From Acidimicrobiales bacterium (GTDB lineage: Bacteria; Actinomycetota; Acidimicrobiia; Acidimicrobiales; DATDAH01), in assembly GCA_016794585.1 (NCBI GenBank), contig JAEUJM010000017.1, positions 62,001 to 126,000 of the forward strand: a stretch of DNA of 64,000 nucleotides. The letters are read 5' to 3'. The translations under genes were made by a program, and so were the position numbers. The notes under the pieces are model-generated. The model saw only the letters and a list, made by a program, of their open reading frames with translations, searched no databases and was not told the origin of the DNA. This document shows positions 1-64,000 of the stretch, piece by piece; position 1 is the first letter of the stretch; every line of letters starts with the position of its first letter.

Positions 1-234
1 TTCGGGAGCCCCGCCGACGTGATCACCCACGAGATCGACGTGACCGCGTTCGTGGGCCAGAAGCGGGAGGCGCTCGTCGCCCATGCCAGCCAGGTGGGCC
101 CCGATTCGTTCTTCCTCGCCATCCCCGACGAGGCGTTCCTCGAGAACTTCGGCCGGGAGTGCTTCATCGACCCGAGCGAGCCGCGCCCGCCGGGGGCGCC
201 CCGCCACACCGACCTGTTCGAGGGACTGTCATGA
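1..234 (+). CDS. LmbE/PIG-L family deacetylase, C-terminal fragment
   Basis: Only the last 77 residues are in the window; the frame is open from base 1. The visible segment (TAFVGQKREALVAHASQ, then a PDEAFLENFGRECF stretch) resembles the C-terminal end of zinc-dependent LmbE/PIG-L N-acyl deacetylases, the family of the mycothiol enzymes MshB and Mca. The zinc-binding and catalytic motifs lie upstream and cannot be checked. Its stop overlaps the start of the next gene (ATGA), so the two are probably co-translated. The exact substrate cannot be named from this piece. Confidence 0.6.
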   Translation, partial: FGSPADVITHEIDVTAFVGQKREALVAHASQVGPDSFFLAIPDEAFLENFGRECFIDPSEPRPPGAPRHTDLFEGLS

Positions 235-1361
235 GCGATGCACCCGTCGTCGGACCGCCGACCGCGTGGGTCCACACCGGTTACACCCAGCAGCTGCACT
301 TCGGAGCCGGGGCCGTCGACCGCCTCGGGGAGGTGCTGAAGGGCCTCGGGGCGCGACGGGCGATGCTCATCACGACCGCGGGGCGCTTCCAGTCCGACGA
401 CGGCGCCCGGGTCCGCAAGGCGATGGGCCGCATCCTCGCCTCGAGCTTCGCCGAGGCACTCGCGCACGTCCCGACCACGGCGGTGCGCGAGGCGGGCCTC
501 GAGGCCCGGCGCGACGCCGTCGACGCGGTCGTCTCCTTCGGCGGCGGCTCCTGTGCCGACCTCGCCAAGGCCGTCTGCTACTTCAGTGAGCAGGAGTCGG
601 GCACGCCGGGCGCGTCCTACGCCGACCGCCCTGCGATCCTCCACGTCTCCGTGCCCACCACCTACTCGGGCGCCGAGCTCACCCCGTTCTTCGGCATGAC
701 CGACCCCGCCACCCGCCAGAAGCAGGGGGCGGGCGGCCCGACAATCGCCCCGATCGCGGCCGTCTACGACCCGGAGCTCACCCTCGCCACCCCGGCGCGG
801 GTGAGCGCCGAGACCGGGATGAACGCGCTGGCGCACTGCGTCGAGGCGGCGTGGTCGCCGACCCGTACCCCCGAGGCCGAGGCCATCGCCCTCGCCGGGG
901 CGCACCGCATCCACGCCGCGCTGCCGAAGGTGGTGGAGGCCCCGGACGACCTGGCCGCCCGCACCGACATGCTGCAGGGGGCGGTCCTCGGTGGGCGCTG
1001 CCTCCAGAACGGGTCCATGGGCGTGCACCACGGGCTGGCCCAGCTCGTGGGCGGCCGGACCGGCATCCCCCACGGCCTCGCCAACGCGATGATCCTGCCC
1101 CACGCCATCCGGTACAACGCCGACACCGTCCCGTGGGCCATCGCCGGCCTCGCCCTGTCCATGGGGGTGGCGGACCCCGCCGACGCCGTGGCCGACCTGG
1201 TCAGGCGCCTCGGTCTGCCGACCGGGCTGCGCGAGTGCGGCGTCACCGAGGAGGATCTCGACGCGGTGGCGCAGCTCTCCCAGTCCAACGGCAACGTCTT
1301 GAACAACCCGCGGCCGGTGTCCGAGGAGGACGCCCGGGCCATCCTCGCCGCCGCCTACTGA
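231..1361 (+). CDS. Maleylacetate reductase-like iron-type alcohol dehydrogenase
   Basis: 376 aa, a usual length for the iron-containing alcohol dehydrogenase superfamily. A nucleotide-binding Gly-rich segment (SFGGGSCADLAKA, about residue 103), PTTYSGAELTPFFG, and the helical-domain motifs GMNALAHCVEA (about 196) and GVHHGLAQLVGG...GIPHG match maleylacetate reductases, which reduce maleylacetate to 3-oxoadipate in aromatic degradation. The usual metal-site Asp of Fe-ADHs is Asn in GMNALAH, as I recall for maleylacetate reductases. The start is the ATG overlapping the stop of the deacetylase; an upstream in-frame start lies inside that gene. No ring-cleavage dioxygenase is in view, so the substrate is an inference. 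It converges with the GGDEF-EAL gene, overlapping it by 7 bp. Confidence 0.75.
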   Translation: MSDAPVVGPPTAWVHTGYTQQLHFGAGAVDRLGEVLKGLGARRAMLITTAGRFQSDDGARVRKAMGRILASSFAEALAHVPTTAVREAGLEARRDAVDAVVSFGGGSCADLAKAVCYFSEQESGTPGASYADRPAILHVSVPTTYSGAELTPFFGMTDPATRQKQGAGGPTIAPIAAVYDPELTLATPARVSAETGMNALAHCVEAAWSPTRTPEAEAIALAGAHRIHAALPKVVEAPDDLAARTDMLQGAVLGGRCLQNGSMGVHHGLAQLVGGRTGIPHGLANAMILPHAIRYNADTVPWAIAGLALSMGVADPADAVADLVRRLGLPTGLRECGVTEEDLDAVAQLSQSNGNVLNNPRPVSEEDARAILAAAY

Positions 1362-3730
1362 GGCTCGCCGACCGCCTCTTCGCGTGGGGTGGGGCCCACG
1401 TCCTCGAGGGTGGTCCCGTCGATGATGCGGGGGCAGCCTCGCTCGGCGAGCCAGGCCGTGATCTCGGCGGCCGTGCCCGGGCGACGGTCGACATAGCCCT
1501 GCGAGCGGTCACAGCCGAGCTCGGCGGCCAGGATGCGCGTGATCTCGTCCTCGATGCCCTCGGCCACGACGGTCAGTCCGAGGGTGGCAGCGAGGGTGAC
1601 GATGGAGGTCACGATGGCCTGGTCGTCGTCGTCGACGGCGAGGTCGGTGATGAAGGCGCGGTCGATCTTGAGCTCGTGCACCGGCAGGCGCTTGAGGTGG
1701 GACATCGACGAGTAGCCCGTGCCGAAGTCGTCGATCGAGAGGCGGACGCCGAGGCTGGCGAGGCGCTCGACGAGCGAGACCAGGTCGTCGGTGCGACCAC
1801 CGAACGCGCTCTCGGTGATCTCGAGGGTCACGCACTGGGAGGGAAGGCGGGCCTCCAGGATCGTGGCGTGGAGGGTGCGGGCGAGGTCCGGGTCCTCGAG
1901 CGCCTTGGGCGACACGTTCACCGACATCGCGACGTCGAGGCCGTCGGCACGCCATCGAGCGCATTGGGTGAGCGCGGTCCGCACGACCTGCTTCGTGAGC
2001 TCGCCGATCAGTCCGGTCTGCTCGGCGAAGGGGATGAAGCGGTCAGGTCCGATCCACCCCAGCTCGGGGTGCTCCCAGCGGGCCAGCGCCTCGAGCCCGA
2101 CGACCTCCCCGGTGTGCAGGTCGACCTGGGGCTGGTAGTGGACTGCCAGCTCCTGGCGCTCGAGCAGCTCCCGGAGGTCGTTGAGCAGGGCCAGGCGCCC
2201 TGGGCGGTCCTCCTGGTCCTCGCTCCCGTAGACCGCGATGTCGATGCCGTCGCGCTTGGCCCGGTACATGGCGACGTCGGCGGACTGGAGCAACGATGCG
2301 GCCCGGTCGGCTTCGCTGCTGTGGCAGATGCCGATGCTGACGCCCACGGCGAGGCTGAGACCGTCGACCTCGATCGGGTCGCGGAGGGCGGCCAGGAGCA
2401 GCCGGGCGACCCGCTCGGGCCGGTCCTCGCCCGGTGGGTCGTCGAGGAGCAGCGCGAACTCGTCCCCTCCGAGGCGTACGACCGTGTCACCCGAGGGGGT
2501 GGCGGCGTGGAGTCGCTGGGCGACCTCGCGGAGCACGCGATCACCGACGTCGTGGCCGAGGCCGTCGTTGATCTCCTTGAACCGGTCCAGGTCCATCAGC
2601 AGGAGCGCTGACTGGGGCGGATGCGTGCCGTCGAATCGCCCGGCGAGCTCACGCATGAGGTGGGAGCGGTTGGGCAGGCTGGTGAGGGGGTCGTGCAGGG
2701 CCTGGTGGCGGAGGTGCTCCCGGCTCGAGGCGAGCGCGGCGATCTGCTGCTCGAGGCGCTGGGTCAGCGCGGTGTTGTCCTGGTGGACGATGACCTGGCG
2801 CACGATCAACAGGAGGACGAGCGGCACGCCCACCCAGGTGAACACCGCCCCGAGGTGCCCGTCCCGGAGGTGGGTGGGGATCGCCAGCAGGACGAACACC
2901 GCCATCGGCACGTAGGGGAGCATCATCACCCACGAGGGCTGGACCTCGGAGGTGGCGACGTCGACCGCCGTGGTGCGCCCCCAGCGGGCGGCGAGGGCCA
3001 GGACGAGGAAGCCGGCGAACCAGCCGACGTTGAAGGGGCTGGTGGCGGCGGAGTCGGTGGTCGACAGGTAGGCGAAGGCAGAGTCGGCCAGAGCGAGGAG
3101 GGTGAGCCCGACGGCGATGGTGGCGACCGTCGGCCGGTAGGCCGCGAGCGATCGGGAGAGCACCGTGAGCGTCATCACGAGGATCACCACGTCGCCCGAG
3201 GGGTAGGCGATGGCGAGGACGAGGTCCGTGCCGGAACCGGCGTCGGCCGCGACGTGGCCCATCACGAGGAGCCAGCTCACCCCGATGCAGGCACAGGCGA
3301 TGGTGAGTCCGTCGAGGAGGGCGCGCACCCGGCCCGAGGTGCGCACGTTGGACGGGAACGTGAGCAGGGCGGCGGCGATGAGCGGGATCGACGCGAGGAA
3401 CCCGAGGTCGGCCAGCGACGGGAAGGGCGCCTCGTGGACGACCGACTCGTAGTAGGTCCAGATGAGCTGCCCGAGGCCCCACGAGAGCGTGCCGGCGCCG
3501 AGCAGGAGCCAGGAGCGCCGACTGCCGTCTCGCGCCCGCCCGGCCGCCCGGAAGCACGACCAGGCTGCCAGGAATGCAGCGAGCGTCTCGGCGACGTTGT
3601 CGAAGTCGCCCACGAAGGGCTCGCCGCCGAGGCCCGGGCCGACGACGGCGAGGTAGGCCACGACGGCCGCCACGACCGCGAGCGACGCGCGCCGCTGGGA
3701 CGCGGACATCGACGCGGGCGTCGCGGACAT
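1355..3730 (-). CDS. Membrane GGDEF-EAL cyclic-di-GMP protein
   Basis: 791 aa. The first roughly 300 residues hold eight or nine hydrophobic segments, a membrane sensor module of no recognised family. A GGDEF domain follows (DPLTSLPNRSHL, LDRFKEINDGLGHDVGD, VRLGGDEFALLL), then an EAL domain with EALARWEHP, NVSPKAL, EITESAF, IDDFGTGYSS, KIDRAFI and VAEGIED. Both active-site signatures are intact, so diguanylate cyclase and phosphodiesterase activity are both possible. The position of the allosteric RxxD arginine, just before GGDEF, is Pro (PSGD), so product inhibition at the I-site is probably lost. It stands alone on the minus strand with a possible leaderless, WhiG-like promoter. Confidence 0.93.
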   Translation of the reverse strand: MSATPASMSASQRRASLAVVAAVVAYLAVVGPGLGGEPFVGDFDNVAETLAAFLAAWSCFRAAGRARDGSRRSWLLLGAGTLSWGLGQLIWTYYESVVHEAPFPSLADLGFLASIPLIAAALLTFPSNVRTSGRVRALLDGLTIACACIGVSWLLVMGHVAADAGSGTDLVLAIAYPSGDVVILVMTLTVLSRSLAAYRPTVATIAVGLTLLALADSAFAYLSTTDSAATSPFNVGWFAGFLVLALAARWGRTTAVDVATSEVQPSWVMMLPYVPMAVFVLLAIPTHLRDGHLGAVFTWVGVPLVLLLIVRQVIVHQDNTALTQRLEQQIAALASSREHLRHQALHDPLTSLPNRSHLMRELAGRFDGTHPPQSALLLMDLDRFKEINDGLGHDVGDRVLREVAQRLHAATPSGDTVVRLGGDEFALLLDDPPGEDRPERVARLLLAALRDPIEVDGLSLAVGVSIGICHSSEADRAASLLQSADVAMYRAKRDGIDIAVYGSEDQEDRPGRLALLNDLRELLERQELAVHYQPQVDLHTGEVVGLEALARWEHPELGWIGPDRFIPFAEQTGLIGELTKQVVRTALTQCARWRADGLDVAMSVNVSPKALEDPDLARTLHATILEARLPSQCVTLEITESAFGGRTDDLVSLVERLASLGVRLSIDDFGTGYSSMSHLKRLPVHELKIDRAFITDLAVDDDDQAIVTSIVTLAATLGLTVVAEGIEDEITRILAAELGCDRSQGYVDRRPGTAAEITAWLAERGCPRIIDGTTLEDVGPTPREEAVGEPQ

Positions 3731-3736
3731 CGTCGC

Positions 3737-3744
3737 CTATCGGC
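3737..3744 (-). promoter_or_regulatory. WhiG/FliA-like -10 element before the GGDEF-EAL gene
   Basis: GCCGATAG on the minus strand, 6 nt from the start codon, resembles the GCCGATAA -10 of FliA/WhiG-type sigma factors. The matching TAAA -35 about 15 nt upstream is not present, so this is weak. Confidence 0.25.
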
Positions 3745-3807
3745 CTGGGGACGCCATCTCTGAGCCCCGCTTGCGCCCGCAGGGTCGGGCGCGGCGATGA
3801 TGGGGCC

Positions 3808-4221
3808 ATGTCGATCATCAAGATCAACGCCATCACCGTGCCCGCCGACAGCGGCGACGAGCTCGCCCAGCGCTTCGCGGCCCGTGCCGGTGCCGTGGAC
3901 GGCCAGGACGGCTTCGAAGGCTTCGAGCTGCTCAAGCCCACCGACGAGCGCACGACCTGGCTGGTCGTGACCCGCTGGCGTGACGAGGCCGCCTTCGAGG
4001 CGTGGCTGGCCTCGCCGGCCTTCGCCCACGGCCACCGGTCGGAGGGTGGCGGCGAGGGCGGCGGCCACCCTGGCGCTTCCGGTGGACACCCCGGCGCGTC
4101 CGGCGGTCACCCGGGCGCCGAGGGAGGGCACCCCGGCGGCGAGCGGCCGGTGGCGGTCGCCAGCGAGGTCTGGTCCTACGAGGTGGCTGGCGGCTCGGCG
4201 GGCGCCGGGGCGGCCGGCTGA
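3808..4221 (+). CDS. MhuD-like antibiotic-biosynthesis-monooxygenase domain protein with His-rich insertion
   Basis: 137 aa. The opening MSIIKIN, VVTRW and EAAFEAW segments follow the mycobacterial heme-degrading enzyme MhuD closely: Asn7 and Trp66 fall at the MhuD catalytic numbers, and His74/His76 bracket the place of the heme ligand His75. MhuD and IsdG-type enzymes are about 105 aa; the surplus here is a Gly/His insert (residues 79-112) with four HPG(A/G)(S/E)GG repeats spaced exactly seven residues, placed between the heme-ligand helix and the last strand (VASEVWSYEV). By homology it would bind and oxidatively open heme in the cytoplasm. It lies 9 bp before a small membrane-protein gene and is probably co-transcribed. 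Activity is inferred. Confidence 0.78.
   Translation: MSIIKINAITVPADSGDELAQRFAARAGAVDGQDGFEGFELLKPTDERTTWLVVTRWRDEAAFEAWLASPAFAHGHRSEGGGEGGGHPGASGGHPGASGGHPGAEGGHPGGERPVAVASEVWSYEVAGGSAGAGAAG
4066..4143 (+). repeat. HPGxxGG heptad repeat inside the MhuD-like gene
   Basis: Four 21-bp units encode HPGASGG, HPGASGG, HPGAEGG and HPGGE. The histidines are at residues 87, 94, 101 and 108. Codon choice differs between units, so this is a maintained protein repeat and not a fresh duplication. Confidence 0.9.
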
Positions 4222-4230
4222 CCACTGCCG

Positions 4231-4584
4231 GTGCTGCGTCTGCACGCCGACTGGGCGTGGGTGGTCGTCGGTGTCAATGCCGTGGCCGGGCTGTGGGCCC
4301 TGGCGGCCCAGTGGGTCCCCCGGCTGCGGGTGCGGGCGCTGTGGTGGGTCGTGGTCGCAGGCTGGGCCACCGTGGCCGTCCAGGTGGTGCTGGGCGTCCA
4401 GCTCAGCGCGGGCGAGAACCTCGAGGCCCCCGAGTTCCACGAGTTCTACGGCTTCGTGGCGCTCATCTCGGTGGGGCTCATCTACAGCTACCGCGCGCAG
4501 GTCAAGGAGTACCAGCACCTGCTCTACGGCGTGGGTGGTCTCTTCCTGATGGGACTGGCCCTGCGGGCCATCTTCCTGGCCTGA
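4231..4584 (+). CDS. Small four-helix membrane protein, possibly heme-binding
   Basis: 117 aa with four predicted membrane helices (about 8-28, 38-58, 72-87, 95-115). GTG start 9 bp after the MhuD-like gene. I do not recognise a named family. The second helix ends VAVQVVLGVQL and the third opens EFHEFYGFVALI; the QxxLG plus His pattern is reminiscent of one four-helix half of heme A synthase (CtaA), where a helix histidine ligates heme b. His6 and His70 are the only histidines near helices besides His96. Pairing with a heme-degrading homologue makes a heme role tempting but unproven. Confidence 0.7.
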   Translation: MLRLHADWAWVVVGVNAVAGLWALAAQWVPRLRVRALWWVVVAGWATVAVQVVLGVQLSAGENLEAPEFHEFYGFVALISVGLIYSYRAQVKEYQHLLYGVGGLFLMGLALRAIFLA

Positions 4585-4591
4585 GCGAGGG

Positions 4592-4828
4592 TCAGAGGTT
4601 CACCACGGGGCAGGTCAGCGTGCGGGTGATCCCGTCGATGAGCTGCACCCGGCTGACCACCATCTTGCCGAGTTCGTCCACGCTGGCCGCCTCGGCCACG
4701 GCGATCACGTCGTAGGGGCCGGTGACGTCGTCGGCCGACCGCACGCCGTCGATGGCGGCGACCTCGGCGGCCACCTGGCCGCTCCGCCCCACTTCGGTCT
4801 GGATGAGGATGTAGGCACGCACGGACAT
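4592..4828 (-). CDS. Stand-alone Lrp/AsnC ligand-binding (RAM) domain protein
   Basis: 78 aa, only the C-terminal AsnC_trans_reg (RAM) domain: AYILIQTEVG, VRSADDVTGPYDVIAVAEA, and VQLIDGITRTLTCPVV. There is no helix-turn-helix, which is normal for stand-alone RAM proteins that oligomerise and bind amino acids or other small effectors. Start ATG chosen because a -10 hexamer lies 8 nt upstream; longer in-frame starts would run through that promoter. It is divergent from the SGNH lipoprotein gene. Confidence 0.85.
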   Translation of the reverse strand: MSVRAYILIQTEVGRSGQVAAEVAAIDGVRSADDVTGPYDVIAVAEAASVDELGKMVVSRVQLIDGITRTLTCPVVNL

Positions 4829-4836
4829 CGGCGCCG

Positions 4837-4842
4837 ATGCTA
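4837..4842 (-). promoter_or_regulatory. -10 TAGCAT, leaderless start of the RAM-domain gene
   Basis: TAGCAT on the minus strand ends 8 nt before the ATG, placing the transcription start at or next to the start codon. Confidence 0.45.
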
Positions 4843-4919
4843 GTGCCGGCGAAGGCCCGGCCGCCCGAGCCGGAGGCGCCGATGGTCCGGCGGGCGAACG
4901 GCGGGGCAAGCTGTCCGCC

Positions 4920-5768
4920 GTGATCCGGGCCGGGATGGTGTGCGCACTGGCGCTCGTGGTGTGCCTGACGACCGGCGCCTGTGGCTCGTCGGGTCCCGAG
5001 GCTTCCCCGGGAGCGCGCCCGACCACCACGACCGCAGCCTCGGACGGGGCCCCGCCGTCGGTCCGTGTCGTCCTCGGCGGCGACTCGGTGATGGCGAGCC
5101 TCGTCCCTGCGGTGCGGGCGGCGCTGGGCGACCAGGCCCAGGTCGATTACCTGGCGGCGCCGACCATCAGCACGGCCAGCGACCGGGCGGCCTGGGAGGC
5201 GGGGATCGAGGAGCACGACCCCGACCTCGTCGTCGTGCTCGTGGGGCCGTGGGAGGTGCTCCAGCCGGGCTTCGCTCCGACCGAGACGGGCTGGCCCGCC
5301 ACCTACGCCGACGAGGTGCTCGACCCGCTGGTGGCGTCGCTCACCGCGGGCGGGGCCCGGGTGCTCTGGGTGGAGATGCACAGCTCGACCAAGGTGGCCA
5401 CGACGTTGTCGTTCGCCGTGCTGGGGGCGCAGGCGCGCGCCCTCGCCGAGCGCGAGGAGGCGGTCGACGTGATCGACGCCGGCGCCTTCGTCGACCACCC
5501 CGACGGCACGCTCGCCGACGTGCTGCGGGCCGCCGACGGAGCGCCCGAACGCATCCGGCGCCTCGACGGCACCGGCGTGCACCTCTGCCCGGCCGGTGTG
5601 GTCCGCCTCGCGACCCCCGTCCTCGACTGGCTCACCGACCACGCCGACGAGCCCGTGTCGCTCGTCCCGGGCTGGGAAGGCGCCGCGTGGCGCTGGCCTC
5701 CCGAGCTCGAGCATCCGGAGCAGTGCCCACCCGCGTCCGACCCGGCACGGTCGACGGGGGCTCCCTAG
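4920..5768 (+). CDS. SGNH-hydrolase-fold lipoprotein
   Basis: 282 aa from a GTG start. A hydrophobic signal segment ends in LTTGAC, a weak lipobox, with Cys20 or so as the lipid-anchored residue, followed by a Ser/Thr/Pro linker. VVLGGDSVMASL carries the block-I GDS nucleophile and DGTGVHLCPAG the C-terminal Asp-His pair of SGNH/GDSL hydrolases. It is expected outside the membrane acting on an ester or acyl group, perhaps cell-wall decorations; the substrate cannot be told. It lies directly upstream of a second secreted hydrolase, and its TAG stop is the first half of that gene's -10 element. Confidence 0.75.
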   Translation: MIRAGMVCALALVVCLTTGACGSSGPEASPGARPTTTTAASDGAPPSVRVVLGGDSVMASLVPAVRAALGDQAQVDYLAAPTISTASDRAAWEAGIEEHDPDLVVVLVGPWEVLQPGFAPTETGWPATYADEVLDPLVASLTAGGARVLWVEMHSSTKVATTLSFAVLGAQARALAEREEAVDVIDAGAFVDHPDGTLADVLRAADGAPERIRRLDGTGVHLCPAGVVRLATPVLDWLTDHADEPVSLVPGWEGAAWRWPPELEHPEQCPPASDPARSTGAP

Positions 5769-5771
5769 ACT
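5766..5771 (+). promoter_or_regulatory. -10 TAGACT, leaderless start of the lipase gene
   Basis: TAGACT ends 7 nt before the GTG at 5779 and begins with the stop codon of the preceding gene. Confidence 0.4.
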
Positions 5772-5778
5772 CGCCGCG

Positions 5779-7005
5779 GTGCGGCGGGCGGTGGTGTTCC
5801 TCCTCGCGCTGGGGGCGGCAGTGGGACTCGGGCTGGCGTCAGCGTGCGCGGGCGGGGCCGCGCCGGCCGGTCCGGCTGCGGCGGCGACCGCTCCCGTGAG
5901 CGAGGTGGCGCCCGAAGCGGCGGCACCTGCCGCGCGGCTTCCGGCGGGCCAGGACCTCTACCGACCTCCGGCGTCGCTGGTCGAGGCCGGGCCGGCCGGC
6001 TCGCTGATCTGGTACCAGGGCATCGTGAGCCCGGTGGCCGGCTCCCGTGCGTGGCGCGTGGTGTACCGGTCGCGTGGCCTCGAGGGCGAACCCGTCGCGG
6101 TCTCGGGCCTGCTGATCCGCCCCGGGGGCCCGGCGCCGGCCGGGGGCTTCCCCGTCGTCTCGTGGGCCATCGGCACGCCGGGGATCGCAGACGTGTGCGC
6201 TCCGTCGAGATACCCCCCAGTGGTGCCCCGGCTCGCTCGCCTGCTGCGGGCGGGCTTCGCGGTCGTGGCCACCGACGGGCAGGGCCTCGGCACCCGTGGG
6301 CCGTCGCACTACCTGATCGGCGAGAGCGAGGCGCATGCCCTGCTCGACGCGGCGCGCGCCGCCGGCGGCATCCCGGGCCTTCCCGTCGCCCGGCGGGTGG
6401 GCCTCTGGGGGTACTCCTCGGGTGGCCACGGCGTGCTCGCCGCGGCCGAGGCGGCGGCCGAGTACGCCCCCGAGCTCGAGATCCTCGGCACCGCCGCGGT
6501 CTCCCCCGTCGTCGACGTCGAGCGCTTCATCGCCCCCGTGGACGACCATCCCGGCTTCACGTTCATCACGGTCGGGGCGTGGGCCAAGGTGCACGGCATC
6601 GACACCCGGTCGATCTTCACGCCACGCGCCCAGGAGCGGGTGCCCCGCCTGCGCACCGAGTGCGCGCTCACCCTCGCCTTCGACTGGCCGCTCTGGCGAC
6701 GAGTCGATCTGCTGCGCCACGACCTGCGCACCACCTCGCCGTGGAGGGAGCTCATGGCCGACGAGCGGGCCGGGGAGGACCCGGTCGAGGGACCCCTCCT
6801 CGTCATCCACGGTCTCCACGACAGCATCGTCGTCCCCGGCCCGTCGCTCTCGCTCGTGCGGCGCCAGTGCCGGGCGGGCGTGGCCGTCACCTGGTCGCCG
6901 ATCGCGGGGGAGGACCACTTCATCGCCGACACGACCGGCGCTCAGGTGGTCGACTGGCTGGCGGCGCGGGCGGCCGGTGTGCCCGCCTCGTCCACCTGCG
7001 CCTGA
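5779..7005 (+). CDS. Secreted lipase of the LIP (secretory lipase) family
   Basis: 408 aa. Signal peptide with lipobox-like ASAC near residue 26, so probably a lipoprotein. The alpha/beta-hydrolase core shows WAIGTPG, ATDGQGLG, the nucleophile elbow GLWGYSSGGHG (Ser near residue 213), the acid HGLHDSIV and the His EDHF, in the order of fungal and actinobacterial LIP-type lipases (PF03583 type). Expected to hydrolyse acylglycerols or other esters outside the membrane. The GTG start is fixed by the signal peptide and a -10 hexamer 7 nt upstream. A strong hairpin separates it from the convergent pckG. Confidence 0.88.
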   Translation: MRRAVVFLLALGAAVGLGLASACAGGAAPAGPAAAATAPVSEVAPEAAAPAARLPAGQDLYRPPASLVEAGPAGSLIWYQGIVSPVAGSRAWRVVYRSRGLEGEPVAVSGLLIRPGGPAPAGGFPVVSWAIGTPGIADVCAPSRYPPVVPRLARLLRAGFAVVATDGQGLGTRGPSHYLIGESEAHALLDAARAAGGIPGLPVARRVGLWGYSSGGHGVLAAAEAAAEYAPELEILGTAAVSPVVDVERFIAPVDDHPGFTFITVGAWAKVHGIDTRSIFTPRAQERVPRLRTECALTLAFDWPLWRRVDLLRHDLRTTSPWRELMADERAGEDPVEGPLLVIHGLHDSIVVPGPSLSLVRRQCRAGVAVTWSPIAGEDHFIADTTGAQVVDWLAARAAGVPASSTCA

Positions 7006-7022
7006 CACCCGGGAACGGCGAA

Positions 7023-7052
7023 GGGCGCCGACCCCAGCGGGTGTCGGCGCCC
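7023..7052. terminator. Hairpin between the convergent lipase and pckG genes
   Basis: Perfect 10-bp stem GGGCGCCGAC / GTCGGCGCCC with a 10-nt loop. There is no T-tract, as is usual for high-G+C actinobacterial terminators; it can serve both strands. Confidence 0.65.
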
Positions 7053-7080
7053 CTCGGTCAGGACGGTGGAGCGGTCGGCG

Positions 7081-8874
7081 TCAGCCGGCCAGGCGCTTCT
7101 CGAGGTTCTCGAGCTCGTCGCGCATCGCGCTGGGGAGGCGCTCGCCGACGAACTCGTAGTGCTCCTCGATGAGCGGGATCTCGGAGCGCCAGCGGTCCTC
7201 GTCCACGTCGAGGAGGCGGTGCACCTGCTCCTCGGTGAGGCCGAGGCCGTCGACGTCGAGGCTGCCATGGGTGGGCACCCGCCCGATGGCGGTGTCGACA
7301 GCGTCGACCTGGCCCTCGACGCGCTCGATGATCCACTTGAGCACCCGGCTGTTCTCGCCGTAGCCCGGCCAGATGAACTTGCCCTGGTCGTCCTTCTGGA
7401 ACCAGTTCACCCAGAACATCTTGGGGAGGTTCTCGTTGTCGGTGGCCTCACCGATCGAGAGCCAGTGGGCGAAGTAGTCGCCGACGTTGTAGCCGGTGAA
7501 GGGACGCATGGCGAAGGGGTCGAAGCGGACCTCGCCGACGGTGCCGGCGGCCGCCGCCGTCTTCTCGGACGACATGATCGAGCCGAGGAAGACGCCGTGC
7601 TGCCAGTCGAAGGCCTCGGTGACCAGCGGGATGGTGCTGGCCCGTCGACCGCCGAAGAGGATGGCGGAGATGGGCACGCCGGCCGGGTCCTCCCACTCGG
7701 GGGCGATCGAGGGGCACTGCGATGCCGGGGCGGTGAAGCGGGCGTTGGGGTGCGCCGCGGGGGTGCCCGACTCGGGCGTCCAGTCCTGGCCCTTCCAGTC
7801 GATCAGGTGGTCCGGCGTGTCGTCGGTCATGCCCTCCCACCACACGTCGCCGTCGTCGGTCCTGGCGCAGTTGGTGAACAGGCAGTTGGCCTCGAGGGTG
7901 GTCATGGCGTTCGGGTTGGTGGACTCACCCGTGCCGGGGGCCACACCGAAGAAGCCGGCCTCGGGGTTGATCGCGTACAGGCGGCCGTCGCTGTGGAACT
8001 TCATCCAGGCGATGTCGTCGCCGATGGTCTCGATCTTCCACCCGGGCAGGGTGGGGATCATCATGGCCATGTTGGTCTTGCCGCAGGCCGACGGGAACGC
8101 CGCGGCCACGTAGCGCTTCTCGCCGTTCGGCGGGGTGACGCCGAGGATGAGCATGTGCTCGGCGAGCCAGCCGTCGTCGCGGGCCATGGTGGAGGCGATG
8201 CGCAGGGCGAAGCACTTCTTGCCCAGCAGGGCGTTGCCGCCATAGCCCGAGCCGTAGGACCAGATCTCGCGGGTCTCGGGGAAGTGCACGATGTACTTGT
8301 TCTCGGCGTCGCAGGGCCACGGGACGTCGGCCTGGCCGGGCTCGAGGGGGGCGCCCACCGAGTGCATGCAGGGCACGAACGGGCCGTCGCCGAGGACGTC
8401 GAGCACCGGGGTGCCGATGCGGGTCATCACCCGCATGTTGAGCGCCACGTACGGCGAGTCGGTGATCTCGACGCCGATGTGGGCGATGGGCGAGCCGATG
8501 GGGCCCATGGAGAAGGGGACCACGTACATGGTGCGGCCCTTCATGCAGCCGGCGAACAGGCCTTCGAGCTCGGTGCGCATCTCGTCGGGCGCCCGCCAGT
8601 TGTTGGTGGGGCCGGCGTCGATCTCACGCTCGGAGCAGATGTAGGTGCGGTCCTCGACCCGGGCCACGTCGCCGGGGTCGGAGAGGGCGAGGTAGCTGTT
8701 GGGACGCTTGTCGTCGGCCAGCGGCTCGACGGTCCCGCTCTCGACCAGCAGCCGGCAGAGGCGGTCGTACTCCTCGTCGGAGCCGTCGCACCACTCGACC
8801 CGGTCGGGCTGGCAGAGGGCCTCCGCCCGTTCGACGAAGTCGAGCAGCGAGCGGTTGCTGGTCGGTGCGGTCAT
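7081..8874 (-). CDS. pckG: Phosphoenolpyruvate carboxykinase (GTP)
   Basis: 597 aa, the normal length of the GTP-dependent class. [13 protein letters not shown] (about residues 258-270) is the P-loop with the catalytic cysteine; [23 protein letters not shown] and PLVTEAFDW are the metal- and nucleotide-binding segments. It interconverts oxaloacetate and PEP plus CO2 with GTP/GDP, the entry to gluconeogenesis, in the cytoplasm. The start ATG overlaps the stop of the upstream cold-shock-like gene (ATGA), so its translation probably depends on that gene. Confidence 0.98.
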
Positions 8875-9161
8875 GACGTCTCCGAAGGGTTGTCGACGGC
8901 CTCGCCGTCGGTGGGGGAGGGATCGGTCGTCGGAACCTGGTCGAAGCCGGGGGTGCCCATGTCCACCTCGGAGCCCAGCCGGATGCCCGCGGCCTGGCCG
9001 TGGGCATCGACGTCGAAGACGACGCGCTGGCCCTGGCGGAGCATGCGGAACACCGAGCCCTCGAGGGCGCCGGCGGCGAGGTCGTACTCGTCGAGGTCGG
9101 AGTCGCAGATCACGACCCCCACGCCCGACCCGGGGTCGTAGGACTTGACTACGCCCTGCAC
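8871..9161 (-). CDS. Degenerate cold-shock-domain (OB-fold) protein
   Basis: 96 aa from a GTG with GGAG 5 nt upstream. Residues 1-62 follow the cold-shock domain pattern ([34 protein letters not shown]), but the RNA-binding aromatic residues of RNP1 (KGFGFI) are replaced by GSGVGVV, so classical single-stranded nucleic-acid stacking is unlikely. An acidic, Pro-rich tail of about 25 residues follows. It overlaps pckG by 4 bp, suggesting a regulatory or coupling role. A longer in-frame opening exists upstream, but the SD site and homology support this start. Confidence 0.7.
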
Positions 9162-9283
9162 TTCAGCTCCACATGCACGCGAACTCGCTCCCGAGAGGCT
9201 GGTGACCAGATGGGGCCGAGGGTAGCGAGCCGCATCGTGACCAGGCCAGACCGCGGTCAGGAGCCGTGTGTCCGGGGGAGCTT

Positions 9284-9478
9284 CTAGTGGACCAGCTTCT
9301 GGACCTTGCCCGCCTTGAGGCAGGAGGTGCAGACCTGGACCCGCTTGGGCGAGCCGTTCACCAAGGCCCGGACCCGCTGGATGTTCGGGTTCCAACGACG
9401 CTTGGTGCGCCGGTGCGAGTGGCTGACGTTCATGCCGAACGACGGCTTCTTGCCGCACACATCACAGACCGAAGCCAT
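9284..9478 (-). CDS. rpmB: 50S ribosomal protein L28
   Basis: 64 aa. ASVCDVCGKKPSFGMNVSHS and VCTSCLKAGKVQK carry two CxxC pairs, so this is the zinc-binding C+ form. GAAGG lies 9 nt upstream of the ATG. It is divergent from the DAK-family gene, a common arrangement (rpmB next to yloV-recG). Large-subunit component. Confidence 0.97.
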   Translation of the reverse strand: MASVCDVCGKKPSFGMNVSHSHRRTKRRWNPNIQRVRALVNGSPKRVQVCTSCLKAGKVQKLVH

Positions 9479-9523
9479 CGAAAGCACCTTCTCGCTACGT
9501 CACGGGACCAGGGACGGCTGACC

Positions 9524-9553
9524 ACGCTACCAGCGGCCCCCGCGGTTCCCCAA
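9524..9553 (-). promoter_or_regulatory. rpmB promoter TTGGGG-18-TAGCGT
   Basis: On the minus strand TTGGGG (9553-9548) and TAGCGT (9529-9524) are 18 nt apart, giving a leader of roughly 40 nt before rpmB. Confidence 0.4.
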
Positions 9554-9600
9554 TCGCCGGGGGAGGTCGGGTGGCCGATGGTGGACGGTGCCGCATCCTC

Positions 9601-9606
9601 TAGTCT
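9601..9606 (+). promoter_or_regulatory. -10 TAGTCT, leaderless start of the DAK-family gene
   Basis: TAGTCT ends 8 nt before the ATG at 9615. Confidence 0.45.
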
Positions 9607-9614
9607 CACGGCGC

Positions 9615-11272
9615 ATGGCGTTGCTCGAACAACTCGGGGCCGATGATCTGCGGCGGGCGGTCCAGGGCTACCGCGACGCGCTCGCCACCCACCGCGACGC
9701 CATCAACCGCCTGAACGTGTACCCGGTGCCCGACGGCGACACCGGCACGAACATGGCCCTCACGCTCGAGTCCGTGGTCGCCGAGCTCGACGGCGCCGGC
9801 CCTGACATGGCCGCCACGTGCAAGGCCATCAGCCACGGTTCGCTCATGGGGGCCCGCGGCAACTCGGGCGTGATCCTGTCCCAGGTGCTGCGCGGGCTCG
9901 CCGACGTGTTCGCCGAGCACGACGAGTGCGACGCCGCCGCCTTCGTGCGGGCGCTCGACGCCGCCGCCGCAGCCGCCTACGGGGCGGTGATGCGACCGGT
10001 GGAGGGCACCATCCTCACCGTCGTGCGCGAGTCGGCCGAGGCGGCCACCGCGCACGCCGCCGCCGAGGGTGACGCCCTCACGCTGGTCTCGGTGCTCGAC
10101 GTCGCAAGGGTCGCCGGCGGCGAGTCCCTCGAGCGCACCCCCGAGCTGCTGCCCGTGCTCGCCGACGCCGGCGTGGTCGACGCCGGGGGCGCCGGCTTCC
10201 TCCTGCTCCTCGACGTGCTGCTCAACCTCACCGACGGCCGAGACATCCCCGAGCCGCCCGAGGGATCGGTCGAGCCGCAGATCTCGACCCACGGCGACGA
10301 CCACGCCCGCTCCGCCGAGCACGACGCCCTCGCCGGCCTCAAGTACGAGGTCATGTACTTCCTCGAGGCGCCGGACGAGACCATCCCCGCCTTCAAGGAC
10401 GTGTGGGCCGGCATCGGCGACTCCATCGTGGTGGTCGGCGGCGACGGCATCTGGAACTGCCACATCCACACCGACGACATCGGCGCCTCCATCGAGGCCG
10501 CGCTCGACTGCGGCCGTCCCCGCAACATCCGCGTCACCGACCTGCTCGAGCAGGTGGGCGAGGAGAAGTGGGTGCGCGAGGCCGAGGCTCACCCCGAGCC
10601 GGCGCCCGACCTGGCGCCCGTCCCGTGCGCCGTGGTCGCGGTGTCCACCGGCGACGGCATCCGCCGCATCTTCCATTCGCTCGGGGTGCAGGGCACCGTC
10701 ACCGGCGGCCAGTCCATGAACCCCTCCACTGCCCAGCTGCTCGAAGCCGTCGAGGCGGCGCCGGCCGACCACGTGGTGATCCTGCCCAACAACAAGAACA
10801 TCATCCCGGTGGCCCAGCAGGTCGACGCCCAGACGTCGAAGACCGTGCGCGTGGTGCCCACCCGGGGCATCGCCGAGGGCTTCGCCTCCCTGCTCGCGTA
10901 CGACCCGCAGGCCACCAGCGACGACAACCTCGAGGAGATGGCGGCGGCGGCCGAGGCCGTGCTCGCCGGCGAGGTCACCCAAGCCGTGCGCGACTCCACC
11001 TGCGACGTCGGCCCCATCAAGGAGGGCGACTTCCTCGGCATCGCCCGCGAGGGCATCCGCTCCGTCGAGCCCACCGTGGCCGAGGCCGCGACGGTGCTCC
11101 TCGGCGAGCTCATCACCGACGACCACGAGATCCTCACCATCATCGAGGGCGAGGGCGCCACCGACGGGATCACCCGCCAGATCACCGAGTGGCTCGCCGA
11201 GCACCACCCCGACGTCGAGGCCGAGGTGCACCACGGCGGCCAGCCCCTCTATCCCTACTTCTTCGGGATCGA

Positions 11273-11276
<4 letters not shown>
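9615..11276 (+). CDS. DAK-domain (DhaL plus DegV-like) fatty-acid-kinase-type protein
   Basis: 553 aa, the usual size of YloV/FakA proteins. The N-terminal DhaL domain has NVYPVPDGDTGTNM (Asp residues binding Mg-ATP) and SLMGARGNSGVILSQ; the C-terminal half has HSLGVQGTVTGGQSMNPST and VILPNNKNI. In Firmicutes FakA phosphorylates fatty acids presented by a FakB partner; whether that holds here is inference, and no FakB is in view. The next gene, recG, starts inside its stop codon (GTGA), the conserved yloV-recG pairing. Confidence 0.9.
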
Positions 11277-13435
<2,159 letters not shown>

Positions 13436-13436
13436 C

Positions 13437-13604
13437 GTGATCCCGCCCCAGAACATCGTCTGCGTCGACTGCGGGGGCACGTGCCACCTCCTCTCGTACC
13501 TCCCCGAGGACGAGGAGCTCGAGCCCGGCGACGTGGTCGCCTACCGCTGCTCGGACTGCAACGACCGCTGGGACGTCGTGCTCGGCGACCCCGACGACGA
13601 CTGA
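13437..13604 (+). CDS. 55-aa zinc-ribbon protein between recG and coaD
   Basis: GTG start one base after the recG stop, so probably co-translated. Two zinc knuckles, CVDCGGTC (residues 9-16) and CSDC (38-41), are separated by an acidic stretch ending in PEDEELEPGDVV, with DPDDD at the C terminus: a treble-clef or ribbon of rubredoxin-like size. I do not recognise the family. In many actinobacteria rsmD stands next to coaD at this place; no rsmD is seen here. Confidence 0.7.
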   Translation: MIPPQNIVCVDCGGTCHLLSYLPEDEELEPGDVVAYRCSDCNDRWDVVLGDPDDD

Positions 13605-13669
13605 GGGGGCCGACTCCCCTGTCCGGGGGTCCACGTTGCGGAACCGTTACGAGCGTCGTTTCGTGCCTG

Positions 13670-13675
13670 TACGGT
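13670..13675 (+). promoter_or_regulatory. -10 TACGGT, leaderless start of coaD
   Basis: TACGGT ends 6 nt before the GTG at 13682. Confidence 0.45.
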
Positions 13676-13681
13676 TTCTCC

Positions 13682-14161
13682 GTGGCCACCGTCTTGTATC
13701 CCGGCTCCTTCGACCCGATCCACAACGGGCACCTCGAGATCGTCGAGACGGCGTCGCGGCTGTTCGACAACGTCGTGGTGGCGGCCATGCGCAACCCCCA
13801 GAAGGGCGAGCCGCTGTTCAGCCTCGAAGAGCGGGAGGCCATCCTCAACGAGGTGCTCGGCCACCTCGAGAACGTGCGCATCACGATGTTCTCGAACCTG
13901 GTGGTGGACCTCGCCCAGGAGGTGGGCGCCGACTTCATCGTCAAGGGCCTGCGGGCCGTCTCCGACTTCGAGAGCGAGCTCCAGATGGCCCAGATGAACC
14001 ACGCCATCTCCGGTGTCGACACGCTCTTCATCCCTTCGGCCTCGACCCACTCCTTCCTCGCGTCGAAGCTCATCCGCGAGATCGCCCGTTTCGGCGGCAA
14101 CGTGGACTCCATGGTCCCGCCGGCGGTGGCCAAGCGCCTCCAGGGGAAGTACGAACGATGA
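13682..14161 (+). CDS. coaD: Phosphopantetheine adenylyltransferase
   Basis: 159 aa, standard length. PGSFDPIHNGH is the nucleotidyltransferase HxGH motif, VKGLRAVSDFESELQMAQMN the substrate loop, and HSFLASKLIREIARFGG the C-terminal ATP-binding segment. It adenylylates 4'-phosphopantetheine to dephospho-CoA. The GTG start opens exactly at VATVLYPGSF, as expected for the family, with a -10 hexamer 6 nt away. Confidence 0.97.
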   Translation: MATVLYPGSFDPIHNGHLEIVETASRLFDNVVVAAMRNPQKGEPLFSLEEREAILNEVLGHLENVRITMFSNLVVDLAQEVGADFIVKGLRAVSDFESELQMAQMNHAISGVDTLFIPSASTHSFLASKLIREIARFGGNVDSMVPPAVAKRLQGKYER

Positions 14162-14213
14162 GCGCAGCGGTGGCCCGAACGGCCCGTCGACGGAGTCGAC
14201 AGGAGTGGACGAG

Positions 14214-14810
14214 ATGAGCGGCAGGGACGACTTCGTCACCTCGCTGCCGCCGAGCCCGCACCAGGTCCCCGAGGTCGAGCCGCTGCTGCGGCGCGTCGTG
14301 GACCTGCTCGAGGCGGCCCGACCGATGCCGCTGTCGACCTCGGTGATGATCCAGAAGGACGAGATCCTCGAGCTGCTCGATGAAGCCCTCGAGCGCCTGC
14401 CCGAGGAGCTCCGGGCCGCCCGGTGGCTGTTGAAGGAGCGCGAGGAGTTCCTCGTGAAGGTCCGCCGTGAGGGCGACGACATCCTCGACGAGGCCCGCGG
14501 CCAGGCCGCCCGCATGGTCGAGCGCACCGAGGTGGTGAAGTCCGCCGAGCAACGTGCCCGCGGGATCATCGAGGCCGCCGAGGAAGAGGCCCGGCGCATG
14601 CGCCACCAGGTCGAGGACTTCTGCGATCAGCGCCTCAGCACCTTCGAGACCGTGCTCGACCGCACCATGGCGGCGGTGCACGCCGGTCGCGAGAAGCTCC
14701 AGGCCACCGCGCCGCCCCCGCCCGAGCCGGAGCACGACGACCTCGCCGGCATCGAGGATTTCTCACCCTCCACCGAGGGCTCGGGCGGCTTCTTCGACCA
14801 GGACGTCTAG
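14214..14810 (+). CDS. SepIVA/DivIVA-like coiled-coil protein
   Basis: 198 aa. A short N-terminal segment (PEVEPLLRRVVDLLEAARPMPLS) precedes a long charged helix, about residues 60-165, rich in Glu/Arg/Ala and typical of DivIVA-type coiled coils; the tail is Pro/Asp/Gly-rich. Its place between coaD and the YceD gene, upstream of rnc-mutM-smc, matches mycobacterial SepIVA (Rv2927c), a septum and polar-growth regulator. ATG chosen because AGGAG lies 8 nt upstream; a GTG three codons earlier overlaps that site. Cytoplasmic-membrane association is expected. Confidence 0.8.
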   Translation: MSGRDDFVTSLPPSPHQVPEVEPLLRRVVDLLEAARPMPLSTSVMIQKDEILELLDEALERLPEELRAARWLLKEREEFLVKVRREGDDILDEARGQAARMVERTEVVKSAEQRARGIIEAAEEEARRMRHQVEDFCDQRLSTFETVLDRTMAAVHAGREKLQATAPPPPEPEHDDLAGIEDFSPSTEGSGGFFDQDV

Positions 14811-14814
14811 TCCG

Positions 14815-15354
14815 GTGGCCAAGCGGCTGCGGGTGGGGGTCACCGACCTCCTCCGCCACCCGGGCACCCGCCTCGACGTCCTGCGGGTCGTCCCCGCGTC
14901 GGACCTCGGCGAGCTCGTGGTCGGGTCCAGCCGCGTCGATCCCGAGGCCGACGTCTCCGTCGACCTCGTCCTCGAGTCCCAGCCCGGCACCGTCGTCGCC
15001 GCCGGCACCATCGAGGCGGTCTGGGACGGGGAGTGCCGTCGTTGCCTCGGCGACGTCGTCGGCGAGCTGCGGGCCGAGGTGCGAGAGGTGTTCGGCGACG
15101 CCTCGGAGGGCGCGCCCGACGAGGGCGACTTCTATCCGCTCCTCGGCGACCAGGTGGACCTCGAGCCCCTCGCGCGCGATGCCGTCCTGCTCAACCTGCC
15201 CGTCGCCCCGCTGTGCGGCCCCGACTGTCGTGGCCCCGTGCCCGAGGCGTTCGCCGATCCGGCCGACGTCGAGGAGGAAGACGGCGACGGGTCGGGCGAG
15301 GCGCCCCGAGACCCGCGGTGGGCGGCGCTCGACGCCCTCGACTTCGACCAATGA
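14815..15354 (+). CDS. YceD family protein (DUF177)
   Basis: 179 aa. LRVGVTDLLRHPGTRLDV at the start, then the cysteine pairs CRRC and CGPDC of the DUF177/YceD family, ending in DPRWAALDALDF. The family nearly always sits just before rpmF, as here, and has been linked to 23S rRNA and ribosome accumulation. GTG start 4 bp after the preceding stop. Confidence 0.93.
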   Translation: MAKRLRVGVTDLLRHPGTRLDVLRVVPASDLGELVVGSSRVDPEADVSVDLVLESQPGTVVAAGTIEAVWDGECRRCLGDVVGELRAEVREVFGDASEGAPDEGDFYPLLGDQVDLEPLARDAVLLNLPVAPLCGPDCRGPVPEAFADPADVEEEDGDGSGEAPRDPRWAALDALDFDQ

Positions 15355-15367
15355 GGGCGCGCCCCGG

Positions 15368-15373
15368 TAGGCT
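15368..15373 (+). promoter_or_regulatory. -10 TAGGCT upstream of rpmF
   Basis: TAGGCT 76 nt before the rpmF ATG would give a leader of about 70 nt, unlike the leaderless units elsewhere. Confidence 0.3.
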
Positions 15374-15449
15374 CGTGCATTCGTGCCCACCCGGGCACCC
15401 CGTCGCACATCACGTTCCATCACGGTCCAGGTAGAGAGCGCTAGAAGCC

Positions 15450-15629
15450 ATGGCTGTCCCCAAGAAGAAGACCTCGAAGGCCAAGAGCCGGAGCCGCCGG
15501 GCGTCGGCGTGGAGCCTCAAGGCCCCGTCGCGCAGCGTCTGCCCCCGCTGCAACGCCGCGAAGCAGCCCCACATCGTGTGCGGCAACTGCGGCTGGTACG
15601 CCGGCCGCCAGGCCATCGACGTCGACTGA
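15450..15629 (+). CDS. rpmF: 50S ribosomal protein L32
   Basis: 59 aa. MAVPKKKTSKAKSRSRRA is the typical basic start, followed by CPRCNAAKQPHIVCGNCGWY with two CxxC pairs (zinc-binding form). Followed 16 bp later by plsX, the usual yceD-rpmF-plsX order. Confidence 0.98.
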   Translation: MAVPKKKTSKAKSRSRRASAWSLKAPSRSVCPRCNAAKQPHIVCGNCGWYAGRQAIDVD

Positions 15630-15645
15630 GCCGGCGGAAGCACTG

Positions 15646-16638
15646 ATGCTGCCCGTCGCGGTCGACGCCATGGGCGGCGACCACGCGCCCGACGTCATCG
15701 TCGCCGGCGCCCGTCGCGCCGTCGACGAGCTCGGCGTGCCGGTCCTCCTGGTCGGCCGCCCCGAGGACCTCACCGACACCGGTGGCCTCGAGGTCCTGCC
15801 CGCCTCTGAAGTGATCGCCATGGACGCCGACCCCGGCTCCAGCGTGCGCACCATGAAGGACTCGTCGCTGGTGAGGTCCGCCGAGGCCGTCCGCGACGGC
15901 GTCGCCTCGGCGATGGTCAGCGCCGGCAACACCGGCGCCACGATGGCCAGCGCCCTGCTGCGCATGGGGCGCATCAAGGGGGTGGCCCGCCCGGCCATCG
16001 CCACGCCCATCCCGGTGCCCGACACCACGCCCACGATCCTCCTCGACGCCGGCGCCAACGCCGAGTGCAACCCCGAGTGGCTGGTGCAGTTCGGCCAGAT
16101 GGGTGCCGTGCTGTGCCGCGAGCGCTACGGCATCGAAACCCCCCGCGTCGGCCTGCTGTCGATCGGCGAGGAGAAGACCAAGGGCAACCCCCTGGTCAAG
16201 GCCACCCACGCCCTCATGGACGAGCCCGGCTGGCTCGACGTGGCCGGCGGCACCTTCGTCGGCAACGTCGAGGGCCGGGACATCATGTCGGCCGACGTGG
16301 ACGTGGTCGTCACCGACGGCTTCACCGGCAACGTGGCCCTCAAGTCCCTCGAGGGTGGCCTCGGCTCGCTCATCAACGCCCTCTACGGGGTGTTCGGCTC
16401 CACCGACGAGACCAAGAAGGCCGCCGAGGTGCTCCTGCCCGCACTCGTGCCCCTCGCCGAGCAGTTCGACCCCAACAACACCGGCGGGGCCATGCTCCTC
16501 GGCGTCAAGGGCGTTTGCATCATCAGCCACGGCTCGTCCAACGACACTGCCATCGTCAACGCGGTGAAGGTGGCCGACGAGATGATCCGCGGCGGCCTGG
16601 TCGACCTGCTGGCCAAGGCCGTCGCCACCGACGCGTAG
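15646..16638 (+). CDS. plsX: Phosphate acyltransferase PlsX
   Basis: 330 aa. VAVDAMGGDHAPDVIVAGA at the N terminus, SAGNTGATMASALLRMGRI, LLDAGANAECNPEWLVQF, and VVTDGFTGNVALKSLEG are PlsX signatures. It makes acyl-phosphate from acyl-ACP for phosphatidic-acid synthesis, peripheral to the membrane. Next to acpP, whose product is its acyl donor carrier. Confidence 0.98.
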   Translation: MLPVAVDAMGGDHAPDVIVAGARRAVDELGVPVLLVGRPEDLTDTGGLEVLPASEVIAMDADPGSSVRTMKDSSLVRSAEAVRDGVASAMVSAGNTGATMASALLRMGRIKGVARPAIATPIPVPDTTPTILLDAGANAECNPEWLVQFGQMGAVLCRERYGIETPRVGLLSIGEEKTKGNPLVKATHALMDEPGWLDVAGGTFVGNVEGRDIMSADVDVVVTDGFTGNVALKSLEGGLGSLINALYGVFGSTDETKKAAEVLLPALVPLAEQFDPNNTGGAMLLGVKGVCIISHGSSNDTAIVNAVKVADEMIRGGLVDLLAKAVATDA

Positions 16639-16690
16639 CGCTCGGCCACCCCCGGCCCACTCGTTCACAAGCGCACAAGCGCGGCCCCGG

Positions 16691-16696
16691 TATACT
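16691..16696 (+). promoter_or_regulatory. -10 TATACT upstream of acpP
   Basis: TATACT, close to the consensus -10, 34 nt before the acpP start. A TTCACA lies 21 nt upstream (16664-16669), too far for a good -35. The leader would be about 27 nt and contains a GAGGAG ribosome-binding site. Confidence 0.4.
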
Positions 16697-16730
16697 CCCG
16701 GCCGTTCACCAGCCGTTTGAGGAGTATTCC

Positions 16731-17018
16731 GTGCCCGCCGAAACCCACGTGGAACAAGGCCCCCTCGACCGCCAGGGCGTGTTCGAGCTGGTCCGTGACC
16801 GCCTCGCCGACATCCTCGAGGTGGATCCGTCCACGATCAACGAGGGCGACTCCTTCGCCGACGACCTCGACGCCGACTCCCTCGCCCTCATCGAGCTGGT
16901 CGAGGCCCTGGAAGAAGAGCTCAGCGAGCGCACGGTCGGGTTCCGCATCGACGACGAGGACCTCGAGGACCTGAAGACCGTCAGGGACGCCGTCGACTAC
17001 GTCGTCGGCCGACTCTGA
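16731..17018 (+). CDS. acpP: Acyl carrier protein
   Basis: 95 aa, slightly longer than usual through an N-terminal extension of about 14 residues. DDLDADSLALIELVEALEEE holds the Ser (DSL) that receives phosphopantetheine. GTG start with GAGGAG 7 nt upstream. It carries acyl chains for fatty-acid synthesis. The stop codon overlaps the presumed start of rnc. Confidence 0.96.
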   Translation: MPAETHVEQGPLDRQGVFELVRDRLADILEVDPSTINEGDSFADDLDADSLALIELVEALEEELSERTVGFRIDDEDLEDLKTVRDAVDYVVGRL

Positions 17019-17749
17019 TCGCGACCCGCCCGGTCGACCACGCGGACGCCCTGGCCGAGCGCCTGGGCCACGTCTTCGCCGACCCCGAGCTGGCCAACCA
17101 CGCCCTGCGGCACCGCTCGTGGTGCGCGGAGCACGGGGGCGCGTCGAACGAGCGCCTCGAGTTCCTGGGCGATGCCGTGCTCGGCGCGGTGGTCAGCGAC
17201 CACATCTACCGGCACCATCCCGAGCGCTCCGAGAGCGAGCTCTCCAAGATCCGCTCCGCGGTCGTCTCCGGGCAGGCCCTGTCCGAGGTGGCGCGTGAGA
17301 TCGGGCTCGGCGAGCTGCTCCTGTTGGGCAAGGGCGAGGAGCAGACCGGAGGCCGGGACCGGCCGTCGATCCTGTGCGACACGATGGAGGCACTGTTCGC
17401 GGCGGTCTTCCTCGACGCCGGCCTCGACGCCGTCACCGAGGTGATCCACCGGCTGCTCGGCACCCGCATCGACGAGGCCGCGCTGGGCCCGGGCGCCGGC
17501 GAGTACAAGTCCCAGCTCCAGGAGCTGGCCGTCCGCCGCTTCGAGGCGCCGCCGCGCTACTCGGTGGTGGAGGACGACGGCCCGCCTCACGACAAGCGCT
17601 ACTTCGCCACGGTCCGCATCGACGGCGACGTGGTGGGCGAGGGCGAGGGCCGCTCCAAGAAGCAGGCCGAGACCGCGGCGGCGCACCAAGCCTGGTTGCG
17701 CCTGGCCGCAAACGAAGACCACATGGTGGGAGAGGAACCCAGTGCCTGA
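17015..17749 (+). CDS. rnc: Ribonuclease III with a non-standard start codon
   Basis: 244 aa if started at CTG 17015. NERLEFLGDAVLG (signature with catalytic acidic residues), SKIRSAVVSGQAL, DTMEALFAAVFLDAG, and a C-terminal double-stranded RNA-binding domain (YKSQLQELAV, YFATVRIDGDVVGEG, SKKQAETAAAHQAW). It cuts dsRNA in rRNA and mRNA processing. There is no ATG, GTG or TTG in this frame before the signature: the first GTG (17177) would remove the start of the catalytic domain. The CTG overlaps the acpP stop as CTGA, in the way ATGA/GTGA overlaps couple other genes here, and gives a normal N terminus. ATC at 17018 is the alternative. Confidence 0.88.
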   Translation: MIATRPVDHADALAERLGHVFADPELANHALRHRSWCAEHGGASNERLEFLGDAVLGAVVSDHIYRHHPERSESELSKIRSAVVSGQALSEVAREIGLGELLLLGKGEEQTGGRDRPSILCDTMEALFAAVFLDAGLDAVTEVIHRLLGTRIDEAALGPGAGEYKSQLQELAVRRFEAPPRYSVVEDDGPPHDKRYFATVRIDGDVVGEGEGRSKKQAETAAAHQAWLRLAANEDHMVGEEPSA

Positions 17750-18578
17750 ACTACCCGAAGTCGAGACCATCCGACGCGAGCTCGACCGTGAGGTCGTGGG
17801 CAAGCGAGTCAAGAGCGTCGACGTCACCGGCGAGCCCTCGTCACGTGGCGCGAAGGCGTCGAAGGAGCTCGTCGCCAAGCTGGAAGGCGCCAAGATCTCC
17901 GGCGTCGAGCGCCGCGGCAAGTACCTCGTGTTCAAGCTCGACACCGGTGACCTGCTGGTGTGCCACCTCGACACCACCGGCCAGCTGCGGCGTGCCCAGG
18001 CCAAGGACGCGGTGGCCGACGGCACCCGGGTCGTGGTCACCTTCACCCAGGCCGGTCAGCTGCGATACATCGACCCACGGGGCAGCGGCGAGCTGTTCGT
18101 GACGACGCCCGACGGGCTCGTCGAAGACGTTCCCGAGCTCGGCGAGCTGGGCTTCGACCCAGTCGAGACCCCCATCTCGTGGACGGTGTTCGGCGAGATG
18201 CTCGTCAAGCGCTCCAACAAGCTCAAGGCGCTCTTGATGGACCAGCGGTTCATGGCCGGCCTCGGGGCCATCTACAGCGACGAGATCCTCTTCGCGTCCG
18301 GACTGCGTTACGACCGCCCGGCCAACTCGCTCAGCACGCAGGAGATCCGCCGGCTCTACCGCTCGGTGGTCGAGACCCTGCACGACGCGGTCAAGTACCG
18401 GGGCTCGACGCTGGCCGACCAGGGCTATGTGGACCTGTTCGGCAAGGCCGGCGACTACCAGGAGCACCACAAGGTGTACGCCCGCGACGGCCTCGCCTGC
18501 CGGCGCTGCCGCACCCCCATCCAGAAGGCCCGCTTCAGCAACGGCACCACCTACTACTGCCCGCAGTGCCAGGTCTGA
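17742..18578 (+). CDS. mutM: Formamidopyrimidine-DNA glycosylase family protein, divergent
   Basis: 278 aa. PELPEVETIRREL supplies the catalytic Pro and Glu, Lys60 (RRGKYLVFK) and His75 are kept, and the C-terminal zinc finger CRRC...CPQC is complete. By my alignment to E. coli Fpg several other residues differ: the Met73 position is Thr78 (HLDTTGQLR), Phe110 is Ser115 (DPRGSG), the Asn168 position is Ala176 (AGLGAIYSDE) and the zinc-finger Arg258 is Gly268 (NGTTYYC). It should still be a lyase-type base-excision glycosylase, but lesion capture may differ. It overlaps rnc by 8 bp and precedes smc, as usual in actinobacteria. Confidence 0.9.
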   Translation: MPELPEVETIRRELDREVVGKRVKSVDVTGEPSSRGAKASKELVAKLEGAKISGVERRGKYLVFKLDTGDLLVCHLDTTGQLRRAQAKDAVADGTRVVVTFTQAGQLRYIDPRGSGELFVTTPDGLVEDVPELGELGFDPVETPISWTVFGEMLVKRSNKLKALLMDQRFMAGLGAIYSDEILFASGLRYDRPANSLSTQEIRRLYRSVVETLHDAVKYRGSTLADQGYVDLFGKAGDYQEHHKVYARDGLACRRCRTPIQKARFSNGTTYYCPQCQV

Positions 18579-18619
18579 CGGCCGGGCGGCGGGGGCCCGG
18601 CCGGCCCACCGGGCGCTTG

Positions 18620-18625
18620 TAAGGT
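18620..18625 (+). promoter_or_regulatory. -10 TAAGGT, leaderless start of smc
   Basis: TAAGGT ends 9 nt before the ATG at 18635. Confidence 0.45.
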
Positions 18626-18634
18626 CGGCGCGCC

Positions 18635-21600
18635 ATGTTCCTCAAGACCCTGACGCTGAAGGGCTTCAAGTCCTTTGCCGACAACACCGTGCTCGAGCTC
18701 GAGCCCGGCATCACGGTCGTGGTGGGCCCGAACGGCAGCGGCAAGTCCAACGTCGTCGACTCCATCGGCTGGGTGCTCGGCGCCCAGGCCCCCAGCGTCG
18801 TGCGCTCGAAGAGCATGGACGACGTCATCTTCGCGGGCACGGCCAAGCGACCGGCCCTGGGTCGCGCCGAGGTGGCCCTCACCATCGACAACACCGCGGG
18901 CCTGCTCCCCATCGAGTTCACCGAGGTCACCATCAGCCGCACGCTGTTCCGCACCGGCGACAGCGAGTACGCCATCAACGGCGTGCCGTGCCGGCTGCTC
19001 GACATCCAGGAGCTGCTGTCCGACACCGGCGTGGGCCGCCAGCAGCACGTCATCGTCTCGCAGGGCCAGATCGACGCGGTGCTCAACGCCCGCCCCGAGG
19101 ACCGGCGCCTCATCATCGAGGAGGCCGCCGGCGTCCTGAAGTACCGCCGTCGCAAGGAGAAGTCCGAGCGCCGCCTCGCTGCCACCGAGGGCAACCTGAC
19201 CCGGCTGGCCGACCTGCTCCGCGAGGTGCGCCGGTCGCTGCGACCCCTCGAGCGCCAGGCCGACGCCGCCCGCCGCCACGGCGCCGTCGTCGCCGAGCTC
19301 ACCGCCCTGCGCATCTTCATGGCGGGTCGCGAGCTGACCACGCTGCGCAACCGTCTCGCCACGGGCGAGGCCCGCAAAGCCGATCTCGAGCAGCAGGTGG
19401 CCGCTCTCAAGGGCGAGCTGGTCGAGCTCGACACCGCCGTGCTCGCCGCCGAGGCCAAGCTCTCGGCCGCCGGCGGCGACGACCTGGGCGACGCCCTCGC
19501 CCGCTTCGAGTCGCTGCGTGAGCGCGCCCGCGGTCTGACCGCCGTGCTGGCCGAGCGCCGGCGCGGGGTCGAGCGCGACCGCATGGCCTTCGTCGACCAG
19601 GCCGTGATCTTCAGCCTCGAGTCCGACGCCGCCCGGGTGCGCGACGAGCTGGCCGAGGTCGAGGCCGAAGCCGCCGGGCTGGTCCCCGACTGGGCCGACC
19701 TCTCCCGCGTCGAGGCCGAGCTGGCTCAGGCCCGCTCGTCGTTCGAGCAGCAGTGGGGCGACGGGGTGGTGGCCACCACGGGTGGCGGCGAGGCCGCAAT
19801 GGCCCGGGGTGAGCTGGCTGCCCGGCGCGGTGGCCTCGAGCGCGACACCGCCGAGATGGAACGCGCCCGCCACCGCCTGGACAGCCTCCAGCAGCGGGCC
19901 GCCCGCCTGACCGAGGACCTCGCCCGCTTCGTGGCCACCATCGCCGACGCCGGCGAGGCCGCTCCCGACCTGATCGCTGCCCGTGACGAGGCCGCCGCCG
20001 CGCTGGCCACCGCCGAGGCCGCGGTCACCGCCGCCGAGGACGAGCGCCGGGCCGCAGAGAAGGAGCACCACGCCTGGGAGGCCCGCGCCGAGGCGCTGGC
20101 CGTCGCCCTCGACGAGGCACGGGCCCGGGCCGGCGCCGACCACCTCGCCGGGGTGAGCGGTGTGCTCGGCACCCTGCTCGACCTGGTCGACGTGGACGAG
20201 GGCTGGCAGGCCGCCTTCGAGGCCGCCGCCGGCAGCGCCGTCACCGCCGTGGTGGTGGACGACGCCGCCTCGGCCCGCCGGGCCCTCGAGTCGCTCCATG
20301 CCGGCGACCTGTCGGGCGCGGTCGTGCCGCTGCTCGACCGACACACCGCGGTGTCGCCGCCGCCGCTGGGCGAGCCCGTGCGCGGGCACGTGCGCTCGAG
20401 CCGGGCCGACGTGAACGCGCTGCTCGACGCACTCATCGGCGGCGTGGTCGCGGTGGCCGACTGGCCCGCCGCGGTCGACGTCGCCATCGCCCACCCCGAC
20501 GCGGTGGTGGTCACCCATGACGGCGACCGCTTCGGCCCGTCGGGTTGGCGGGTGGGCTCGGCGCAGACCGGCGCCACCGGGGCCGCCCTGGAGGAGGCCC
20601 GGGAGAAGGCCGCGGCGCACGCCACGGACTCGGCGCGCGCCGGCGCCCGGGCCGAGGACACCCGCGCCGCCGTCGCCGAGGCCCGCAAGGTGGCCGAGGC
20701 GGCACGTCGCGCCGCCGACGAGAACGACGGCCTGCTGGCCACCGCGGCGGAGACCCGCGGCCGGGTCGAAGCCGACCTCGCCGACGCCAACACCGAGATC
20801 GAGTCCCTCCAGGGTCACGTGGACGAGCTGGTGGCCCGGGTCGCTCGGGACGAGCAGCACATCGCCGAGCTCGAGGCCCGCCTGCCCGACCTCGAGCGGG
20901 TGGACGAGGAGCACGCCGAGCGTGGTCGGGCGCTCGCTGACGCCCGCGGCTCCATCGAGGAGAAGGCCGCCGCCATCGGCGCACTCCGCACCGATCTCGA
21001 GGTGCGCGCCGCCGGCCTCGACGAGCGCCGCCAGTTCCTGCGCCGGCGCCTCGACGAGCTCGAGGAGCGCCTGGCCCGCGACGCCGCCGAGCGCGGCGCG
21101 GCCGAGGCCAAGCGGGTCGAGCTGGATCGCCGTCAGACCGCCCTCGACCGCCTCGCCGCCTTCGTCACCGAGCGCAGCGCGGTGGTCGAGGAGGGCCTCA
21201 CCGAGTTGCGCGAGCGCCGCCGCAAGCAGTCCGAGGCGGCCCGGGCGGTGGCCAGCCGCCTCGACGTCCTGCGCCGTGAGCGCGCCGACGCCGAGCGCCG
21301 CCTCCAGGAGGCCCGCGAGCTGCTCCAGCGGGCCGAGCTGGACGACACCGAGACCCGCCTGCGCCTCGAGTCCCACGTCGAGACGCTGCGCCGCGACCTC
21401 GACTGCGATCCCGAGCAGGCGATGGCCACCGAGCAGCCGGAGCTCCCCGAGGGCACCACGCCCGCGGCCCGGGCACGCGACCTCGACCGCGACCTCCGCC
21501 TGATGGGCCCCATCAACCCCCTCGCCCTCGAGGAGTACGAGGCCCTCCAGGAGCGCCACGAGTTCCTCCAGGCCCAGCTCGAGGACGTCAAGGCGTCCCG

Positions 21601-22105
21601 CCGGGACCTCGGCAAGGTCATCCGGGCCATCGACAACGAGATCATGAGCGTGTTCGCGGCGGCCTACGCCGACGTGTCCGCCAACTTCGAGGCGCTCTTC
21701 GAGACCCTCTTCCCGGGCGGCAAGGGCCAGCTGCGTCTCACCGACCCCGAGAACCTGCTCGAGACCGGCATCGAGGTCGAGGCCCGGCCCTCGGGCAAGA
21801 ACGTGAAGAAGCTCTCGCTGCTCTCCGGCGGCGAGCGCTCGTTGACCGCCCTCGCCTTCCTGTTCGCGGTGTTCCGCAGCCGCCCGTCGCCGTTCTACGT
21901 GCTCGACGAGGTCGAGGCCGCCCTCGACGACATGAACCTGCACCGGTTCCTCGACCTGCTGGCGGAGTTCCGCCAGGAGGCGCAGTTGCTCGTGGTGAGC
22001 CACCAGAAGCGCACCATGGAGGCCGCCGACGTCCTCTACGGCGTCACCATGCAGCCCGGCGGGTCGTCTCGGGTGCTGTCCGAGAAGGTCGACGCTGCCA
22101 CCTGA
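18635..22105 (+). CDS. smc: Chromosome segregation protein SMC
   Basis: 1156 aa. Walker A GPNGSGKSNVVD near residue 32, the Q-loop region VSQGQIDAVLNARPEDRR, two long coiled coils (about 165-500 and 660-960), a hinge around 505-640 (GVLGTLLDLVDVDEGWQAA), the ABC signature LSGGERSLTALAFLFA (about 1063) and Walker B FYVLDEVEAALDD. Condensin core ATPase. No scpA/scpB are in the window. In related genomes ftsY and ffh tend to follow; here about 9 kb of other genes intervene. Confidence 0.98.
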   Translation: MFLKTLTLKGFKSFADNTVLELEPGITVVVGPNGSGKSNVVDSIGWVLGAQAPSVVRSKSMDDVIFAGTAKRPALGRAEVALTIDNTAGLLPIEFTEVTISRTLFRTGDSEYAINGVPCRLLDIQELLSDTGVGRQQHVIVSQGQIDAVLNARPEDRRLIIEEAAGVLKYRRRKEKSERRLAATEGNLTRLADLLREVRRSLRPLERQADAARRHGAVVAELTALRIFMAGRELTTLRNRLATGEARKADLEQQVAALKGELVELDTAVLAAEAKLSAAGGDDLGDALARFESLRERARGLTAVLAERRRGVERDRMAFVDQAVIFSLESDAARVRDELAEVEAEAAGLVPDWADLSRVEAELAQARSSFEQQWGDGVVATTGGGEAAMARGELAARRGGLERDTAEMERARHRLDSLQQRAARLTEDLARFVATIADAGEAAPDLIAARDEAAAALATAEAAVTAAEDERRAAEKEHHAWEARAEALAVALDEARARAGADHLAGVSGVLGTLLDLVDVDEGWQAAFEAAAGSAVTAVVVDDAASARRALESLHAGDLSGAVVPLLDRHTAVSPPPLGEPVRGHVRSSRADVNALLDALIGGVVAVADWPAAVDVAIAHPDAVVVTHDGDRFGPSGWRVGSAQTGATGAALEEAREKAAAHATDSARAGARAEDTRAAVAEARKVAEAARRAADENDGLLATAAETRGRVEADLADANTEIESLQGHVDELVARVARDEQHIAELEARLPDLERVDEEHAERGRALADARGSIEEKAAAIGALRTDLEVRAAGLDERRQFLRRRLDELEERLARDAAERGAAEAKRVELDRRQTALDRLAAFVTERSAVVEEGLTELRERRRKQSEAARAVASRLDVLRRERADAERRLQEARELLQRAELDDTETRLRLESHVETLRRDLDCDPEQAMATEQPELPEGTTPAARARDLDRDLRLMGPINPLALEEYEALQERHEFLQAQLEDVKASRRDLGKVIRAIDNEIMSVFAAAYADVSANFEALFETLFPGGKGQLRLTDPENLLETGIEVEARPSGKNVKKLSLLSGGERSLTALAFLFAVFRSRPSPFYVLDEVEAALDDMNLHRFLDLLAEFRQEAQLLVVSHQKRTMEAADVLYGVTMQPGGSSRVLSEKVDAAT

Positions 22106-22145
22106 GCCCGCCGGGCCCGGCGGCCGGGGCGGGCCGTTGGCTCCA

Positions 22146-22748
22146 GTGCCCGATCCGGACCGGCCTGCGCCGGCCCTGCTGCGGGTGGTGCTGCTCGTGG
22201 CCCTCGCCCTGGTCGCGGTGCTCGTGGTGACGGGGCTGGTGCTGACGTGGGGGTATCGACCCGCCCCGAACGGCCCGGAGGCCGTGCGCACGGTCCACCG
22301 CCTCGCATCGGTCCTCCTGCTGCCGGCGTCGTGGGTGCTGGTGTTCGCGCTCGTCCAGGCCCGATGGGGTCGGGTCGGAGCATCGGGCGTCGGTCGCTGG
22401 GTGGCGCCGGCGCTGCTCGTCCTGGCCGTTCCCGCGGCCGCCTTCACCGGCTTCCTGTTGCCCTGGGAGCGGGTCTTCTACGCCACCGCGGTGGTCGTCC
22501 CCGACGTGCGGGGCATGGGCCCGGCCTTCGACGCCGCCGTGTCGGCGGTGACCTTCGGCGGTGCCCCGGTCACCCGTCCCACCTTCCAGCGCTACGTGCT
22601 CGCCCACCTCTTCCTCGGCGCCGCCGTGACCGCCCTCGTGCTGATCGTGGCGAAGGGGGCCGTCAGGGGAGGCGGGCGAACCAGGCGAGGGACAGGCTCG
22701 CCGCCGCCAGGAAGAACAGCAGGGCCGCGCCCACGAACCACGGCGTGA
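22146..22748 (+). CDS. Mini cytochrome b-like membrane protein (first copy)
   Basis: 200 aa from GTG 22146 (TTG 22137 is possible). Four membrane helices. TGFLLPWERVFYATAVVVPDV matches the segment GYxLPWGQMSFWGATV of cytochrome b/b6, and VRTVHRLAS and YVLAHLFLG supply one histidine each in the second and last helices, where cytochrome b has its heme ligands in pairs; so one heme seems the most it could bind. No Rieske or cytochrome c gene is near. The last 28 residues are encoded opposite the end of the VWA gene, an unusually long 86-bp convergent overlap. Confidence 0.68.
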   Translation: MPDPDRPAPALLRVVLLVALALVAVLVVTGLVLTWGYRPAPNGPEAVRTVHRLASVLLLPASWVLVFALVQARWGRVGASGVGRWVAPALLVLAVPAAAFTGFLLPWERVFYATAVVVPDVRGMGPAFDAAVSAVTFGGAPVTRPTFQRYVLAHLFLGAAVTALVLIVAKGAVRGGGRTRRGTGSPPPGRTAGPRPRTTA

Positions 22749-23652
22749 TCTCGCGCTGCTCGGTCTCGTAGCCCACCGAGCTGCCGATGTCCGCGAACAC
22801 CTGGCTCAGCTCGGCCTCGCTGGCTGCGGTGAAGGCCGAGCCGCCGGTGGCGTCGGCGATGTTCTGGAGCGAGATCTCGTCGACCGGCACCGGCACGATG
22901 GTGGGCGGCGTGGTCTCGTCGGTGTACTCGATGGTGCCGTTCGGGGTGCCGAAGGCGATGGTCGACACGGGCACGCCGGCCTCGACCGCGGCCGCCGAGG
23001 CGTCACCCTCCGACCGGCCCACGGTGCGGGTGCCGTCGGACATGAGGACGATGCGGGCGGGGACGGGCTCGTCGGCGCCGTCGTCGGGCACCGACTCGAT
23101 GGCGTCGAGGCTGGCGAAGATGGCGTCGCCCGTCGCGGTGCTCTCACCGAGCTCGAGGCCGTCGATGGCGCGGGTCACGGCGGCGCGGTCGGTCGTGGGG
23201 GCGACGGCGACCTGGGCGGTGCCGTTGAAGGTGACGAGCCCGAGGTTGATGGAGGGCGGGAGGAGCTCGACGAACCGGTTGGCCGCCTCCTGTGCCGCCT
23301 CCAGGCGTGACGGGGCGACGTCGGTGGCCTCCATCGAGAGCGAGGTGTCGATGGCCATCACGACGGTGGCCCGCTCGACGGGCACCTGCACGTCCCGGGT
23401 GGGGCGGGCCACCGCCACGATCAAGGCGGCGAGGGCGAACAGGAACACGCCGGCGGTGACGTGGCGGCGCCAGCCCGGGCGCTTGGGGGCGACCTTGTCG
23501 AGCAGCTCGAGGTTGGTGAAGCGCACCGCGTACTCGGGGCGGCGCTGTTGGAGCACGACGTAGACGGCCAGCATCGCCGCCGGGGCGAGCAGGAGGAGCA
23601 GCCAGGCGGGGTCGAGGAAGCTGACGGCGAGCACGACGGGGGCGGCGGTCAC
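22663..23652 (-). CDS. VWA-domain membrane protein, BatA type
   Basis: 329 aa. Two N-terminal membrane helices (AWLLLLLAPAAMLAVYV, AGVFLFALAALIVAVA), a von Willebrand A domain with the MIDAS motif DTSLSM, then VLMSDGTRT, and a C-terminal helix (WFVGAALLFFLAAASL). Third gene of a MoxR-DUF58-VWA operon, the Bat/aerotolerance-type arrangement in which the AAA protein is thought to act on a VWA partner. GTG start overlaps the DUF58 stop (GTGA). The metal-dependent partner is unknown. Confidence 0.92.
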   Translation of the reverse strand: MTAAPVVLAVSFLDPAWLLLLLAPAAMLAVYVVLQQRRPEYAVRFTNLELLDKVAPKRPGWRRHVTAGVFLFALAALIVAVARPTRDVQVPVERATVVMAIDTSLSMEATDVAPSRLEAAQEAANRFVELLPPSINLGLVTFNGTAQVAVAPTTDRAAVTRAIDGLELGESTATGDAIFASLDAIESVPDDGADEPVPARIVLMSDGTRTVGRSEGDASAAAVEAGVPVSTIAFGTPNGTIEYTDETTPPTIVPVPVDEISLQNIADATGGSAFTAASEAELSQVFADIGSSVGYETEQREITPWFVGAALLFFLAAASLSLAWFARLP

Positions 23653-24593
23653 GGCAGGGGCCTCGGGAGGGTCTCGACGCGCTGGCGGCGCAGGGTCACG
23701 AAGCGGACGAGATCGAGCAGCCAGTCCCGGTCGGTGCGCAGGATCAGGTGGTCGGTGCCGGCGCCACGGATGGCGGCGGCGATCTCGGCCCGCTGGGCCC
23801 GGGCGGCGTCGGCGTACTCGGCCCGCAGGCGGGCGCTGGTGCGCACCTCGCGGCGCGCGCCCGTCTCGGCGTCGATGAGGTCGAGCACGCCCACGTCGGG
23901 CAGCTCGAGCTCGCGGGGGTCGATGATCTCGACGGCGAGCACCTCGTGGCGGGCGGCCAGCAGGCGCAGCGGGTGCTGCCAGCCGGCGTCGCCGAGGAAG
24001 TCGGAGACCACCACGACGAGGCCGCGGCGGCGGGCCAGCCCGGACACGCGTCGCAGGGCGCCGCCCAGGTCGGCGGCCGCGGGGGTGGCGCCGCCCGCGC
24101 CGGACAGATCGTGGCCCGTGGGGGCGGTGACGAGGCGGTGGAGGACGCCGAGCAGATGGGCGCGGCCGCCGCGGGCCGGGAGGGTGTCGATGCCCGCGCC
24201 GCCGGAGGCGAGCACGCCGAAGCGGTTGCCGGTGCGGGCGGTGAGGAAGCCGATGGCCGCGGTGGCGGCGACAGCGAGGTCGCGCTTCTCGCAGGCGGCG
24301 GTGCCGAAGTCCAGGCTGGGGGAGCGGTCGACCACCACCCACGTCTCGAGCTCGCGGTCGGCGATGGTCTCGCGGACGTACGGCTCCTGCATGCGGGCCG
24401 TGACGTTCCAGTCGATGCGGCGCACGTCGTCGCCCGCCTGGTAGCCGCGCGTCTCACCGGGCTCGCTGCCGTGGCCGGGCACGAGGCCGCGGTAGTCGCC
24501 CTGGAGCATCCCGTCGAGGCGGCGGGTGATGTCGATCTCGAGGCGGCGCAGGATCTGCTCGGGCGCGCCCCCGATGGCCGGCGGCGTGTTCAC
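23649..24593 (-). CDS. DUF58 domain protein of the MoxR operon
   Basis: 314 aa. GETRGYQAGDDVRRIDWNVT is the DUF58 hallmark; WVVVDRSPSLDFG resembles a VWA-like DxSxS site, and VVVVSDFLGDAGW follows. Cytoplasmic, no membrane helices. GTG start 19 bp after the moxR stop; the longer frame upstream is the moxR tail read in another frame. Function in the family is unsettled; it always accompanies MoxR ATPases. Confidence 0.93.
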   Translation of the reverse strand: MNTPPAIGGAPEQILRRLEIDITRRLDGMLQGDYRGLVPGHGSEPGETRGYQAGDDVRRIDWNVTARMQEPYVRETIADRELETWVVVDRSPSLDFGTAACEKRDLAVAATAAIGFLTARTGNRFGVLASGGAGIDTLPARGGRAHLLGVLHRLVTAPTGHDLSGAGGATPAAADLGGALRRVSGLARRRGLVVVVSDFLGDAGWQHPLRLLAARHEVLAVEIIDPRELELPDVGVLDLIDAETGARREVRTSARLRAEYADAARAQRAEIAAAIRGAGTDHLILRTDRDWLLDLVRFVTLRRQRVETLPRPLP

Positions 24594-24612
24594 GAGCGGG
24601 CGGTGGGGTGGT

Positions 24613-25818
<1,206 letters not shown>

Positions 25819-25848
25819 CAGGCGCTCCTGTCGGTTCGGGGCACGGTC

Positions 25849-25854
25849 ACCCTA
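25849..25854 (-). promoter_or_regulatory. -10 TAGGGT of the moxR operon
   Basis: TAGGGT on the minus strand 30 nt before the moxR ATG; it gives a leader of about 24 nt that holds the AGGAG site. Confidence 0.35.
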
Positions 25855-25923
25855 AAGGCTCGGCCCGAGCGCGCACCGTCAGCATCCGATGCGCCGCCGC
25901 GGTCCGGGTGACACGATGGTGGC

Positions 25924-26826
25924 GTGGCGGTGACGCGCCGGCGGGGGGCTGGTGAACACACGGTGGACGACGCAGACGGCCGCGCCGTGGCGGCCGTGAT
26001 CGACGCGGCCGGGCTCGGCGTCGTCGACGACCTCGTGCCCCTGGGCGGCATGACCAACCGCAACTACCGCGTGGACACCGTGTCGGGGTCGTTCGCCGTG
26101 CGCCTCCCCGGCTCCGGCAGCGACGCCTACATCGACCGGGCCGCCGAGGCCCACAACGCCCGCCGGGCCGCGGATCTGGGCCTCAACTGCGAGGTGCTCC
26201 ACCTCGATGCCGACGGGACGATGGTGTGCCGGTTCGTCGAGGGCGAGGTGGTCGCGCCCGAGTGCCTGGCCACGAGCGGGCAGCGCCTGGAGGAGGTGGC
26301 CCGCGCACTGTGGCGCCTGCACGCCGCGGCGCCGCCCTTCGTCGGCCGTTTCGACCCCGTGGCCGAGGCCCGTCGCCACCGGGCGGCGCTCGCCCTCGGC
26401 GGGGGTGCCGCGATGCGCGCGGTGCCCGCCGTCGTGGACGACCTCCTGGCGACCGTCGCGACCTTCGACCTCACCGCCCCCCTCGTGCCTTGTCACAACG
26501 ACGCCTGGCCGCTGAACTTCGTCTTCACCGCCGAGGCCGTGGTGCTCGTCGACTGGGAGTACTCCGGCCTCAACGACCCGGGGTGGGACCTCGCCCACCT
26601 GTCGGTCGAGTGCGGCCTCGACCCCGACGACCACGAGCGCCTCCTGCAGGCCTACTGCGGCGGCGCGCCGCCGAGGGACCTCCGCCGTCGGGTCGACCTG
26701 CTGCGGGGCGTCAGCGACGTGGTGTGGGGCCTGTGGGCGCTCGTCCAGCACGCCGACGGCAACACCGCCACCGACTTCGAGGCCTACGCCCTCGAGCGTC
26801 TCCGCCGCGCCCCCACCTGGTGGTAG
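25924..26826 (+). CDS. Choline-kinase/APH-fold phosphotransferase
   Basis: 300 aa. LGGMTNRNYRVDT is the nucleotide loop, CHNDAWPLNFVF the catalytic HxDxxxxN (written HNDAWPLN), and LVDWEYSGLNDPGWDLAH the Mg-binding DxxD-type segment of LicA/choline-kinase-like enzymes. A small hydroxyl substrate such as choline, ethanolamine or a thiosugar is likely; with mtnA convergent next door, methylthioribose is conceivable but MtnK is a different subfamily and I do not claim it. GTG start. Confidence 0.78.
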   Translation: MAVTRRRGAGEHTVDDADGRAVAAVIDAAGLGVVDDLVPLGGMTNRNYRVDTVSGSFAVRLPGSGSDAYIDRAAEAHNARRAADLGLNCEVLHLDADGTMVCRFVEGEVVAPECLATSGQRLEEVARALWRLHAAAPPFVGRFDPVAEARRHRAALALGGGAAMRAVPAVVDDLLATVATFDLTAPLVPCHNDAWPLNFVFTAEAVVLVDWEYSGLNDPGWDLAHLSVECGLDPDDHERLLQAYCGGAPPRDLRRRVDLLRGVSDVVWGLWALVQHADGNTATDFEAYALERLRRAPTWW

Positions 26827-26871
26827 CCGCGCCGGCGGCGCCGGCGGTGCCTGCCGACGACGGGACCACCG

Positions 26872-27870
<999 letters not shown>

Positions 27871-27906
27871 CGGCCCGTTTTACCTCTGCGTTAGGGGCGC
27901 TGCCGG

Positions 27907-27912
27907 TACCGT
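27907..27912 (+). promoter_or_regulatory. -10 TACCGT before the response-regulator gene
   Basis: TACCGT ends 5 nt before GTG 27918 and 8 nt before ATG 27921, again a leaderless arrangement. Confidence 0.4.
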
Positions 27913-27920
27913 CGGGTGTG

Positions 27921-28613
27921 ATGCGCGTGCTGGTGGTGGACGACGAGGCGGACCTCACCGAGGCGGTGGCCCTGGGCCTGCGCCGCGACGGCTACGCGGT
28001 GGACACGGCCTTCGGGGGCAACGAGGCCCTCGACAAGCTGTCGGTGAACACCTACGACCTCGTGTGCCTCGACCTCACCATGCCCGACCTCGACGGCCTC
28101 GAGGTCTGCCGCTGGATCAAGGGGCCGGACGGTCCCGACGCCGCGCCGCGGGTGCTGATGCTCACCGCCAGAGACAGCCTCGCCGACCGGGTCGCCGGCC
28201 TCGACGAGGGTGCGGACGACTACCTGGTCAAGCCGTTCGCGTTCGAGGAGCTGCGGGCCCGGGTTCGCTCGCTGCTGCGCCGTGAGGCCGCCCGCACCGG
28301 CTCGGTGCTCGCCGTGGGCGACCTCGAGCTCGACGACGCCCGCCACGAGGCCCGGCGGGCCGGCACCCTGCTCGAGCTGACCGCCAAGGAGTTCGCCCTC
28401 CTGCGCTACTTCATGGCCCACGCCGGCGAGGTGCTCTCCCAGGAGGACCTCCTCGAGCACGTGTGGGACGAGCACGCCGACCCCTTCACCAACACCGTGC
28501 GGGTCACGGTGGGTACCCTGCGCCGCAAGCTCGAGAAGGCGGGACCGTCGGCCCCCATCGAGACGGTGATCGGCCGCGGGTACCGCCTCGTCGACGCCCC
28601 GGCGGAGAGCTGA
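27921..28613 (+). CDS. OmpR-family response regulator
   Basis: 230 aa. Receiver domain MRVLVVDDEADL with phospho-acceptor Asp51 (VCLDLTMPDLDG), LMLTARDS and the Lys in YLVKPFAF; then a winged helix (LTAKEFALLRYFMAHAGEVLSQEDL, RVTVGTLRRKL, VIGRGYRL). DNA-binding regulator partnered with the next gene. A GTG lies one codon upstream of the ATG. With the kinase and HtrA gene the order equals mycobacterial mprA-mprB-pepD, an envelope-stress system; the equivalence is inferred from order and domains. Confidence 0.95.
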   Translation: MRVLVVDDEADLTEAVALGLRRDGYAVDTAFGGNEALDKLSVNTYDLVCLDLTMPDLDGLEVCRWIKGPDGPDAAPRVLMLTARDSLADRVAGLDEGADDYLVKPFAFEELRARVRSLLRREAARTGSVLAVGDLELDDARHEARRAGTLLELTAKEFALLRYFMAHAGEVLSQEDLLEHVWDEHADPFTNTVRVTVGTLRRKLEKAGPSAPIETVIGRGYRLVDAPAES

Positions 28614-28618
28614 GCGGC

Positions 28619-29884
28619 GTGCCGGCCTGGATGGGGTCGATCCGGGTCCGCCTGACCCTGCTGTACTCCGTGCTGTTGTTCGGCCTCGCCGGCCTGGTCG
28701 TGGCCGGGGTGTACGTGGGCCTGTCCCGCGACCTCGACGACGAGCCCATCTCCGAGACCATCAACGTCACCCGCCTCATGGTCGACCCCCGCACCGGTCA
28801 GGTCATCCGTGAGGAGCAGCCGATCCGGGCGCAGATCAGCGGCCTCGAGCACCTCGTCAACGAGCGGGCCCTCGAGAAGCTGCGCAACTACTCCTTCGCC
28901 TCGCTCGGCGTGTTGTTCGTGGCCAGCCTCGGGGTGGGGTGGATGGTGGCCGGTCGGGTCGTGCGCCCCATCGGGCACATCACCGAGGTCGCCACCGAGA
29001 TCCAGGCCACCGACCTGTCCCGCCGCATCGCCCTCCATGGCCCCGATGACGAGCTCAAGCAACTGGCCGACACCTTCGACGAGATGCTGGGGCGACTCGA
29101 CGACGCGTTCGAGGCGCAGCGGCGCTTCATCCAGGACACCTCCCACGAGCTGCGCAACCCGCTGGCGGTCATGCGCACCAACCTCGACGTGGCCCTGAGC
29201 GACCCCGACGCCTCGGCGGAGGACCTGCGCCAGGCCGCCTCGGTGGTGGCGCGCACCGTCGATCGCCTCACCCACCTGGTGGACGACCTGTTGCAGTTCG
29301 CCCGCCACGGCGCGCCCACCTTCGCGCACGAACCCGTCGACCTCGCCGACGTCGTCGGTGAGGTGGCGGCCGAGTTCGCCGGGGCCGCCGCCGAGCGCGG
29401 CCTGGGTGTGGACGCCGCCGCCCCGCCCGGGCTGTGGGTGGTGGGCGACCGCGTCGCCCTTCGCCAGGCACTGCACAACCTGGCCGGCAACGCCGTGCGC
29501 CTGGCCCCCGCGGGCTCGGCGGTCCGAATCGCCGGCGGCGCCGACGGCGGGTGGGTGTGGATGGCGGTCGAGGACCGTGGCCCCGGCATCCCCGAGAGCG
29601 AGCGCGACCTCGTGTTCCAGCGCTTCTGGCGCAAGTCCCGGGCCGGCGACGAGGGCGAGCGGGGGAGCGGGCTCGGGCTCACCATCGTCCGCCAGGTCGC
29701 CGAAGGCCACAACGGCGAGGTGCGTCTCGCCTCGGAGGAGGGACGGGGCTCGACCTTCTCGGTCTGGCTGCCCGCGGCCCCCGCGGGGACCGTCTCCCAT
29801 GGCTCGGGACCCGAGGGCGCCGACGCCGCCCCCGACCCTGACGCCGACGCCGCGCCGCAGGTCGGCTCGGCGCACTTAGCCTGA
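28619..29884 (+). CDS. Sensor histidine kinase
   Basis: 421 aa from GTG, 5 bp after the regulator. Membrane helices near residues 12-32 and 93-113 flank a short external loop of about 60 residues, then HAMP (VVRPIGHITEVATEI), HisKA with the phospho-His in DTSHELRNPLAVMRTN, and an ATPase domain (N-box LHNLAGNAV, EDRGPGIP, GSGLGLTIV, GRGSTFSVW). The C-terminal 40 residues are acidic and disordered. MprB-like by context. Confidence 0.95.
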   Translation: MPAWMGSIRVRLTLLYSVLLFGLAGLVVAGVYVGLSRDLDDEPISETINVTRLMVDPRTGQVIREEQPIRAQISGLEHLVNERALEKLRNYSFASLGVLFVASLGVGWMVAGRVVRPIGHITEVATEIQATDLSRRIALHGPDDELKQLADTFDEMLGRLDDAFEAQRRFIQDTSHELRNPLAVMRTNLDVALSDPDASAEDLRQAASVVARTVDRLTHLVDDLLQFARHGAPTFAHEPVDLADVVGEVAAEFAGAAAERGLGVDAAAPPGLWVVGDRVALRQALHNLAGNAVRLAPAGSAVRIAGGADGGWVWMAVEDRGPGIPESERDLVFQRFWRKSRAGDEGERGSGLGLTIVRQVAEGHNGEVRLASEEGRGSTFSVWLPAAPAGTVSHGSGPEGADAAPDPDADAAPQVGSAHLA

Positions 29885-29962
29885 TTTTCGGGCGGTCTTA
29901 CCCCGTCTTTCGCGGCGGTGCGGGACAGTGCGCTCATGGCCCTCACGGAGGAAAACGTTCAG

Positions 29963-31192
29963 ATGTCCAACCCCTGGTCCCCGGACCCGGTGCCGCCGCT
30001 CGATCCGGGTGCGGCGCCGAGCGCACCGCCCTACGCCTACCAGCCGGCACCCCCGTACGGGGCACCGCCCGCCGGCCCCACCTTCCCCCCGGCGGCCGGC
30101 CAGCCGCAGCTCCCCCCGCCGTCCAACCGCACCAAGGCCGGCCGTCGCGGCCCCTGGTTCTTCGTGCTCGGCCTCTTCGCCGTGCTCGGCCTGATCGCCG
30201 CCGGCTTCGGCCTCGGCAAGGTGGTCAGCGACGACAGCAGCAGCCCGTCCGCCAGCGAGGTCCCCACCTCCGACGTCAGCCAGTCCCGACCGGCCGATCC
30301 CGCCCCGATCGACGGCACCGGCACCGAGCCCATCGCCGACGTCGCCGCTGCGGTGGCTCCCACGGTCGTGCAGATCGAGACCGACACGGGCCTCGGGTCC
30401 GGCTTCGTCTACGACGAGGCGGGCCTCATCCTCACCGCCGCCCACGTCGTCGGCACGTCCACCGCCGTCAACGTCCGTCTCGCCGACGGCACGCTCCTCG
30501 AGGGCGAGGTCCTCGGCGCCGATGACGGCACCGACGTCGCCGTCATCAAGGTGGATCCGAGCCAGGCCGACCTCCAGGTGGCGGCCCTCGCCACCGGCGT
30601 GCCCATCGCGGTGGGTCAGACCGCCGTCGCCGTCGGCAGCCCGTTCGGCCTCGACCAGACCGTCACCGCCGGCATCGTCAGCGCCGTCGACCGCTCCTTC
30701 CCCACCAGCGCTGGCGTGCTCAACGTGATCCAGACCGACGCCCCCATCAACTCGGGCAACTCGGGCGGTGCGCTGGCCGACCGCCAGGGCCGGATCATCG
30801 GCATCAACGACGCCATCCTCACCGATGGCCAGAGCACCGGGAACGTGGGCGTCGGCTTCGCCATCCCGATCGACACCGCGATCGCCGCCGCCGAGCGCCT
30901 CGAGCAGGGTCTGCCCGTCGAGTTCGGCTTCCTCGGCGTCGAGAGCCGGCCCAGCCAGGGCAGTCAGTCCGGCGCCCAGATCGTCAGCGTCAGCGCCGGC
31001 AGCCCCGCCGAGTCCGCCGGGATCCTCGAGGGCGATCTCATCATCCGGGTGGGCGAGGACGCGGTGCAGTCGAACACCGACCTCGCCGCCGCCATCCGGG
31101 CCTTCCAGCCCGGCGACACGGTCGACATCACCCTGGTGCGCAACGGCCAGGAGACCACGGTGACCGCCACCCTGGTCAGCGCCGACAACTAG
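29963..31192 (+). CDS. HtrA/DegP-family serine protease (PepD-like)
   Basis: 409 aa. A Pro/Gln-rich cytoplasmic N terminus (about 60 residues), one membrane helix (WFFVLGLFAVLGLIAAGFGL), then a trypsin-like domain with His161 (TAAHVVG), Asp191 (GTDVAVIKV) and Ser267 (NSGNSGGAL), and a C-terminal PDZ domain (GAQIVSVSAGSPAESAGI). Expected on the outer face of the membrane, degrading or refolding damaged proteins. ATG 29963 is preferred because GGAGG lies 11 nt upstream; ATG 29936 is possible. It follows the two-component genes by 78 bp. Confidence 0.95.
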   Translation: MSNPWSPDPVPPLDPGAAPSAPPYAYQPAPPYGAPPAGPTFPPAAGQPQLPPPSNRTKAGRRGPWFFVLGLFAVLGLIAAGFGLGKVVSDDSSSPSASEVPTSDVSQSRPADPAPIDGTGTEPIADVAAAVAPTVVQIETDTGLGSGFVYDEAGLILTAAHVVGTSTAVNVRLADGTLLEGEVLGADDGTDVAVIKVDPSQADLQVAALATGVPIAVGQTAVAVGSPFGLDQTVTAGIVSAVDRSFPTSAGVLNVIQTDAPINSGNSGGALADRQGRIIGINDAILTDGQSTGNVGVGFAIPIDTAIAAAERLEQGLPVEFGFLGVESRPSQGSQSGAQIVSVSAGSPAESAGILEGDLIIRVGEDAVQSNTDLAAAIRAFQPGDTVDITLVRNGQETTVTATLVSADN

Positions 31193-31250
31193 GCGACTCG
31201 CACCACGCCGGCCCCGGGCCGGGTCGGACAACCGAGACCACCAGCCCGTC

Positions 31251-31283
31251 GCACCGGGGACGATCCACCGCCGTCCCCGGTGC
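31251..31283 (+). terminator. Hairpin downstream of the HtrA gene
   Basis: Perfect 12-bp stem GCACCGGGGACG / CGTCCCCGGTGC with a 9-nt loop, 58 nt after the stop codon. No T-tract follows. Confidence 0.6.
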
Positions 31284-31287
31284 GGCG

Positions 31288-31315
31288 CGTCCGGGGTCGG
31301 GCGTCCGGGGTCGGG
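31288..31315 (+). repeat. 14-bp tandem direct repeat upstream of ftsY
   Basis: CGTCCGGGGTCGGG occurs twice in perfect tandem, ending 4 bp before the ftsY -10 hexamer. The spacing of 14 bp is not a helical repeat, but the position overlaps where a -35 or operator would be. Confidence 0.7.
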
Positions 31316-31319
31316 TCGT

Positions 31320-31325
31320 TAGGCT
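31320..31325 (+). promoter_or_regulatory. -10 TAGGCT, leaderless start of ftsY
   Basis: TAGGCT ends 9 nt before the ATG at 31335. Confidence 0.45.
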
Positions 31326-31334
31326 CGACCCCTC

Positions 31335-32429
31335 ATGGAATTCATCATCATCGCCGTCGTCACGCTGGTGCTCCTCGCCGGCGTGGCCACCCTGGTCGCC
31401 GTCCGGGGTCGTCGTGAGCTCCCGGCCCCGCCGCCCACCCCGGCGGTCGAGGCCCCACCCACCGTCGAGGAGGACGGGGGCGACGCCGAAGCCGTCACAG
31501 AGCCCGCGGCACCGCCGGCGCCCGTCGAGGCCCCGGCCCGTTGGCGCGACCGCCTGGCCAAGGCCCGTGGGGCCCTGTCCGGCACCATCGGCGGGCTGCT
31601 GTCCCGGGGCGCCATCGACACGGAGACCTGGGACGACCTCGAGGCGGGCCTGCTCCAGGCCGACGTCGGCGTGGCCACGACGATGACGTTGATCGACCGC
31701 TTGAAGGACCAGGTCAAGGCCGAGGGGCTGACCGAACCCGACCAGCTCGTCGAGGCGCTCAAGGCCGACCTCAAAGAGCAGCTCGGCGGCGTCGACCGCG
31801 AGTTGCACTACGAGGAGGGCCATCCCAACGTGTGGCTCTTCGTCGGGGTCAACGGCGTCGGCAAGACCACCACGATCGGCAAGCTGGCCAAGCACCAGAT
31901 CGGCGAGGGCCGCTCGGTGATCCTCGCCGCCGGCGACACCTTCCGGGCGGCCGCCGCAGAGCAGCTCCAGCACTGGGCCGAGCGCGCCGGTGCCGACAGC
32001 GTGCGCGGAGCCGAGGGCGGCGACCCCAGCTCGGTCATCTTCGACGCCGTCCAGCGGGCCGGCGCCCGTGACATCGACCTCGTGCTCGCCGACACCGCCG
32101 GCCGCCTCCACACCAAGGTCAACCTCATGGAGGAGCTCCGCAAGGTGCGCCGCGTCGCCGACCGCGAGCCCGGCAAGGTCACCGAGGTGCTGCTGGTGCT
32201 CGACGCCACCACCGGCCAGAACGGCCTCACCCAGGCCCACCAGTTCACCGAGGCGGTCGAGGTGACGGGCGTCGTGCTCACCAAGCTCGACGGCTCGGCC
32301 AAGGGCGGCATCGTGCTCGCCATCCAGTCCGAGCTCGGCATCCCCGTGAAGCTCGTCGGCCTCGGTGAGACCGAGGACGACCTCGTCGCCTTCGACCCCG
32401 ACGACTTCGTCGACGCCTTGTTCGCTTAG
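31335..32429 (+). CDS. ftsY: Signal recognition particle receptor FtsY
   Basis: 364 aa. A true N-terminal membrane helix (EFIIIAVVTLVLLAGVATLV) replaces the amphipathic anchor of many FtsY proteins, followed by a short Pro/Glu-rich linker, the N domain and the G domain: GVNGVGKTTTIGKLA, AGDTFRAAAAEQL, LADTAGRLHTK, TKLDGSAKGG. GTPase that docks SRP-ribosome complexes at the membrane. It is separated from ffh by 174 bp in which I see only the ffh promoter. Confidence 0.98.
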   Translation: MEFIIIAVVTLVLLAGVATLVAVRGRRELPAPPPTPAVEAPPTVEEDGGDAEAVTEPAAPPAPVEAPARWRDRLAKARGALSGTIGGLLSRGAIDTETWDDLEAGLLQADVGVATTMTLIDRLKDQVKAEGLTEPDQLVEALKADLKEQLGGVDRELHYEEGHPNVWLFVGVNGVGKTTTIGKLAKHQIGEGRSVILAAGDTFRAAAAEQLQHWAERAGADSVRGAEGGDPSSVIFDAVQRAGARDIDLVLADTAGRLHTKVNLMEELRKVRRVADREPGKVTEVLLVLDATTGQNGLTQAHQFTEAVEVTGVVLTKLDGSAKGGIVLAIQSELGIPVKLVGLGETEDDLVAFDPDDFVDALFA

Positions 32430-32588
32430 TCCCGTTGCTTTGACCCTCCTTCGTCGGGTCGCCTTCGACATCCGGTTCGTCGTACCCGCGGCTCCGCTCC
32501 GCTCCGCCACGTGAACACTTCCGGGTCGAAACCGTCCCGCGGCACGGCTGCGCACCACCGGCACCGCCGAGCACGCTCCCCGCGCCGG

Positions 32589-32594
32589 TAGGAT
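32589..32594 (+). promoter_or_regulatory. -10 TAGGAT, leaderless start of ffh
   Basis: TAGGAT ends 9 nt before the ATG at 32604. Confidence 0.5.
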
Positions 32595-32603
32595 CAGGCC
32601 TCC

Positions 32604-34007
32604 ATGTTCGACGCCCTTTCCGATCGTTTCGACGGCATCTTCACCCGCCTGCGGGGCCGTGGCCGCCTCAGCGACGCCGACATCGACGAGGTCCTGCGGG
32701 AGATCCGCGTGGCCCTCCTCGAGGCCGACGTCAACGTCACCGTCGTCAAGGGCCTGGTCGGCCGCATCCGCGAGCGCTGCGTCGGCGAAGAGCTGAGCAA
32801 GAGCCTCACGCCGGCCCAGCAGGTCATCAAGATCGTCAACGAGGAGCTGGTCACCACCCTCGGCGGCGAGACCATCAAGATCACCTACGCCTCCAAGCCT
32901 CCCACGGTCGTGCTCATGGCCGGCCTCCAGGGCTCGGGCAAGACCACCACCTCGGCCAAGCTGGCCCGCTGGTTCAAGCAGCAGGGCCGCAACCCGATGC
33001 TCGTCGCCGCCGACCTCCAGCGACCGGCCGCCATCGAGCAGCTGCGCACCCTGGCGGGCCAGGTCGACGTTCCCGTCCTCGCCGGCGAGCCCGGCGGCGA
33101 CCCGCGTGACGTCGCCCGCACCGCCGTGGCCGAGGCCCGGGCCAAGGGCCGAGACGTGGTCATCGTCGACACCGCCGGCCGTCTCGCCATCGACGCCGAG
33201 ATGATGCAGCAGGTCAAGGACATCTCGGGCCTCGTCGAGCCGGACTACACGTTCCTCGTCATCGACGCCATGATCGGCCAGGACGCGGTCACCACCGCCG
33301 AGGCCTTCCACCAGACCCTGGCCCTCGACGCGGTGATCCTCACCAAGCTCGACGGCGACGCCCGAGGCGGCGCCGCCCTCTCCGTGAAGGAGGTCGTGGG
33401 CAAGCCCATCGCCTTCGCCTCCACGGGCGAGAAGCTGGCCGACTTCGACCTGTTCCACCCCGACCGCCTCGCCGGGCGCATCCTCGGCATGGGTGACGTC
33501 CTCACCCTCATCGAGAAGGCCGAGGAGGTCTACGACCAGAAGGAGGCGGAAGAAGCCGCCGCCCGCCTGTTCGAGGGCCAGTTCACCCTCGAGGACTTCC
33601 TCGAGCAGATGCAGCAGATCCGCAAGATGGGCCCGCTCAACAGCCTCATGAGCATGATGCCCGGGGTCCCGAAGGAGATGAAGAACGCCGAGATCGACGA
33701 GCGCGAGCTCGATCGCCTCGAGGCCATCATCCGCTCGATGACCGCCGAAGAGCGGGTCAACCCCGTCATCATCGACGGCTCGCGTCGCCGCCGCATCGCC
33801 GATGGCAGCGGCACCTCGCCCAACGAGGTCACCCAGCTGGTCAAGCAGTTCCGCGAGATGCAGAAGATGATGAAGAAGATGGGCGGCATGGGCGCGATGG
33901 GCGGGCGCAAGGGCAAGAAGGCCAAGAAGGGCAAGGGCCGGACCACCACGCCGCCGGCCCTTCCGGGGCCGCCGAAGGCGCCCCTGAAGCTCCCGGGTTT
34001 GAATTAG
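32604..34007 (+). CDS. ffh: Signal recognition particle protein Ffh (SRP54)
   Basis: 467 aa. N domain, G domain with GLQGSGKTTTSAKLA (about residue 107), AADLQRPAAIEQL, VDTAGRLAIDAEM and TKLDGDARGG, then the M domain with a methionine-rich signal-binding groove (RKMGPLNSLMSMMPG) and RNA-binding loop (GSRRRRIADGSG). The tail MMKKMGGMGAMGG plus a Lys-rich stretch is the usual C terminus, extended by about 30 residues. Pairs with FtsY in co-translational targeting. I did not find the SRP RNA gene here. Confidence 0.98.
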   Translation: MFDALSDRFDGIFTRLRGRGRLSDADIDEVLREIRVALLEADVNVTVVKGLVGRIRERCVGEELSKSLTPAQQVIKIVNEELVTTLGGETIKITYASKPPTVVLMAGLQGSGKTTTSAKLARWFKQQGRNPMLVAADLQRPAAIEQLRTLAGQVDVPVLAGEPGGDPRDVARTAVAEARAKGRDVVIVDTAGRLAIDAEMMQQVKDISGLVEPDYTFLVIDAMIGQDAVTTAEAFHQTLALDAVILTKLDGDARGGAALSVKEVVGKPIAFASTGEKLADFDLFHPDRLAGRILGMGDVLTLIEKAEEVYDQKEAEEAAARLFEGQFTLEDFLEQMQQIRKMGPLNSLMSMMPGVPKEMKNAEIDERELDRLEAIIRSMTAEERVNPVIIDGSRRRRIADGSGTSPNEVTQLVKQFREMQKMMKKMGGMGAMGGRKGKKAKKGKGRTTTPPALPGPPKAPLKLPGLN

Positions 34008-34158
34008 CGGCTCCCGACGCCTTCAATGGTGGGTTCTGCCGGGCGCGGGTCACCCCTGATCCCTCTCTGACGACCCGCCCGCCGCACCGATCGCCGATCG
34101 CCGACGGTCCCCGACAGCACCGATCTCCAACCAGCAACGACGACAGGAAGACCAACCA

Positions 34159-34482
34159 GTGGCAGTCAAGCTCCGCCTCATGCGGATGGGCAAGAAGAAG
34201 CAGCCGACCTACCGCATCGTGGCCGCCGACTCCCGGTCGCCCCGCAACGGCCGGTTCATCGAGATCGTGGGCACCTACGACCCCCGCCCCGATCCCTCCG
34301 ACATCACCATCGACAACGAGAAGGCCGTCAGCTGGCTGCGCAAGGGCGCCCAGCCCACCGAGCGTGTCGAGAAGCTGCTGAAGGTCACCGGCGCCTGGGA
34401 CGAGTTCAAGGGCGTCGCTCCCGCCGCCGCGGCCGCCCCTGCGGCCACCGAGGCCGCTGACGCCGACGAGTCCGACGCATGA
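34159..34482 (+). CDS. rpsP: 30S ribosomal protein S16
   Basis: 107 aa. AVKLRLMRMGKKKQPTYRIV, GRFIEIVGTYDPRPDP and VSWLRKGAQPTERVEKLL are S16 motifs; an Ala/Glu-rich tail of about 25 residues follows. GTG start with AGGAAG upstream. First gene of the rpsP-khpA-rimM-trmD-rplS-yraN cluster; it overlaps khpA by 4 bp (ATGA). The 151 bp before it hold direct repeats of CGATCGC but no clear promoter. Confidence 0.97.
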   Translation: MAVKLRLMRMGKKKQPTYRIVAADSRSPRNGRFIEIVGTYDPRPDPSDITIDNEKAVSWLRKGAQPTERVEKLLKVTGAWDEFKGVAPAAAAAPAATEAADADESDA

Positions 34483-34838
34483 GCGACGACGAGTACGACG
34501 ACACCTACGCCGACGAGGCCGATCCAAACCGGATCGACGACGACGAGTTGGATGACGACGAGGACGACGACGAGACCGGCGGCGACGCCAACACCATCAC
34601 CGCGGCCAGTGCCCGCGCGGTGCTCGAGTACCTGGCCAAGTCGGTGGTCGACGATCCCGACGGCGTGCGCGTCGAGGTCACCGACGGCCGCCCCGTCACC
34701 CTCGAGGTCCACGTGTCCGAAGGCGACATGGGCCGCGTGATCGGCAAGCGGGGTCGGGTGGCCAACGCCATCCGCACCGTGGTGCGGGCCGCTGCGGCCC
34801 GTGACGGCGTCGAGGTCGACGTCGAATTCGTCGACTGA
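34479..34838 (+). CDS. khpA: KH-domain RNA-binding protein KhpA with acidic extension
   Basis: 119 aa. The C-terminal 75 residues are the single KH domain of KhpA/YlqC (AVLEYLAKSVVDDPDGVRV, then GRVIGKRGRVANAIR with the GxxG loop). The first 40 or so residues are almost entirely Asp/Glu/Tyr, an extension absent from typical 75-85 aa KhpA proteins. It partners KhpB in RNA binding and cell-size control in Firmicutes; role here inferred. Confidence 0.92.
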   Translation: MSDDEYDDTYADEADPNRIDDDELDDDEDDDETGGDANTITAASARAVLEYLAKSVVDDPDGVRVEVTDGRPVTLEVHVSEGDMGRVIGKRGRVANAIRTVVRAAAARDGVEVDVEFVD

Positions 34839-34857
34839 CCCCGAACCCCTCCCGCCC

Positions 34858-35319
34858 GTGACCCTCCTCGAGGTCGGCCGGGTGGCCAAGGCGCACGGCC
34901 TCCGCGGAGAGGTGATCGTCGCGCTCAGCACCGATCGCACCGAGCGCCTGGACCCGGGCACGGTGCTCTTCAGCGACGACGGCGAGCTCACCGTCGTGAC
35001 CGCCCAGCCCCACCAGCGGCGCTGGATCGTGCAGTTCGCCGGCGTCGAGTCCCGAGAGGCCGCGGAGGCGCTCCACGGCCTCGTGCTGCGCGCCGAGCCC
35101 CTCGACGACCCCGACGCACTCTTCGTGCACGAGCTGATCGGCAGCGAGGTGGTGGACGAGACGGGCGCCATGCTCGGGACGGTCGAGTCGGTGGAGCAGA
35201 ACCCGGCCAGCAACCTGCTCGTGCTCGACGGCGGCGCCCTCATCCCCGTGCGCTTCATCACGGCGCGCGGAGGGGACCGCTTGGTGGTCGACGTTCCGGC
35301 GGGACTCCTCGAGCTTTGA
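34858..35319 (+). CDS. rimM: Ribosome maturation factor RimM
   Basis: 153 aa. GRVAKAHGLRGEVIVA opens the RimM N-domain; FVHELIGSEVVDETGAMLGTV and VLDGGALIPVRF belong to the PRC-barrel domain. It binds S19 and helps 30S head assembly. GTG 34858 gives the family's usual N terminus; in-frame starts further upstream lie inside khpA. Confidence 0.95.
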   Translation: MTLLEVGRVAKAHGLRGEVIVALSTDRTERLDPGTVLFSDDGELTVVTAQPHQRRWIVQFAGVESREAAEALHGLVLRAEPLDDPDALFVHELIGSEVVDETGAMLGTVESVEQNPASNLLVLDGGALIPVRFITARGGDRLVVDVPAGLLEL

Positions 35320-35330
35320 CCGGAGGCGCG

Positions 35331-36143
35331 GTGAGCGAGGGACGAGCGAGCCTTGACGGTGCGATGAGGCGACAGCCGAAGAGCGGTCCAACACGCATCG
35401 ACATCTTCACCATCTTCCCCGACATGGTCGGCGACTTCACCGGCCGCAGCCTGCTGGGCAAGGCCGCCGGCGAGGGGCTGCTCGACATCCGCGTCCACGA
35501 CCTGCGGTCCACCACCACCGACCCGCACCGCTCGGTCGACGACAGCCCGTACGGGGGCGGCGCCGGCATGGTCCTCATGCCCGAGCCCCTCTTCGGCGCG
35601 GTCGAGGCCGTGGCCCCGCCCCGGCCCCTGTTCCTGCTCGGTCCCGGCGGCCGGCGCTTCGACCAGGACATGGCCGTCGAGCTCGCCTCGCTCGACGGCT
35701 TCTCACTGCTGTGCGGGCGCTACGAGGGGGTCGACGAGAGGGTGCGCACCGCCCTCGTGGACGGTGAGCTGTCGGTGGGCGACTACGTCCTCGCCGGCGG
35801 CGAGGTCGCAGCGATGGTGGTGCTCGAAGCGGTCGGCCGGCTGGTCCCCGGGGTGATGGGCAACGACCAGTCCGCGGGCGACGAGTCCTTCAGCGACGGC
35901 CTGCTCGAGTACCCCCAGTACACCCGTCCCGCCGAGTTCCGGGGCATGGCGGTGCCCGACGTCCTGCGCTCGGGCGACCACGGCCGCATCGCCCGGTGGC
36001 GTCGGGCCCAGGCGCTCGTGCGCACCGCCACCCACCGTCCCGATCTGCTCGCGGCCCGTGGCGGCATCACCGCCGACGAGGAGGCGCTCCTCGACGAGTT
36101 CGGCCTCGGTGTTGGTCCCAGCGCACCCCCTCACGTATCCTGA
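35331..36143 (+). CDS. trmD: tRNA (guanine-37-N1)-methyltransferase
   Basis: 270 aa from GTG 35331, which has GGAGG 4 nt upstream; TTG 35316 (overlapping the rimM stop) and ATG 35364 are alternatives, the last giving the tightest fit to known N termini. RIDIFTIFPDM, SPYGGGAGMVLMPEP, LLCGRYEGVDERV and SVGDYVLAGGEVAAMVVLEAV build the SAM-binding trefoil knot. It methylates G37 next to the anticodon and prevents frameshifting. Confidence 0.95.
   Translation: MSEGRASLDGAMRRQPKSGPTRIDIFTIFPDMVGDFTGRSLLGKAAGEGLLDIRVHDLRSTTTDPHRSVDDSPYGGGAGMVLMPEPLFGAVEAVAPPRPLFLLGPGGRRFDQDMAVELASLDGFSLLCGRYEGVDERVRTALVDGELSVGDYVLAGGEVAAMVVLEAVGRLVPGVMGNDQSAGDESFSDGLLEYPQYTRPAEFRGMAVPDVLRSGDHGRIARWRRAQALVRTATHRPDLLAARGGITADEEALLDEFGLGVGPSAPPHVS
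36112..36141 (+). promoter_or_regulatory. Promoter TTGGTC-18-TATCCT inside the end of trmD
   Basis: TTGGTC (36112-36117) and TATCCT (36136-36141) are 18 nt apart at the end of trmD, giving rplS its own transcript with a leader of about 75 nt. Confidence 0.4.
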
Positions 36144-36224
36144 CCCGTCCTGCGAACGTGCGACGTTCGCCACCGCTTCCCCTCACGGTCCCCGAAGAAT
36201 TCCACGCCAGGAGCGTGTTGCGCC

Positions 36225-36572
36225 ATGAACTCCACCGATCTCGTCGACCACGCCAGCCTGCGTGACGACATCCCCGACTTCGCCGCCGGCGACACGCTGA
36301 AGGTGCACGTCCGCGTCGTCGAGGGCACCCGTGAGCGCGTCCAGGTCTTCCAGGGCGTGGTCATCCGCCGCCAGGGCTCGGGCATCCGCGAGACCTTCAC
36401 CGTCCGCAAGGTCAGCTTCGGCGTGGGCGTCGAGCGCACCTTCCCGGTGCACTCGCCCATCCTGGCCAAGGTCGAGGTCCACAGCCGCGGCGACGTGCGC
36501 CGGGCCAAGCTCTACTACCTGCGCGATCGCGTCGGGAAGGCCGCGAAGGTCAAGGAAAAGCGCGACTACTGA
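36225..36572 (+). CDS. rplS: 50S ribosomal protein L19
   Basis: 115 aa. [43 protein letters not shown] and [13 protein letters not shown] are diagnostic. Contacts 16S rRNA at the subunit interface. In most actinobacteria lepB and rnhB follow; here yraN comes 4 bp later. Confidence 0.98.
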
Positions 36573-36576
36573 CGCG

Positions 36577-36921
36577 ATGAGCCGCCAACGCCTCGAGCTC
36601 GGGGCGGCCGGCGAGGCGGCCGTGGCGGCCTGGTACACCGCCAACGGCTACGAGGTGGTCGAGACCAACTGGCGCTGCCGTCAGGGTGAGCTCGACCTCA
36701 TCGTGCGCAAGGGGCGGGTCCTCGTGTTCTGCGAGGTCAAGACCCGCTCCTCCGACGCCTACGGCCTGCCCGCGGAAGCCGTGACCCGCGAGAAGCGTGA
36801 CCGCATCCGCCGCCTCGCCGCGGTGTGGCTCGAAGACGCCCCCTTCCGAGCCCGCGAGGTGCGCTTCGACGTCGCCGCCGTCCTCGACGGCCAGATCGAA
36901 GTCATCGAAGCGGCCTTCTAG
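36577..36921 (+). CDS. YraN/UPF0102 family nuclease-fold protein
   Basis: 114 aa. GAAGEAAVAAWYTANGYEVVETNWR, then GELDLIVRKGRVLVFCEVKTR with the Glu-Asp-(Glu-x-Lys) arrangement of restriction-endonuclease-like folds. Usually found next to comM-dprA, as here, and presumed to act on DNA, but the activity is not established. Confidence 0.94.
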   Translation: MSRQRLELGAAGEAAVAAWYTANGYEVVETNWRCRQGELDLIVRKGRVLVFCEVKTRSSDAYGLPAEAVTREKRDRIRRLAAVWLEDAPFRAREVRFDVAAVLDGQIEVIEAAF

Positions 36922-36952
36922 CGCCGCCGCAGCTCGGCCCGCACGCCGTCCG

Positions 36953-37168
36953 CTAGTGGCGGGGACGGCGCCGGTGGCGGTTGGTCCAGCAGGCCCGGTG
37001 CCAGTGGCGGCGCAGGTCGGGCGCGTCGTGGGGCACCGCCACCATGTGCCCGGTGCCCGGGGGGATGTCGCGGTTGCAGCCGGGGCAGAGGTACGACTTG
37101 GTGGCCTGGTAGGGCTGGATGAAACGGGTCTCGACGGCGTCGTCGGCCCAGAGGTCGGGGTGGTCCAC
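36953..37168 (-). CDS. 71-aa Cys/His zinc-type protein
   Basis: GTG start. YLCPGCNRDIPPGTGH followed by RRHWHRACWTNRHR gives a CxxC...H...C set fitting a treble-clef, HNH-like zinc site. Similar small proteins described as ATP/GTP-binding or HNH-like accompany this cluster in actinobacteria, but their function is unknown to me. It begins 2 bp after the stop of a tiny membrane-protein gene on the same strand. Confidence 0.72.
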   Translation of the reverse strand: MDHPDLWADDAVETRFIQPYQATKSYLCPGCNRDIPPGTGHMVAVPHDAPDLRRHWHRACWTNRHRRRPRH

Positions 37169-37170
37169 CG

Positions 37171-37281
37171 TCAGCCCAGGAACGCCCAGGCCACGAGGGC
37201 CACGGCCACGATGAGCGCGGCGGCCACGAACACGTAGTCGCTGTTTCGGCGTACGTGGCGACGGGTCGGGTCCATTCCCAT
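37171..37281 (-). CDS. 36-aa single-helix membrane protein
   Basis: MGMDPTRRHVRRNSDYVF precedes one membrane helix (VAAALIVAVALVAWAFLG), basic residues on the inside. The 2-bp spacing to the zinc-type gene suggests coupling. No family recognised; a longer in-frame start exists upstream but adds an unlikely Gly/Arg-rich stretch. Confidence 0.5.
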   Translation of the reverse strand: MGMDPTRRHVRRNSDYVFVAAALIVAVALVAWAFLG

Positions 37282-37360
37282 CGCCTCAGTGTGCCCGGCC
37301 TGCGCCCCCGCGCCGCGTCGACAACCCTGTCCATTCCGGATTCCTGTCGCACCCCCTTCG

Positions 37361-37366
37361 TACGGT
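37361..37366 (+). promoter_or_regulatory. -10 TACGGT upstream of comM
   Basis: TACGGT 64 nt before the comM GTG; the leader includes a GGAGG site 7 nt from the start. Confidence 0.3.
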
Positions 37367-37430
37367 GGGCGCACGCCTCGGCGGCCGGCGCACGGCCCCT
37401 CCCCATCCGCACCACCCGGGAGGTCCCACC

Positions 37431-38939
37431 GTGCTCGCCACCATCTCGTCCGCCACCGTCCTCGGCGTGGAGGGTCGGCCCGTCACCGTCGAGGTGCACG
37501 TGGCCAGCGGCCTCCCCGGCTTCACCATCGTGGGCCTGCCCGACACGGCCTGCCGCGAAGCCCGCGATCGGGTCCGGGCGGCACTCCAGTGCACCGGTCT
37601 GCCGTGGCCCAACCGGCGCATCACCGTGAACCTCGCCCCCTCGGGGCTGCGCAAGGTGGGCTCCGGGCTGGATCTGGCCATCGCCGTGGCCCTGCTGGTG
37701 GCGCAGGAGGAGGTCGAGCCGGCGGCGGTCGCCGGGGTCGGGTTCCTCGGCGAGCTCGGCCTCGACGGTTCGCTCCGCCCGGTCCCGGGCATGGTCTCGC
37801 TCTCCGAGGCCCTCGACGGCGAGGTGGCGGTCGTGCCGGTGGCGGCGGCGGGAGAGGCCCGCCTGGTGGCCACCCACGAGGTGCGGCCCGTCGCCCACCT
37901 CCGGGAGGTGGCCGCGGCACTGAAGGGCGAAGAGCCGTGGCCCGACCCGCCACCGCCCCCGGGAGCGGCGCCGCCACCTCCCGAGCCCGACCTCGCCGAC
38001 GTGCGGGGCCAGCCCGTGGCCCGACTCGCCCTCGAGGTGGCGGCGGCCGGCCATCACCACCTGCTCATGGTGGGCCCGCCCGGTTCCGGCAAGACGATGC
38101 TGGCCCGCCGGCTCCCGGGCCTTTTGCCCCGCCTGTGCCAGGCGCACGCCCTCGAGGCCACCCGCATCCACTCGGCCGCGGGCATCCCCCTGCGGGCGGA
38201 CTCGCTCATCTGGCGACCGCCCCTCCGAGCGCCCCACCACGGGGCGTCGCCGGTGTCGATCATCGGCGGCGGCACCGCCGTCATGCGCCCCGGTGAGGTC
38301 AGCCTCGCCCACCGGGGCGTGCTCTTCCTCGACGAGATGGGCGAGTTCGCGCCGCAGGTCCTCGACACGCTGCGCCAGCCCCTCGAGGAGGGTGAGGTGC
38401 GGGTGGCGCGGGCCAAGGCCAGCGCCACCTTCCCCGCCCGCTTCCTGCTCGCCGGCGCCATGAACCCGTGTCCCTGTGGCGAGGGGTCGTCCCCGGGAGC
38501 GTGCTCGTGTTCGGATGCGGCCCGGGCCCGCTACCGGCGGCGCCTCTCGGGCCCGCTGCTCGACCGCTTCGACCTCCGGGTCGAGGTGCTGCGCCCCGAT
38601 GTGGACGACCTGCTGCGCGGTGCCCCGGGTGAGACGAGCTCGGTGGTGGCCGAGCGCGTGCTCGCCGCCCGCGAGCGGGCCCAGGGGCGTGGCGTCTGGG
38701 CCAACGCCGAGCTGAACGCCGCCGCCCTCGACGAGCTGGCGCCGTTCTCGGACGGAGCCGCCCTCATCGTCGAGCAGGCGCTGCGTTCCGGCCGCCTCTC
38801 TGCCCGGGGGCTCCAGCGCGTCCGGCGGGTGGCCCTCACCCTCGCCGACCTGTGGGGGCGCAATGGCCCCCTCGGCTCCGACCAGGTGAGCCTGGCCCTG
38901 AGCCTGCGCGCCGACCCGGTGGGGCTCGGTCGTGGCTGA
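37431..38939 (+). CDS. comM: ComM/YifB-family Mg-chelatase-like AAA ATPase
   Basis: 502 aa. An N-terminal Lon-protease-like fold (GLPGFTIVGLPDTACREARDRV), then Walker A MVGPPGSGKTM, HHGASPVSIIGGG, GVLFLDEMGEF (Walker B) and NPCPCGEG with the family's cysteines, ending in a C-terminal helix bundle. ComM is a hexameric branch-migration helicase in natural transformation. GTG 37431 chosen for the GGAGG 7 nt upstream. Overlaps dprA by 8 bp. Confidence 0.96.
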   Translation: MLATISSATVLGVEGRPVTVEVHVASGLPGFTIVGLPDTACREARDRVRAALQCTGLPWPNRRITVNLAPSGLRKVGSGLDLAIAVALLVAQEEVEPAAVAGVGFLGELGLDGSLRPVPGMVSLSEALDGEVAVVPVAAAGEARLVATHEVRPVAHLREVAAALKGEEPWPDPPPPPGAAPPPPEPDLADVRGQPVARLALEVAAAGHHHLLMVGPPGSGKTMLARRLPGLLPRLCQAHALEATRIHSAAGIPLRADSLIWRPPLRAPHHGASPVSIIGGGTAVMRPGEVSLAHRGVLFLDEMGEFAPQVLDTLRQPLEEGEVRVARAKASATFPARFLLAGAMNPCPCGEGSSPGACSCSDAARARYRRRLSGPLLDRFDLRVEVLRPDVDDLLRGAPGETSSVVAERVLAARERAQGRGVWANAELNAAALDELAPFSDGAALIVEQALRSGRLSARGLQRVRRVALTLADLWGRNGPLGSDQVSLALSLRADPVGLGRG

Positions 38940-40155
38940 GCGCGAGGTGCGCCGAGTGCCCGAGCCTGGGCACGTCGGGACGGCGACGCAGGGACCGACG
39001 GTCGGCGCCGGGTCGGGAGCCGGTGCCCTCCCGCCCGAGGCCTACGGGGCGGCGCTCTGCACGTTGCCCGGCATGGGCCCGGCCCGGCTCACCGCCGTCG
39101 CCCGGGCGTGGCCCGCGCTCGGGGAGGCCTGGCGCCACGTGTGCGCAGGGACCGCCGGGCGCGACAAAGGGGTCGCCGCGGCGCTCGGGAGGCAGGCCGA
39201 GACCCTGCCCCCCACGTGGGCGACGCGGGCTCGCTCCCTCGACCCTGAGGCGGTGCTCGCCGCCCACCATGACGCGGGCATCGGGGTGACGGTGCTCGGG
39301 GGAGTGGCGTACCCCGAGGCACTGGCCGCGGACGTCGAGCCGGCGGTCGTGCTGTTCCACCGCGGCCGGCCCGACGTGGTGCCCGGCCCCCGCGTGGCCA
39401 TCGTCGGCACCCGCACCGCCAGCCGCTACGGGCGGGACGTGGCCTGGGGCCTGGGGCGAGACCTGGCGGGCGCTGGGGTGCGGGTGGTGTCGGGTCTCGC
39501 ACTCGGCATCGATGGGGCCGCCCACGAGGGGGCTCTGGCCGCCGAGGCGGCGCCACCGCTCGCCGTCGTGGGGTCGGGCCTCGACGTCGTCTACCCGCGG
39601 CGTCACGCCGGACTGTGGCGCCGGGTCGAGCAGGCCGGGGTGGTGCTGTCGGAAGCGCCCCTCGGGGCGGCGCCCGAGCCATGGCGCTTCCCGGCGCGGA
39701 ACCGCCTGGTCGCCGCGCTGGCCGACGTCGTCGTGGTGGTCGAGTCGCCTCGTCACGGCGGATCGATGCACACGGTCGACGCCGCGCTCGAGCGCGACGT
39801 GCCCGTGCTCGCCGTGCCGGGGCCCGTCACCAGCCCCACGTCCACGGGCTGCAACCAGCTGCTCGCCGATGCCGTCGCCGGGGTGGCCCGGGGCGCCGAG
39901 GATGTCCTCTCGTTGTTGGGCCTGACCGCAACCGCCGCCACCCGTGGGGCGCCCGACCCGCGTCCGGCGCCCACCGCCGAGCAGGCCCAGGTGCTCGACG
40001 CCTTCGGATGGCAGCCCGCCGCGCTCGAGCAGCTGGCCGTGCGCACCGGGCTGGGCCTGGGTCCCCTGGCCGAGGCGTTGCAGCACCTCGAGGCGGCCGG
40101 CTGGGTCGCGGCCGACGGGGGCTGGTTCGAGCGGGTGGCGAGGCCGGACCGATGA
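38932..40155 (+). CDS. dprA: DNA-processing protein DprA
   Basis: 407 aa from a GTG overlapping the comM stop. A Rossmann-type core with VAIVGTRTASRYGRDVA, VVSGLALGIDGAAHEGAL, PLAVVGSGLDVVYPRRH, FPARNRLVAALADVVVVVES and the C-terminal winged helix (AFGWQPAALEQLAVRTGL). Loads RecA on incoming ssDNA in transformation. The first 40 residues are Gly/Pro-rich and poorly conserved. Confidence 0.96.
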   Translation: MAEREVRRVPEPGHVGTATQGPTVGAGSGAGALPPEAYGAALCTLPGMGPARLTAVARAWPALGEAWRHVCAGTAGRDKGVAAALGRQAETLPPTWATRARSLDPEAVLAAHHDAGIGVTVLGGVAYPEALAADVEPAVVLFHRGRPDVVPGPRVAIVGTRTASRYGRDVAWGLGRDLAGAGVRVVSGLALGIDGAAHEGALAAEAAPPLAVVGSGLDVVYPRRHAGLWRRVEQAGVVLSEAPLGAAPEPWRFPARNRLVAALADVVVVVESPRHGGSMHTVDAALERDVPVLAVPGPVTSPTSTGCNQLLADAVAGVARGAEDVLSLLGLTATAATRGAPDPRPAPTAEQAQVLDAFGWQPAALEQLAVRTGLGLGPLAEALQHLEAAGWVAADGGWFERVARPDR

Positions 40156-40181
40156 GGGCCAGGGCCCGTGGTCGGCCGCGG

Positions 40182-41594
40182 TCAGTCGATGCGGGCGATC
40201 TTCCTGGTGTAGGCGAGGGCGCGGGCCGAGTCGTACGAGCGCAGGATCTGCATCTTCTCGGCCTCGATCGAGCCTTCGGCGTGCACGGCCAGCACCGCGT
40301 GGTAGCCGCCCAGGTCGCGGGCGGTGAGATCGCTGATCACGTGCATCAGGCGCAGTCGCTGCTCGGCGGTGCCCTTGGCCTGGAAGTACTTCTCCAGCAC
40401 GGGGCGCACGTCCGGGCTGTCCCAGTCCTCGCCGCCCGGGCCCGTCACCAGCAGGCCGCCGGCGCAGTCCTGCACCCACTCGAGGGCCTGGTGGTAGCCG
40501 CTGGCGAAGGTGAACTTGGCCATGTTGGTGGTCATCGGGTCGGGGTAGGCGATTTCCTCCTCCACCTTGGCCCGCAAGGCCGCCATCTCGGTGAGGGCCC
40601 GCACCGTCTCCGAGTACGAGATCAGGTGGGTGAGCTTGTCGCGGATGTGGCCGGCCTTGCCCACGCCGTTCAGCTCGGCGATCAGGGCCGAGGCGCCCAC
40701 GAAGGCGTCGAGCAGCGGCAGCTTGTAGGACACCGCGGTGAAGCGGTGGTACTCGACGAAGGTGAGGGCAACGGCGCCCGCCAGCTCGGGCTCGCGGCAC
40801 AGGAACACGCGGTCCCACGGCACGAACACGTCGTTGAACACGGTGAGGGTCTCGAGCAGCTTGTGGTTGCTCGAGAGTGGGAACTCGAACTCGTTGTGCT
40901 CGCGCCCCGAGTACGACGACACGTAGAGCTCGAGGCCGGGAGTGTCGATGGGGATGGCGAAGGCCACCGCGTAGTCGGCGTCCTCCGCGCTCATGGCCCG
41001 GGTGGGCAACACGATGAGCTCGTCGGCGTTCGCGCTGCTCGTGGTGTGGCACTTGGCGCCCCGTACCACGATGCCGTCCTCGTTCTCGGAGACCACGTGC
41101 ACGTACAGGTCGGGGTCGGCCTGCTTGCTCGGGCCCATCGAGCGGTCGCCCTTCACGTCGGTCTGGGCCACCGCCACGGCCAGGTCGTTGTCGCGGCAGT
41201 GGTCGTGGAAGGCCTGCACCTTCTCCCGGGCCTCGCCTTCGAGCTTGCGCAGCAGCGCGAACGTGGCGTCGGTGCCGATCTCCTTGATGAGGGTGACCAC
41301 CGTGCCCCCCTCGGCCGTGCTCGCGTCGATGAGGCGCATGCGGTCCAGCAGGTCGTCGGCGTTGCGGGGGATCTTGTAGTAGGTGCTGTATTCGGCGCCC
41401 GTGTCGGGGTCGGTGGTCACGGCCAGCGCGCGGAAGTCGGGGTCGGTCACCAGGTCGAAGTCGTGGGCGGCGTGGTCCACCGCCACGCGCAGGGCCGGCA
41501 CCTCGTTCACGTTCGGGACGGGCTGACCCCGGTAGAAGAGGGTGCGGCCGTCCTCGAGGCCGGCGCGGTACTCATCGGCAGTGCGCAGGGGCAT
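40182..41594 (-). CDS. HpaB/AbfD-fold flavoprotein without Fe-S ligands
   Basis: 470 aa. TDVKGDRSMGPSKQADPDLYV, DGIVVRGAKCHTTSSANADELIVLPT and FVEYHRFTAVSYKL align with 4-hydroxybutyryl-CoA dehydratase (AbfD) and, more distantly, 4-hydroxyphenylacetate 3-monooxygenase. Of the AbfD cluster ligands (Cys99, Cys103, His292, Cys299) only the His of YHR remains; the C99/C103 region reads TVVTLIKEIGTDA and C299 is Tyr. So an FAD enzyme of this fold is likely, a [4Fe-4S] dehydratase is not. Start ATG has a -10 hexamer 6 nt upstream. Confidence 0.82.
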   Translation of the reverse strand: MPLRTADEYRAGLEDGRTLFYRGQPVPNVNEVPALRVAVDHAAHDFDLVTDPDFRALAVTTDPDTGAEYSTYYKIPRNADDLLDRMRLIDASTAEGGTVVTLIKEIGTDATFALLRKLEGEAREKVQAFHDHCRDNDLAVAVAQTDVKGDRSMGPSKQADPDLYVHVVSENEDGIVVRGAKCHTTSSANADELIVLPTRAMSAEDADYAVAFAIPIDTPGLELYVSSYSGREHNEFEFPLSSNHKLLETLTVFNDVFVPWDRVFLCREPELAGAVALTFVEYHRFTAVSYKLPLLDAFVGASALIAELNGVGKAGHIRDKLTHLISYSETVRALTEMAALRAKVEEEIAYPDPMTTNMAKFTFASGYHQALEWVQDCAGGLLVTGPGGEDWDSPDVRPVLEKYFQAKGTAEQRLRLMHVISDLTARDLGGYHAVLAVHAEGSIEAEKMQILRSYDSARALAYTRKIARID

Positions 41595-41600
41595 GGTGCG

Positions 41601-41606
41601 ACCCTA
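41601..41606 (-). promoter_or_regulatory. -10 TAGGGT, leaderless start of the HpaB/AbfD-fold gene
   Basis: TAGGGT on the minus strand ends 6 nt before the ATG at 41594. Confidence 0.45.
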
Positions 41607-41677
41607 GACCGAGCGGCGAGGGGCACCCGCAGACGGACCCCGGCGAGAAGGGGGTTCTCGCGACGGCCGGCGAGGGT

Positions 41678-41683
41678 TAGCGT
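41678..41683 (+). promoter_or_regulatory. -10 TAGCGT, leaderless start of xerC
   Basis: TAGCGT ends 6 nt before the ATG at 41690. Confidence 0.45.
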
Positions 41684-41689
41684 GACCCC

Positions 41690-42565
41690 ATGGCCTGGGA
41701 CCTCGACGGCTTCTCGGCGTCGCTCACCGGCGTCTCCGATGCCACCCGTGAGGCCTACGGGCGTGACCTCGCCGCCTTCTGCCGGTGGACCGACCGCCTC
41801 GGGCTGGAAGGGCCGGCCGAGGTCGATCGCCGCACCCTGCGGCGCTACCTCGCCTTCTTGTCCACCACGGGCAAGGCCCGCCGCTCCATCGCCCGGTCCG
41901 CGTCCTCGCTCCGGCGCTACTTCGGGTGGCTCCGGGTCACCGGGCGCATCGAGGTCGATCCCTCGGCGGGCCTCAGCGCGCCGAAGGGCGACGGGCGCCT
42001 GCCGCGGGTGCTGCCCGAGGCCGAGGTCCACCAGCTCCTCGACGAGCCCCTGCACGACGACGACCCGCCCGAGATCGCCGCCCGGGACGCCGCCGTGGTC
42101 GAGCTGCTCTACGGCAGCGGCCTGCGCGTCGCCGAGCTGTGCGGCCTGCGCCCCGGCGACCTCGACCTCGGCCGGCGTCGGGTCGTGGTGTGGGGCAAGG
42201 GCTCGAAGCAGCGTCAGGTCCCCTTGAGTCCCCCAGCGGTCGAGGCCGTCGAGCAGTGGCTCGAGCACGGTCGGCCCGCGCTGCTCGGGCCCACCAGCCC
42301 GGACGACGCGGTGTTCCTCAACCGCCGGGGCAACCGGCTCACCCCCCGGGACGTGCGCCGCATCCTCGACCGGCGCTCGGCCACCCCGGTGCACCCGCAC
42401 GCCCTCCGCCACACCTTCGCCACTCATCTTCTGGACGGAGGTGCCGATTTGCGTGCTGTGCAGGAGTTGCTCGGCCACGCCGACCTCGCCACCACGCAGC
42501 TGTACACCCACGTCAGCAAGGAACGGTTGAAGAGCGTGTTCCAGGCCACCCACCCTCGAGCGTGA
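41690..42565 (+). CDS. xerC: Tyrosine recombinase XerC
   Basis: 291 aa. N-terminal SAM-like core-binding domain, then the catalytic set Arg (GSGLRVAEL), Lys (GKGSKQR), His-x-x-Arg (HPHALRHTFATHLL), His (LLGHADLATT) and Tyr (QLYTHVS). Resolves chromosome dimers at dif with XerD. Its place between dprA and the WhiG-type sigma gene is the conserved housekeeping location, so it is not an integron or phage integrase. Confidence 0.94.
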   Translation: MAWDLDGFSASLTGVSDATREAYGRDLAAFCRWTDRLGLEGPAEVDRRTLRRYLAFLSTTGKARRSIARSASSLRRYFGWLRVTGRIEVDPSAGLSAPKGDGRLPRVLPEAEVHQLLDEPLHDDDPPEIAARDAAVVELLYGSGLRVAELCGLRPGDLDLGRRRVVVWGKGSKQRQVPLSPPAVEAVEQWLEHGRPALLGPTSPDDAVFLNRRGNRLTPRDVRRILDRRSATPVHPHALRHTFATHLLDGGADLRAVQELLGHADLATTQLYTHVSKERLKSVFQATHPRA

Positions 42566-42577
42566 GACGAGCACTCC

Positions 42578-43354
42578 GTGATCGATGACGGTGCCCGCCT
42601 CGACGCGCTCTGGGCGCGGTACAAGGACACCAAGGGCCGCGACGCCCGCGACCAGCTGATCCTGCACTACTCGCCCTTGGTGAAGTACGTCGCCGGTCGG
42701 GTGGGGGTGGGCCTGCCGCAGAACGTCGACCAGGCCGACCTCGTCAGCTACGGGATCTTCGGGCTCATCGACGCCATCGAGAAGTTCGACCCCGAACGGG
42801 GCTTCAAGTTCGAGACCTACGCCATCTCCCGCATCAAGGGCTCGATCCTCGACGAGCTGCGCTCCATCGACTGGGTGCCGCGTTCGGTGCGGGCCAAGGC
42901 CCGTTCGCTCGAGAAGGCGTACGCCAAGCTCGAGGGCGAGCTCCACCGGGCCCCCACCGACGAGGAGCTGGCCGAGGAGCTCGATCTCACCGAGGCGCAG
43001 CTGGCCCAGTTGCTGTCGCAGATCTCGTTCGTGGGCATGGCCGCCCTCGACGAGATGCTCGCCGGCGGCGACCGCGGCGAGTCCATCACCCTCGGTGACA
43101 CCATCGCCGACTCGGGCCGGGGTCCGGTCACGGTCTACGAGGCCGAGGAGACCCGCCAGCTCCTCGCCGAGACCATCAACCGGATGCCCGAGCGCGAGCG
43201 CCTCGTGCTCACGCTCTACTACTACGAGGCGCTGACCCTGGCCGAGATCGGCGAGGTCCTCAGCGTCACCGAGAGCCGGGTCTGCCAGATCCACACCAAG
43301 GCCGTGCTGCAGCTGCGCTCGCGCATCGCCGCCGCCGAGCGCGAGCCGGCCTGA
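42578..43354 (+). CDS. whiG: FliA/WhiG-type RNA polymerase sigma factor
   Basis: 258 aa. Region 2 ([41 protein letters not shown]), the conserved [11 protein letters not shown], region 3 and region 4 ([23 protein letters not shown]) fit the sigma-28 group. In Streptomyces the orthologue at this place is WhiG, which directs sporulation genes and is held by the c-di-GMP-dependent anti-sigma RsiG. No flagellar gene or RsiG is seen here. GTG start 12 bp after xerC, so probably in the same transcript. Confidence 0.9.
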
Positions 43355-43371
43355 CCGGACGCCGGCGCCGG

Positions 43372-43377
43372 TAGCGT
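43372..43377 (+). promoter_or_regulatory. -10 TAGCGT upstream of the M23-like gene
   Basis: TAGCGT 84 nt before the ATG, implying a leader of about 75 nt. Confidence 0.25.
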
Positions 43378-43460
43378 CGATCTCGCGCCACTCGGTGCCG
43401 GCACCAGAGGCTCGCCGCACCACCTTCCCCCTTCTGCGCCGCCCATCTGAAGGGGGACCC

Positions 43461-43961
43461 ATGTCCCGATCGCTCCGCCTGCTCGTGGTCCTGCTGGCCG
43501 TCACGGCCGCCACCACCTGGGTCGCCGATGCGCCGGCCGCCGGCCAGGCCACCGTCGTCATGTACCGACCGCCGGTCGACGCTCCCGTCGTCGACCCGTT
43601 CCGCGCCCCCACCTCGCCCTACGGCCCGGGCAACCGCGGCATCGACTACGCCACCGTGCCGGGCACCGTCGTGCGCGCCGTCGCGGCGGGGACGGTGTCG
43701 TTCGCCGGGTCAGTGGCCGGCGTGCGCTACGTCACCGTCACCCACGCCGACGGCCTGCGCAGCAGCTACGGCGGGTTGGCGTCCGTCTCGGTGGCCCAAG
43801 GGGCCGTGGTCGCGGCCGGCGCCGAGGTGGGCCGCGCCGCCGACACGCTGCACCTCGGCATCCGCCGGGGCGACGAGTACCTCGACCCCGAGGCGCTCTT
43901 CGCCGCCGCGGCCCCCCTCGTCCGGCTCATCCCCGTCGCCGAGTTCGACGCCGCCGCGTGA
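43461..43961 (+). CDS. Secreted LytM/M23-fold protein with degenerate active site
   Basis: 166 aa. Signal peptide (LRLLVVLLAVTAATTWVADAP), then a single M23 domain. The zinc motif HxxxD reads NRGID (His replaced by Asn58, Asp62 kept) and HxH reads TLH (first His replaced by Thr129, His131 kept). With two of four active-site residues gone it is unlikely to cut peptidoglycan and may be an EnvC/NlpD-like activator or binder. A GGGGGA site lies 3 nt before the ATG. M23 genes commonly sit next to rpsB in actinobacteria. Confidence 0.85.
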   Translation: MSRSLRLLVVLLAVTAATTWVADAPAAGQATVVMYRPPVDAPVVDPFRAPTSPYGPGNRGIDYATVPGTVVRAVAAGTVSFAGSVAGVRYVTVTHADGLRSSYGGLASVSVAQGAVVAAGAEVGRAADTLHLGIRRGDEYLDPEALFAAAAPLVRLIPVAEFDAAA

Positions 43962-44384
43962 GCCTCGGTCCAGGGCCGTGCGTCCTTCGCGTGGCGGATG
44001 CGTTCGCGGTCACGGGGACGACGTCCGGGCCCGGTTGAGAGTCACGGTCGCACGGCACGGTCGCCGCTTCACTGACGAGCGAGACGCGGCTCGAGCACGG
44101 CACCGGCGCTTTTGAAGGTGCCGATGCCTCGTCGCGACGCCAGTCGTCGCGGCGCACCACGCTCTGTGGCCGAATGACGGCGCGCTGACCGTCTGAGGAG
44201 TGCCTTGGAGGAAATAGCTGTTCGAATCGAGGGGCTATTTCCTCCAGAGGGACCGCCGGAACGCATTCCCGTCACGCACAGTGACCTTTCATGCCAGCGG
44301 GCAACCGACGAGACCTGCGCCCCAACGCCTCGGCCGAGCGGCCTCGCCCCGTCCTTCGCGTCGTTGCTGTTGATGTAGTGAGCC
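43962..44384. other. 423-bp gene-free stretch with a long hairpin
   Basis: The longest non-coding stretch of the window, between the M23-like gene and the convergent mini cytochrome b gene. It is visibly less G+C-rich in 44200-44245. Contents: a 10-bp palindrome CGTCGCGACG near 44130 and the 12-bp inverted repeat at 44207-44245. Open frames across it have no start context or recognisable protein. Confidence 0.7.
44207..44245. repeat. 12-bp perfect inverted repeat with 15-nt loop
   Basis: GGAGGAAATAGC (44207-44218) pairs with GCTATTTCCTCC (44234-44245). The loop contains TTCGAATC, which looks like a tRNA T-loop but has no flanking T-stem. No T-tract follows. It could be a bidirectional terminator of the convergent genes or a protein-binding or mobile-element remnant. 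Confidence 0.8.
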
Positions 44385-45002
44385 TCAGACGCCGACCGGC
44401 ACCTCGGCCGACGGCTCGTTGGCGGCAGGCGCCGCCGGCTCGATCGGGGGCGTTCGGCGGGCCCGTCGCCACCCGAGTGCCGTCAGCCCAACCACGGCAA
44501 CGCCCAACACGACATGCAGGACGAGCCACTTCAGCAGCGTCCTCGGGAGGATCTCGATGCCGTCCATCAACACGAAGCGGACGCTGCCGTCGCGCAGCCA
44601 GGTGTAGCCGCTGATGTTCTCGCCGACGGTGACCGCGAACAGGGCGAGCTGGTCCCAGGGCAGCAGGTAGCCGGTGACCGACGCCGCCACGACGGCGAGC
44701 ACGAGGCCGACGCCTGTGGCGAGGCCCGGCGCCACTCGTTCGGTCGGCCTCGTCCGCAGGGTGAGCAGGACGGCGGCCACGATCGAGGTGGGCAGAGCGA
44801 GCCACGCCGCGACGCGATGGAGGTCCTGTGCAAGGTGCGCCACCCGGACCTCACGGCCCAACGCGCTACCCACCCCGTAGGTGTCCGTCCAGGCGGCGGC
44901 GGCCTCGGGCCGGTAGACGAAGTACAGCGCCGCGCCGGTCGCGGCCAGGATCACGACCTGCGCGGTCAGCAACCACAGCACGATCGTCCGGGCCCGGGCC
45001 AT
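44385..45002 (-). CDS. Mini cytochrome b-like membrane protein (second copy)
   Basis: 205 aa. About four membrane helices; [21 protein letters not shown] is a clear cytochrome b/b6 segment, with His in [16 protein letters not shown] and LVLHVVLG. The Ala/Pro/Glu-rich tail is cytoplasmic. Similar in plan to the protein at 22146-22748, about 20 kb away, but diverged; neither has Rieske or cytochrome c neighbours. ATG chosen for the -10 hexamer 5 nt upstream; a longer frame upstream overlaps the rpsB leader. Confidence 0.72.
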
Positions 45003-45007
45003 GGGGC

Positions 45008-45013
45008 ACGTTA
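45008..45013 (-). promoter_or_regulatory. -10 TAACGT, leaderless start of the second mini cytochrome b gene
   Basis: TAACGT on the minus strand ends 5 nt before the ATG at 45002, back to back with the rpsB promoter. Confidence 0.4.
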
Positions 45014-45047
45014 CGCCCCGGCTGGCCCGAGGTGGGGGTGTTGCCGG

Positions 45048-45053
45048 TAGGAT
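45048..45053 (+). promoter_or_regulatory. -10 TAGGAT of the rpsB operon
   Basis: TAGGAT 117 nt before the rpsB ATG, giving a leader of roughly 110 nt, long enough for S2 autoregulation. No good -35 is visible. Confidence 0.4.
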
Positions 45054-45169
45054 CGACCCTCGGTCCGGCGTCCGCCGGTCCGCGACCAACCTCACCCCCG
45101 GGCCTCCCCACGGTCGCCGCAAGGCGCACGGCCCAGGGCACACCTCAACCGTGGGGAAGGAGTTGCGCC

Positions 45170-46168
45170 ATGGCGCCCGTCGTTTCCATGAAGCAGTTGC
45201 TCGAGGCCGGTGTCCACTTCGGTCACCAGACCCGCCGCTGGAACCCCAAGATGAAGCGGTTCCTCTGGGGCGAGCGCAACGGCATCTACATCATCGACCT
45301 CGAAGAGACGCTGCGGCGCATCGAGATCGCCTACAGCTTCGTCCGCGACCTCGTCGCCGACGGCGGCTCGCTCATGTTCGTGGGCACCAAGAAGCAGGCC
45401 CAGGACGGCGTGCAGTCCTACGCCGAGAAGTGCGGCATGCCCTACGTGAACCAGCGCTGGCTGGGCGGCATGCTCACCAACTTCGAGACCATCTCCAAGC
45501 GCGTCGGCAAGATGCAGGAGTACGGCCGCATGCGCGACTCGGGCGAGTTCGCGGCCATGCCCAAGAAGGAAGCCCTCATCCTCGGCCGCGAGCTCGAGAA
45601 GCTCGAGCGCAACCTCAGCGGCATCCGCAACATGACCAAGCGCCCTGCGGCGATCTTCGTGCTCGACACGAAGAAGGAGCACATCGCGGTCACCGAGGCC
45701 AACAAGCTCGGCATCCCGATCGTGGCCCTGGTCGACACCAACTGCGACCCCGACGTCATCGACTACGTCATCCCCGGCAACGACGACGCCATCCGCTCCG
45801 GCGACCTGATGTGCCGCATCCTGGCCGACGCCGTCCAGGAGGGCCTGTACATCCGCTCGAAGCGCAACCCCGACGTGGCGCCCCCCGTCGAGCGTTCGGC
45901 CGAGGAGGAGGCAGCCGTCTCCAAGCAGCAGGCCGAGGCTCGCCGTGAGGCCGCCGCCCAGGCCGCCGAGCGCGAGGCCCGCCTCGCCGCCGCCAAGGCC
46001 GAGCAGGCCGCCAAGTCCGCCGGGGCCCCCGCGGCGGCTCCTGAGGCCCCCGCCGCTGAGGCGCCCGCCGAGGAGGCTCCTGCGGTCGAGGCCGCAGCCG
46101 ACGCCCCCGAGGCGGAGGCCGCGGCGCCCGAGGCCGACGAGACCGCGGACGCTCCCGCCGCCGAGTGA
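45170..46168 (+). CDS. rpsB: 30S ribosomal protein S2
   Basis: 332 aa. [49 protein letters not shown] and [14 protein letters not shown] are S2 signatures. The last 90 residues are an Ala/Glu/Pro-rich tail well beyond the usual 230-250 aa core. AAGGAG lies 7 nt before the ATG. Starts the rpsB-tsf-pyrH-frr cluster. Confidence 0.98.
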
Positions 46169-46372
46169 TCGGCGGCGCCGAACTCGAGGCCGACCGGCGG
46201 CGCCCGCCGCCTAGCCTCGAGGGACGCGACGGCGCCGACCTGGTCGGTCGCCCTGCGGGCCTCGCCCGCCCCGGCGGTCGCCATCGCCACCACCTGGAAA
46301 CGACGGTCCCCGGGCTCGCACCCGGCGACCGACCCCCGCAACGAGAACACTGAGCCTGAGGAGGCCAACGCT

Positions 46373-47173
46373 GTGCCCGAATTCACCGCGAAAGACGTCC
46401 AAGCGCTCCGCCAGTCGAGCGGCGCCGGGATGATGGACGCCAAGCGCGCCCTCACCGAGAACGACGGTGACTTCGAGGCCGCCGCCCAGTGGCTGCGGGA
46501 GAAGGGTCTGGCCAAGGCCGCATCGCGCTCGGACCGCGAGAACAACCAGGGCGCCGTCGCCGTTGCCGTCGACACCCAGAACGTGATCGGCGCCATCGTC
46601 GAGCTCAAGTCCGAGACCGACTTCGTGGCCAAGTCCGACCAGTTCAAGGACCTCGCCCAGGAGATCGCCTCCCTCGTCCTCGCCGAGGGTGAGGAGGCCG
46701 CCTCCCAGAAGGCCGCCGCCATCGACGAGCTCAAGGTCACCCTGAAGGAGAACATCGAGCTCGGGCGCGTCGTGCGCTTCGCCGCCGCCGAGGGCAACAT
46801 CCTCGACACCTACCTGCACGTCCAGAGCGAGCGCGGCGTGAACGCCGTGCTGGTCGAGGTGGCCGGCGGCACCCCCGAGCTGGCCCACGACCTCGCGGTC
46901 CACATCGCCTTCACCAAGCCGCCGTTCCTGACCCGTGACGAGGTCCCCGCCGACGAGGTGGAGGCCGAGCGCAAGAGCCTCGAGGCCATCACCAAGGCCG
47001 AGGGCAAGCCCGAGCAGGCGTGGCCCAAGATCATCGAGGGCCGGCTCAACGGCTGGTACAAAGAGCGGGTGCTGCTCGACCAGGCCTTCGTGCGCGACGA
47101 GAAGCAGACCGTCACCCAGCTCCTCGGCGATGCCACCATCGTCCGCTTCGCCCAGGTCGTGATCGGGGCTTGA
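46373..47173 (+). CDS. tsf: Translation elongation factor Ts
   Basis: 266 aa. [35 protein letters not shown] and [15 protein letters not shown] are EF-Ts motifs (the TDFV segment exchanges nucleotide on EF-Tu). GTG start with GAGGAGG 8 nt upstream. The 204-bp gap after rpsB contains a possible TAGCCT -10 at 46212-46217. Its stop overlaps the pyrH start as TTGA. Confidence 0.98.
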
Positions 47174-47925
47174 GCAACGACGGCCCGAGCGTGCCCGAGG
47201 GCGACACCCCCCGCTGGCAGCGGGTGGTCCTGAAGCTCTCGGGCGAGGCCTTCGCCGGCGACGCCGGCTACGGCGTCGACGGCGTCATCGTCAAGCAGAT
47301 CGCCGAGGAGATCGTCGAGGTCCGTCGTGAGCTCGCGGTCGACATCGCCATCGTGGTCGGCGGCGGCAACATCTGGCGAGGCATGACCGGCGCCGGCGCG
47401 GGCATGGACCGCGCCCAGGCGGACTACATGGGCATGCTCGCCACCGTCATCAACGCGCTCGCCCTCCAGGACACCCTCGAGCAGCTGGGCCAGCCGACGC
47501 GGGTCCAGACCGCGGTGCACATGTCCCAGATCGCCGAGCCCTACATCCGGCGGCGGGCGATCCGCCACCTCGAGAAGGGCCGCGTCGTCATCTTCGCCGG
47601 CGGCACGGGGAACCCCTTCTTCACCACCGACACCACCGCTGCCCTCCGGGCCGCCGAGATCGACGCCGAGGCCATCCTGCGGGGCACCCACTCGGGCGTC
47701 GGGGGCATCTACACCGACGATCCGAAGACCAATCCCGAGGCCACCCTGCTCACCGAGGTGTCCTACATCGAGGTGTTGAACCGGGGCCTCCGGGCCATGG
47801 ATTCCACCGCCATCACGCTCTGCATGGACAACGCCATCCCCATCGTGGTGTTCGACCTGCTGGAGCGCGGCAACGTGAGGTCCATCCTCGAAGGCAGGTC
47901 GATCGGTACGCTTGTCTCCCAGTGA
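47170..47925 (+). CDS. pyrH: Uridylate kinase
   Basis: 251 aa from TTG overlapping the tsf stop; GTG 47191 is an alternative. [62 protein letters not shown] and [11 protein letters not shown] are the amino-acid-kinase-fold signatures of bacterial UMP kinases. Phosphorylates UMP to UDP. Confidence 0.97.
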
Positions 47926-47991
47926 CGCGTACCGACCCATCCGCCCACCCGGGCTCCTTGCCGCAACCGACCGCTGAAGCGGAGGGCTGCC

Positions 47992-48561
47992 GTGTCTGAG
48001 GAGACCGTCGATCTCGTCCTCGACGACGTGACCGAGAAGATGGCCAAGGCCGTCTCCCACGCCCGCCACGAGTTCAGCACCATCCGCACGGGCCGGGCCG
48101 CGCCGGCGCTCGTAGAGAAGCTGCCGGTCGACTACTACGGCCAGGAGGTGCCCCTCCAGCAGCTCGCGGGGTTCTCCGTGCCCGAGGCCCGCCAGCTCAT
48201 CATCTCGCCGTACGACAAGGGCTCGATGCCCGCCATCGAGAAGGCGATCCAGAACTCCGACCTGGGCCTCAACCCCAGCAACGACGGCCACGTCATCCGG
48301 TTGAGCTTCCCGCCGCTCACCGCCGAGCGCCGTCAACAGCTCGTGAAGGTCGTCAAGGGCATGGCCGAGGAGGGGCGGGTCGCCATCCGCAACCTGCGCC
48401 GCGCCGCCCGCCACGAGCTCGAGGCCTTCGACAAGGACGGCGAGCTCACCCACGACGAGCTGGCCCGGGCCGAGAAACGCCTCGACGAGATCACCCACCG
48501 CGAGGAAGCCGCCATCAACGCCGCGCTCGACGTCAAAGAACAGGAACTGCTCGAGGACTGA
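47992..48561 (+). CDS. frr: Ribosome recycling factor
   Basis: 189 aa. EFSTIRTGRAAPALVEKLPVDYYG, ISPYDKGSMPAIEKAI, NPSNDGHVIRL and LTAERRQQLVKVVKGMAEEGRVAIRN match RRF throughout. GTG start with GGAGGG 5 nt upstream. It splits post-termination ribosomes with EF-G. Confidence 0.98.
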   Translation: MSEETVDLVLDDVTEKMAKAVSHARHEFSTIRTGRAAPALVEKLPVDYYGQEVPLQQLAGFSVPEARQLIISPYDKGSMPAIEKAIQNSDLGLNPSNDGHVIRLSFPPLTAERRQQLVKVVKGMAEEGRVAIRNLRRAARHELEAFDKDGELTHDELARAEKRLDEITHREEAAINAALDVKEQELLED

Positions 48562-48599
48562 TGGGCCTTTCCCGAGTCACCGACCAGTAGGAGGTTCCG

Positions 48600-50486
48600 G
48601 TGGACCAGGACTCCGGCGCACCGCCGCCAGAAGACCAAGAACCCGAGAAGGTGGTGCGCGAGCCCACCGAGGGTGTGCGCATCATCGGGGCCGAAGAGGC
48701 GGCCGAGGCATCGAGCCGTCCCGATGTCGTCGGCCGCATCCCGGCCGACCGCCCCAAGTTCGGTGATCCCCCGACCAGCGACGACGCGCCGCCGCCCCCG
48801 CTGCGCTTCCCGGCGCCCGAGGCCGACGACCCGAACACGTTCGGCGCCGTCCCCATCATCTCCGCCGACTCGCCGCCCCCACCGGGCGTGGGCAGTGCCT
48901 CCGGTTCGTCCGGCTCCTCGGGTTCGGGCCGTCGTTCATCGAGCCCCTTCGAGGACGACGACTCCCTCGAGTTCGACGCGCCGCCCCCGCCTCGTCCCAC
49001 CGCGCCGGTCGAGCGGGCGTCGGAGTCGCCCTTCGACGCTCCCTCCGGGTCGAGCCGCACCATGGCGGGCGACGAGGACGACCTCGGCCGCATGCTCGGT
49101 GGACGCCGCGACCGCCGTGAGGTCGCCAAGGAGGACATCGGTGCCCGTCGCCGCGGGCGTCGGGGCCGGCGTGGACGGCGCGACGACGCGCTCGAGCCGA
49201 GCCCCTTCGAGGATCTGCTGCCCACCGAGGACGAGGTGGCGGACGTGAGCGATCACGACCTGCCCCACTGGAGCGCGCCGCCCACGGGCGAGGTGCCGAA
49301 GGTGCTCGCACCGACGCCCGAGCCCGGCGACGAGGACGACGCCTCCGTCTGGGCGCCCACCTCCGGCGCCGGTCCCCGCTGGCAGGACGAGCACGGCCAC
49401 GCCGAGGCCGACGACTTCTCCGACCTCACCGACATCACCCGCATCGAGTCGGTCCCCGGGGTCGACGCCCCGGTCGAGCCCGCTGACGAGTTCGGGGCGG
49501 TCCCGCCACCCGTGTCCGAGCCGGCGGCGCAGGCGCCCCCGCCCGGGTACGAGCCCGAACCGGCCTACGAGCCCGAACCTGGCTACGAGCCCGAGCCCAG
49601 CCGCACCCCCGGCTCGCCCTACCCCGAGGACCGTCGCCCCCACGGGAGCGTCGGCGACCTCGGTGTCCACGACGACGGCAGCGGCGCGGGCCGAGACCTG
49701 CCCACCGCGGTCGGCGTCGGCGTGGGTCTCTTCGTCGGCTTCGTGGTGCTCGCCATGATCGGCACCGCCGCGCTGACGCTGCTCGTGCTCGTCGTCATCG
49801 TCATGGGTGCCATCGAGTTCTTCAACGCGGTGCGACGCGTCGGCTACCACCCTGCGGTCCTGCCGGGCCTCGTGGCCACCGGCTCGTTCGTGCTCGCGGT
49901 GCACTGGAAGCCGGCGGGCGGGTTCCAGATGGTCACCTTCCTCACCATCGCCGTGCTCATGCTCTGGTACGTCATCGGCCTGCAGCACGAGCGGGCGGTC
50001 GCCAACATCGGCATCACCCTCCTCGGCGTGCTCTGGATCGGTGGCCTCGGCTCCTTCGCGGCGCTGATGCTCGCCGCACCGGACGGCATCGGCATGCTCA
50101 CCGGCGCCATCATCGCCACCGTGGCCTACGACGTCGGCGCCTACTTCGTGGGCCGGCAGTTCGGGAAGACCCCGCTCTCGCCGTCGAGCCCCAACAAGAC
50201 CATGGAAGGCCTCGTGGGGGGCGCCGCGGCCGCCGTGGTCGTGAGCGTGATCGTGCTCGGCATCGTGGGGGTGTTCCCCTGGGACACGGGCTCGGCGCTC
50301 ATCCTCGGCCTCGCCGTCGCCATCGTGGCGCCGGTGGGCGACCTGTGCGAATCGATGCTCAAGCGCGACCTCGGCCTGAAGGACATGGGGTCGATCCTGC
50401 CGGGCCACGGCGGCCTGCTCGATCGCTTCGACGCCCTGCTCTTCGTCCTGCCCGTCACGTACTACGTCTTCCTCCTGACCGCCTGA
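48600..50486 (+). CDS. cdsA: Phosphatidate cytidylyltransferase with a long disordered N terminus
   Basis: 628 aa. The last 260 residues are a normal CdsA: about eight membrane helices and the signature SMLKRDLGLKDMGSILPGHG followed by LLDRFDALLF. The first 360 or so residues are Asp/Glu/Pro/Ser-rich and disordered, with a basic patch ([14 protein letters not shown], about 185) and a YEPEP repeat near 317-333. Usual CdsA is about 270-300 aa. AGGAGG 5 nt before the GTG supports this start, and the frame has no better internal one. It makes CDP-diacylglycerol. Confidence 0.95.
   Translation: MDQDSGAPPPEDQEPEKVVREPTEGVRIIGAEEAAEASSRPDVVGRIPADRPKFGDPPTSDDAPPPPLRFPAPEADDPNTFGAVPIISADSPPPPGVGSASGSSGSSGSGRRSSSPFEDDDSLEFDAPPPPRPTAPVERASESPFDAPSGSSRTMAGDEDDLGRMLGGRRDRREVAKEDIGARRRGRRGRRGRRDDALEPSPFEDLLPTEDEVADVSDHDLPHWSAPPTGEVPKVLAPTPEPGDEDDASVWAPTSGAGPRWQDEHGHAEADDFSDLTDITRIESVPGVDAPVEPADEFGAVPPPVSEPAAQAPPPGYEPEPAYEPEPGYEPEPSRTPGSPYPEDRRPHGSVGDLGVHDDGSGAGRDLPTAVGVGVGLFVGFVVLAMIGTAALTLLVLVVIVMGAIEFFNAVRRVGYHPAVLPGLVATGSFVLAVHWKPAGGFQMVTFLTIAVLMLWYVIGLQHERAVANIGITLLGVLWIGGLGSFAALMLAAPDGIGMLTGAIIATVAYDVGAYFVGRQFGKTPLSPSSPNKTMEGLVGGAAAAVVVSVIVLGIVGVFPWDTGSALILGLAVAIVAPVGDLCESMLKRDLGLKDMGSILPGHGGLLDRFDALLFVLPVTYYVFLLTA
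49548..49598 (+). repeat. 18-bp tandem repeat in cdsA
   Basis: Three units encode YEPEPA, YEPEPG and YEPEP in the disordered cytoplasmic part of CdsA. Confidence 0.85.
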
Positions 50487-50523
50487 TCCGTCGCCCGGCC
50501 CCGTCCGCACCCGGTTCGCGCTC

Positions 50524-50529
50524 TACCCT
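50524..50529 (+). promoter_or_regulatory. -10 TACCCT, leaderless start of dxr
   Basis: TACCCT ends 6 nt before the ATG at 50536. Confidence 0.45.
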
Positions 50530-50535
50530 GAGGCC

Positions 50536-51696
50536 ATGACGACCCGCGTCGCGGTCATGGGCTCGACCGGGTCCATCGGCACCCAGACCCTCGAGGTCGT
50601 GGCCGCGGAGGCCGGCGACTACGAGGTGGTCGCCCTCGGCGCGGCATCCTCGGTCGACCTGCTCATCGAGCAGGCCAAGGCCGTGCGCCCCGGGGTGGTG
50701 GCCATCGCCGACGAGACGAAGGCCGCGGCCGTGGCCGACGGCGTCCCCCCGGGCACCGACGTGGTGGCCGGTCCCGACGCCCTGGCCCTGGCCTGCGCCG
50801 GTGCCGACGTGGTCGTCAACGGCGTGGTGGGCTTCGCCGGGCTGTCGGTGACGCTCGCCACCCTCGAGGCGGGCAAGCGCCTGGCGCTGGCCAACAAGGA
50901 GTCGCTGATCGCGGCGGGCCCGGTCGTCGCCCGCGCCCGAGCCACCCCGGGTGCCGAGCTCGTGCCCGTGGACAGCGAGCACTGCGCGGTGCACCAGTGC
51001 CTGCGGGCCAACGACAACGCCGAGCGACTGTCGCGCATCGTGCTCACGGCCAGCGGCGGACCGTTCCGTGGCCGTACCCGGGCCGACCTGTCCGGGGTCA
51101 CCATCGACGACGCCCTCGCCCATCCCACGTGGAGCATGGGGCCGAAGATCACCATCGACTCCTCGACACTGATGAACAAGGGCCTCGAGGTCATCGAGGC
51201 CCACGAGCTCTTCGGCGCGTCCTACGACCAGATCGAGGTCGTGGTGCACCCGCAGTCGATCGTCCACTCGATGGCCGAGTTCACCGACGGCGCCACCATC
51301 GCGCAGCTCTCACTGCCCGACATGCGCCTGCCCATCGGCTACGCCCTGGCCTACCCCGACCGCATCGCCACCCCCTTCGGTCGCATCGACTGGGCGCAGC
51401 TGGGTCGCCTCGACTTCGAGCCGCCCGACCTCGAGGCCTTCCCGTGCCTCGGCCTGGCCTACGAGGCGGGACGGGCGGGGGAGACCGCACCGGCGTGGCT
51501 CAACGCCGCCAACGAGGTGGCGGTGGCCGCCTTCCTCGACGGGCTCATCTCCTGGGTGGCGATCGCCGACGTACTCAAAGCCACCCTCGACCGGCATGAT
51601 GGAACCAGAGCCACCTCGGTCGACGTTGTCATCGACGTGGACCACCGGGCCCGCGAGGCTGCCCGGGACGTGATCGAGAGGACGTACCGCGCATGA
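50536..51696 (+). CDS. dxr: 1-deoxy-D-xylulose 5-phosphate reductoisomerase
   Basis: 386 aa. VAVMGSTGSIGTQTLEV binds NADPH; LANKESLIAAG and PVDSEHCA (Cys in place of the common Ser) line the active site, and TASGGPFRG, WSMGPKITIDSSTLMNKGLEVIEA complete it. Second step of the MEP isoprenoid pathway; ispG two genes on is another step of it. The stop overlaps the rseP start (ATGA). Confidence 0.98.
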   Translation: MTTRVAVMGSTGSIGTQTLEVVAAEAGDYEVVALGAASSVDLLIEQAKAVRPGVVAIADETKAAAVADGVPPGTDVVAGPDALALACAGADVVVNGVVGFAGLSVTLATLEAGKRLALANKESLIAAGPVVARARATPGAELVPVDSEHCAVHQCLRANDNAERLSRIVLTASGGPFRGRTRADLSGVTIDDALAHPTWSMGPKITIDSSTLMNKGLEVIEAHELFGASYDQIEVVVHPQSIVHSMAEFTDGATIAQLSLPDMRLPIGYALAYPDRIATPFGRIDWAQLGRLDFEPPDLEAFPCLGLAYEAGRAGETAPAWLNAANEVAVAAFLDGLISWVAIADVLKATLDRHDGTRATSVDVVIDVDHRAREAARDVIERTYRA

Positions 51697-53099
51697 GCGC
51701 CACGGACACCAACCAGGGCGGCGGGTCGGGGACCCCCGAGGGACCGGACGTCCCGGACCACGACGGTGCGCCCGTGGCCATGGTCCACGAGGCGGAGGTG
51801 CCGGCCGAGGACGTCGCCGGCGACGGGACCGAGACGGACGACATGGTCCAGTCCAGCCCGTTGCGCATCCTCGCCGTGCTCGCGGCGCTCGCCGCCGTCT
51901 GGATCCTGGCCAGCCCCGTGTGGGTGGCCGTCATCCTGGCCATCGTGTTGATGCTGTTCCTCCACGAGCTCGGCCACTACCTCACCGCGAAGCGCGCCGG
52001 CATGCTCGTCACCGAGTTCTTCATCGGCTTCGGGCCGCGCATCTGGTCGTTCCGGCGCGGCGAGGTCGAGTACGGCCTGAAGGCCATCCCCGCCGGCGCC
52101 TACGTGCGCATCGTGGGCATGAGCAACCTCGACGAGGTCGACCCCGCCGACGAGGCCCGCGCCTACCGCCAGCAGCCCTTCTGGCAGCGCTTCTCGGTGG
52201 CGGTGGCCGGGTCCACCATGCACTTCCTGCTCGCCTTCGCCCTGCTCTTCACCCTGTTCGTGGGCTTCGGCGAGCCCGACCGCTCGGCCTGGACGGTCGA
52301 CCGCGTCACCCCGTCGGACGCGCTCGAGCAGAACGGCGAGCCGGTGGACAGCCCGGCGGTCGAGGCCGGCCTGCGCCCCGGTGACCGCGTCGTGGCCGTG
52401 AACGACGAGGTCGTCGGCGACTTCGCCGAGCTGAAGGACGTCGTCGAGTCGCTCCCCGGTGAGACGGTGACCCTCACCGTCGAGCGCGACGGCGACACCT
52501 TCGAGACCACCACCACCCTGCTGAGCCAGGGCCCGGACGGGGCGGAGGAGGGCTTCCTCGGCATCAACGGGGACGTGCCCCTGCGCCGCCTCGGGCCGAT
52601 CGCCGCCGTCCAACGCTCGGCCAGCACCTTCGGCGAGGTCGTGGCCGGCTCGCTCACCAGCATCCCCAAGGGAGTTTCCAGCCTCTTCCAGGCCGCGGCG
52701 GACAGCACCAGTTCGGATGACTCCAGCACCCCGACGGTCTCGGACGACGGCGTGTCCTCGGATCCGAACCAGAACCGCATCGTGTCGATCTACGGTGCCG
52801 CCCGCCTCGGCGAGCAGGCCGCGCGCCTCGGCATGGCCACGGTGCTGATCCTCTTCGCGATGGTCAACATCTTCATCGGCATCTTCAACCTGCTGCCCCT
52901 GTTGCCGCTCGACGGTGGCCACGTGGCCATCGCCATCTACGAGAAGTTCCGGGAGTGGCGCCTGGGCAACAACCGGCGCTACTTCGTCGACGTCGGCAAG
53001 TTGCTGCCGGTCACCTACGCGGTGGTCATGGTGATGGTGGGAATCGGCGTCCTCACGCTGTACATGGACGTCATCAACCCCATCAACCTGCCCAACTAG
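51693..53099 (+). CDS. rseP: Site-2 metalloprotease RseP
   Basis: 468 aa. LFLHELGHYLTAKRAG (zinc motif HELGH near residue 91), VEYGLKAIPAGAYVRIVGM, one PDZ domain (AVEAGLRPGDRVVAVNDEVV) and the C-terminal LLPLLPLDGGHVAIAIYE (near 405) with the third zinc ligand. A 50-residue acidic N-terminal segment precedes the first helix, and a Ser/Asp-rich insert follows the PDZ. Intramembrane cleavage of anti-sigma factors or signal-peptide remnants. Confidence 0.96.
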   Translation: MSATDTNQGGGSGTPEGPDVPDHDGAPVAMVHEAEVPAEDVAGDGTETDDMVQSSPLRILAVLAALAAVWILASPVWVAVILAIVLMLFLHELGHYLTAKRAGMLVTEFFIGFGPRIWSFRRGEVEYGLKAIPAGAYVRIVGMSNLDEVDPADEARAYRQQPFWQRFSVAVAGSTMHFLLAFALLFTLFVGFGEPDRSAWTVDRVTPSDALEQNGEPVDSPAVEAGLRPGDRVVAVNDEVVGDFAELKDVVESLPGETVTLTVERDGDTFETTTTLLSQGPDGAEEGFLGINGDVPLRRLGPIAAVQRSASTFGEVVAGSLTSIPKGVSSLFQAAADSTSSDDSSTPTVSDDGVSSDPNQNRIVSIYGAARLGEQAARLGMATVLILFAMVNIFIGIFNLLPLLPLDGGHVAIAIYEKFREWRLGNNRRYFVDVGKLLPVTYAVVMVMVGIGVLTLYMDVINPINLPN

Positions 53100-53118
53100 C
53101 CGGGATGCACGCCCGCTG

Positions 53119-54396
53119 ATGCCCGAGCCCGAGGCCCAGAGCCGGTACCCGCGCCGGGTGACCCGCAAGATCACGCTGCCCCACCCGTCGCGACCCGTCG
53201 ACGTGGGCGGCGACGCCCGCATCACGGTGCAGTCGATGACGACCACCAAGACCGCCGACGTCGAGGGCACCCTCCAGCAGATCTACGCCCTCGCCGGCGC
53301 CGGCGCCGACATCGTGCGCTGCACGTGCAACGAGATCGAGGCGGCCGAGGGCCTGGCCCAGATCGTCCCTCGTTCGCCGGTGCCGATCGTGGCCGACATC
53401 CATCACCAGTACAAGATGGCCCTCGCCGCGCTGGAGGCCGGCGTGCACTGCCTGCGCCTCAACCCCGGCAACATCCGCAAGCCCGAGCACATCAAGCTCG
53501 TGGCCCAGGAGTGCAAGGACCGCGGCATCCCCATCCGCATCGGGGTGAACGGCGGCTCGCTGCACCCGGACCTCTACGCCAAGTACGGCGACCGCATCGT
53601 GCCGGAGGCGCTCGTCGAGTCGGCCCAGATGGAGCTCGCCTACTTCGACGAGGTGGGATTCGACGACGTCAAGATCTCGGTCAAGGCCTCCAACGTGCCA
53701 TTGATGATCGAGGCGTACCGCCAGCTCTCCGAGGTGACCGACCACCCGCTCCACCTCGGCGTCACCGAGGCGGGGCCGCCGCCCGCCGGCCTCATCAAGG
53801 CCACCGCCGGCCTCGCCACCCTGCTCTCCGAGGGCATCGGCGACACTATCCGCTACTCGCTCACCGCCGACCCGGTGGAGGAGGCCCACGCCGGCCGCCA
53901 ACTGCTCGAGGCCCTCGGCCTGCGCGAGCGCACCGGCCTCGACCTCATCGCCTGCCCGTCGTGCGGCCGGGCCGAGGTCGACGTCATCGCCGTCTCCAAG
54001 GCCGCGCAGGACGCGTTCGCCGAGAAGAAGTGGCCCATCCAGGTGGCCGTGATGGGTTGCGTCGTCAACGGGCCGGGCGAGGCCAAGGAGGCCGATCTGG
54101 GCATCGCCGCCGGCCGCCAGCGGGGCCACCTGTTCGTCAAGGGCAAGGTGGTGCGGGTCGTGCCCGAGGACGAGATGGTCGAGGCGCTGCTGGCGGAGGC
54201 CGAGCTCATCATCAACGAGGGTGTGGAGGCGGCGTTGGCCCAGGCCGACGAGGGCGCCGCCGCCGAGGCCGAGGCCGATCGCCTCGCCCTCCTCGACGAG
54301 CAGGGCCTCGACGCCAACGCCGCCGAGGTCAAGATCGAGCGCATCGAGCGCCTCCGCAAGCCCGACCCCGAGGATCCCACCCCCGACGCCGAGTAG
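53119..54396 (+). CDS. ispG: 4-hydroxy-3-methylbut-2-enyl-diphosphate synthase
   Basis: 425 aa. VQSMTTTKTADVEGTLQQI, ADIHHQYKMALAALEAGVHCLRLNPGNI and the [4Fe-4S] ligands in CPSCGRAEVD and VMGCVVNGPGEAKEADLGIA identify IspG. Converts MEcPP to HMBPP, the penultimate MEP-pathway step. An acidic/Ala-rich tail of about 60 residues is longer than in most IspG proteins. dxr-rseP-ispG is the standard actinobacterial cluster. Confidence 0.98.
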   Translation: MPEPEAQSRYPRRVTRKITLPHPSRPVDVGGDARITVQSMTTTKTADVEGTLQQIYALAGAGADIVRCTCNEIEAAEGLAQIVPRSPVPIVADIHHQYKMALAALEAGVHCLRLNPGNIRKPEHIKLVAQECKDRGIPIRIGVNGGSLHPDLYAKYGDRIVPEALVESAQMELAYFDEVGFDDVKISVKASNVPLMIEAYRQLSEVTDHPLHLGVTEAGPPPAGLIKATAGLATLLSEGIGDTIRYSLTADPVEEAHAGRQLLEALGLRERTGLDLIACPSCGRAEVDVIAVSKAAQDAFAEKKWPIQVAVMGCVVNGPGEAKEADLGIAAGRQRGHLFVKGKVVRVVPEDEMVEALLAEAELIINEGVEAALAQADEGAAAEAEADRLALLDEQGLDANAAEVKIERIERLRKPDPEDPTPDAE

Positions 54397-54412
54397 CGCC
54401 CTCTCGGTGTTT

Positions 54413-55045
54413 CTAGGCCGCCAGGCCGGGGAAGAGGCCCTTGAGGCCCGTGGAGAGCACGCCGAAGGCGATGGCCACCAACACGATGCCGAAGAGGCGG
54501 GTGAGCACCTCCATGCCTGTGACGCCCAGCCAGCGGGCCACCGGGACGGCGAACACGTAGACCACGCCGGTGAGCACGGCCATGCCGATGCAGATGGCGG
54601 ACAGGGCGAGCTGGTCCGTGGTGGTGGCGTTGGCGGACGACACCGCGACGATGAAGGCGATGGCGCCGCCGCCCACGTTCAGTGGGATGGCGATGGGGAC
54701 GACCGCCATCGTCCGCCAGTGGGTCTCGGGGTCGGCGTCGGCGGCGGGCCCGGGCAGGCCGTGGCCGGACACCATGGCCATGCCGGTGACCAGCAGGATC
54801 AGGCCACCGGCCGACTGGAGCATGGGCACCGTGACGCCCAACAGGCTGAGCAGGCGCTCGCCCACGAAGACGACGATCACCATGGCCAGGGCCATCGCCA
54901 GCGCCGCCCGGAGCGCCACCTTGCGCTGGGTCGCCAGCGGCAGCCCCTTCGTGTACGACAGGAACGCCCCGACGGTCGTCGGCGGGCTCTGGATGGCGAA
55001 CAGGCCGGTGGCGAACAGCAACAGGTCGTGGCTCGTCACGGTCAT
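54413..55045 (-). CDS. MarC family integral membrane protein
   Basis: 210 aa with six membrane helices: LLLFATGLFAIQSPPTTVGAFLS, RAALAMALAMVIVVFVG, SAGGLILLVTGMAMVSG, VVPIAIPLNVGGGAIAFIVAVS and two more. The two helix-breaking segments (AIQSPP, AIPLNVGGGA) are MarC hallmarks. The E. coli protein's link to antibiotic resistance was withdrawn and its function remains unknown. It converges with ispG and is divergent from proS. Confidence 0.92.
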   Translation of the reverse strand: MTVTSHDLLLFATGLFAIQSPPTTVGAFLSYTKGLPLATQRKVALRAALAMALAMVIVVFVGERLLSLLGVTVPMLQSAGGLILLVTGMAMVSGHGLPGPAADADPETHWRTMAVVPIAIPLNVGGGAIAFIVAVSSANATTTDQLALSAICIGMAVLTGVVYVFAVPVARWLGVTGMEVLTRLFGIVLVAIAFGVLSTGLKGLFPGLAA

Positions 55046-55079
55046 GGGCTATCACGCCGGGGGAGTGGGGCGTCGCCCG

Positions 55080-55085
55080 TAAGAT
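55080..55085 (+). promoter_or_regulatory. -10 TAAGAT, leaderless start of proS
   Basis: TAAGAT ends 6 nt before the ATG at 55092. Confidence 0.5.
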
Positions 55086-55091
55086 CAGCCG

Positions 55092-56504
55092 ATGGCCAAG
55101 CCCCCCGTGTTGACCCCGCAGGCCGACGACTTCCCCCGGTGGTACCAGGACGTCATCGCCAAGGCCGAGCTGGCCGACAACGGGCCGGTGCGCGGGACGA
55201 TGGTGATCCGCCCCTACGGCTACGCCCTCTGGGAGCGGATGCAAGCCGAGGTGGACCGCCGCATCAAGGAAGCGGGCGCCGACAACGCCTACTTCCCGCT
55301 GTTCATCCCCATGGAGTTCTTCCAGCGTGAGGCCGAGCACGTCGAGGGCTTCAGCCCCGAGCTGGCGGTCGTCACCGTGGGCGGCGGCAAGGAGCTCGAG
55401 GAGCCCATCGCGGTCCGGCCCACCAGCGAGACCGTCATCAACCACTACTTCGCCAAGTGGATCCAGAGCTACCGGGACCTGCCGCTCTGCGTGAACAACT
55501 GGTCCAACGTGGTCCGCTGGGAGATGCGGCCCCGCCTGTTCCTGCGCACCACCGAGTTCCTCTGGCAGGAGGGCCACACCTGCCACGCCACCTACGAGGA
55601 CGCCCGTGACTACGCCCGACGCATCCTCGACGACGTCTACGCCGACTTCATGGTCAACGTGTTGGCCGTACCGGTGCACCTCGGGCCGAAGACGGCCAGC
55701 GAGCGCTTCGCCGGGGCCATCAACACCCTCGCCTGCGAGGCCATGATGCGCGACGGGAAAGCCCTGCAGATGGGCACCAGCCACGAGCTGGGCCAGAACT
55801 TCGCCAAGGCCTTCGACGTCACCTACCTGGACCAGGGCGGCTCCCAGCAGCACGCCTGGCAGACGTCGTGGGGCGTCTCCACCCGCATGGTGGGTGGCCT
55901 GATCATGACCCACGGCGATGACAAGGGCTTGAAGGTGCCGCCCGCGCTGGCGCCCATCCAGGCCGTGGTGCTCGCCGTGCGCGACGAGCCCGAGGTGCTC
56001 GAGAAGACGGCGGCGCTCGCCGCCGAGCTGCGCGAGCACGGCGTGCGGGTCGAGCTCGACCAGCGCGTCGACGTCTCGTTCGGGCGTCGGGCCACCGACT
56101 GGGAGATCAAGGGCGTGCCCGTGCGCATCGAGGTGGGCCCGCGGGACCTGGCCGAGGGCAACGTCACGCTCGTCGAGCGCCAGGACGGCGAGAAGTCGGC
56201 CATCCACCTCGCCGGCGTGGCCACGGCGGTCAAGGCCGCGCTCGACAGCATGCAGGCCAACCTGCTGCGTGAGGCCACCGAGTTCCGGGACGCGCACACC
56301 GCCGACGTCACGGGCGTGGAAGAGGCGCTCGAGGCGGCCGCCACGGGGTTCGCCCGCATCCCCTGGGCCGTCCTGGGGGAGGAGGGCGAGGCCCGCCTGG
56401 CCCAGAACGCGGTCACGGTGCGCTGCCTCCAACGGGCCGACGGCTCGTGCCCGGACGGGGCCGACGAGGCCGACCTCGTGGCGGTGGTGGGCCGCTCCTA
56501 CTGA
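55092..56504 (+). CDS. proS: Prolyl-tRNA synthetase, archaeal/eukaryotic type
   Basis: 470 aa. Class II motifs: motif 1 GTMVIRPYGYALWERMQAEVDRR region, motif 2 VRWEMRPRLFLRTTEFLWQEGH, motif 3 GLIMTHGDDKGLKVPPALAP, then the anticodon-binding domain and a C-terminal zinc-like domain ending in Tyr (VVGRSY). It lacks the 180-residue editing insertion of the bacterial ProS, so it belongs to the short archaeal-type group seen in some bacteria. Confidence 0.96.
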   Translation: MAKPPVLTPQADDFPRWYQDVIAKAELADNGPVRGTMVIRPYGYALWERMQAEVDRRIKEAGADNAYFPLFIPMEFFQREAEHVEGFSPELAVVTVGGGKELEEPIAVRPTSETVINHYFAKWIQSYRDLPLCVNNWSNVVRWEMRPRLFLRTTEFLWQEGHTCHATYEDARDYARRILDDVYADFMVNVLAVPVHLGPKTASERFAGAINTLACEAMMRDGKALQMGTSHELGQNFAKAFDVTYLDQGGSQQHAWQTSWGVSTRMVGGLIMTHGDDKGLKVPPALAPIQAVVLAVRDEPEVLEKTAALAAELREHGVRVELDQRVDVSFGRRATDWEIKGVPVRIEVGPRDLAEGNVTLVERQDGEKSAIHLAGVATAVKAALDSMQANLLREATEFRDAHTADVTGVEEALEAAATGFARIPWAVLGEEGEARLAQNAVTVRCLQRADGSCPDGADEADLVAVVGRSY

Positions 56505-56547
56505 CCGGCCGAGCGACCGGGGCGGGTGCTGGCGGGGTCGATCCCGC

Positions 56548-56553
56548 TATACT
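56548..56553 (+). promoter_or_regulatory. -10 TATACT of the rimP-nusA-infB operon
   Basis: TATACT, 91 nt before the rimP ATG; with a start near 56560 the leader is about 80 nt and contains a terminator-like hairpin. Confidence 0.5.
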
Positions 56554-56582
56554 TTGGCCGTCTTTCGTTCGAGTTGGTCCGT

Positions 56583-56609
56583 AAAGGCGTGGGCTCGGCC
56601 CACGCCTTT
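56583..56609 (+). terminator. Attenuator-like hairpin in the rimP-nusA leader
   Basis: Perfect 12-bp stem AAAGGCGTGGGC / GCCCACGCCTTT with the 3-nt loop TCG, followed by GGTTTCTCTCC. It lies between the operon promoter and the rimP ribosome-binding site and looks like an intrinsic terminator or attenuator. Confidence 0.7.
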
Positions 56610-56638
56610 GGTTTCTCTCCAGGGAGGTGTGCACGCTC

Positions 56639-57174
56639 ATGAGCTCCATCGATCGCCTGCGCGCGCTCGTCCTGCCGCTGGTGGAGGAACGGGGCCTCGA
56701 GCTCTACGACATCGAGCAGTCCGGCTCCACCCTGCAGATCCTCGTGTCCGGCCCCGGTGGGGTGGACGTGGGGGCCCTCAGCGATCTCAGCCGGGCCGTC
56801 TCGCGCACCCTCGACGAGCACGACCCCATCCCGGGCAAGTACGTCCTCGAGGTCTCGAGCCCCGGCCTCGAACGGCCGCTGCGCCGCCCTGAGCACTATC
56901 AGGGCGCCGTCGGCAGCGACGTCACCATCAAGACCGTCGCCGGCACCGAGGGCGACCGCCGCGTGCGTGGGGTCGTCGTCGAGGCGGACGACACCAGCGT
57001 GCTGCTCGCCCTCGCCGACGGCGGCGAGCGCCGCATCGACTATCGCGACGTCGAGCGCGCCCGCACCGTCTTCGAGTGGGAAGCCACCCCGAAGTCGGCG
57101 GCGAAGGCCCGACCGAAGAACGACCACAACGACCGCCATGCCGTCACCGCGACGCCGACCGACAGGAGCGGGAA

Positions 57175-57178
<4 letters not shown>
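56639..57178 (+). CDS. rimP: Ribosome maturation factor RimP
   Basis: 179 aa. LVLPLVEERGLELYDIEQ, DLSRAVSRTLDEHDPIPGKYVLEVSSPGLERPLRRPEHY are RimP signatures; the C-terminal SH3-like domain is followed by a short Lys/Asp-rich tail. GGGAGG ends 11 nt before the ATG; GTG 56627 overlaps that site and is less likely. Needed for 30S maturation. The stop overlaps nusA (ATGA). Confidence 0.95.
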
Positions 57179-58527
<1,349 letters not shown>

Positions 58528-58544
58528 TCCTGGTCGCCCCGACG

Positions 58545-58853
58545 ATGGCGTCGCGCGTCGCGCCCGTACGCACCTGCATCGGGTGTCGCCGTCCGGCGTC
58601 GCCCACCGAGCTGGTGCGCGTGGTGCGATCGGTGGACGGAACCCTCGCCGTGGGTCGTACACTGCCCGGACGGGGCGCCTGGCTGTGCGCCGGCTCCCTG
58701 GCGTGCCTCGAGCAGGCCAGGAGCCGGGGAGCGTTCGGGCGTGCCCTCCGAGGCCCGGTCGACGAGGCCGCCCTCGACACCCTGACCGCCGAGTTGTCCC
58801 TCGGTGCCGCCGCAACGCTTTCGTGCCGCCGGGATCGGCCGCGCGAGGATTGA
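58545..58853 (+). CDS. ylxR: YlxR family RNA-binding protein (DUF448)
   Basis: 102 aa. [20 protein letters not shown] and [22 protein letters not shown] are YlxR motifs. The family sits between nusA and infB and has been shown to modulate RNase P activity and gene expression. Start ATG 17 bp after nusA. Confidence 0.95.
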
Positions 58854-58884
58854 TCGAACCAACCGAAAGGCTGAGAGAACCCCA

Positions 58885-61776
58885 GTGGCGTCAAGTATCC
58901 GCGTGTACGAGCTGGCACGAGAGCTCGGGCTCACCAACAAGGAGACGCTCGACCTCTGCGACGCGCTCGGGATCGGGGTCAAGAGCCACTCGTCGAGCGT
59001 GGTCGAGGCCCAGGCCGACCGCGTCCGCCGCAAGGCCGAGCGCGAAGGCCTGATCCGGGACGTCCAGCCCGAGGAGCCCGAGGCCGAGAAGCCCGTCTCG
59101 AAGACGGCCAAGGCCAAGGCCGCCACGAAGTCGACCAAGAAGGCCCCGGCCAAGAAGGCCGCCGCCCCTGCTGCGGAGGAGGCGCCGGACACGGCCGCCG
59201 CTCCCAAGAAGGCCGCCACGAAGAAGGCCGCGGCCAAGAAGGCCGCCGCCCCCGCCGCTGCTCCCGAGCCCGAGGCCACCGAGGCCCCGACGCCGGCCAC
59301 CGCGGACGCACCGCCCGTCGAGGCCGAGCCTGAGCCCGAGGCGCCCGCTGCGCCGGTCGAGCCCGCCGCTCCCCGGCGCGTCGTGCGCTCCAGCGGGAGC
59401 GAGCACCCGCCGCGTCGCGAGGAGGATCCGGGCGTCGCCGCGGCCGCTCCCCGGCCCACGCCGCCTCCCGCCGCACCCCCCGCCCCGGCCGCACCGCCGG
59501 CGAGTGCTCCGGCCACGCCGGCCCCCGCTGCGGCCGCCGCCGAAGCACCTGCGGCCGAGGCCGCTGCCGCCGGCGCCGCTCCTGCGGCCGCGGACGCCAC
59601 GGCCCCTCGCCCCGTCTCGCCGAGCGGCAAGCCCATCCCGCCGCCGCCCGGCCCGCCCACGTCTCGCTCGGGCAAGCCCATCCCCCCGCCCCCGGGCGCG
59701 GGTGGCCGCGGCCCCGCCGCCGCCCGTCCCACGGGCGGTCCCCGCCCCGCGGGTGGTGTCGGCCGTCCCCGCCCGCCCATGGGCGGTCCTCGTCAGTCGG
59801 TGCCCGGCGCCGGCCCCGCACCGGGTCGTCCCGGTGGCGGCGGTCCCGGCGGTGGCCCCGGTGGTGGTCGTGGCGGTCCGCAGCAGCGGCCGCCACGTCG
59901 GCGCAAGGGGCGTCGTCGTCGCAGCCGTGAGGAGCTGCAGCCGATCGACATGCCGGTGTACACCCCCACCGATGCGGCGGTGCCCGAGGGCACCATCGTC
60001 GTCGAGCGGGCCACCACCCCCATCGAGCTCGGCCCCAAGCTGAACCGCACCGCGGCCGACGTCGTGCGCTTCCTCATGCAGCAGGGCGAGATGGTCACCG
60101 CCACCCAGTCGCTCTCCGACGAGATGATCGAGCTGTTCGCGGCGGAGATCGGTGCCGAGATCCGCCTCGTCGACCCCGGCGAGGAGCAGGAGGTCGAGCT
60201 CCAGAAGCTCCTCATGCTCCCCGAGGACGAAGAGGACGAGGACGACCCCGACGCCGTCGTGCGCCCGCCGGTCATCACCGTCATGGGCCACGTCGACCAC
60301 GGCAAGACCAAGCTCCTCGACCGCATTCGCTCCGCGAACGTGGTCGAGGGCGAGGCCGGCGGCATCACCCAGCACATCGGGGCCTACCAGGTCGAGCACG
60401 ACGGGCGGCCGCTCACCTTCATCGACACCCCGGGTCACGAGGCCTTCACCGCGATGCGCTCTCGAGGCGCCAACGCCACCGACATCGTGGTGCTGGTCGT
60501 GGCCGCCGACGACGGCGTGATGCCCCAGACCCTCGAGGCACTGGACCACGCCCGCGCCGCGGACGTGCCCATCGTCGTGGCCCTCAACAAGATCGACCGC
60601 GAGAACGCCGACCCCACCCGGGTGATGACCCAGCTCAGCGAGCGGGGCCTCACCCCCGAGGAGTGGAGCGGCGACACCGTCATGGTGCCGGTCTCCGCAC
60701 TCACCGGTGAGGGTGTCGACGACCTCATCGAGAACCTCCTCGTGGTGGCCGAGGTCGAGGACCTCCAGGCCAACCCCAACGGTCGCGCCCAGGGCGTGGT
60801 CCTCGAGGCCAACCTCGACACCGGTCGCGGTCCCGTGGCCACGGTCCTGGTCCAGCGCGGCACCCTCAAGGTCGGCGACCCGCTCGTCGCCGGTGCCACC
60901 TGGGGTCGGGTCCGGGCCCTGATCGACGACACCGGCAAGCAGGTCAAGGAAGCCGGCCCGTCGGCGCCCGTCCAGGTGCTGGGCCTGTCCGACGTCGCCG
61001 CCGCCGGCGACGACTTCGTGGTCGCTCCCGACGAGAAGACGGCCCGCAACGTGGCCGACACGCGCGAGCACTGGCACCGCGTCGCCAACATCGGGCGCGA
61101 GGCGCACGCCATGAGCGGTGGCGCCAAGCTCGAGGACATCTTCCAGCAGATCCAGGCCGGCGAGCCCGCCACGCTGAACCTGATCGTCAAGGCCGACGTG
61201 AACGGCTCGCTCGAGGCGCTCACCGGCAGCCTGAAGAAGCTCGAGCGCGACGAGGTCAAGCTCTCGTTCGTGCTCCGCGGCGTCGGTGGGATCACCATCT
61301 CCGACGTCGAGCTGGCGGCGGCGTCCGACGCCACCATCATCGGCTTCAACGTGCGGCCCGATCGCAAGGGCCGCGAGCTCGCCGAGCACGAAGGCGTCGA
61401 GATCCGCACCTACGAGGTCATCTACCAGGTCCTCGAGGACATCGAGAACGCCATGGTGGGCATGCTCGAGCCCGAGTACGAAGAGGTGGTCACCGGCGAC
61501 GCCGAGGTCCGCGAGATCTTCCGGGTGCCCCGCATCGGGGCCATCGCCGGCTGCTTCGTGCAGAACGGCACCATCACCCGTGGCTCGAAGGTGCGCTTCC
61601 TGCGGGAGGGCACCATCATCTGGAAGGGCACCGTCTCGTCGCTGCGCCGCTTCAAGGACGACGTCCGCGAGGTGCAGTCGGGCTTCGAGTGCGGCATCGG
61701 GCTCTCCGACTTCCAGGACCTCAAGCCCGGGGACATCATCGAGACCTTCGAAGAGCGGGAGATCCCCCGCTCGTAG
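58885..61776 (+). CDS. infB: Translation initiation factor IF-2
   Basis: 963 aa from GTG. IF2_N motif ([20 protein letters not shown]), a 300-residue Ala/Lys/Pro then Pro/Gly/Arg-rich linker, a second IF2_N-like unit ([20 protein letters not shown]), and the GTPase domain: [12 protein letters not shown] (G1), [12 protein letters not shown] (G3), NKID (G4), VSAL (G5), then domains II-IV to the fMet-tRNA-binding C terminus. Brings initiator tRNA to the 30S subunit. Confidence 0.98.
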
Positions 61777-61803
61777 GCCGGCCGGTCGGGGAGGAGCGCA
61801 ACC

Positions 61804-62094
61804 GTGCACGTCCTCGCGCTGGCCGTCGAGCTCCATCTCCCCGAGTGCCGGTCGCTGAAGGCCAAGCGATCGGTGCTCAAGCCCGTCACCGAGGGCGCAC
61901 GTCGGCGTTACAACGTCGCCGTCGCCGAGACCGACCACCAGAACACCTGGCAGCGAGCCGCCATCGGCGTGGCGGCCGTGTCCGCCACCCCCCACCACGC
62001 CGAAGAGGTCATCGACGAGGTGGAGCGCTTCATCTGGTCCTTCCCGAACGTGCAGGTCCTCTCGGCCACCCGCTCCTGGATGGAGATCGACTGA
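61804..62094 (+). CDS. YlxP family protein (DUF503)
   Basis: 96 aa from GTG. LPECRSLKAKRSVLKPV and YNVAVAETDHQNTWQRAAIGVAAV match DUF503, a small alpha/beta protein found almost only between infB and rbfA; its role is not established, presumed ribosome-related. Confidence 0.95.
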   Translation: MHVLALAVELHLPECRSLKAKRSVLKPVTEGARRRYNVAVAETDHQNTWQRAAIGVAAVSATPHHAEEVIDEVERFIWSFPNVQVLSATRSWMEID

Positions 62095-62095
62095 C

Positions 62096-62461
62096 ATGGC
62101 TCGCCGCTCGCGCTCGCGCGACTATCCCCGCACCGCCCGCCTCAACGAGCTCCTCCGTGAGATCATCGCCGAGGCCCTCGATCGCATCGACGACGACCGC
62201 CTGCCCCTGGTGACGGTCACGTCGGTCGACGTCGACGCCGACCTCAAGCGCGCCGTCGTCTACATCGCCAGCCTGGACGAGGACGCCGACGACGAGACCC
62301 TCGAGGCGCTCGGCGAGGCCCGCGTCCGGCTCCAGGGGGCGGTCGCCCGAGAGGCGCGCATCAAGCGCACGCCCGAGCTGGTCTTCCGCATCGACGACGT
62401 CCTGCGCACCGCCGAGCGCATCGACGAGCTCCTGCGCAACGAGCCTCCGCAGGAGCAGTGA
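62096..62461 (+). CDS. rbfA: Ribosome-binding factor A
   Basis: 121 aa. LNELLREIIAEALDRIDDDRLPLVTVTSVDVDADLKRAVVYI is the KH-like RbfA core, and RIKRTPELVFRIDDVL the C-terminal strand. Needed for 16S rRNA 5'-end maturation and cold growth. Starts 1 bp after the ylxP stop. Confidence 0.97.
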   Translation: MARRSRSRDYPRTARLNELLREIIAEALDRIDDDRLPLVTVTSVDVDADLKRAVVYIASLDEDADDETLEALGEARVRLQGAVAREARIKRTPELVFRIDDVLRTAERIDELLRNEPPQEQ

Positions 62462-62468
62462 CCCCACG

Positions 62469-63371
62469 ATGAGCGGTGGGGGCGCCAAGGCCGTGGTGGA
62501 CGGTCTGGCGGTGGTGGACAAGGCCGCGGGCTGGACGTCCCACGATGTCGTCGCGAAGGCACGAGGCATCGTCGGCCAGAAGAAGGTGGGCCACTCCGGC
62601 ACGCTCGACCCCGACGCCACGGGGGTGCTGCTGCTGGGCTTCGGGAAGGTCACCCGGCTGCTGACGTACCTGACCGCGCTCTCGAAGTCCTACGTCGGCG
62701 AGGTGGTCCTCGGGACCGAGACCGACACCCTCGACGCGGCCGGGCAGGTGACGGCCACCCACGACATGCGGGCCGTGACCCTCGAGCAGGCCCGCCTCGC
62801 CGCCGAGGCGTTCGTCGGCGACATCGAGCAGATCCCCCCGATGGTCTCGGCCGTCAAGATCGGGGGGAAGCGCCTGCATGAGCTCGCCCGGGCCGGCGAG
62901 ACGGTCGAGCGGCCACCGAGACCGGTCACCGTGCACCGCCTGCACCTGGACGAGGCCCGCCCGGCCACCGCCGACGAGGCCATGGTCCTGCGCATCGAGG
63001 TGGACTGCTCGTCCGGCACCTACATCCGCACCATCGCCGACGACCTCGGCCATGCGCTGGGAGGCGGCGCCCACCTGCGCAACCTGCGGCGAACGGCCAT
63101 CGGGTCCTTCGGGCTCGACGAGGCCCGCCCGCTCGAGCAGCTCGAGATCCTGGCGCCCGCGGTGGCGATGCGTGACTACCCCTCGCTCACCGTCGACGAC
63201 GCCGTGGCGATGCGGATCGCCAACGGCGCCGTGCTCTCGCGCGTCGAGCTCGGCGTGACGGCGGCCGAGGGCGACGGGCCGTGGGCAGTCCTCTCGGAGG
63301 CGGGTGACCTCGTGGCCGTCTACGAGGGCCGCGATGCCGAGCGGGTGAAGCCTGCGGTGGTCCTCGCCTGA
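62469..63371 (+). CDS. truB: tRNA pseudouridine(55) synthase TruB
   Basis: 300 aa. VVDKAAGWTSHDVVAKARGI, VGHSGTLDPDATGVLLLGFGKVT (catalytic Asp), KSYVGEVVLGTETDT, PPMVSAVKIGGKRLHELAR and VDCSSGTYIRTIADDLG are all present, plus a C-terminal PUA-like domain. Makes pseudouridine 55 in the T-loop. Last gene of the nusA-infB operon. Confidence 0.98.
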   Translation: MSGGGAKAVVDGLAVVDKAAGWTSHDVVAKARGIVGQKKVGHSGTLDPDATGVLLLGFGKVTRLLTYLTALSKSYVGEVVLGTETDTLDAAGQVTATHDMRAVTLEQARLAAEAFVGDIEQIPPMVSAVKIGGKRLHELARAGETVERPPRPVTVHRLHLDEARPATADEAMVLRIEVDCSSGTYIRTIADDLGHALGGGAHLRNLRRTAIGSFGLDEARPLEQLEILAPAVAMRDYPSLTVDDAVAMRIANGAVLSRVELGVTAAEGDGPWAVLSEAGDLVAVYEGRDAERVKPAVVLA

Positions 63372-63431
63372 GCTCCCGACCTGCGGCCGCATCCCCTGTC
63401 CCGACGAGCCGTGGGGCCCGCAGGCGGCCGT

Positions 63432-63437
63432 TACCCT
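63432..63437 (+). promoter_or_regulatory. -10 TACCCT, leaderless start of the last gene
   Basis: TACCCT ends 8 nt before the GTG at 63446. Confidence 0.4.
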
Positions 63438-63445
63438 CGGCCGAC

Positions 63446-64000
63446 GTGGGGGAGCGGGGACCGCAGCGGAGCACGGTGCCGATGCGCTGGCGTGCCGCGC
63501 ACGTGCTCGCGCTCTCGTCCATCGCGTTCGCCCAACCCGTGCTCGACCTGCTGGGTGGCAGCCCGACCTTCTTCGTGGCCCACACCGCAGGGCCCGCCGA
63601 GGTCCTCCTCGTGGCCGTCCTCACCCTCGCGGTGGTCCCCGCGGTGCTCATCGCTCTGGAGCTGCTGGTCGCCCTGTTCAGCGCACGGTGGGCGTGGCGG
63701 CTGCACCTCGGCCTCATGGCGGGCCTCGGTGGCCTGATCGTCGCCCAGTTCGTCGACCGCATCCCCGGTTTCGCCTCGGTCCTGGTCCTGGTGGTGGGCA
63801 CCGCGGCCGGTGTCGGCCTGGCCCGCTGGTACCGACGGAGCGAGCCGATCCGGTCGGTCTGCTCGCTGCTCGCCCTCACGCCACTGCTGTTCGCCGCGGT
63901 GTTCGTGTTCGCCTCCCCGGCCCACGGGCTGGTCTTCCCGCCGGAGGTGCAGGCCGCCGACGTGCGGGTGCCCGGCACCCCGCCGCCGATCTTCGTCGTC
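63446..64000 (+). CDS. Multi-helix membrane protein, N-terminal part (possible membrane sulfatase)
   Basis: 185 residues are visible and the frame runs off the window. After MRWRAAHVLALSSIAFAQP there are about five membrane helices (VLLVAVLTLAVVPAVLIALEL, LHLGLMAGLGGLIVA, ASVLVLVVGTAAGVGL, LLALTPLLFAAVFVFASP), then an extracytoplasmic segment ending VPGTPPPIFVV. A membrane bundle followed by such a strand is how membrane-anchored sulfatase/alkaline-phosphatase-superfamily proteins begin, but the catalytic part is not in view. Confidence 0.6.
   Translation, partial: MGERGPQRSTVPMRWRAAHVLALSSIAFAQPVLDLLGGSPTFFVAHTAGPAEVLLVAVLTLAVVPAVLIALELLVALFSARWAWRLHLGLMAGLGGLIVAQFVDRIPGFASVLVLVVGTAAGVGLARWYRRSEPIRSVCSLLALTPLLFAAVFVFASPAHGLVFPPEVQAADVRVPGTPPPIFVV

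Follow-up and report, generated by a model that had tools for sequence, protein, structure and literature searches.

The window analysed here, a stretch of 64,000 nucleotides from an Acidimicrobiales contig, contains a gene for an ABM-fold (PF03992) protein resembling the heme enzymes MhuD and IsdG (3808-4221 on the plus strand, stop codon included; ATG start, 137 amino acids). Between the helix that carries its probable heme ligand and its last β strand lie four seven-residue repeats, each with one histidine. Does this loop bind additional heme or a metal, or is it a flexible spacer in which the histidines are incidental?

The protein has an MhuD-like core with an Asn-Trp-His triad

The protein scored 76.2 bits against the PF03992 profile (gathering cut-off, 23.1 bits; E = 2.2e-21), which places it in the ABM superfamily, and its best sequence matches in the PDB were all MhuD, with E-values of about 1e-19 over residues 1-80. 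An AlphaFold2 model built with 92 homologs showed a ferredoxin-like core (strands at residues 3-10, 36-42, 50-57 and 118-125; helices at 16-26, 60-67 and 70-80), with pLDDT values of 87-96 in the core blocks. The top Foldseek matches to this model were MhuD structures with heme (4NL5, 3HX9 and 6DS7; TM-scores of 0.84-0.86 by target length). An MhuD-like core had been proposed in the first-pass annotation, and the profile, sequence and fold matches upheld that proposal.

The conserved heme-pocket residues had been listed as Asn7, Trp66 and His74/76. Among 161 unique homologs, the distal Asn7 (codon at 3826-3828, plus strand) and Trp66 (4003-4005, plus) were invariant and His76 (4033-4035, plus) was kept in 159, whereas His74 was kept in just 108; the triad thus stood, with His76 as the better ligand candidate. 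The HMMER alignment set His74 opposite His75 of MhuD. The IsdG triad is Asn7/Trp67/His77, with the histidine at Trp+10 (quoted in PMC5746218). Because His76 has this same spacing from Trp66, it, rather than His74, is the likely candidate for the axial ligand. Three homologs (L148, L163 and L165) have lost the Trp+10 histidine or have the ligand helix rebuilt as Gly-rich sequence, mostly with a histidine nearby in the linker; in these the ligand may have migrated, or heme may no longer be bound. The genome encodes another ABM protein (L002), in whose matched stretch the triad was not visible.

Scores against the NCBIfam equivalogs for heme oxygenases (HmuQ and the named IsdG family) were far below their cut-offs, at 34.2 bits (cut-off, 130) and 33.4 bits (cut-off, 115), and we therefore place the protein in an MhuD-like subfamily and not among orthologues of the named heme oxygenases. 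Judged from sequence and fold, the assignment of the core as an MhuD/IsdG-type heme-binding enzyme is well supported. The product of 3808-4221 probably degrades heme, a catalytic activity that we infer.

The His repeat occupies a hypervariable linker predicted to be flexible

The linker comprises residues 77-113 (37 amino acids; 4036-4146, plus strand), was delimited from the homolog alignment and the model, and is predicted to be disordered. Repeat search, in-frame reading and spacing together defined four GGHPG(A/G)(S/E) units at 4060-4143 (plus strand), which read, in order, GGHPGAS, GGHPGAS, GGHPGAE and GGHPGGE. Tandem Repeats Finder reported two arrays, one of period 21 at 4059-4118 and one of period 42 at 4059-4138. 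The repeat histidines are residues 87, 94, 101 and 108, confirming the spacing of exactly seven that had been noted at first reading; four histidines placed at random in a 37-residue linker would be equally spaced with P = 0.003. The linker ends at a conserved region containing the last strand (P-V-x-x-x-[SA]-E-[LV]-W-S-Y, residues 114-125; 4147-4182, plus strand; strand 118-125 in the model), in which Pro114, Glu120 and Trp122 are found in 155, 153 and 152 of the 161 homologs, respectively. The array is thus a real in-frame insert between ligand helix and last strand. When the DNA of its own genome (5.49 Mb) was searched with a pattern of two close GHPG-type motifs, three overlapping matches fell in the enzyme gene and one lay outside it, with a spacing that was not a multiple of three.

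In the model, the loop (residues 81-117) directly follows helix 70-80, which carries His76, and its pLDDT of about 52-56 supports the proposal that it is flexible. The proposal that MhuD has no such repeat beside the ligand helix was also supported. The insert was not peculiar to this protein: the linker from His76 to Pro114 ranged from 8 to 57 residues in 157 homologs (median, 13), and the longer linkers were built from diverse Gly/His-rich units, including HPGG, HPGASGG, AHPGAEGG, HPHGG, (GH)n, HAGHGHGG and SHGE. These alignments place the protein in a large actinobacterial family whose linker is hypervariable, the insert being one of the states of that linker. The histidine spacing in relatives was 2, 4, 5, 6 or 8, with 4 and 2 commonest, and the period of seven was private to the window protein; since the spacing differs among relatives, we dropped the functional weight that had been placed on the exact period.

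About 80% of the sampled homologs lacked a His-rich linker, and the core function therefore does not depend on it. At least two linker histidines were present in 19 of 76 sequences of an order-wide sample, taken from the best match downward. The named-genome set was gathered with patterns that included one from the repeat, and its share of His-rich linkers is not an unbiased frequency. Some relatives had a repeat histidine replaced, by Gln in L086 and by Arg in L091. Natural variants include L047, with 11 histidines, L087, with 6, and L017, with a short linker. In three Arthrobacter proteins whose cores are identical (L034 and L069) or nearly so (L065), there were approximately 3, 1 and 0 SHGE-type units; this difference, as read from the sequences, is a recent change in copy number.

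Histidine is enriched and the repeat units are preserved at the protein level

The main rival to a binding role is that the linker is a neutral, solvent-exposed and flexible spacer, grown by replication slippage in GC-rich DNA, with histidine incidental. The hypervariable length, the differing SHGE number on like cores and the lack of linker histidine in most members are consistent with such a spacer, as are the few long linkers without histidine (L054 and L148). Against it stands, first, the composition of the linkers. Those of at least 30 residues contained 11.3% His, compared with 2.4% in neighbouring genes, and 20 of these 21 linkers had at least two histidines. Gly-rich composition was allowed for by comparison with Gly-rich windows elsewhere in the neighbouring genes: at least two histidines were found in 23 of 27 Gly-rich long linkers and in 15 of 50 such windows (p = 3.6e-6), a difference that fell to p = 0.04 once relatives were collapsed at 85% core identity.

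Secondly, unlike His-Gly units appear to have converged. On a tree of the cores only, the state of having at least two linker histidines required 15 changes, an exact number that is soft because the tree is short of columns, and at least 5 changes were forced by starred branches. This pattern suggests that similar but differently built His-rich loops arose several times independently in relatives (about 15 changes, at least 5 forced). A search of 296 genomes of the order for DNA encoding GGHPGGHPG placed 10 of 15 matches, in 6 of 11 genomes, inside the enzyme family. The five non-ABM matches lay mostly in frames without coding-type GC3, the case of L206 being ambiguous; we attributed them to chance and left them out.

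Thirdly, the units differ in DNA more than in protein. It had been claimed that synonymous differences between the units of the window argue for selection on the protein repeat. The differences are real, with 1, 2 and 5 of 7 first, second and third codon positions variable, respectively. Within-protein pairs of units from 17 proteins gave a near-saturated pS of 0.68 and a pN of 0.04, the latter biased low by the use of an HxG[GA] motif to select the units; these values support preservation at the protein level. With synonymous sites near saturation, most units are not fresh slippage copies; the exceptions were L177 and L149, whose units were identical in DNA. The histidine codons of 52 family units were CAT in 28 and CAC in 24, as compared with 7.5% CAT among the histidine codons of the window genes, a comparison that spans different genomes. 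This excess of CAT, which also speaks against a neutral spacer, may arise in addition from selection against unstable DNA repeats. Altogether, we consider a neutral spacer somewhat less likely than a binding role.

Comparison with known heme and metal proteins

MhuD of Mycobacterium tuberculosis (Rv3592; PDB 3HX9/4NL5) shares with the window protein the ABM fold, Asn7 and Trp66 under the same numbers, a ligand histidine on the following helix and an end strand with a PV motif. The two differ in that the MhuD ligand His75 is at Trp+9, whereas His76 is at Trp+10; in that MhuD, when the alignment is read onward, has about 6 residues before its PV motif, as compared with 37 before Pro114; and in that MhuD has no His repeat in the place of the four units. 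Staphylococcus aureus IsdG and IsdI are alike in Asn7, Trp66/67 and His76/77, with the Trp+10 spacing, but their identity in the fold alignment is only about 17% and they are without the His-Gly loop.

It is also conceivable that the loop captures a transition metal (heme-released iron, or Ni, Co, Zn or Cu) as a metal buffer or chaperone, with no tethering of heme. The (GH)n, HPHGG and HAGHGHGG linkers resemble known metal-binding His-rich stretches, and the flexible His-rich stretch is shared with metallochaperones such as HypB, SlyD and Hpn-like proteins, which differ in fold and pathway. A lone histidine in every seven residues, however, chelates less well than clustered histidines, histidine binds ferrous iron poorly, and no metal-homeostasis gene was recognised among the conserved neighbours; we consider metal capture of this kind rather improbable.

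A precedent for metal binding is haloarchaeal PitA (ChdC, His-rich linker, ABM), in which a His-rich linker adjoining a heme-binding ABM domain binds Co2+ (PMC5746218). The likeness is one of analogy only: like PitA, a protein of a heme pathway, the window protein has a His-rich linker joined to an ABM domain of the heme-binding kind. The PitA linker joins two domains, whereas that of the window protein sits inside the ABM domain; the PitA ABM domain keeps the ligand histidine alone, whereas the window protein keeps the full triad; and the window ORF, a single domain of 137 amino acids, has no fused ChdC domain.

Further precedents are proteins with engineered histidines. An artificial His-tag on MhuD shifted the KD for the second heme (the diheme form) by three orders of magnitude and produced oligomers (PMC8801480), and HupZ bound heme through its tag and oligomerised (PMC7865249). 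Both are heme-utilisation proteins of a related type that bind heme and oligomerise differently when they carry a His cluster, but these are artificial terminal tags and not a natural internal loop. Literature searches on GHHPH heme binding and on Plasmodium His-rich repeats returned no results.

Genomic context

The gene downstream (4231-4584, plus strand) is co-directional with the enzyme gene and encodes a 117-residue membrane protein, a neighbour conserved at 50 of the 161 loci. It has no Pfam family and was modelled as four helices (pLDDT 93.7), with an invariant His70 close to the start of helix 3 and a near-invariant His5 close to that of helix 1. Its top fold matches included cytochrome b561-type (Dcytb) and STEAP proteins, with weak E-values of 0.4-0.8, and a resemblance to b-type heme membrane proteins is a lead only. 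Kinship with heme A synthase (CtaA/COX15) was unsupported (hhalign probability, 1.2%), and an association of this neighbour with His-rich linkers (17 of 30 vs 27 of 120) was set aside as confounded by phylogeny. The next gene (4592-4828, minus strand), conserved at 31 loci, encodes a protein with an AsnC/Lrp ligand-binding domain and, it appears, no DNA-binding domain. On the other side, a divergently transcribed gene (1355-3730, minus strand) encodes a 791-residue membrane protein that, by eye, is GGDEF/EAL cyclic-di-GMP-like. At 18 related loci (e.g. L184), a conserved neighbour some 3 kb upstream of the gene for the enzyme resembles, by eye, a PIG-L/mycothiol S-conjugate amidase. One conserved neighbour is, we take it by eye, a GTP-type PEPCK, and others presumably belong to general metabolism.

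No heme-uptake genes were recognised among the conserved neighbours. A scan of the 200 bp upstream at 161 loci for IdeR/DtxR boxes found no excess over shuffles, and iron regulation through such a box was dropped. The genome has a ChdC homolog as a separate gene, and canonical heme oxygenase (PF01126) was not found in it.

Many ABM proteins bind non-heme substrates, and a quinone or polyketide-like substrate with a loop unrelated to heme would suit both the low NCBIfam scores and the absence of heme genes among recognised neighbours, but we judge it the least probable account of this protein, given that the triad is intact in essentially all 161 members and that, in both sequence and fold, no solved protein is closer than MhuD.

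A possible tether for heme

We tentatively favour, at somewhat less than an even chance, an MhuD/IsdG-like enzyme that degrades heme and in which a convergently evolved His-Gly tether would bind extra heme, a metal being a possible alternative ligand. The probabilities that we attach to this tether, to a neutral spacer and to metal capture overlap slightly. In the mechanism that we propose, the loop after the ligand helix would have grown into a flexible tether rich in Gly and His, whose evenly spaced histidines could weakly hold further heme (or a transition metal) beside the pocket. This might raise the local supply of heme or buffer its excess, and might possibly bridge dimers. By analogy with PitA and the tagged proteins, binding of heme or metal by the loop, which the first reading had also raised, is plausible.

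That relatives independently grew similar, differently built loops suggests that these enzymes carry a 'His-tag' of their own for heme or metal, which as such is apparently unstudied. It is possible, if doubtful, that a subset of actinobacterial MhuD/IsdG-like enzymes repeatedly evolved a disordered Gly/His-rich tether beside the heme ligand that would recruit or store extra heme and set the balance between mono- and di-heme occupancy, as a natural parallel to what the His-tag does in MhuD. Heme titrations of IsdG/MhuD-type enzymes need tag-free protein. The family offers natural variants in length and histidine number, in which the core hardly changes while a single site carries 0 to 11 histidines, and a possible control of heme loading by such a loop in IsdG/MhuD enzymes is therefore directly testable.

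Follow-up and report, generated by a model that had tools for sequence, protein, structure and literature searches.

The leader of the rimP-nusA-rnpM-infB operon of an Acidimicrobiales bacterium contains a hairpin that is likely to be a rimP-leader attenuator of this operon, with release of the transcript depending on NusA. The hairpin lies in a 64,000-nucleotide stretch of contig JAEUJM010000017.1 that was analysed as a whole (the window). The hairpin is conserved as a base-paired structure, is tied to rimP, is followed by a T-rich tail and has no competing fold. These features suggest that the promoter-like box upstream is used, that transcription may terminate behind the stem, and that NusA would stimulate this termination and thereby exert feedback on its own operon.

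The operon lies downstream of proS, which encodes proline–tRNA ligase (55092–56504; open reading frame, TIGR00408 above cut-off), and all genes are on the plus strand. The gene for the ribosome maturation factor, rimP (56639–57178), starts with ATG at 56639 and is matched by RimP models with an E value of 2.2e-28, below the curated cut-offs of the narrow models. It is followed by nusA for the transcription termination/antitermination factor, the proposed effector (57175–58527; TIGR01953 above cut-off), by an rnpM-like gene of the YlxR family (58545–58853; NF047356, E 2.2e-14, below cut-off) and by infB for translation initiation factor IF2 (58804–61776 as the longest open reading frame; TIGR00487 above cut-off). 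The longest infB frame shares 50 bases with the rnpM-like gene (58804–58853), and infB probably starts downstream of 58804.

The hairpin occupies 56583–56609 on the plus strand, between a TATACT box and the ribosome-binding site of rimP, and ends 29 nt ahead of the rimP ATG. Its 5' arm AAAGGCGTGGGC (56583–56594) and 3' arm GCCCACGCCTTT (56598–56609) form a perfect stem of 12 Watson–Crick pairs closed by a TCG loop (56595–56597); as RNA, the stem is AAAGGCGUGGGC/GCCCACGCCUUU and the loop UCG. None of 1000 dinucleotide shuffles of 56505–56640 reaches 12 bp, and the longest shuffled stem, of 10 bp, occurs once. The stem and its TCG loop, as the original prediction had placed them in the rimP-nusA-infB leader, are thus confirmed, and the ribosome-binding site that it expected behind the hairpin is found as AGGGAGG at 56621–56627. 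A scan of 55000–64000 finds five terminator-like sites against 1.6 expected; the rimP-leader hairpin is among them, and its stem (13 pairs including a G-T pair) is much longer than any other. The hairpin on its own folds with -21.4 kcal/mol. The whole fold of the 86-nt leader is only moderately better than those of its own shuffles (z -1.77; 10 of 200 shuffles are equally good). When the hairpin is excluded from folding, the leader reaches -5.8 kcal/mol compared with -30.5 kcal/mol, and no competing fold that could serve as an antiterminator was found in the window leader. Directly behind the stem lies the likely pausing or termination site, an interrupted U-rich stretch, UUUGGUUUCUCU (56607–56618), in which 8 of 12 bases are U. 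Because two G and two C break what would otherwise be a clean U run, termination in the window may be weak.

A NusA-based scan provided 80 related loci, most of them in records titled as Acidimicrobiia or unplaced Actinomycetota. Among these, 78 were kept; L031, in which no rimP was found, and the truncated L027 were left out. The pattern CGTGG-N5-16-CCACG is present no more than 400 nt ahead of rimP in 68 of the 78 leaders, against a mean of 1.3 and a maximum of 4 in shuffles. Three of the ten misses (L022, L058 and L081) have the same 5' arm, paired via U-G, and three others (L059, L064 and L078) have the same arms with a longer loop, so the loop tolerates insertions. The long loop of these three may contain a second hairpin. 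In the remaining four of the 78 leaders (L047, L048, L057 and L076) the hairpin was not found; in L048 an assembly run of G occupies the hairpin place, and in L047 rimP follows closely behind ispG with no leader. The GGGc...gCCC core, GGGC-TCG-GCCC inside the window stem, recurs in the relatives. Their tail is T-rich, often TTTTGTTT: across 71 leaders, the T fraction after CCACG is 0.83–0.93 at the third to fifth base and 0.41–0.69 over the next seven. Three assembled genomes titled Bifidobacterium breve and Acidobacteria (L005, L009 and L049) encode a NusA 77–83% identical to that of the window in the best segment and carry the same hairpin; their titles are probably wrong.

The hairpin is tied to rimP, whatever gene stands upstream. 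Among proS, ispG and a marC-like gene, the nearest upstream match in the 71 leaders, window included, is proS in 36, ispG in 29 and none in 6, with the nearest match at least 400 nt away in 13, where another gene may intervene. These counts bear on the reading that the hairpin is simply the 3' terminator of proS and plays no role in rimP control. It lies 79 nt past the proS stop codon and resembles an intrinsic terminator. However, the hairpin accompanies rimP across the phylum, ispG or neither gene stands upstream in many leaders, and the hairpin is mostly separated from the upstream gene by a -10-like box. Moreover, a search of the own genome on both strands with a model built from 69 sequences (R1) at E 0.01 gives the rimP-leader site as its sole match, so that no similar hairpin stands behind another gene and no regulon of further sites emerges at this threshold. 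A mere proS terminator is therefore quite improbable, and the hairpin may also serve to stop transcription that reads through from proS. The bare core CGTGGGCN{3,6}GCCCACG occurs at four places in the own genome; because the pattern read backward also occurs, at two places, the core alone says little.

The TATACT hexamer at 56548–56553 on the plus strand, which the original prediction took for the promoter, stands as a -10-like box, with transcription expected to start near 56560; no -35 box is recognisable ahead of it, and a sigma-70 scan gives zero sites. A -10-like hexamer with at least five of six matches recurs in 33 of the 71 related leaders compared with about 7 in mononucleotide shuffles, mostly 28–48 nt ahead of the core. 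Because the hairpin stays with rimP and the -10-like box precedes it, the hairpin most likely lies within the rimP transcript. The sole further recurring piece of the leader is a short CGTTC, seen in the window as CGTTCGA (56566–56572, plus strand). It lies no more than 75 nt ahead of the CGTGG core in 34 of the 71 leaders, mostly at 21–23 nt, and within the last 50 nt in 33 leaders compared with 4.5 in shuffles.

Its distribution indicates that the hairpin is of old origin and occurs widely across the phylum. At E 0.01, model R1 has matches in 94 of 396 phylum genomes: the own genome, 25 of the 29 others of the order, 1 of 8 genomes that belong to the class but not to the order and, for the rest, genomes of other classes, where part of the matches are unrelated sites. 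Of 30 phylum loci obtained with R1, 22 adjoin nusA or rimP, including the 21 best, and 8 lie elsewhere (L104 at a contig end). Leaders were also scanned in 116 stretches upstream of nusA, a non-random sample chosen to span families among 385 NusA-bearing genomes; 106 were usable after 7 without a rimP match and 3 that were too short had been dropped. A G[TC]GGG...CCC stem (G[U/C]GGG) with a T-rich tail is present in 77 of the 106 leaders when loops of up to 15 are allowed, compared with a mean of 3.2 and a maximum of 9 in dinucleotide shuffles. The same pattern is found inside rimP in 1 of 106 cases and 310–620 nt upstream in 3 of 104. A stricter scan that demands all six inner pairs and allows loops of up to 40 retains 72 of 106 leaders (1.5 in mononucleotide shuffles). 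On a RimP tree, which is built from a short protein, is unrooted, leaves 41 of 102 inner branches open and joins two long branches, presence and absence of the motif need 11 changes compared with 25.5 for shuffled labels. The motif is missing throughout a clade of 14 (L194–L198, L200, L202–L205 and L207–L210; SH-aLRT 99) and from a further clade of 4 (L192, L199, L201 and L206). Because the motif also occurs outside the phylum, these absences are taken as losses. Judged by the clade of 14, the rimP operon can run without the hairpin.

Comparison of the related leaders for compensatory changes, which the original prediction had proposed as a check, supports pairing of the arms. In an alignment of 69 distinct sequences (A1), from which the spurious pattern match of L027 was excluded and in which L014, L024 and L029 had proved to be duplicates of other rows, 7 of the 12 pairs show changes on both sides. 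Double-changed cells number 50 compared with 11.9 in shuffles, and the covariation score is 0.269 compared with 0.147; none of 500 shuffles is as high in either measure, with counts inflated by kinship because the sequences are not independent. When the partner is slid by 1 to 3 columns, paired cells drop from 93.4% to 63% at most. The rows were picked by their inner CGTGG...CC[AG]CG, so that part of the invariance of those columns comes from the selection itself and the most informative pairs are those free to vary, namely 6-32, 7-31, 8-30 and 14-24. In 40 of the 69 sequences the outermost pair (4-34) does not form, so that the stem is often 11 bp or shorter. The same alignment speaks to the idea that the element is a DNA operator bound by a dimeric repressor. 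A perfect palindrome with a constant core beside a promoter would suit such a protein. However, U-G pairs, which preserve an RNA stem but break a DNA palindrome, occur within the stem in 3 of the 69 related sequences, and in 15 of the 77 phylum leaders the partner of the U in GUGGG is a G. The arms are separated by 3 to about 7 nt, or by a far longer spacer in L059, L064 and L078, and the T-rich tail lies on one side only, behind the stem. A repressor operator is thus highly improbable.

The 5' arm of the stem looks as if it is kept as an RNA sequence beyond what the stem needs. When all 1024 five-base cores were tested in the phylum leaders, GTGGG was found in 71, GCGGG in 7, GGGGG in 2 and GAGGG in none; the core scan fixes the 5' arm by construction, and its evidential value comes from setting all 1024 cores side by side. 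Because GUGGG is kept despite wobble pairing, the arm is apparently conserved as sequence, which suggests that a protein reads it and points to the mutants that should be made. One such reading is that the element is an mRNA hairpin bound by RimP, a ribosomal protein or RNase III, governing translation or decay of rimP mRNA and not termination. The GUGGG core is more constant than terminators need, and in the window the hairpin ends 11 nt ahead of the ribosome-binding site. However, the relatives also have the T-rich tail directly behind the stem, and the hairpin lies anywhere from some 20 to over 110 nt ahead of rimP, a range that does not fit direct control of translation. We consider this reading unlikely and prefer the attenuator. 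A bolder version of the attenuator, which we put forward tentatively and hold to be somewhat doubtful, is that NusA (or RimP) recognises the GUGGG sequence itself in the nascent RNA. The hairpin would then act as a terminator and also as a specific receptor. Such a NusA sensor would have the same age as the phylum and would have been kept in most lineages and lost in one large clade with other control of NusA. The clade without the element offers a natural control.

The attenuator would operate as follows. Transcription would start just past TATACT, and after about 50 nt of RNA the GUGGGC/GCCCAC hairpin would fold. RNA polymerase would pause in the weak U-rich stretch past the hairpin, and NusA should be required for release from such an interrupted U-tract. 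When NusA is abundant, most polymerases would stop and free a short leader RNA of about 55–60 nt; when NusA is scarce, they would continue into the operon. No antiterminator would be needed, since the sensor would be NusA on the polymerase, perhaps aided by reading of the conserved GUGGG arm. For a hairpin ahead of nusA with a weak U-tract and no competing fold, feedback through NusA-stimulated termination is the simplest reading and a plausible one by analogy. Of the attenuation and NusA autoregulation originally predicted, a leader attenuator is supported by position, conservation independent of the upstream gene, compensatory changes, the T-rich tail and a published family, while autoregulation by NusA is made plausible by analogy. 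The idea itself is already known, as an element of this kind was described in 2010.

Covariance models in Rfam give no assignment. The rimP leader of Gammaproteobacteria (RF01770) has no match in the window at its gathering score of 47 bits and none in the genome at E 10; as a control, it scores 102 bits on E. coli (L230, 525–625). A minus-strand match to Ms_IGR-2 (RF02467; 18.6 bits, where the gathering score is 45; E 0.04–0.085) is attributed to chance on the opposite strand of the palindrome, and one to YrlB (E 0.048), far below cut-off, is likewise taken as chance. RF01770 models a longer tandem form, unlike the window hairpin. In the same operon of E. coli, however, a second leader hairpin, GGGC-TTTAG-GCCC followed by T7, corresponds to the window hairpin and is matched by model R1 (L230, 515–553; E 0.021). 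In the accessible literature on rimP leaders and actinobacterial terminators, no study of the element in this order was found, and PMC8060035 makes no mention of ylxS, rimP or autoregulation.

The window element matches the rimP-leader family that Naville and Gautheret described in 2010 (PMC2965389). In the accessible part of that paper, the rimP-leader is the most frequent predicted attenuator, a GGGc(...)gCCC hairpin followed by U and located 4–130 nt ahead of rimP; it is described as having no antiterminator and as absent from other terminators, NusA is proposed as its reader, and its occurrence is given for Firmicutes and Gammaproteobacteria (section 7). Similarly, the window hairpin sits in the 5' leader of the rimP-nusA-infB operon between the -10-like box and rimP, contains GGGc(...)gCCC in its stem (56591–56601), lies within the published distance from the gene start and comes with neither an antiterminator nor a larger conserved element. 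In contrast to the published form, its stem is longer (12 bp), starting AAAGGCGU, its loop is short (3 nt) and its U-tract is interrupted, while the tails of the relatives are T-rich. A 2025 review (PMC12288461) reports that in B. subtilis NusA regulates its own gene by stimulating termination in the nusA 5' leader. The likeness, one of description and not of sequence, consists of a leader terminator ahead of the nusA operon with proposed NusA feedback; here too no antiterminator is seen, and the feedback shown by depletion in B. subtilis is inferred for the window. Against this background, the new elements are an actinobacterial form of the rimP-leader, which has a lineage-specific stem and escapes Rfam's rimP model, and the retention of the GUGGG 5' arm even with wobble pairing. 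The alignment and its compensatory changes suffice to build a covariance model. The most widespread predicted attenuator is thereby extended to a phylum with few predicted terminator sites, and the question left from 2010, why a terminator stem keeps a fixed sequence, is sharpened.
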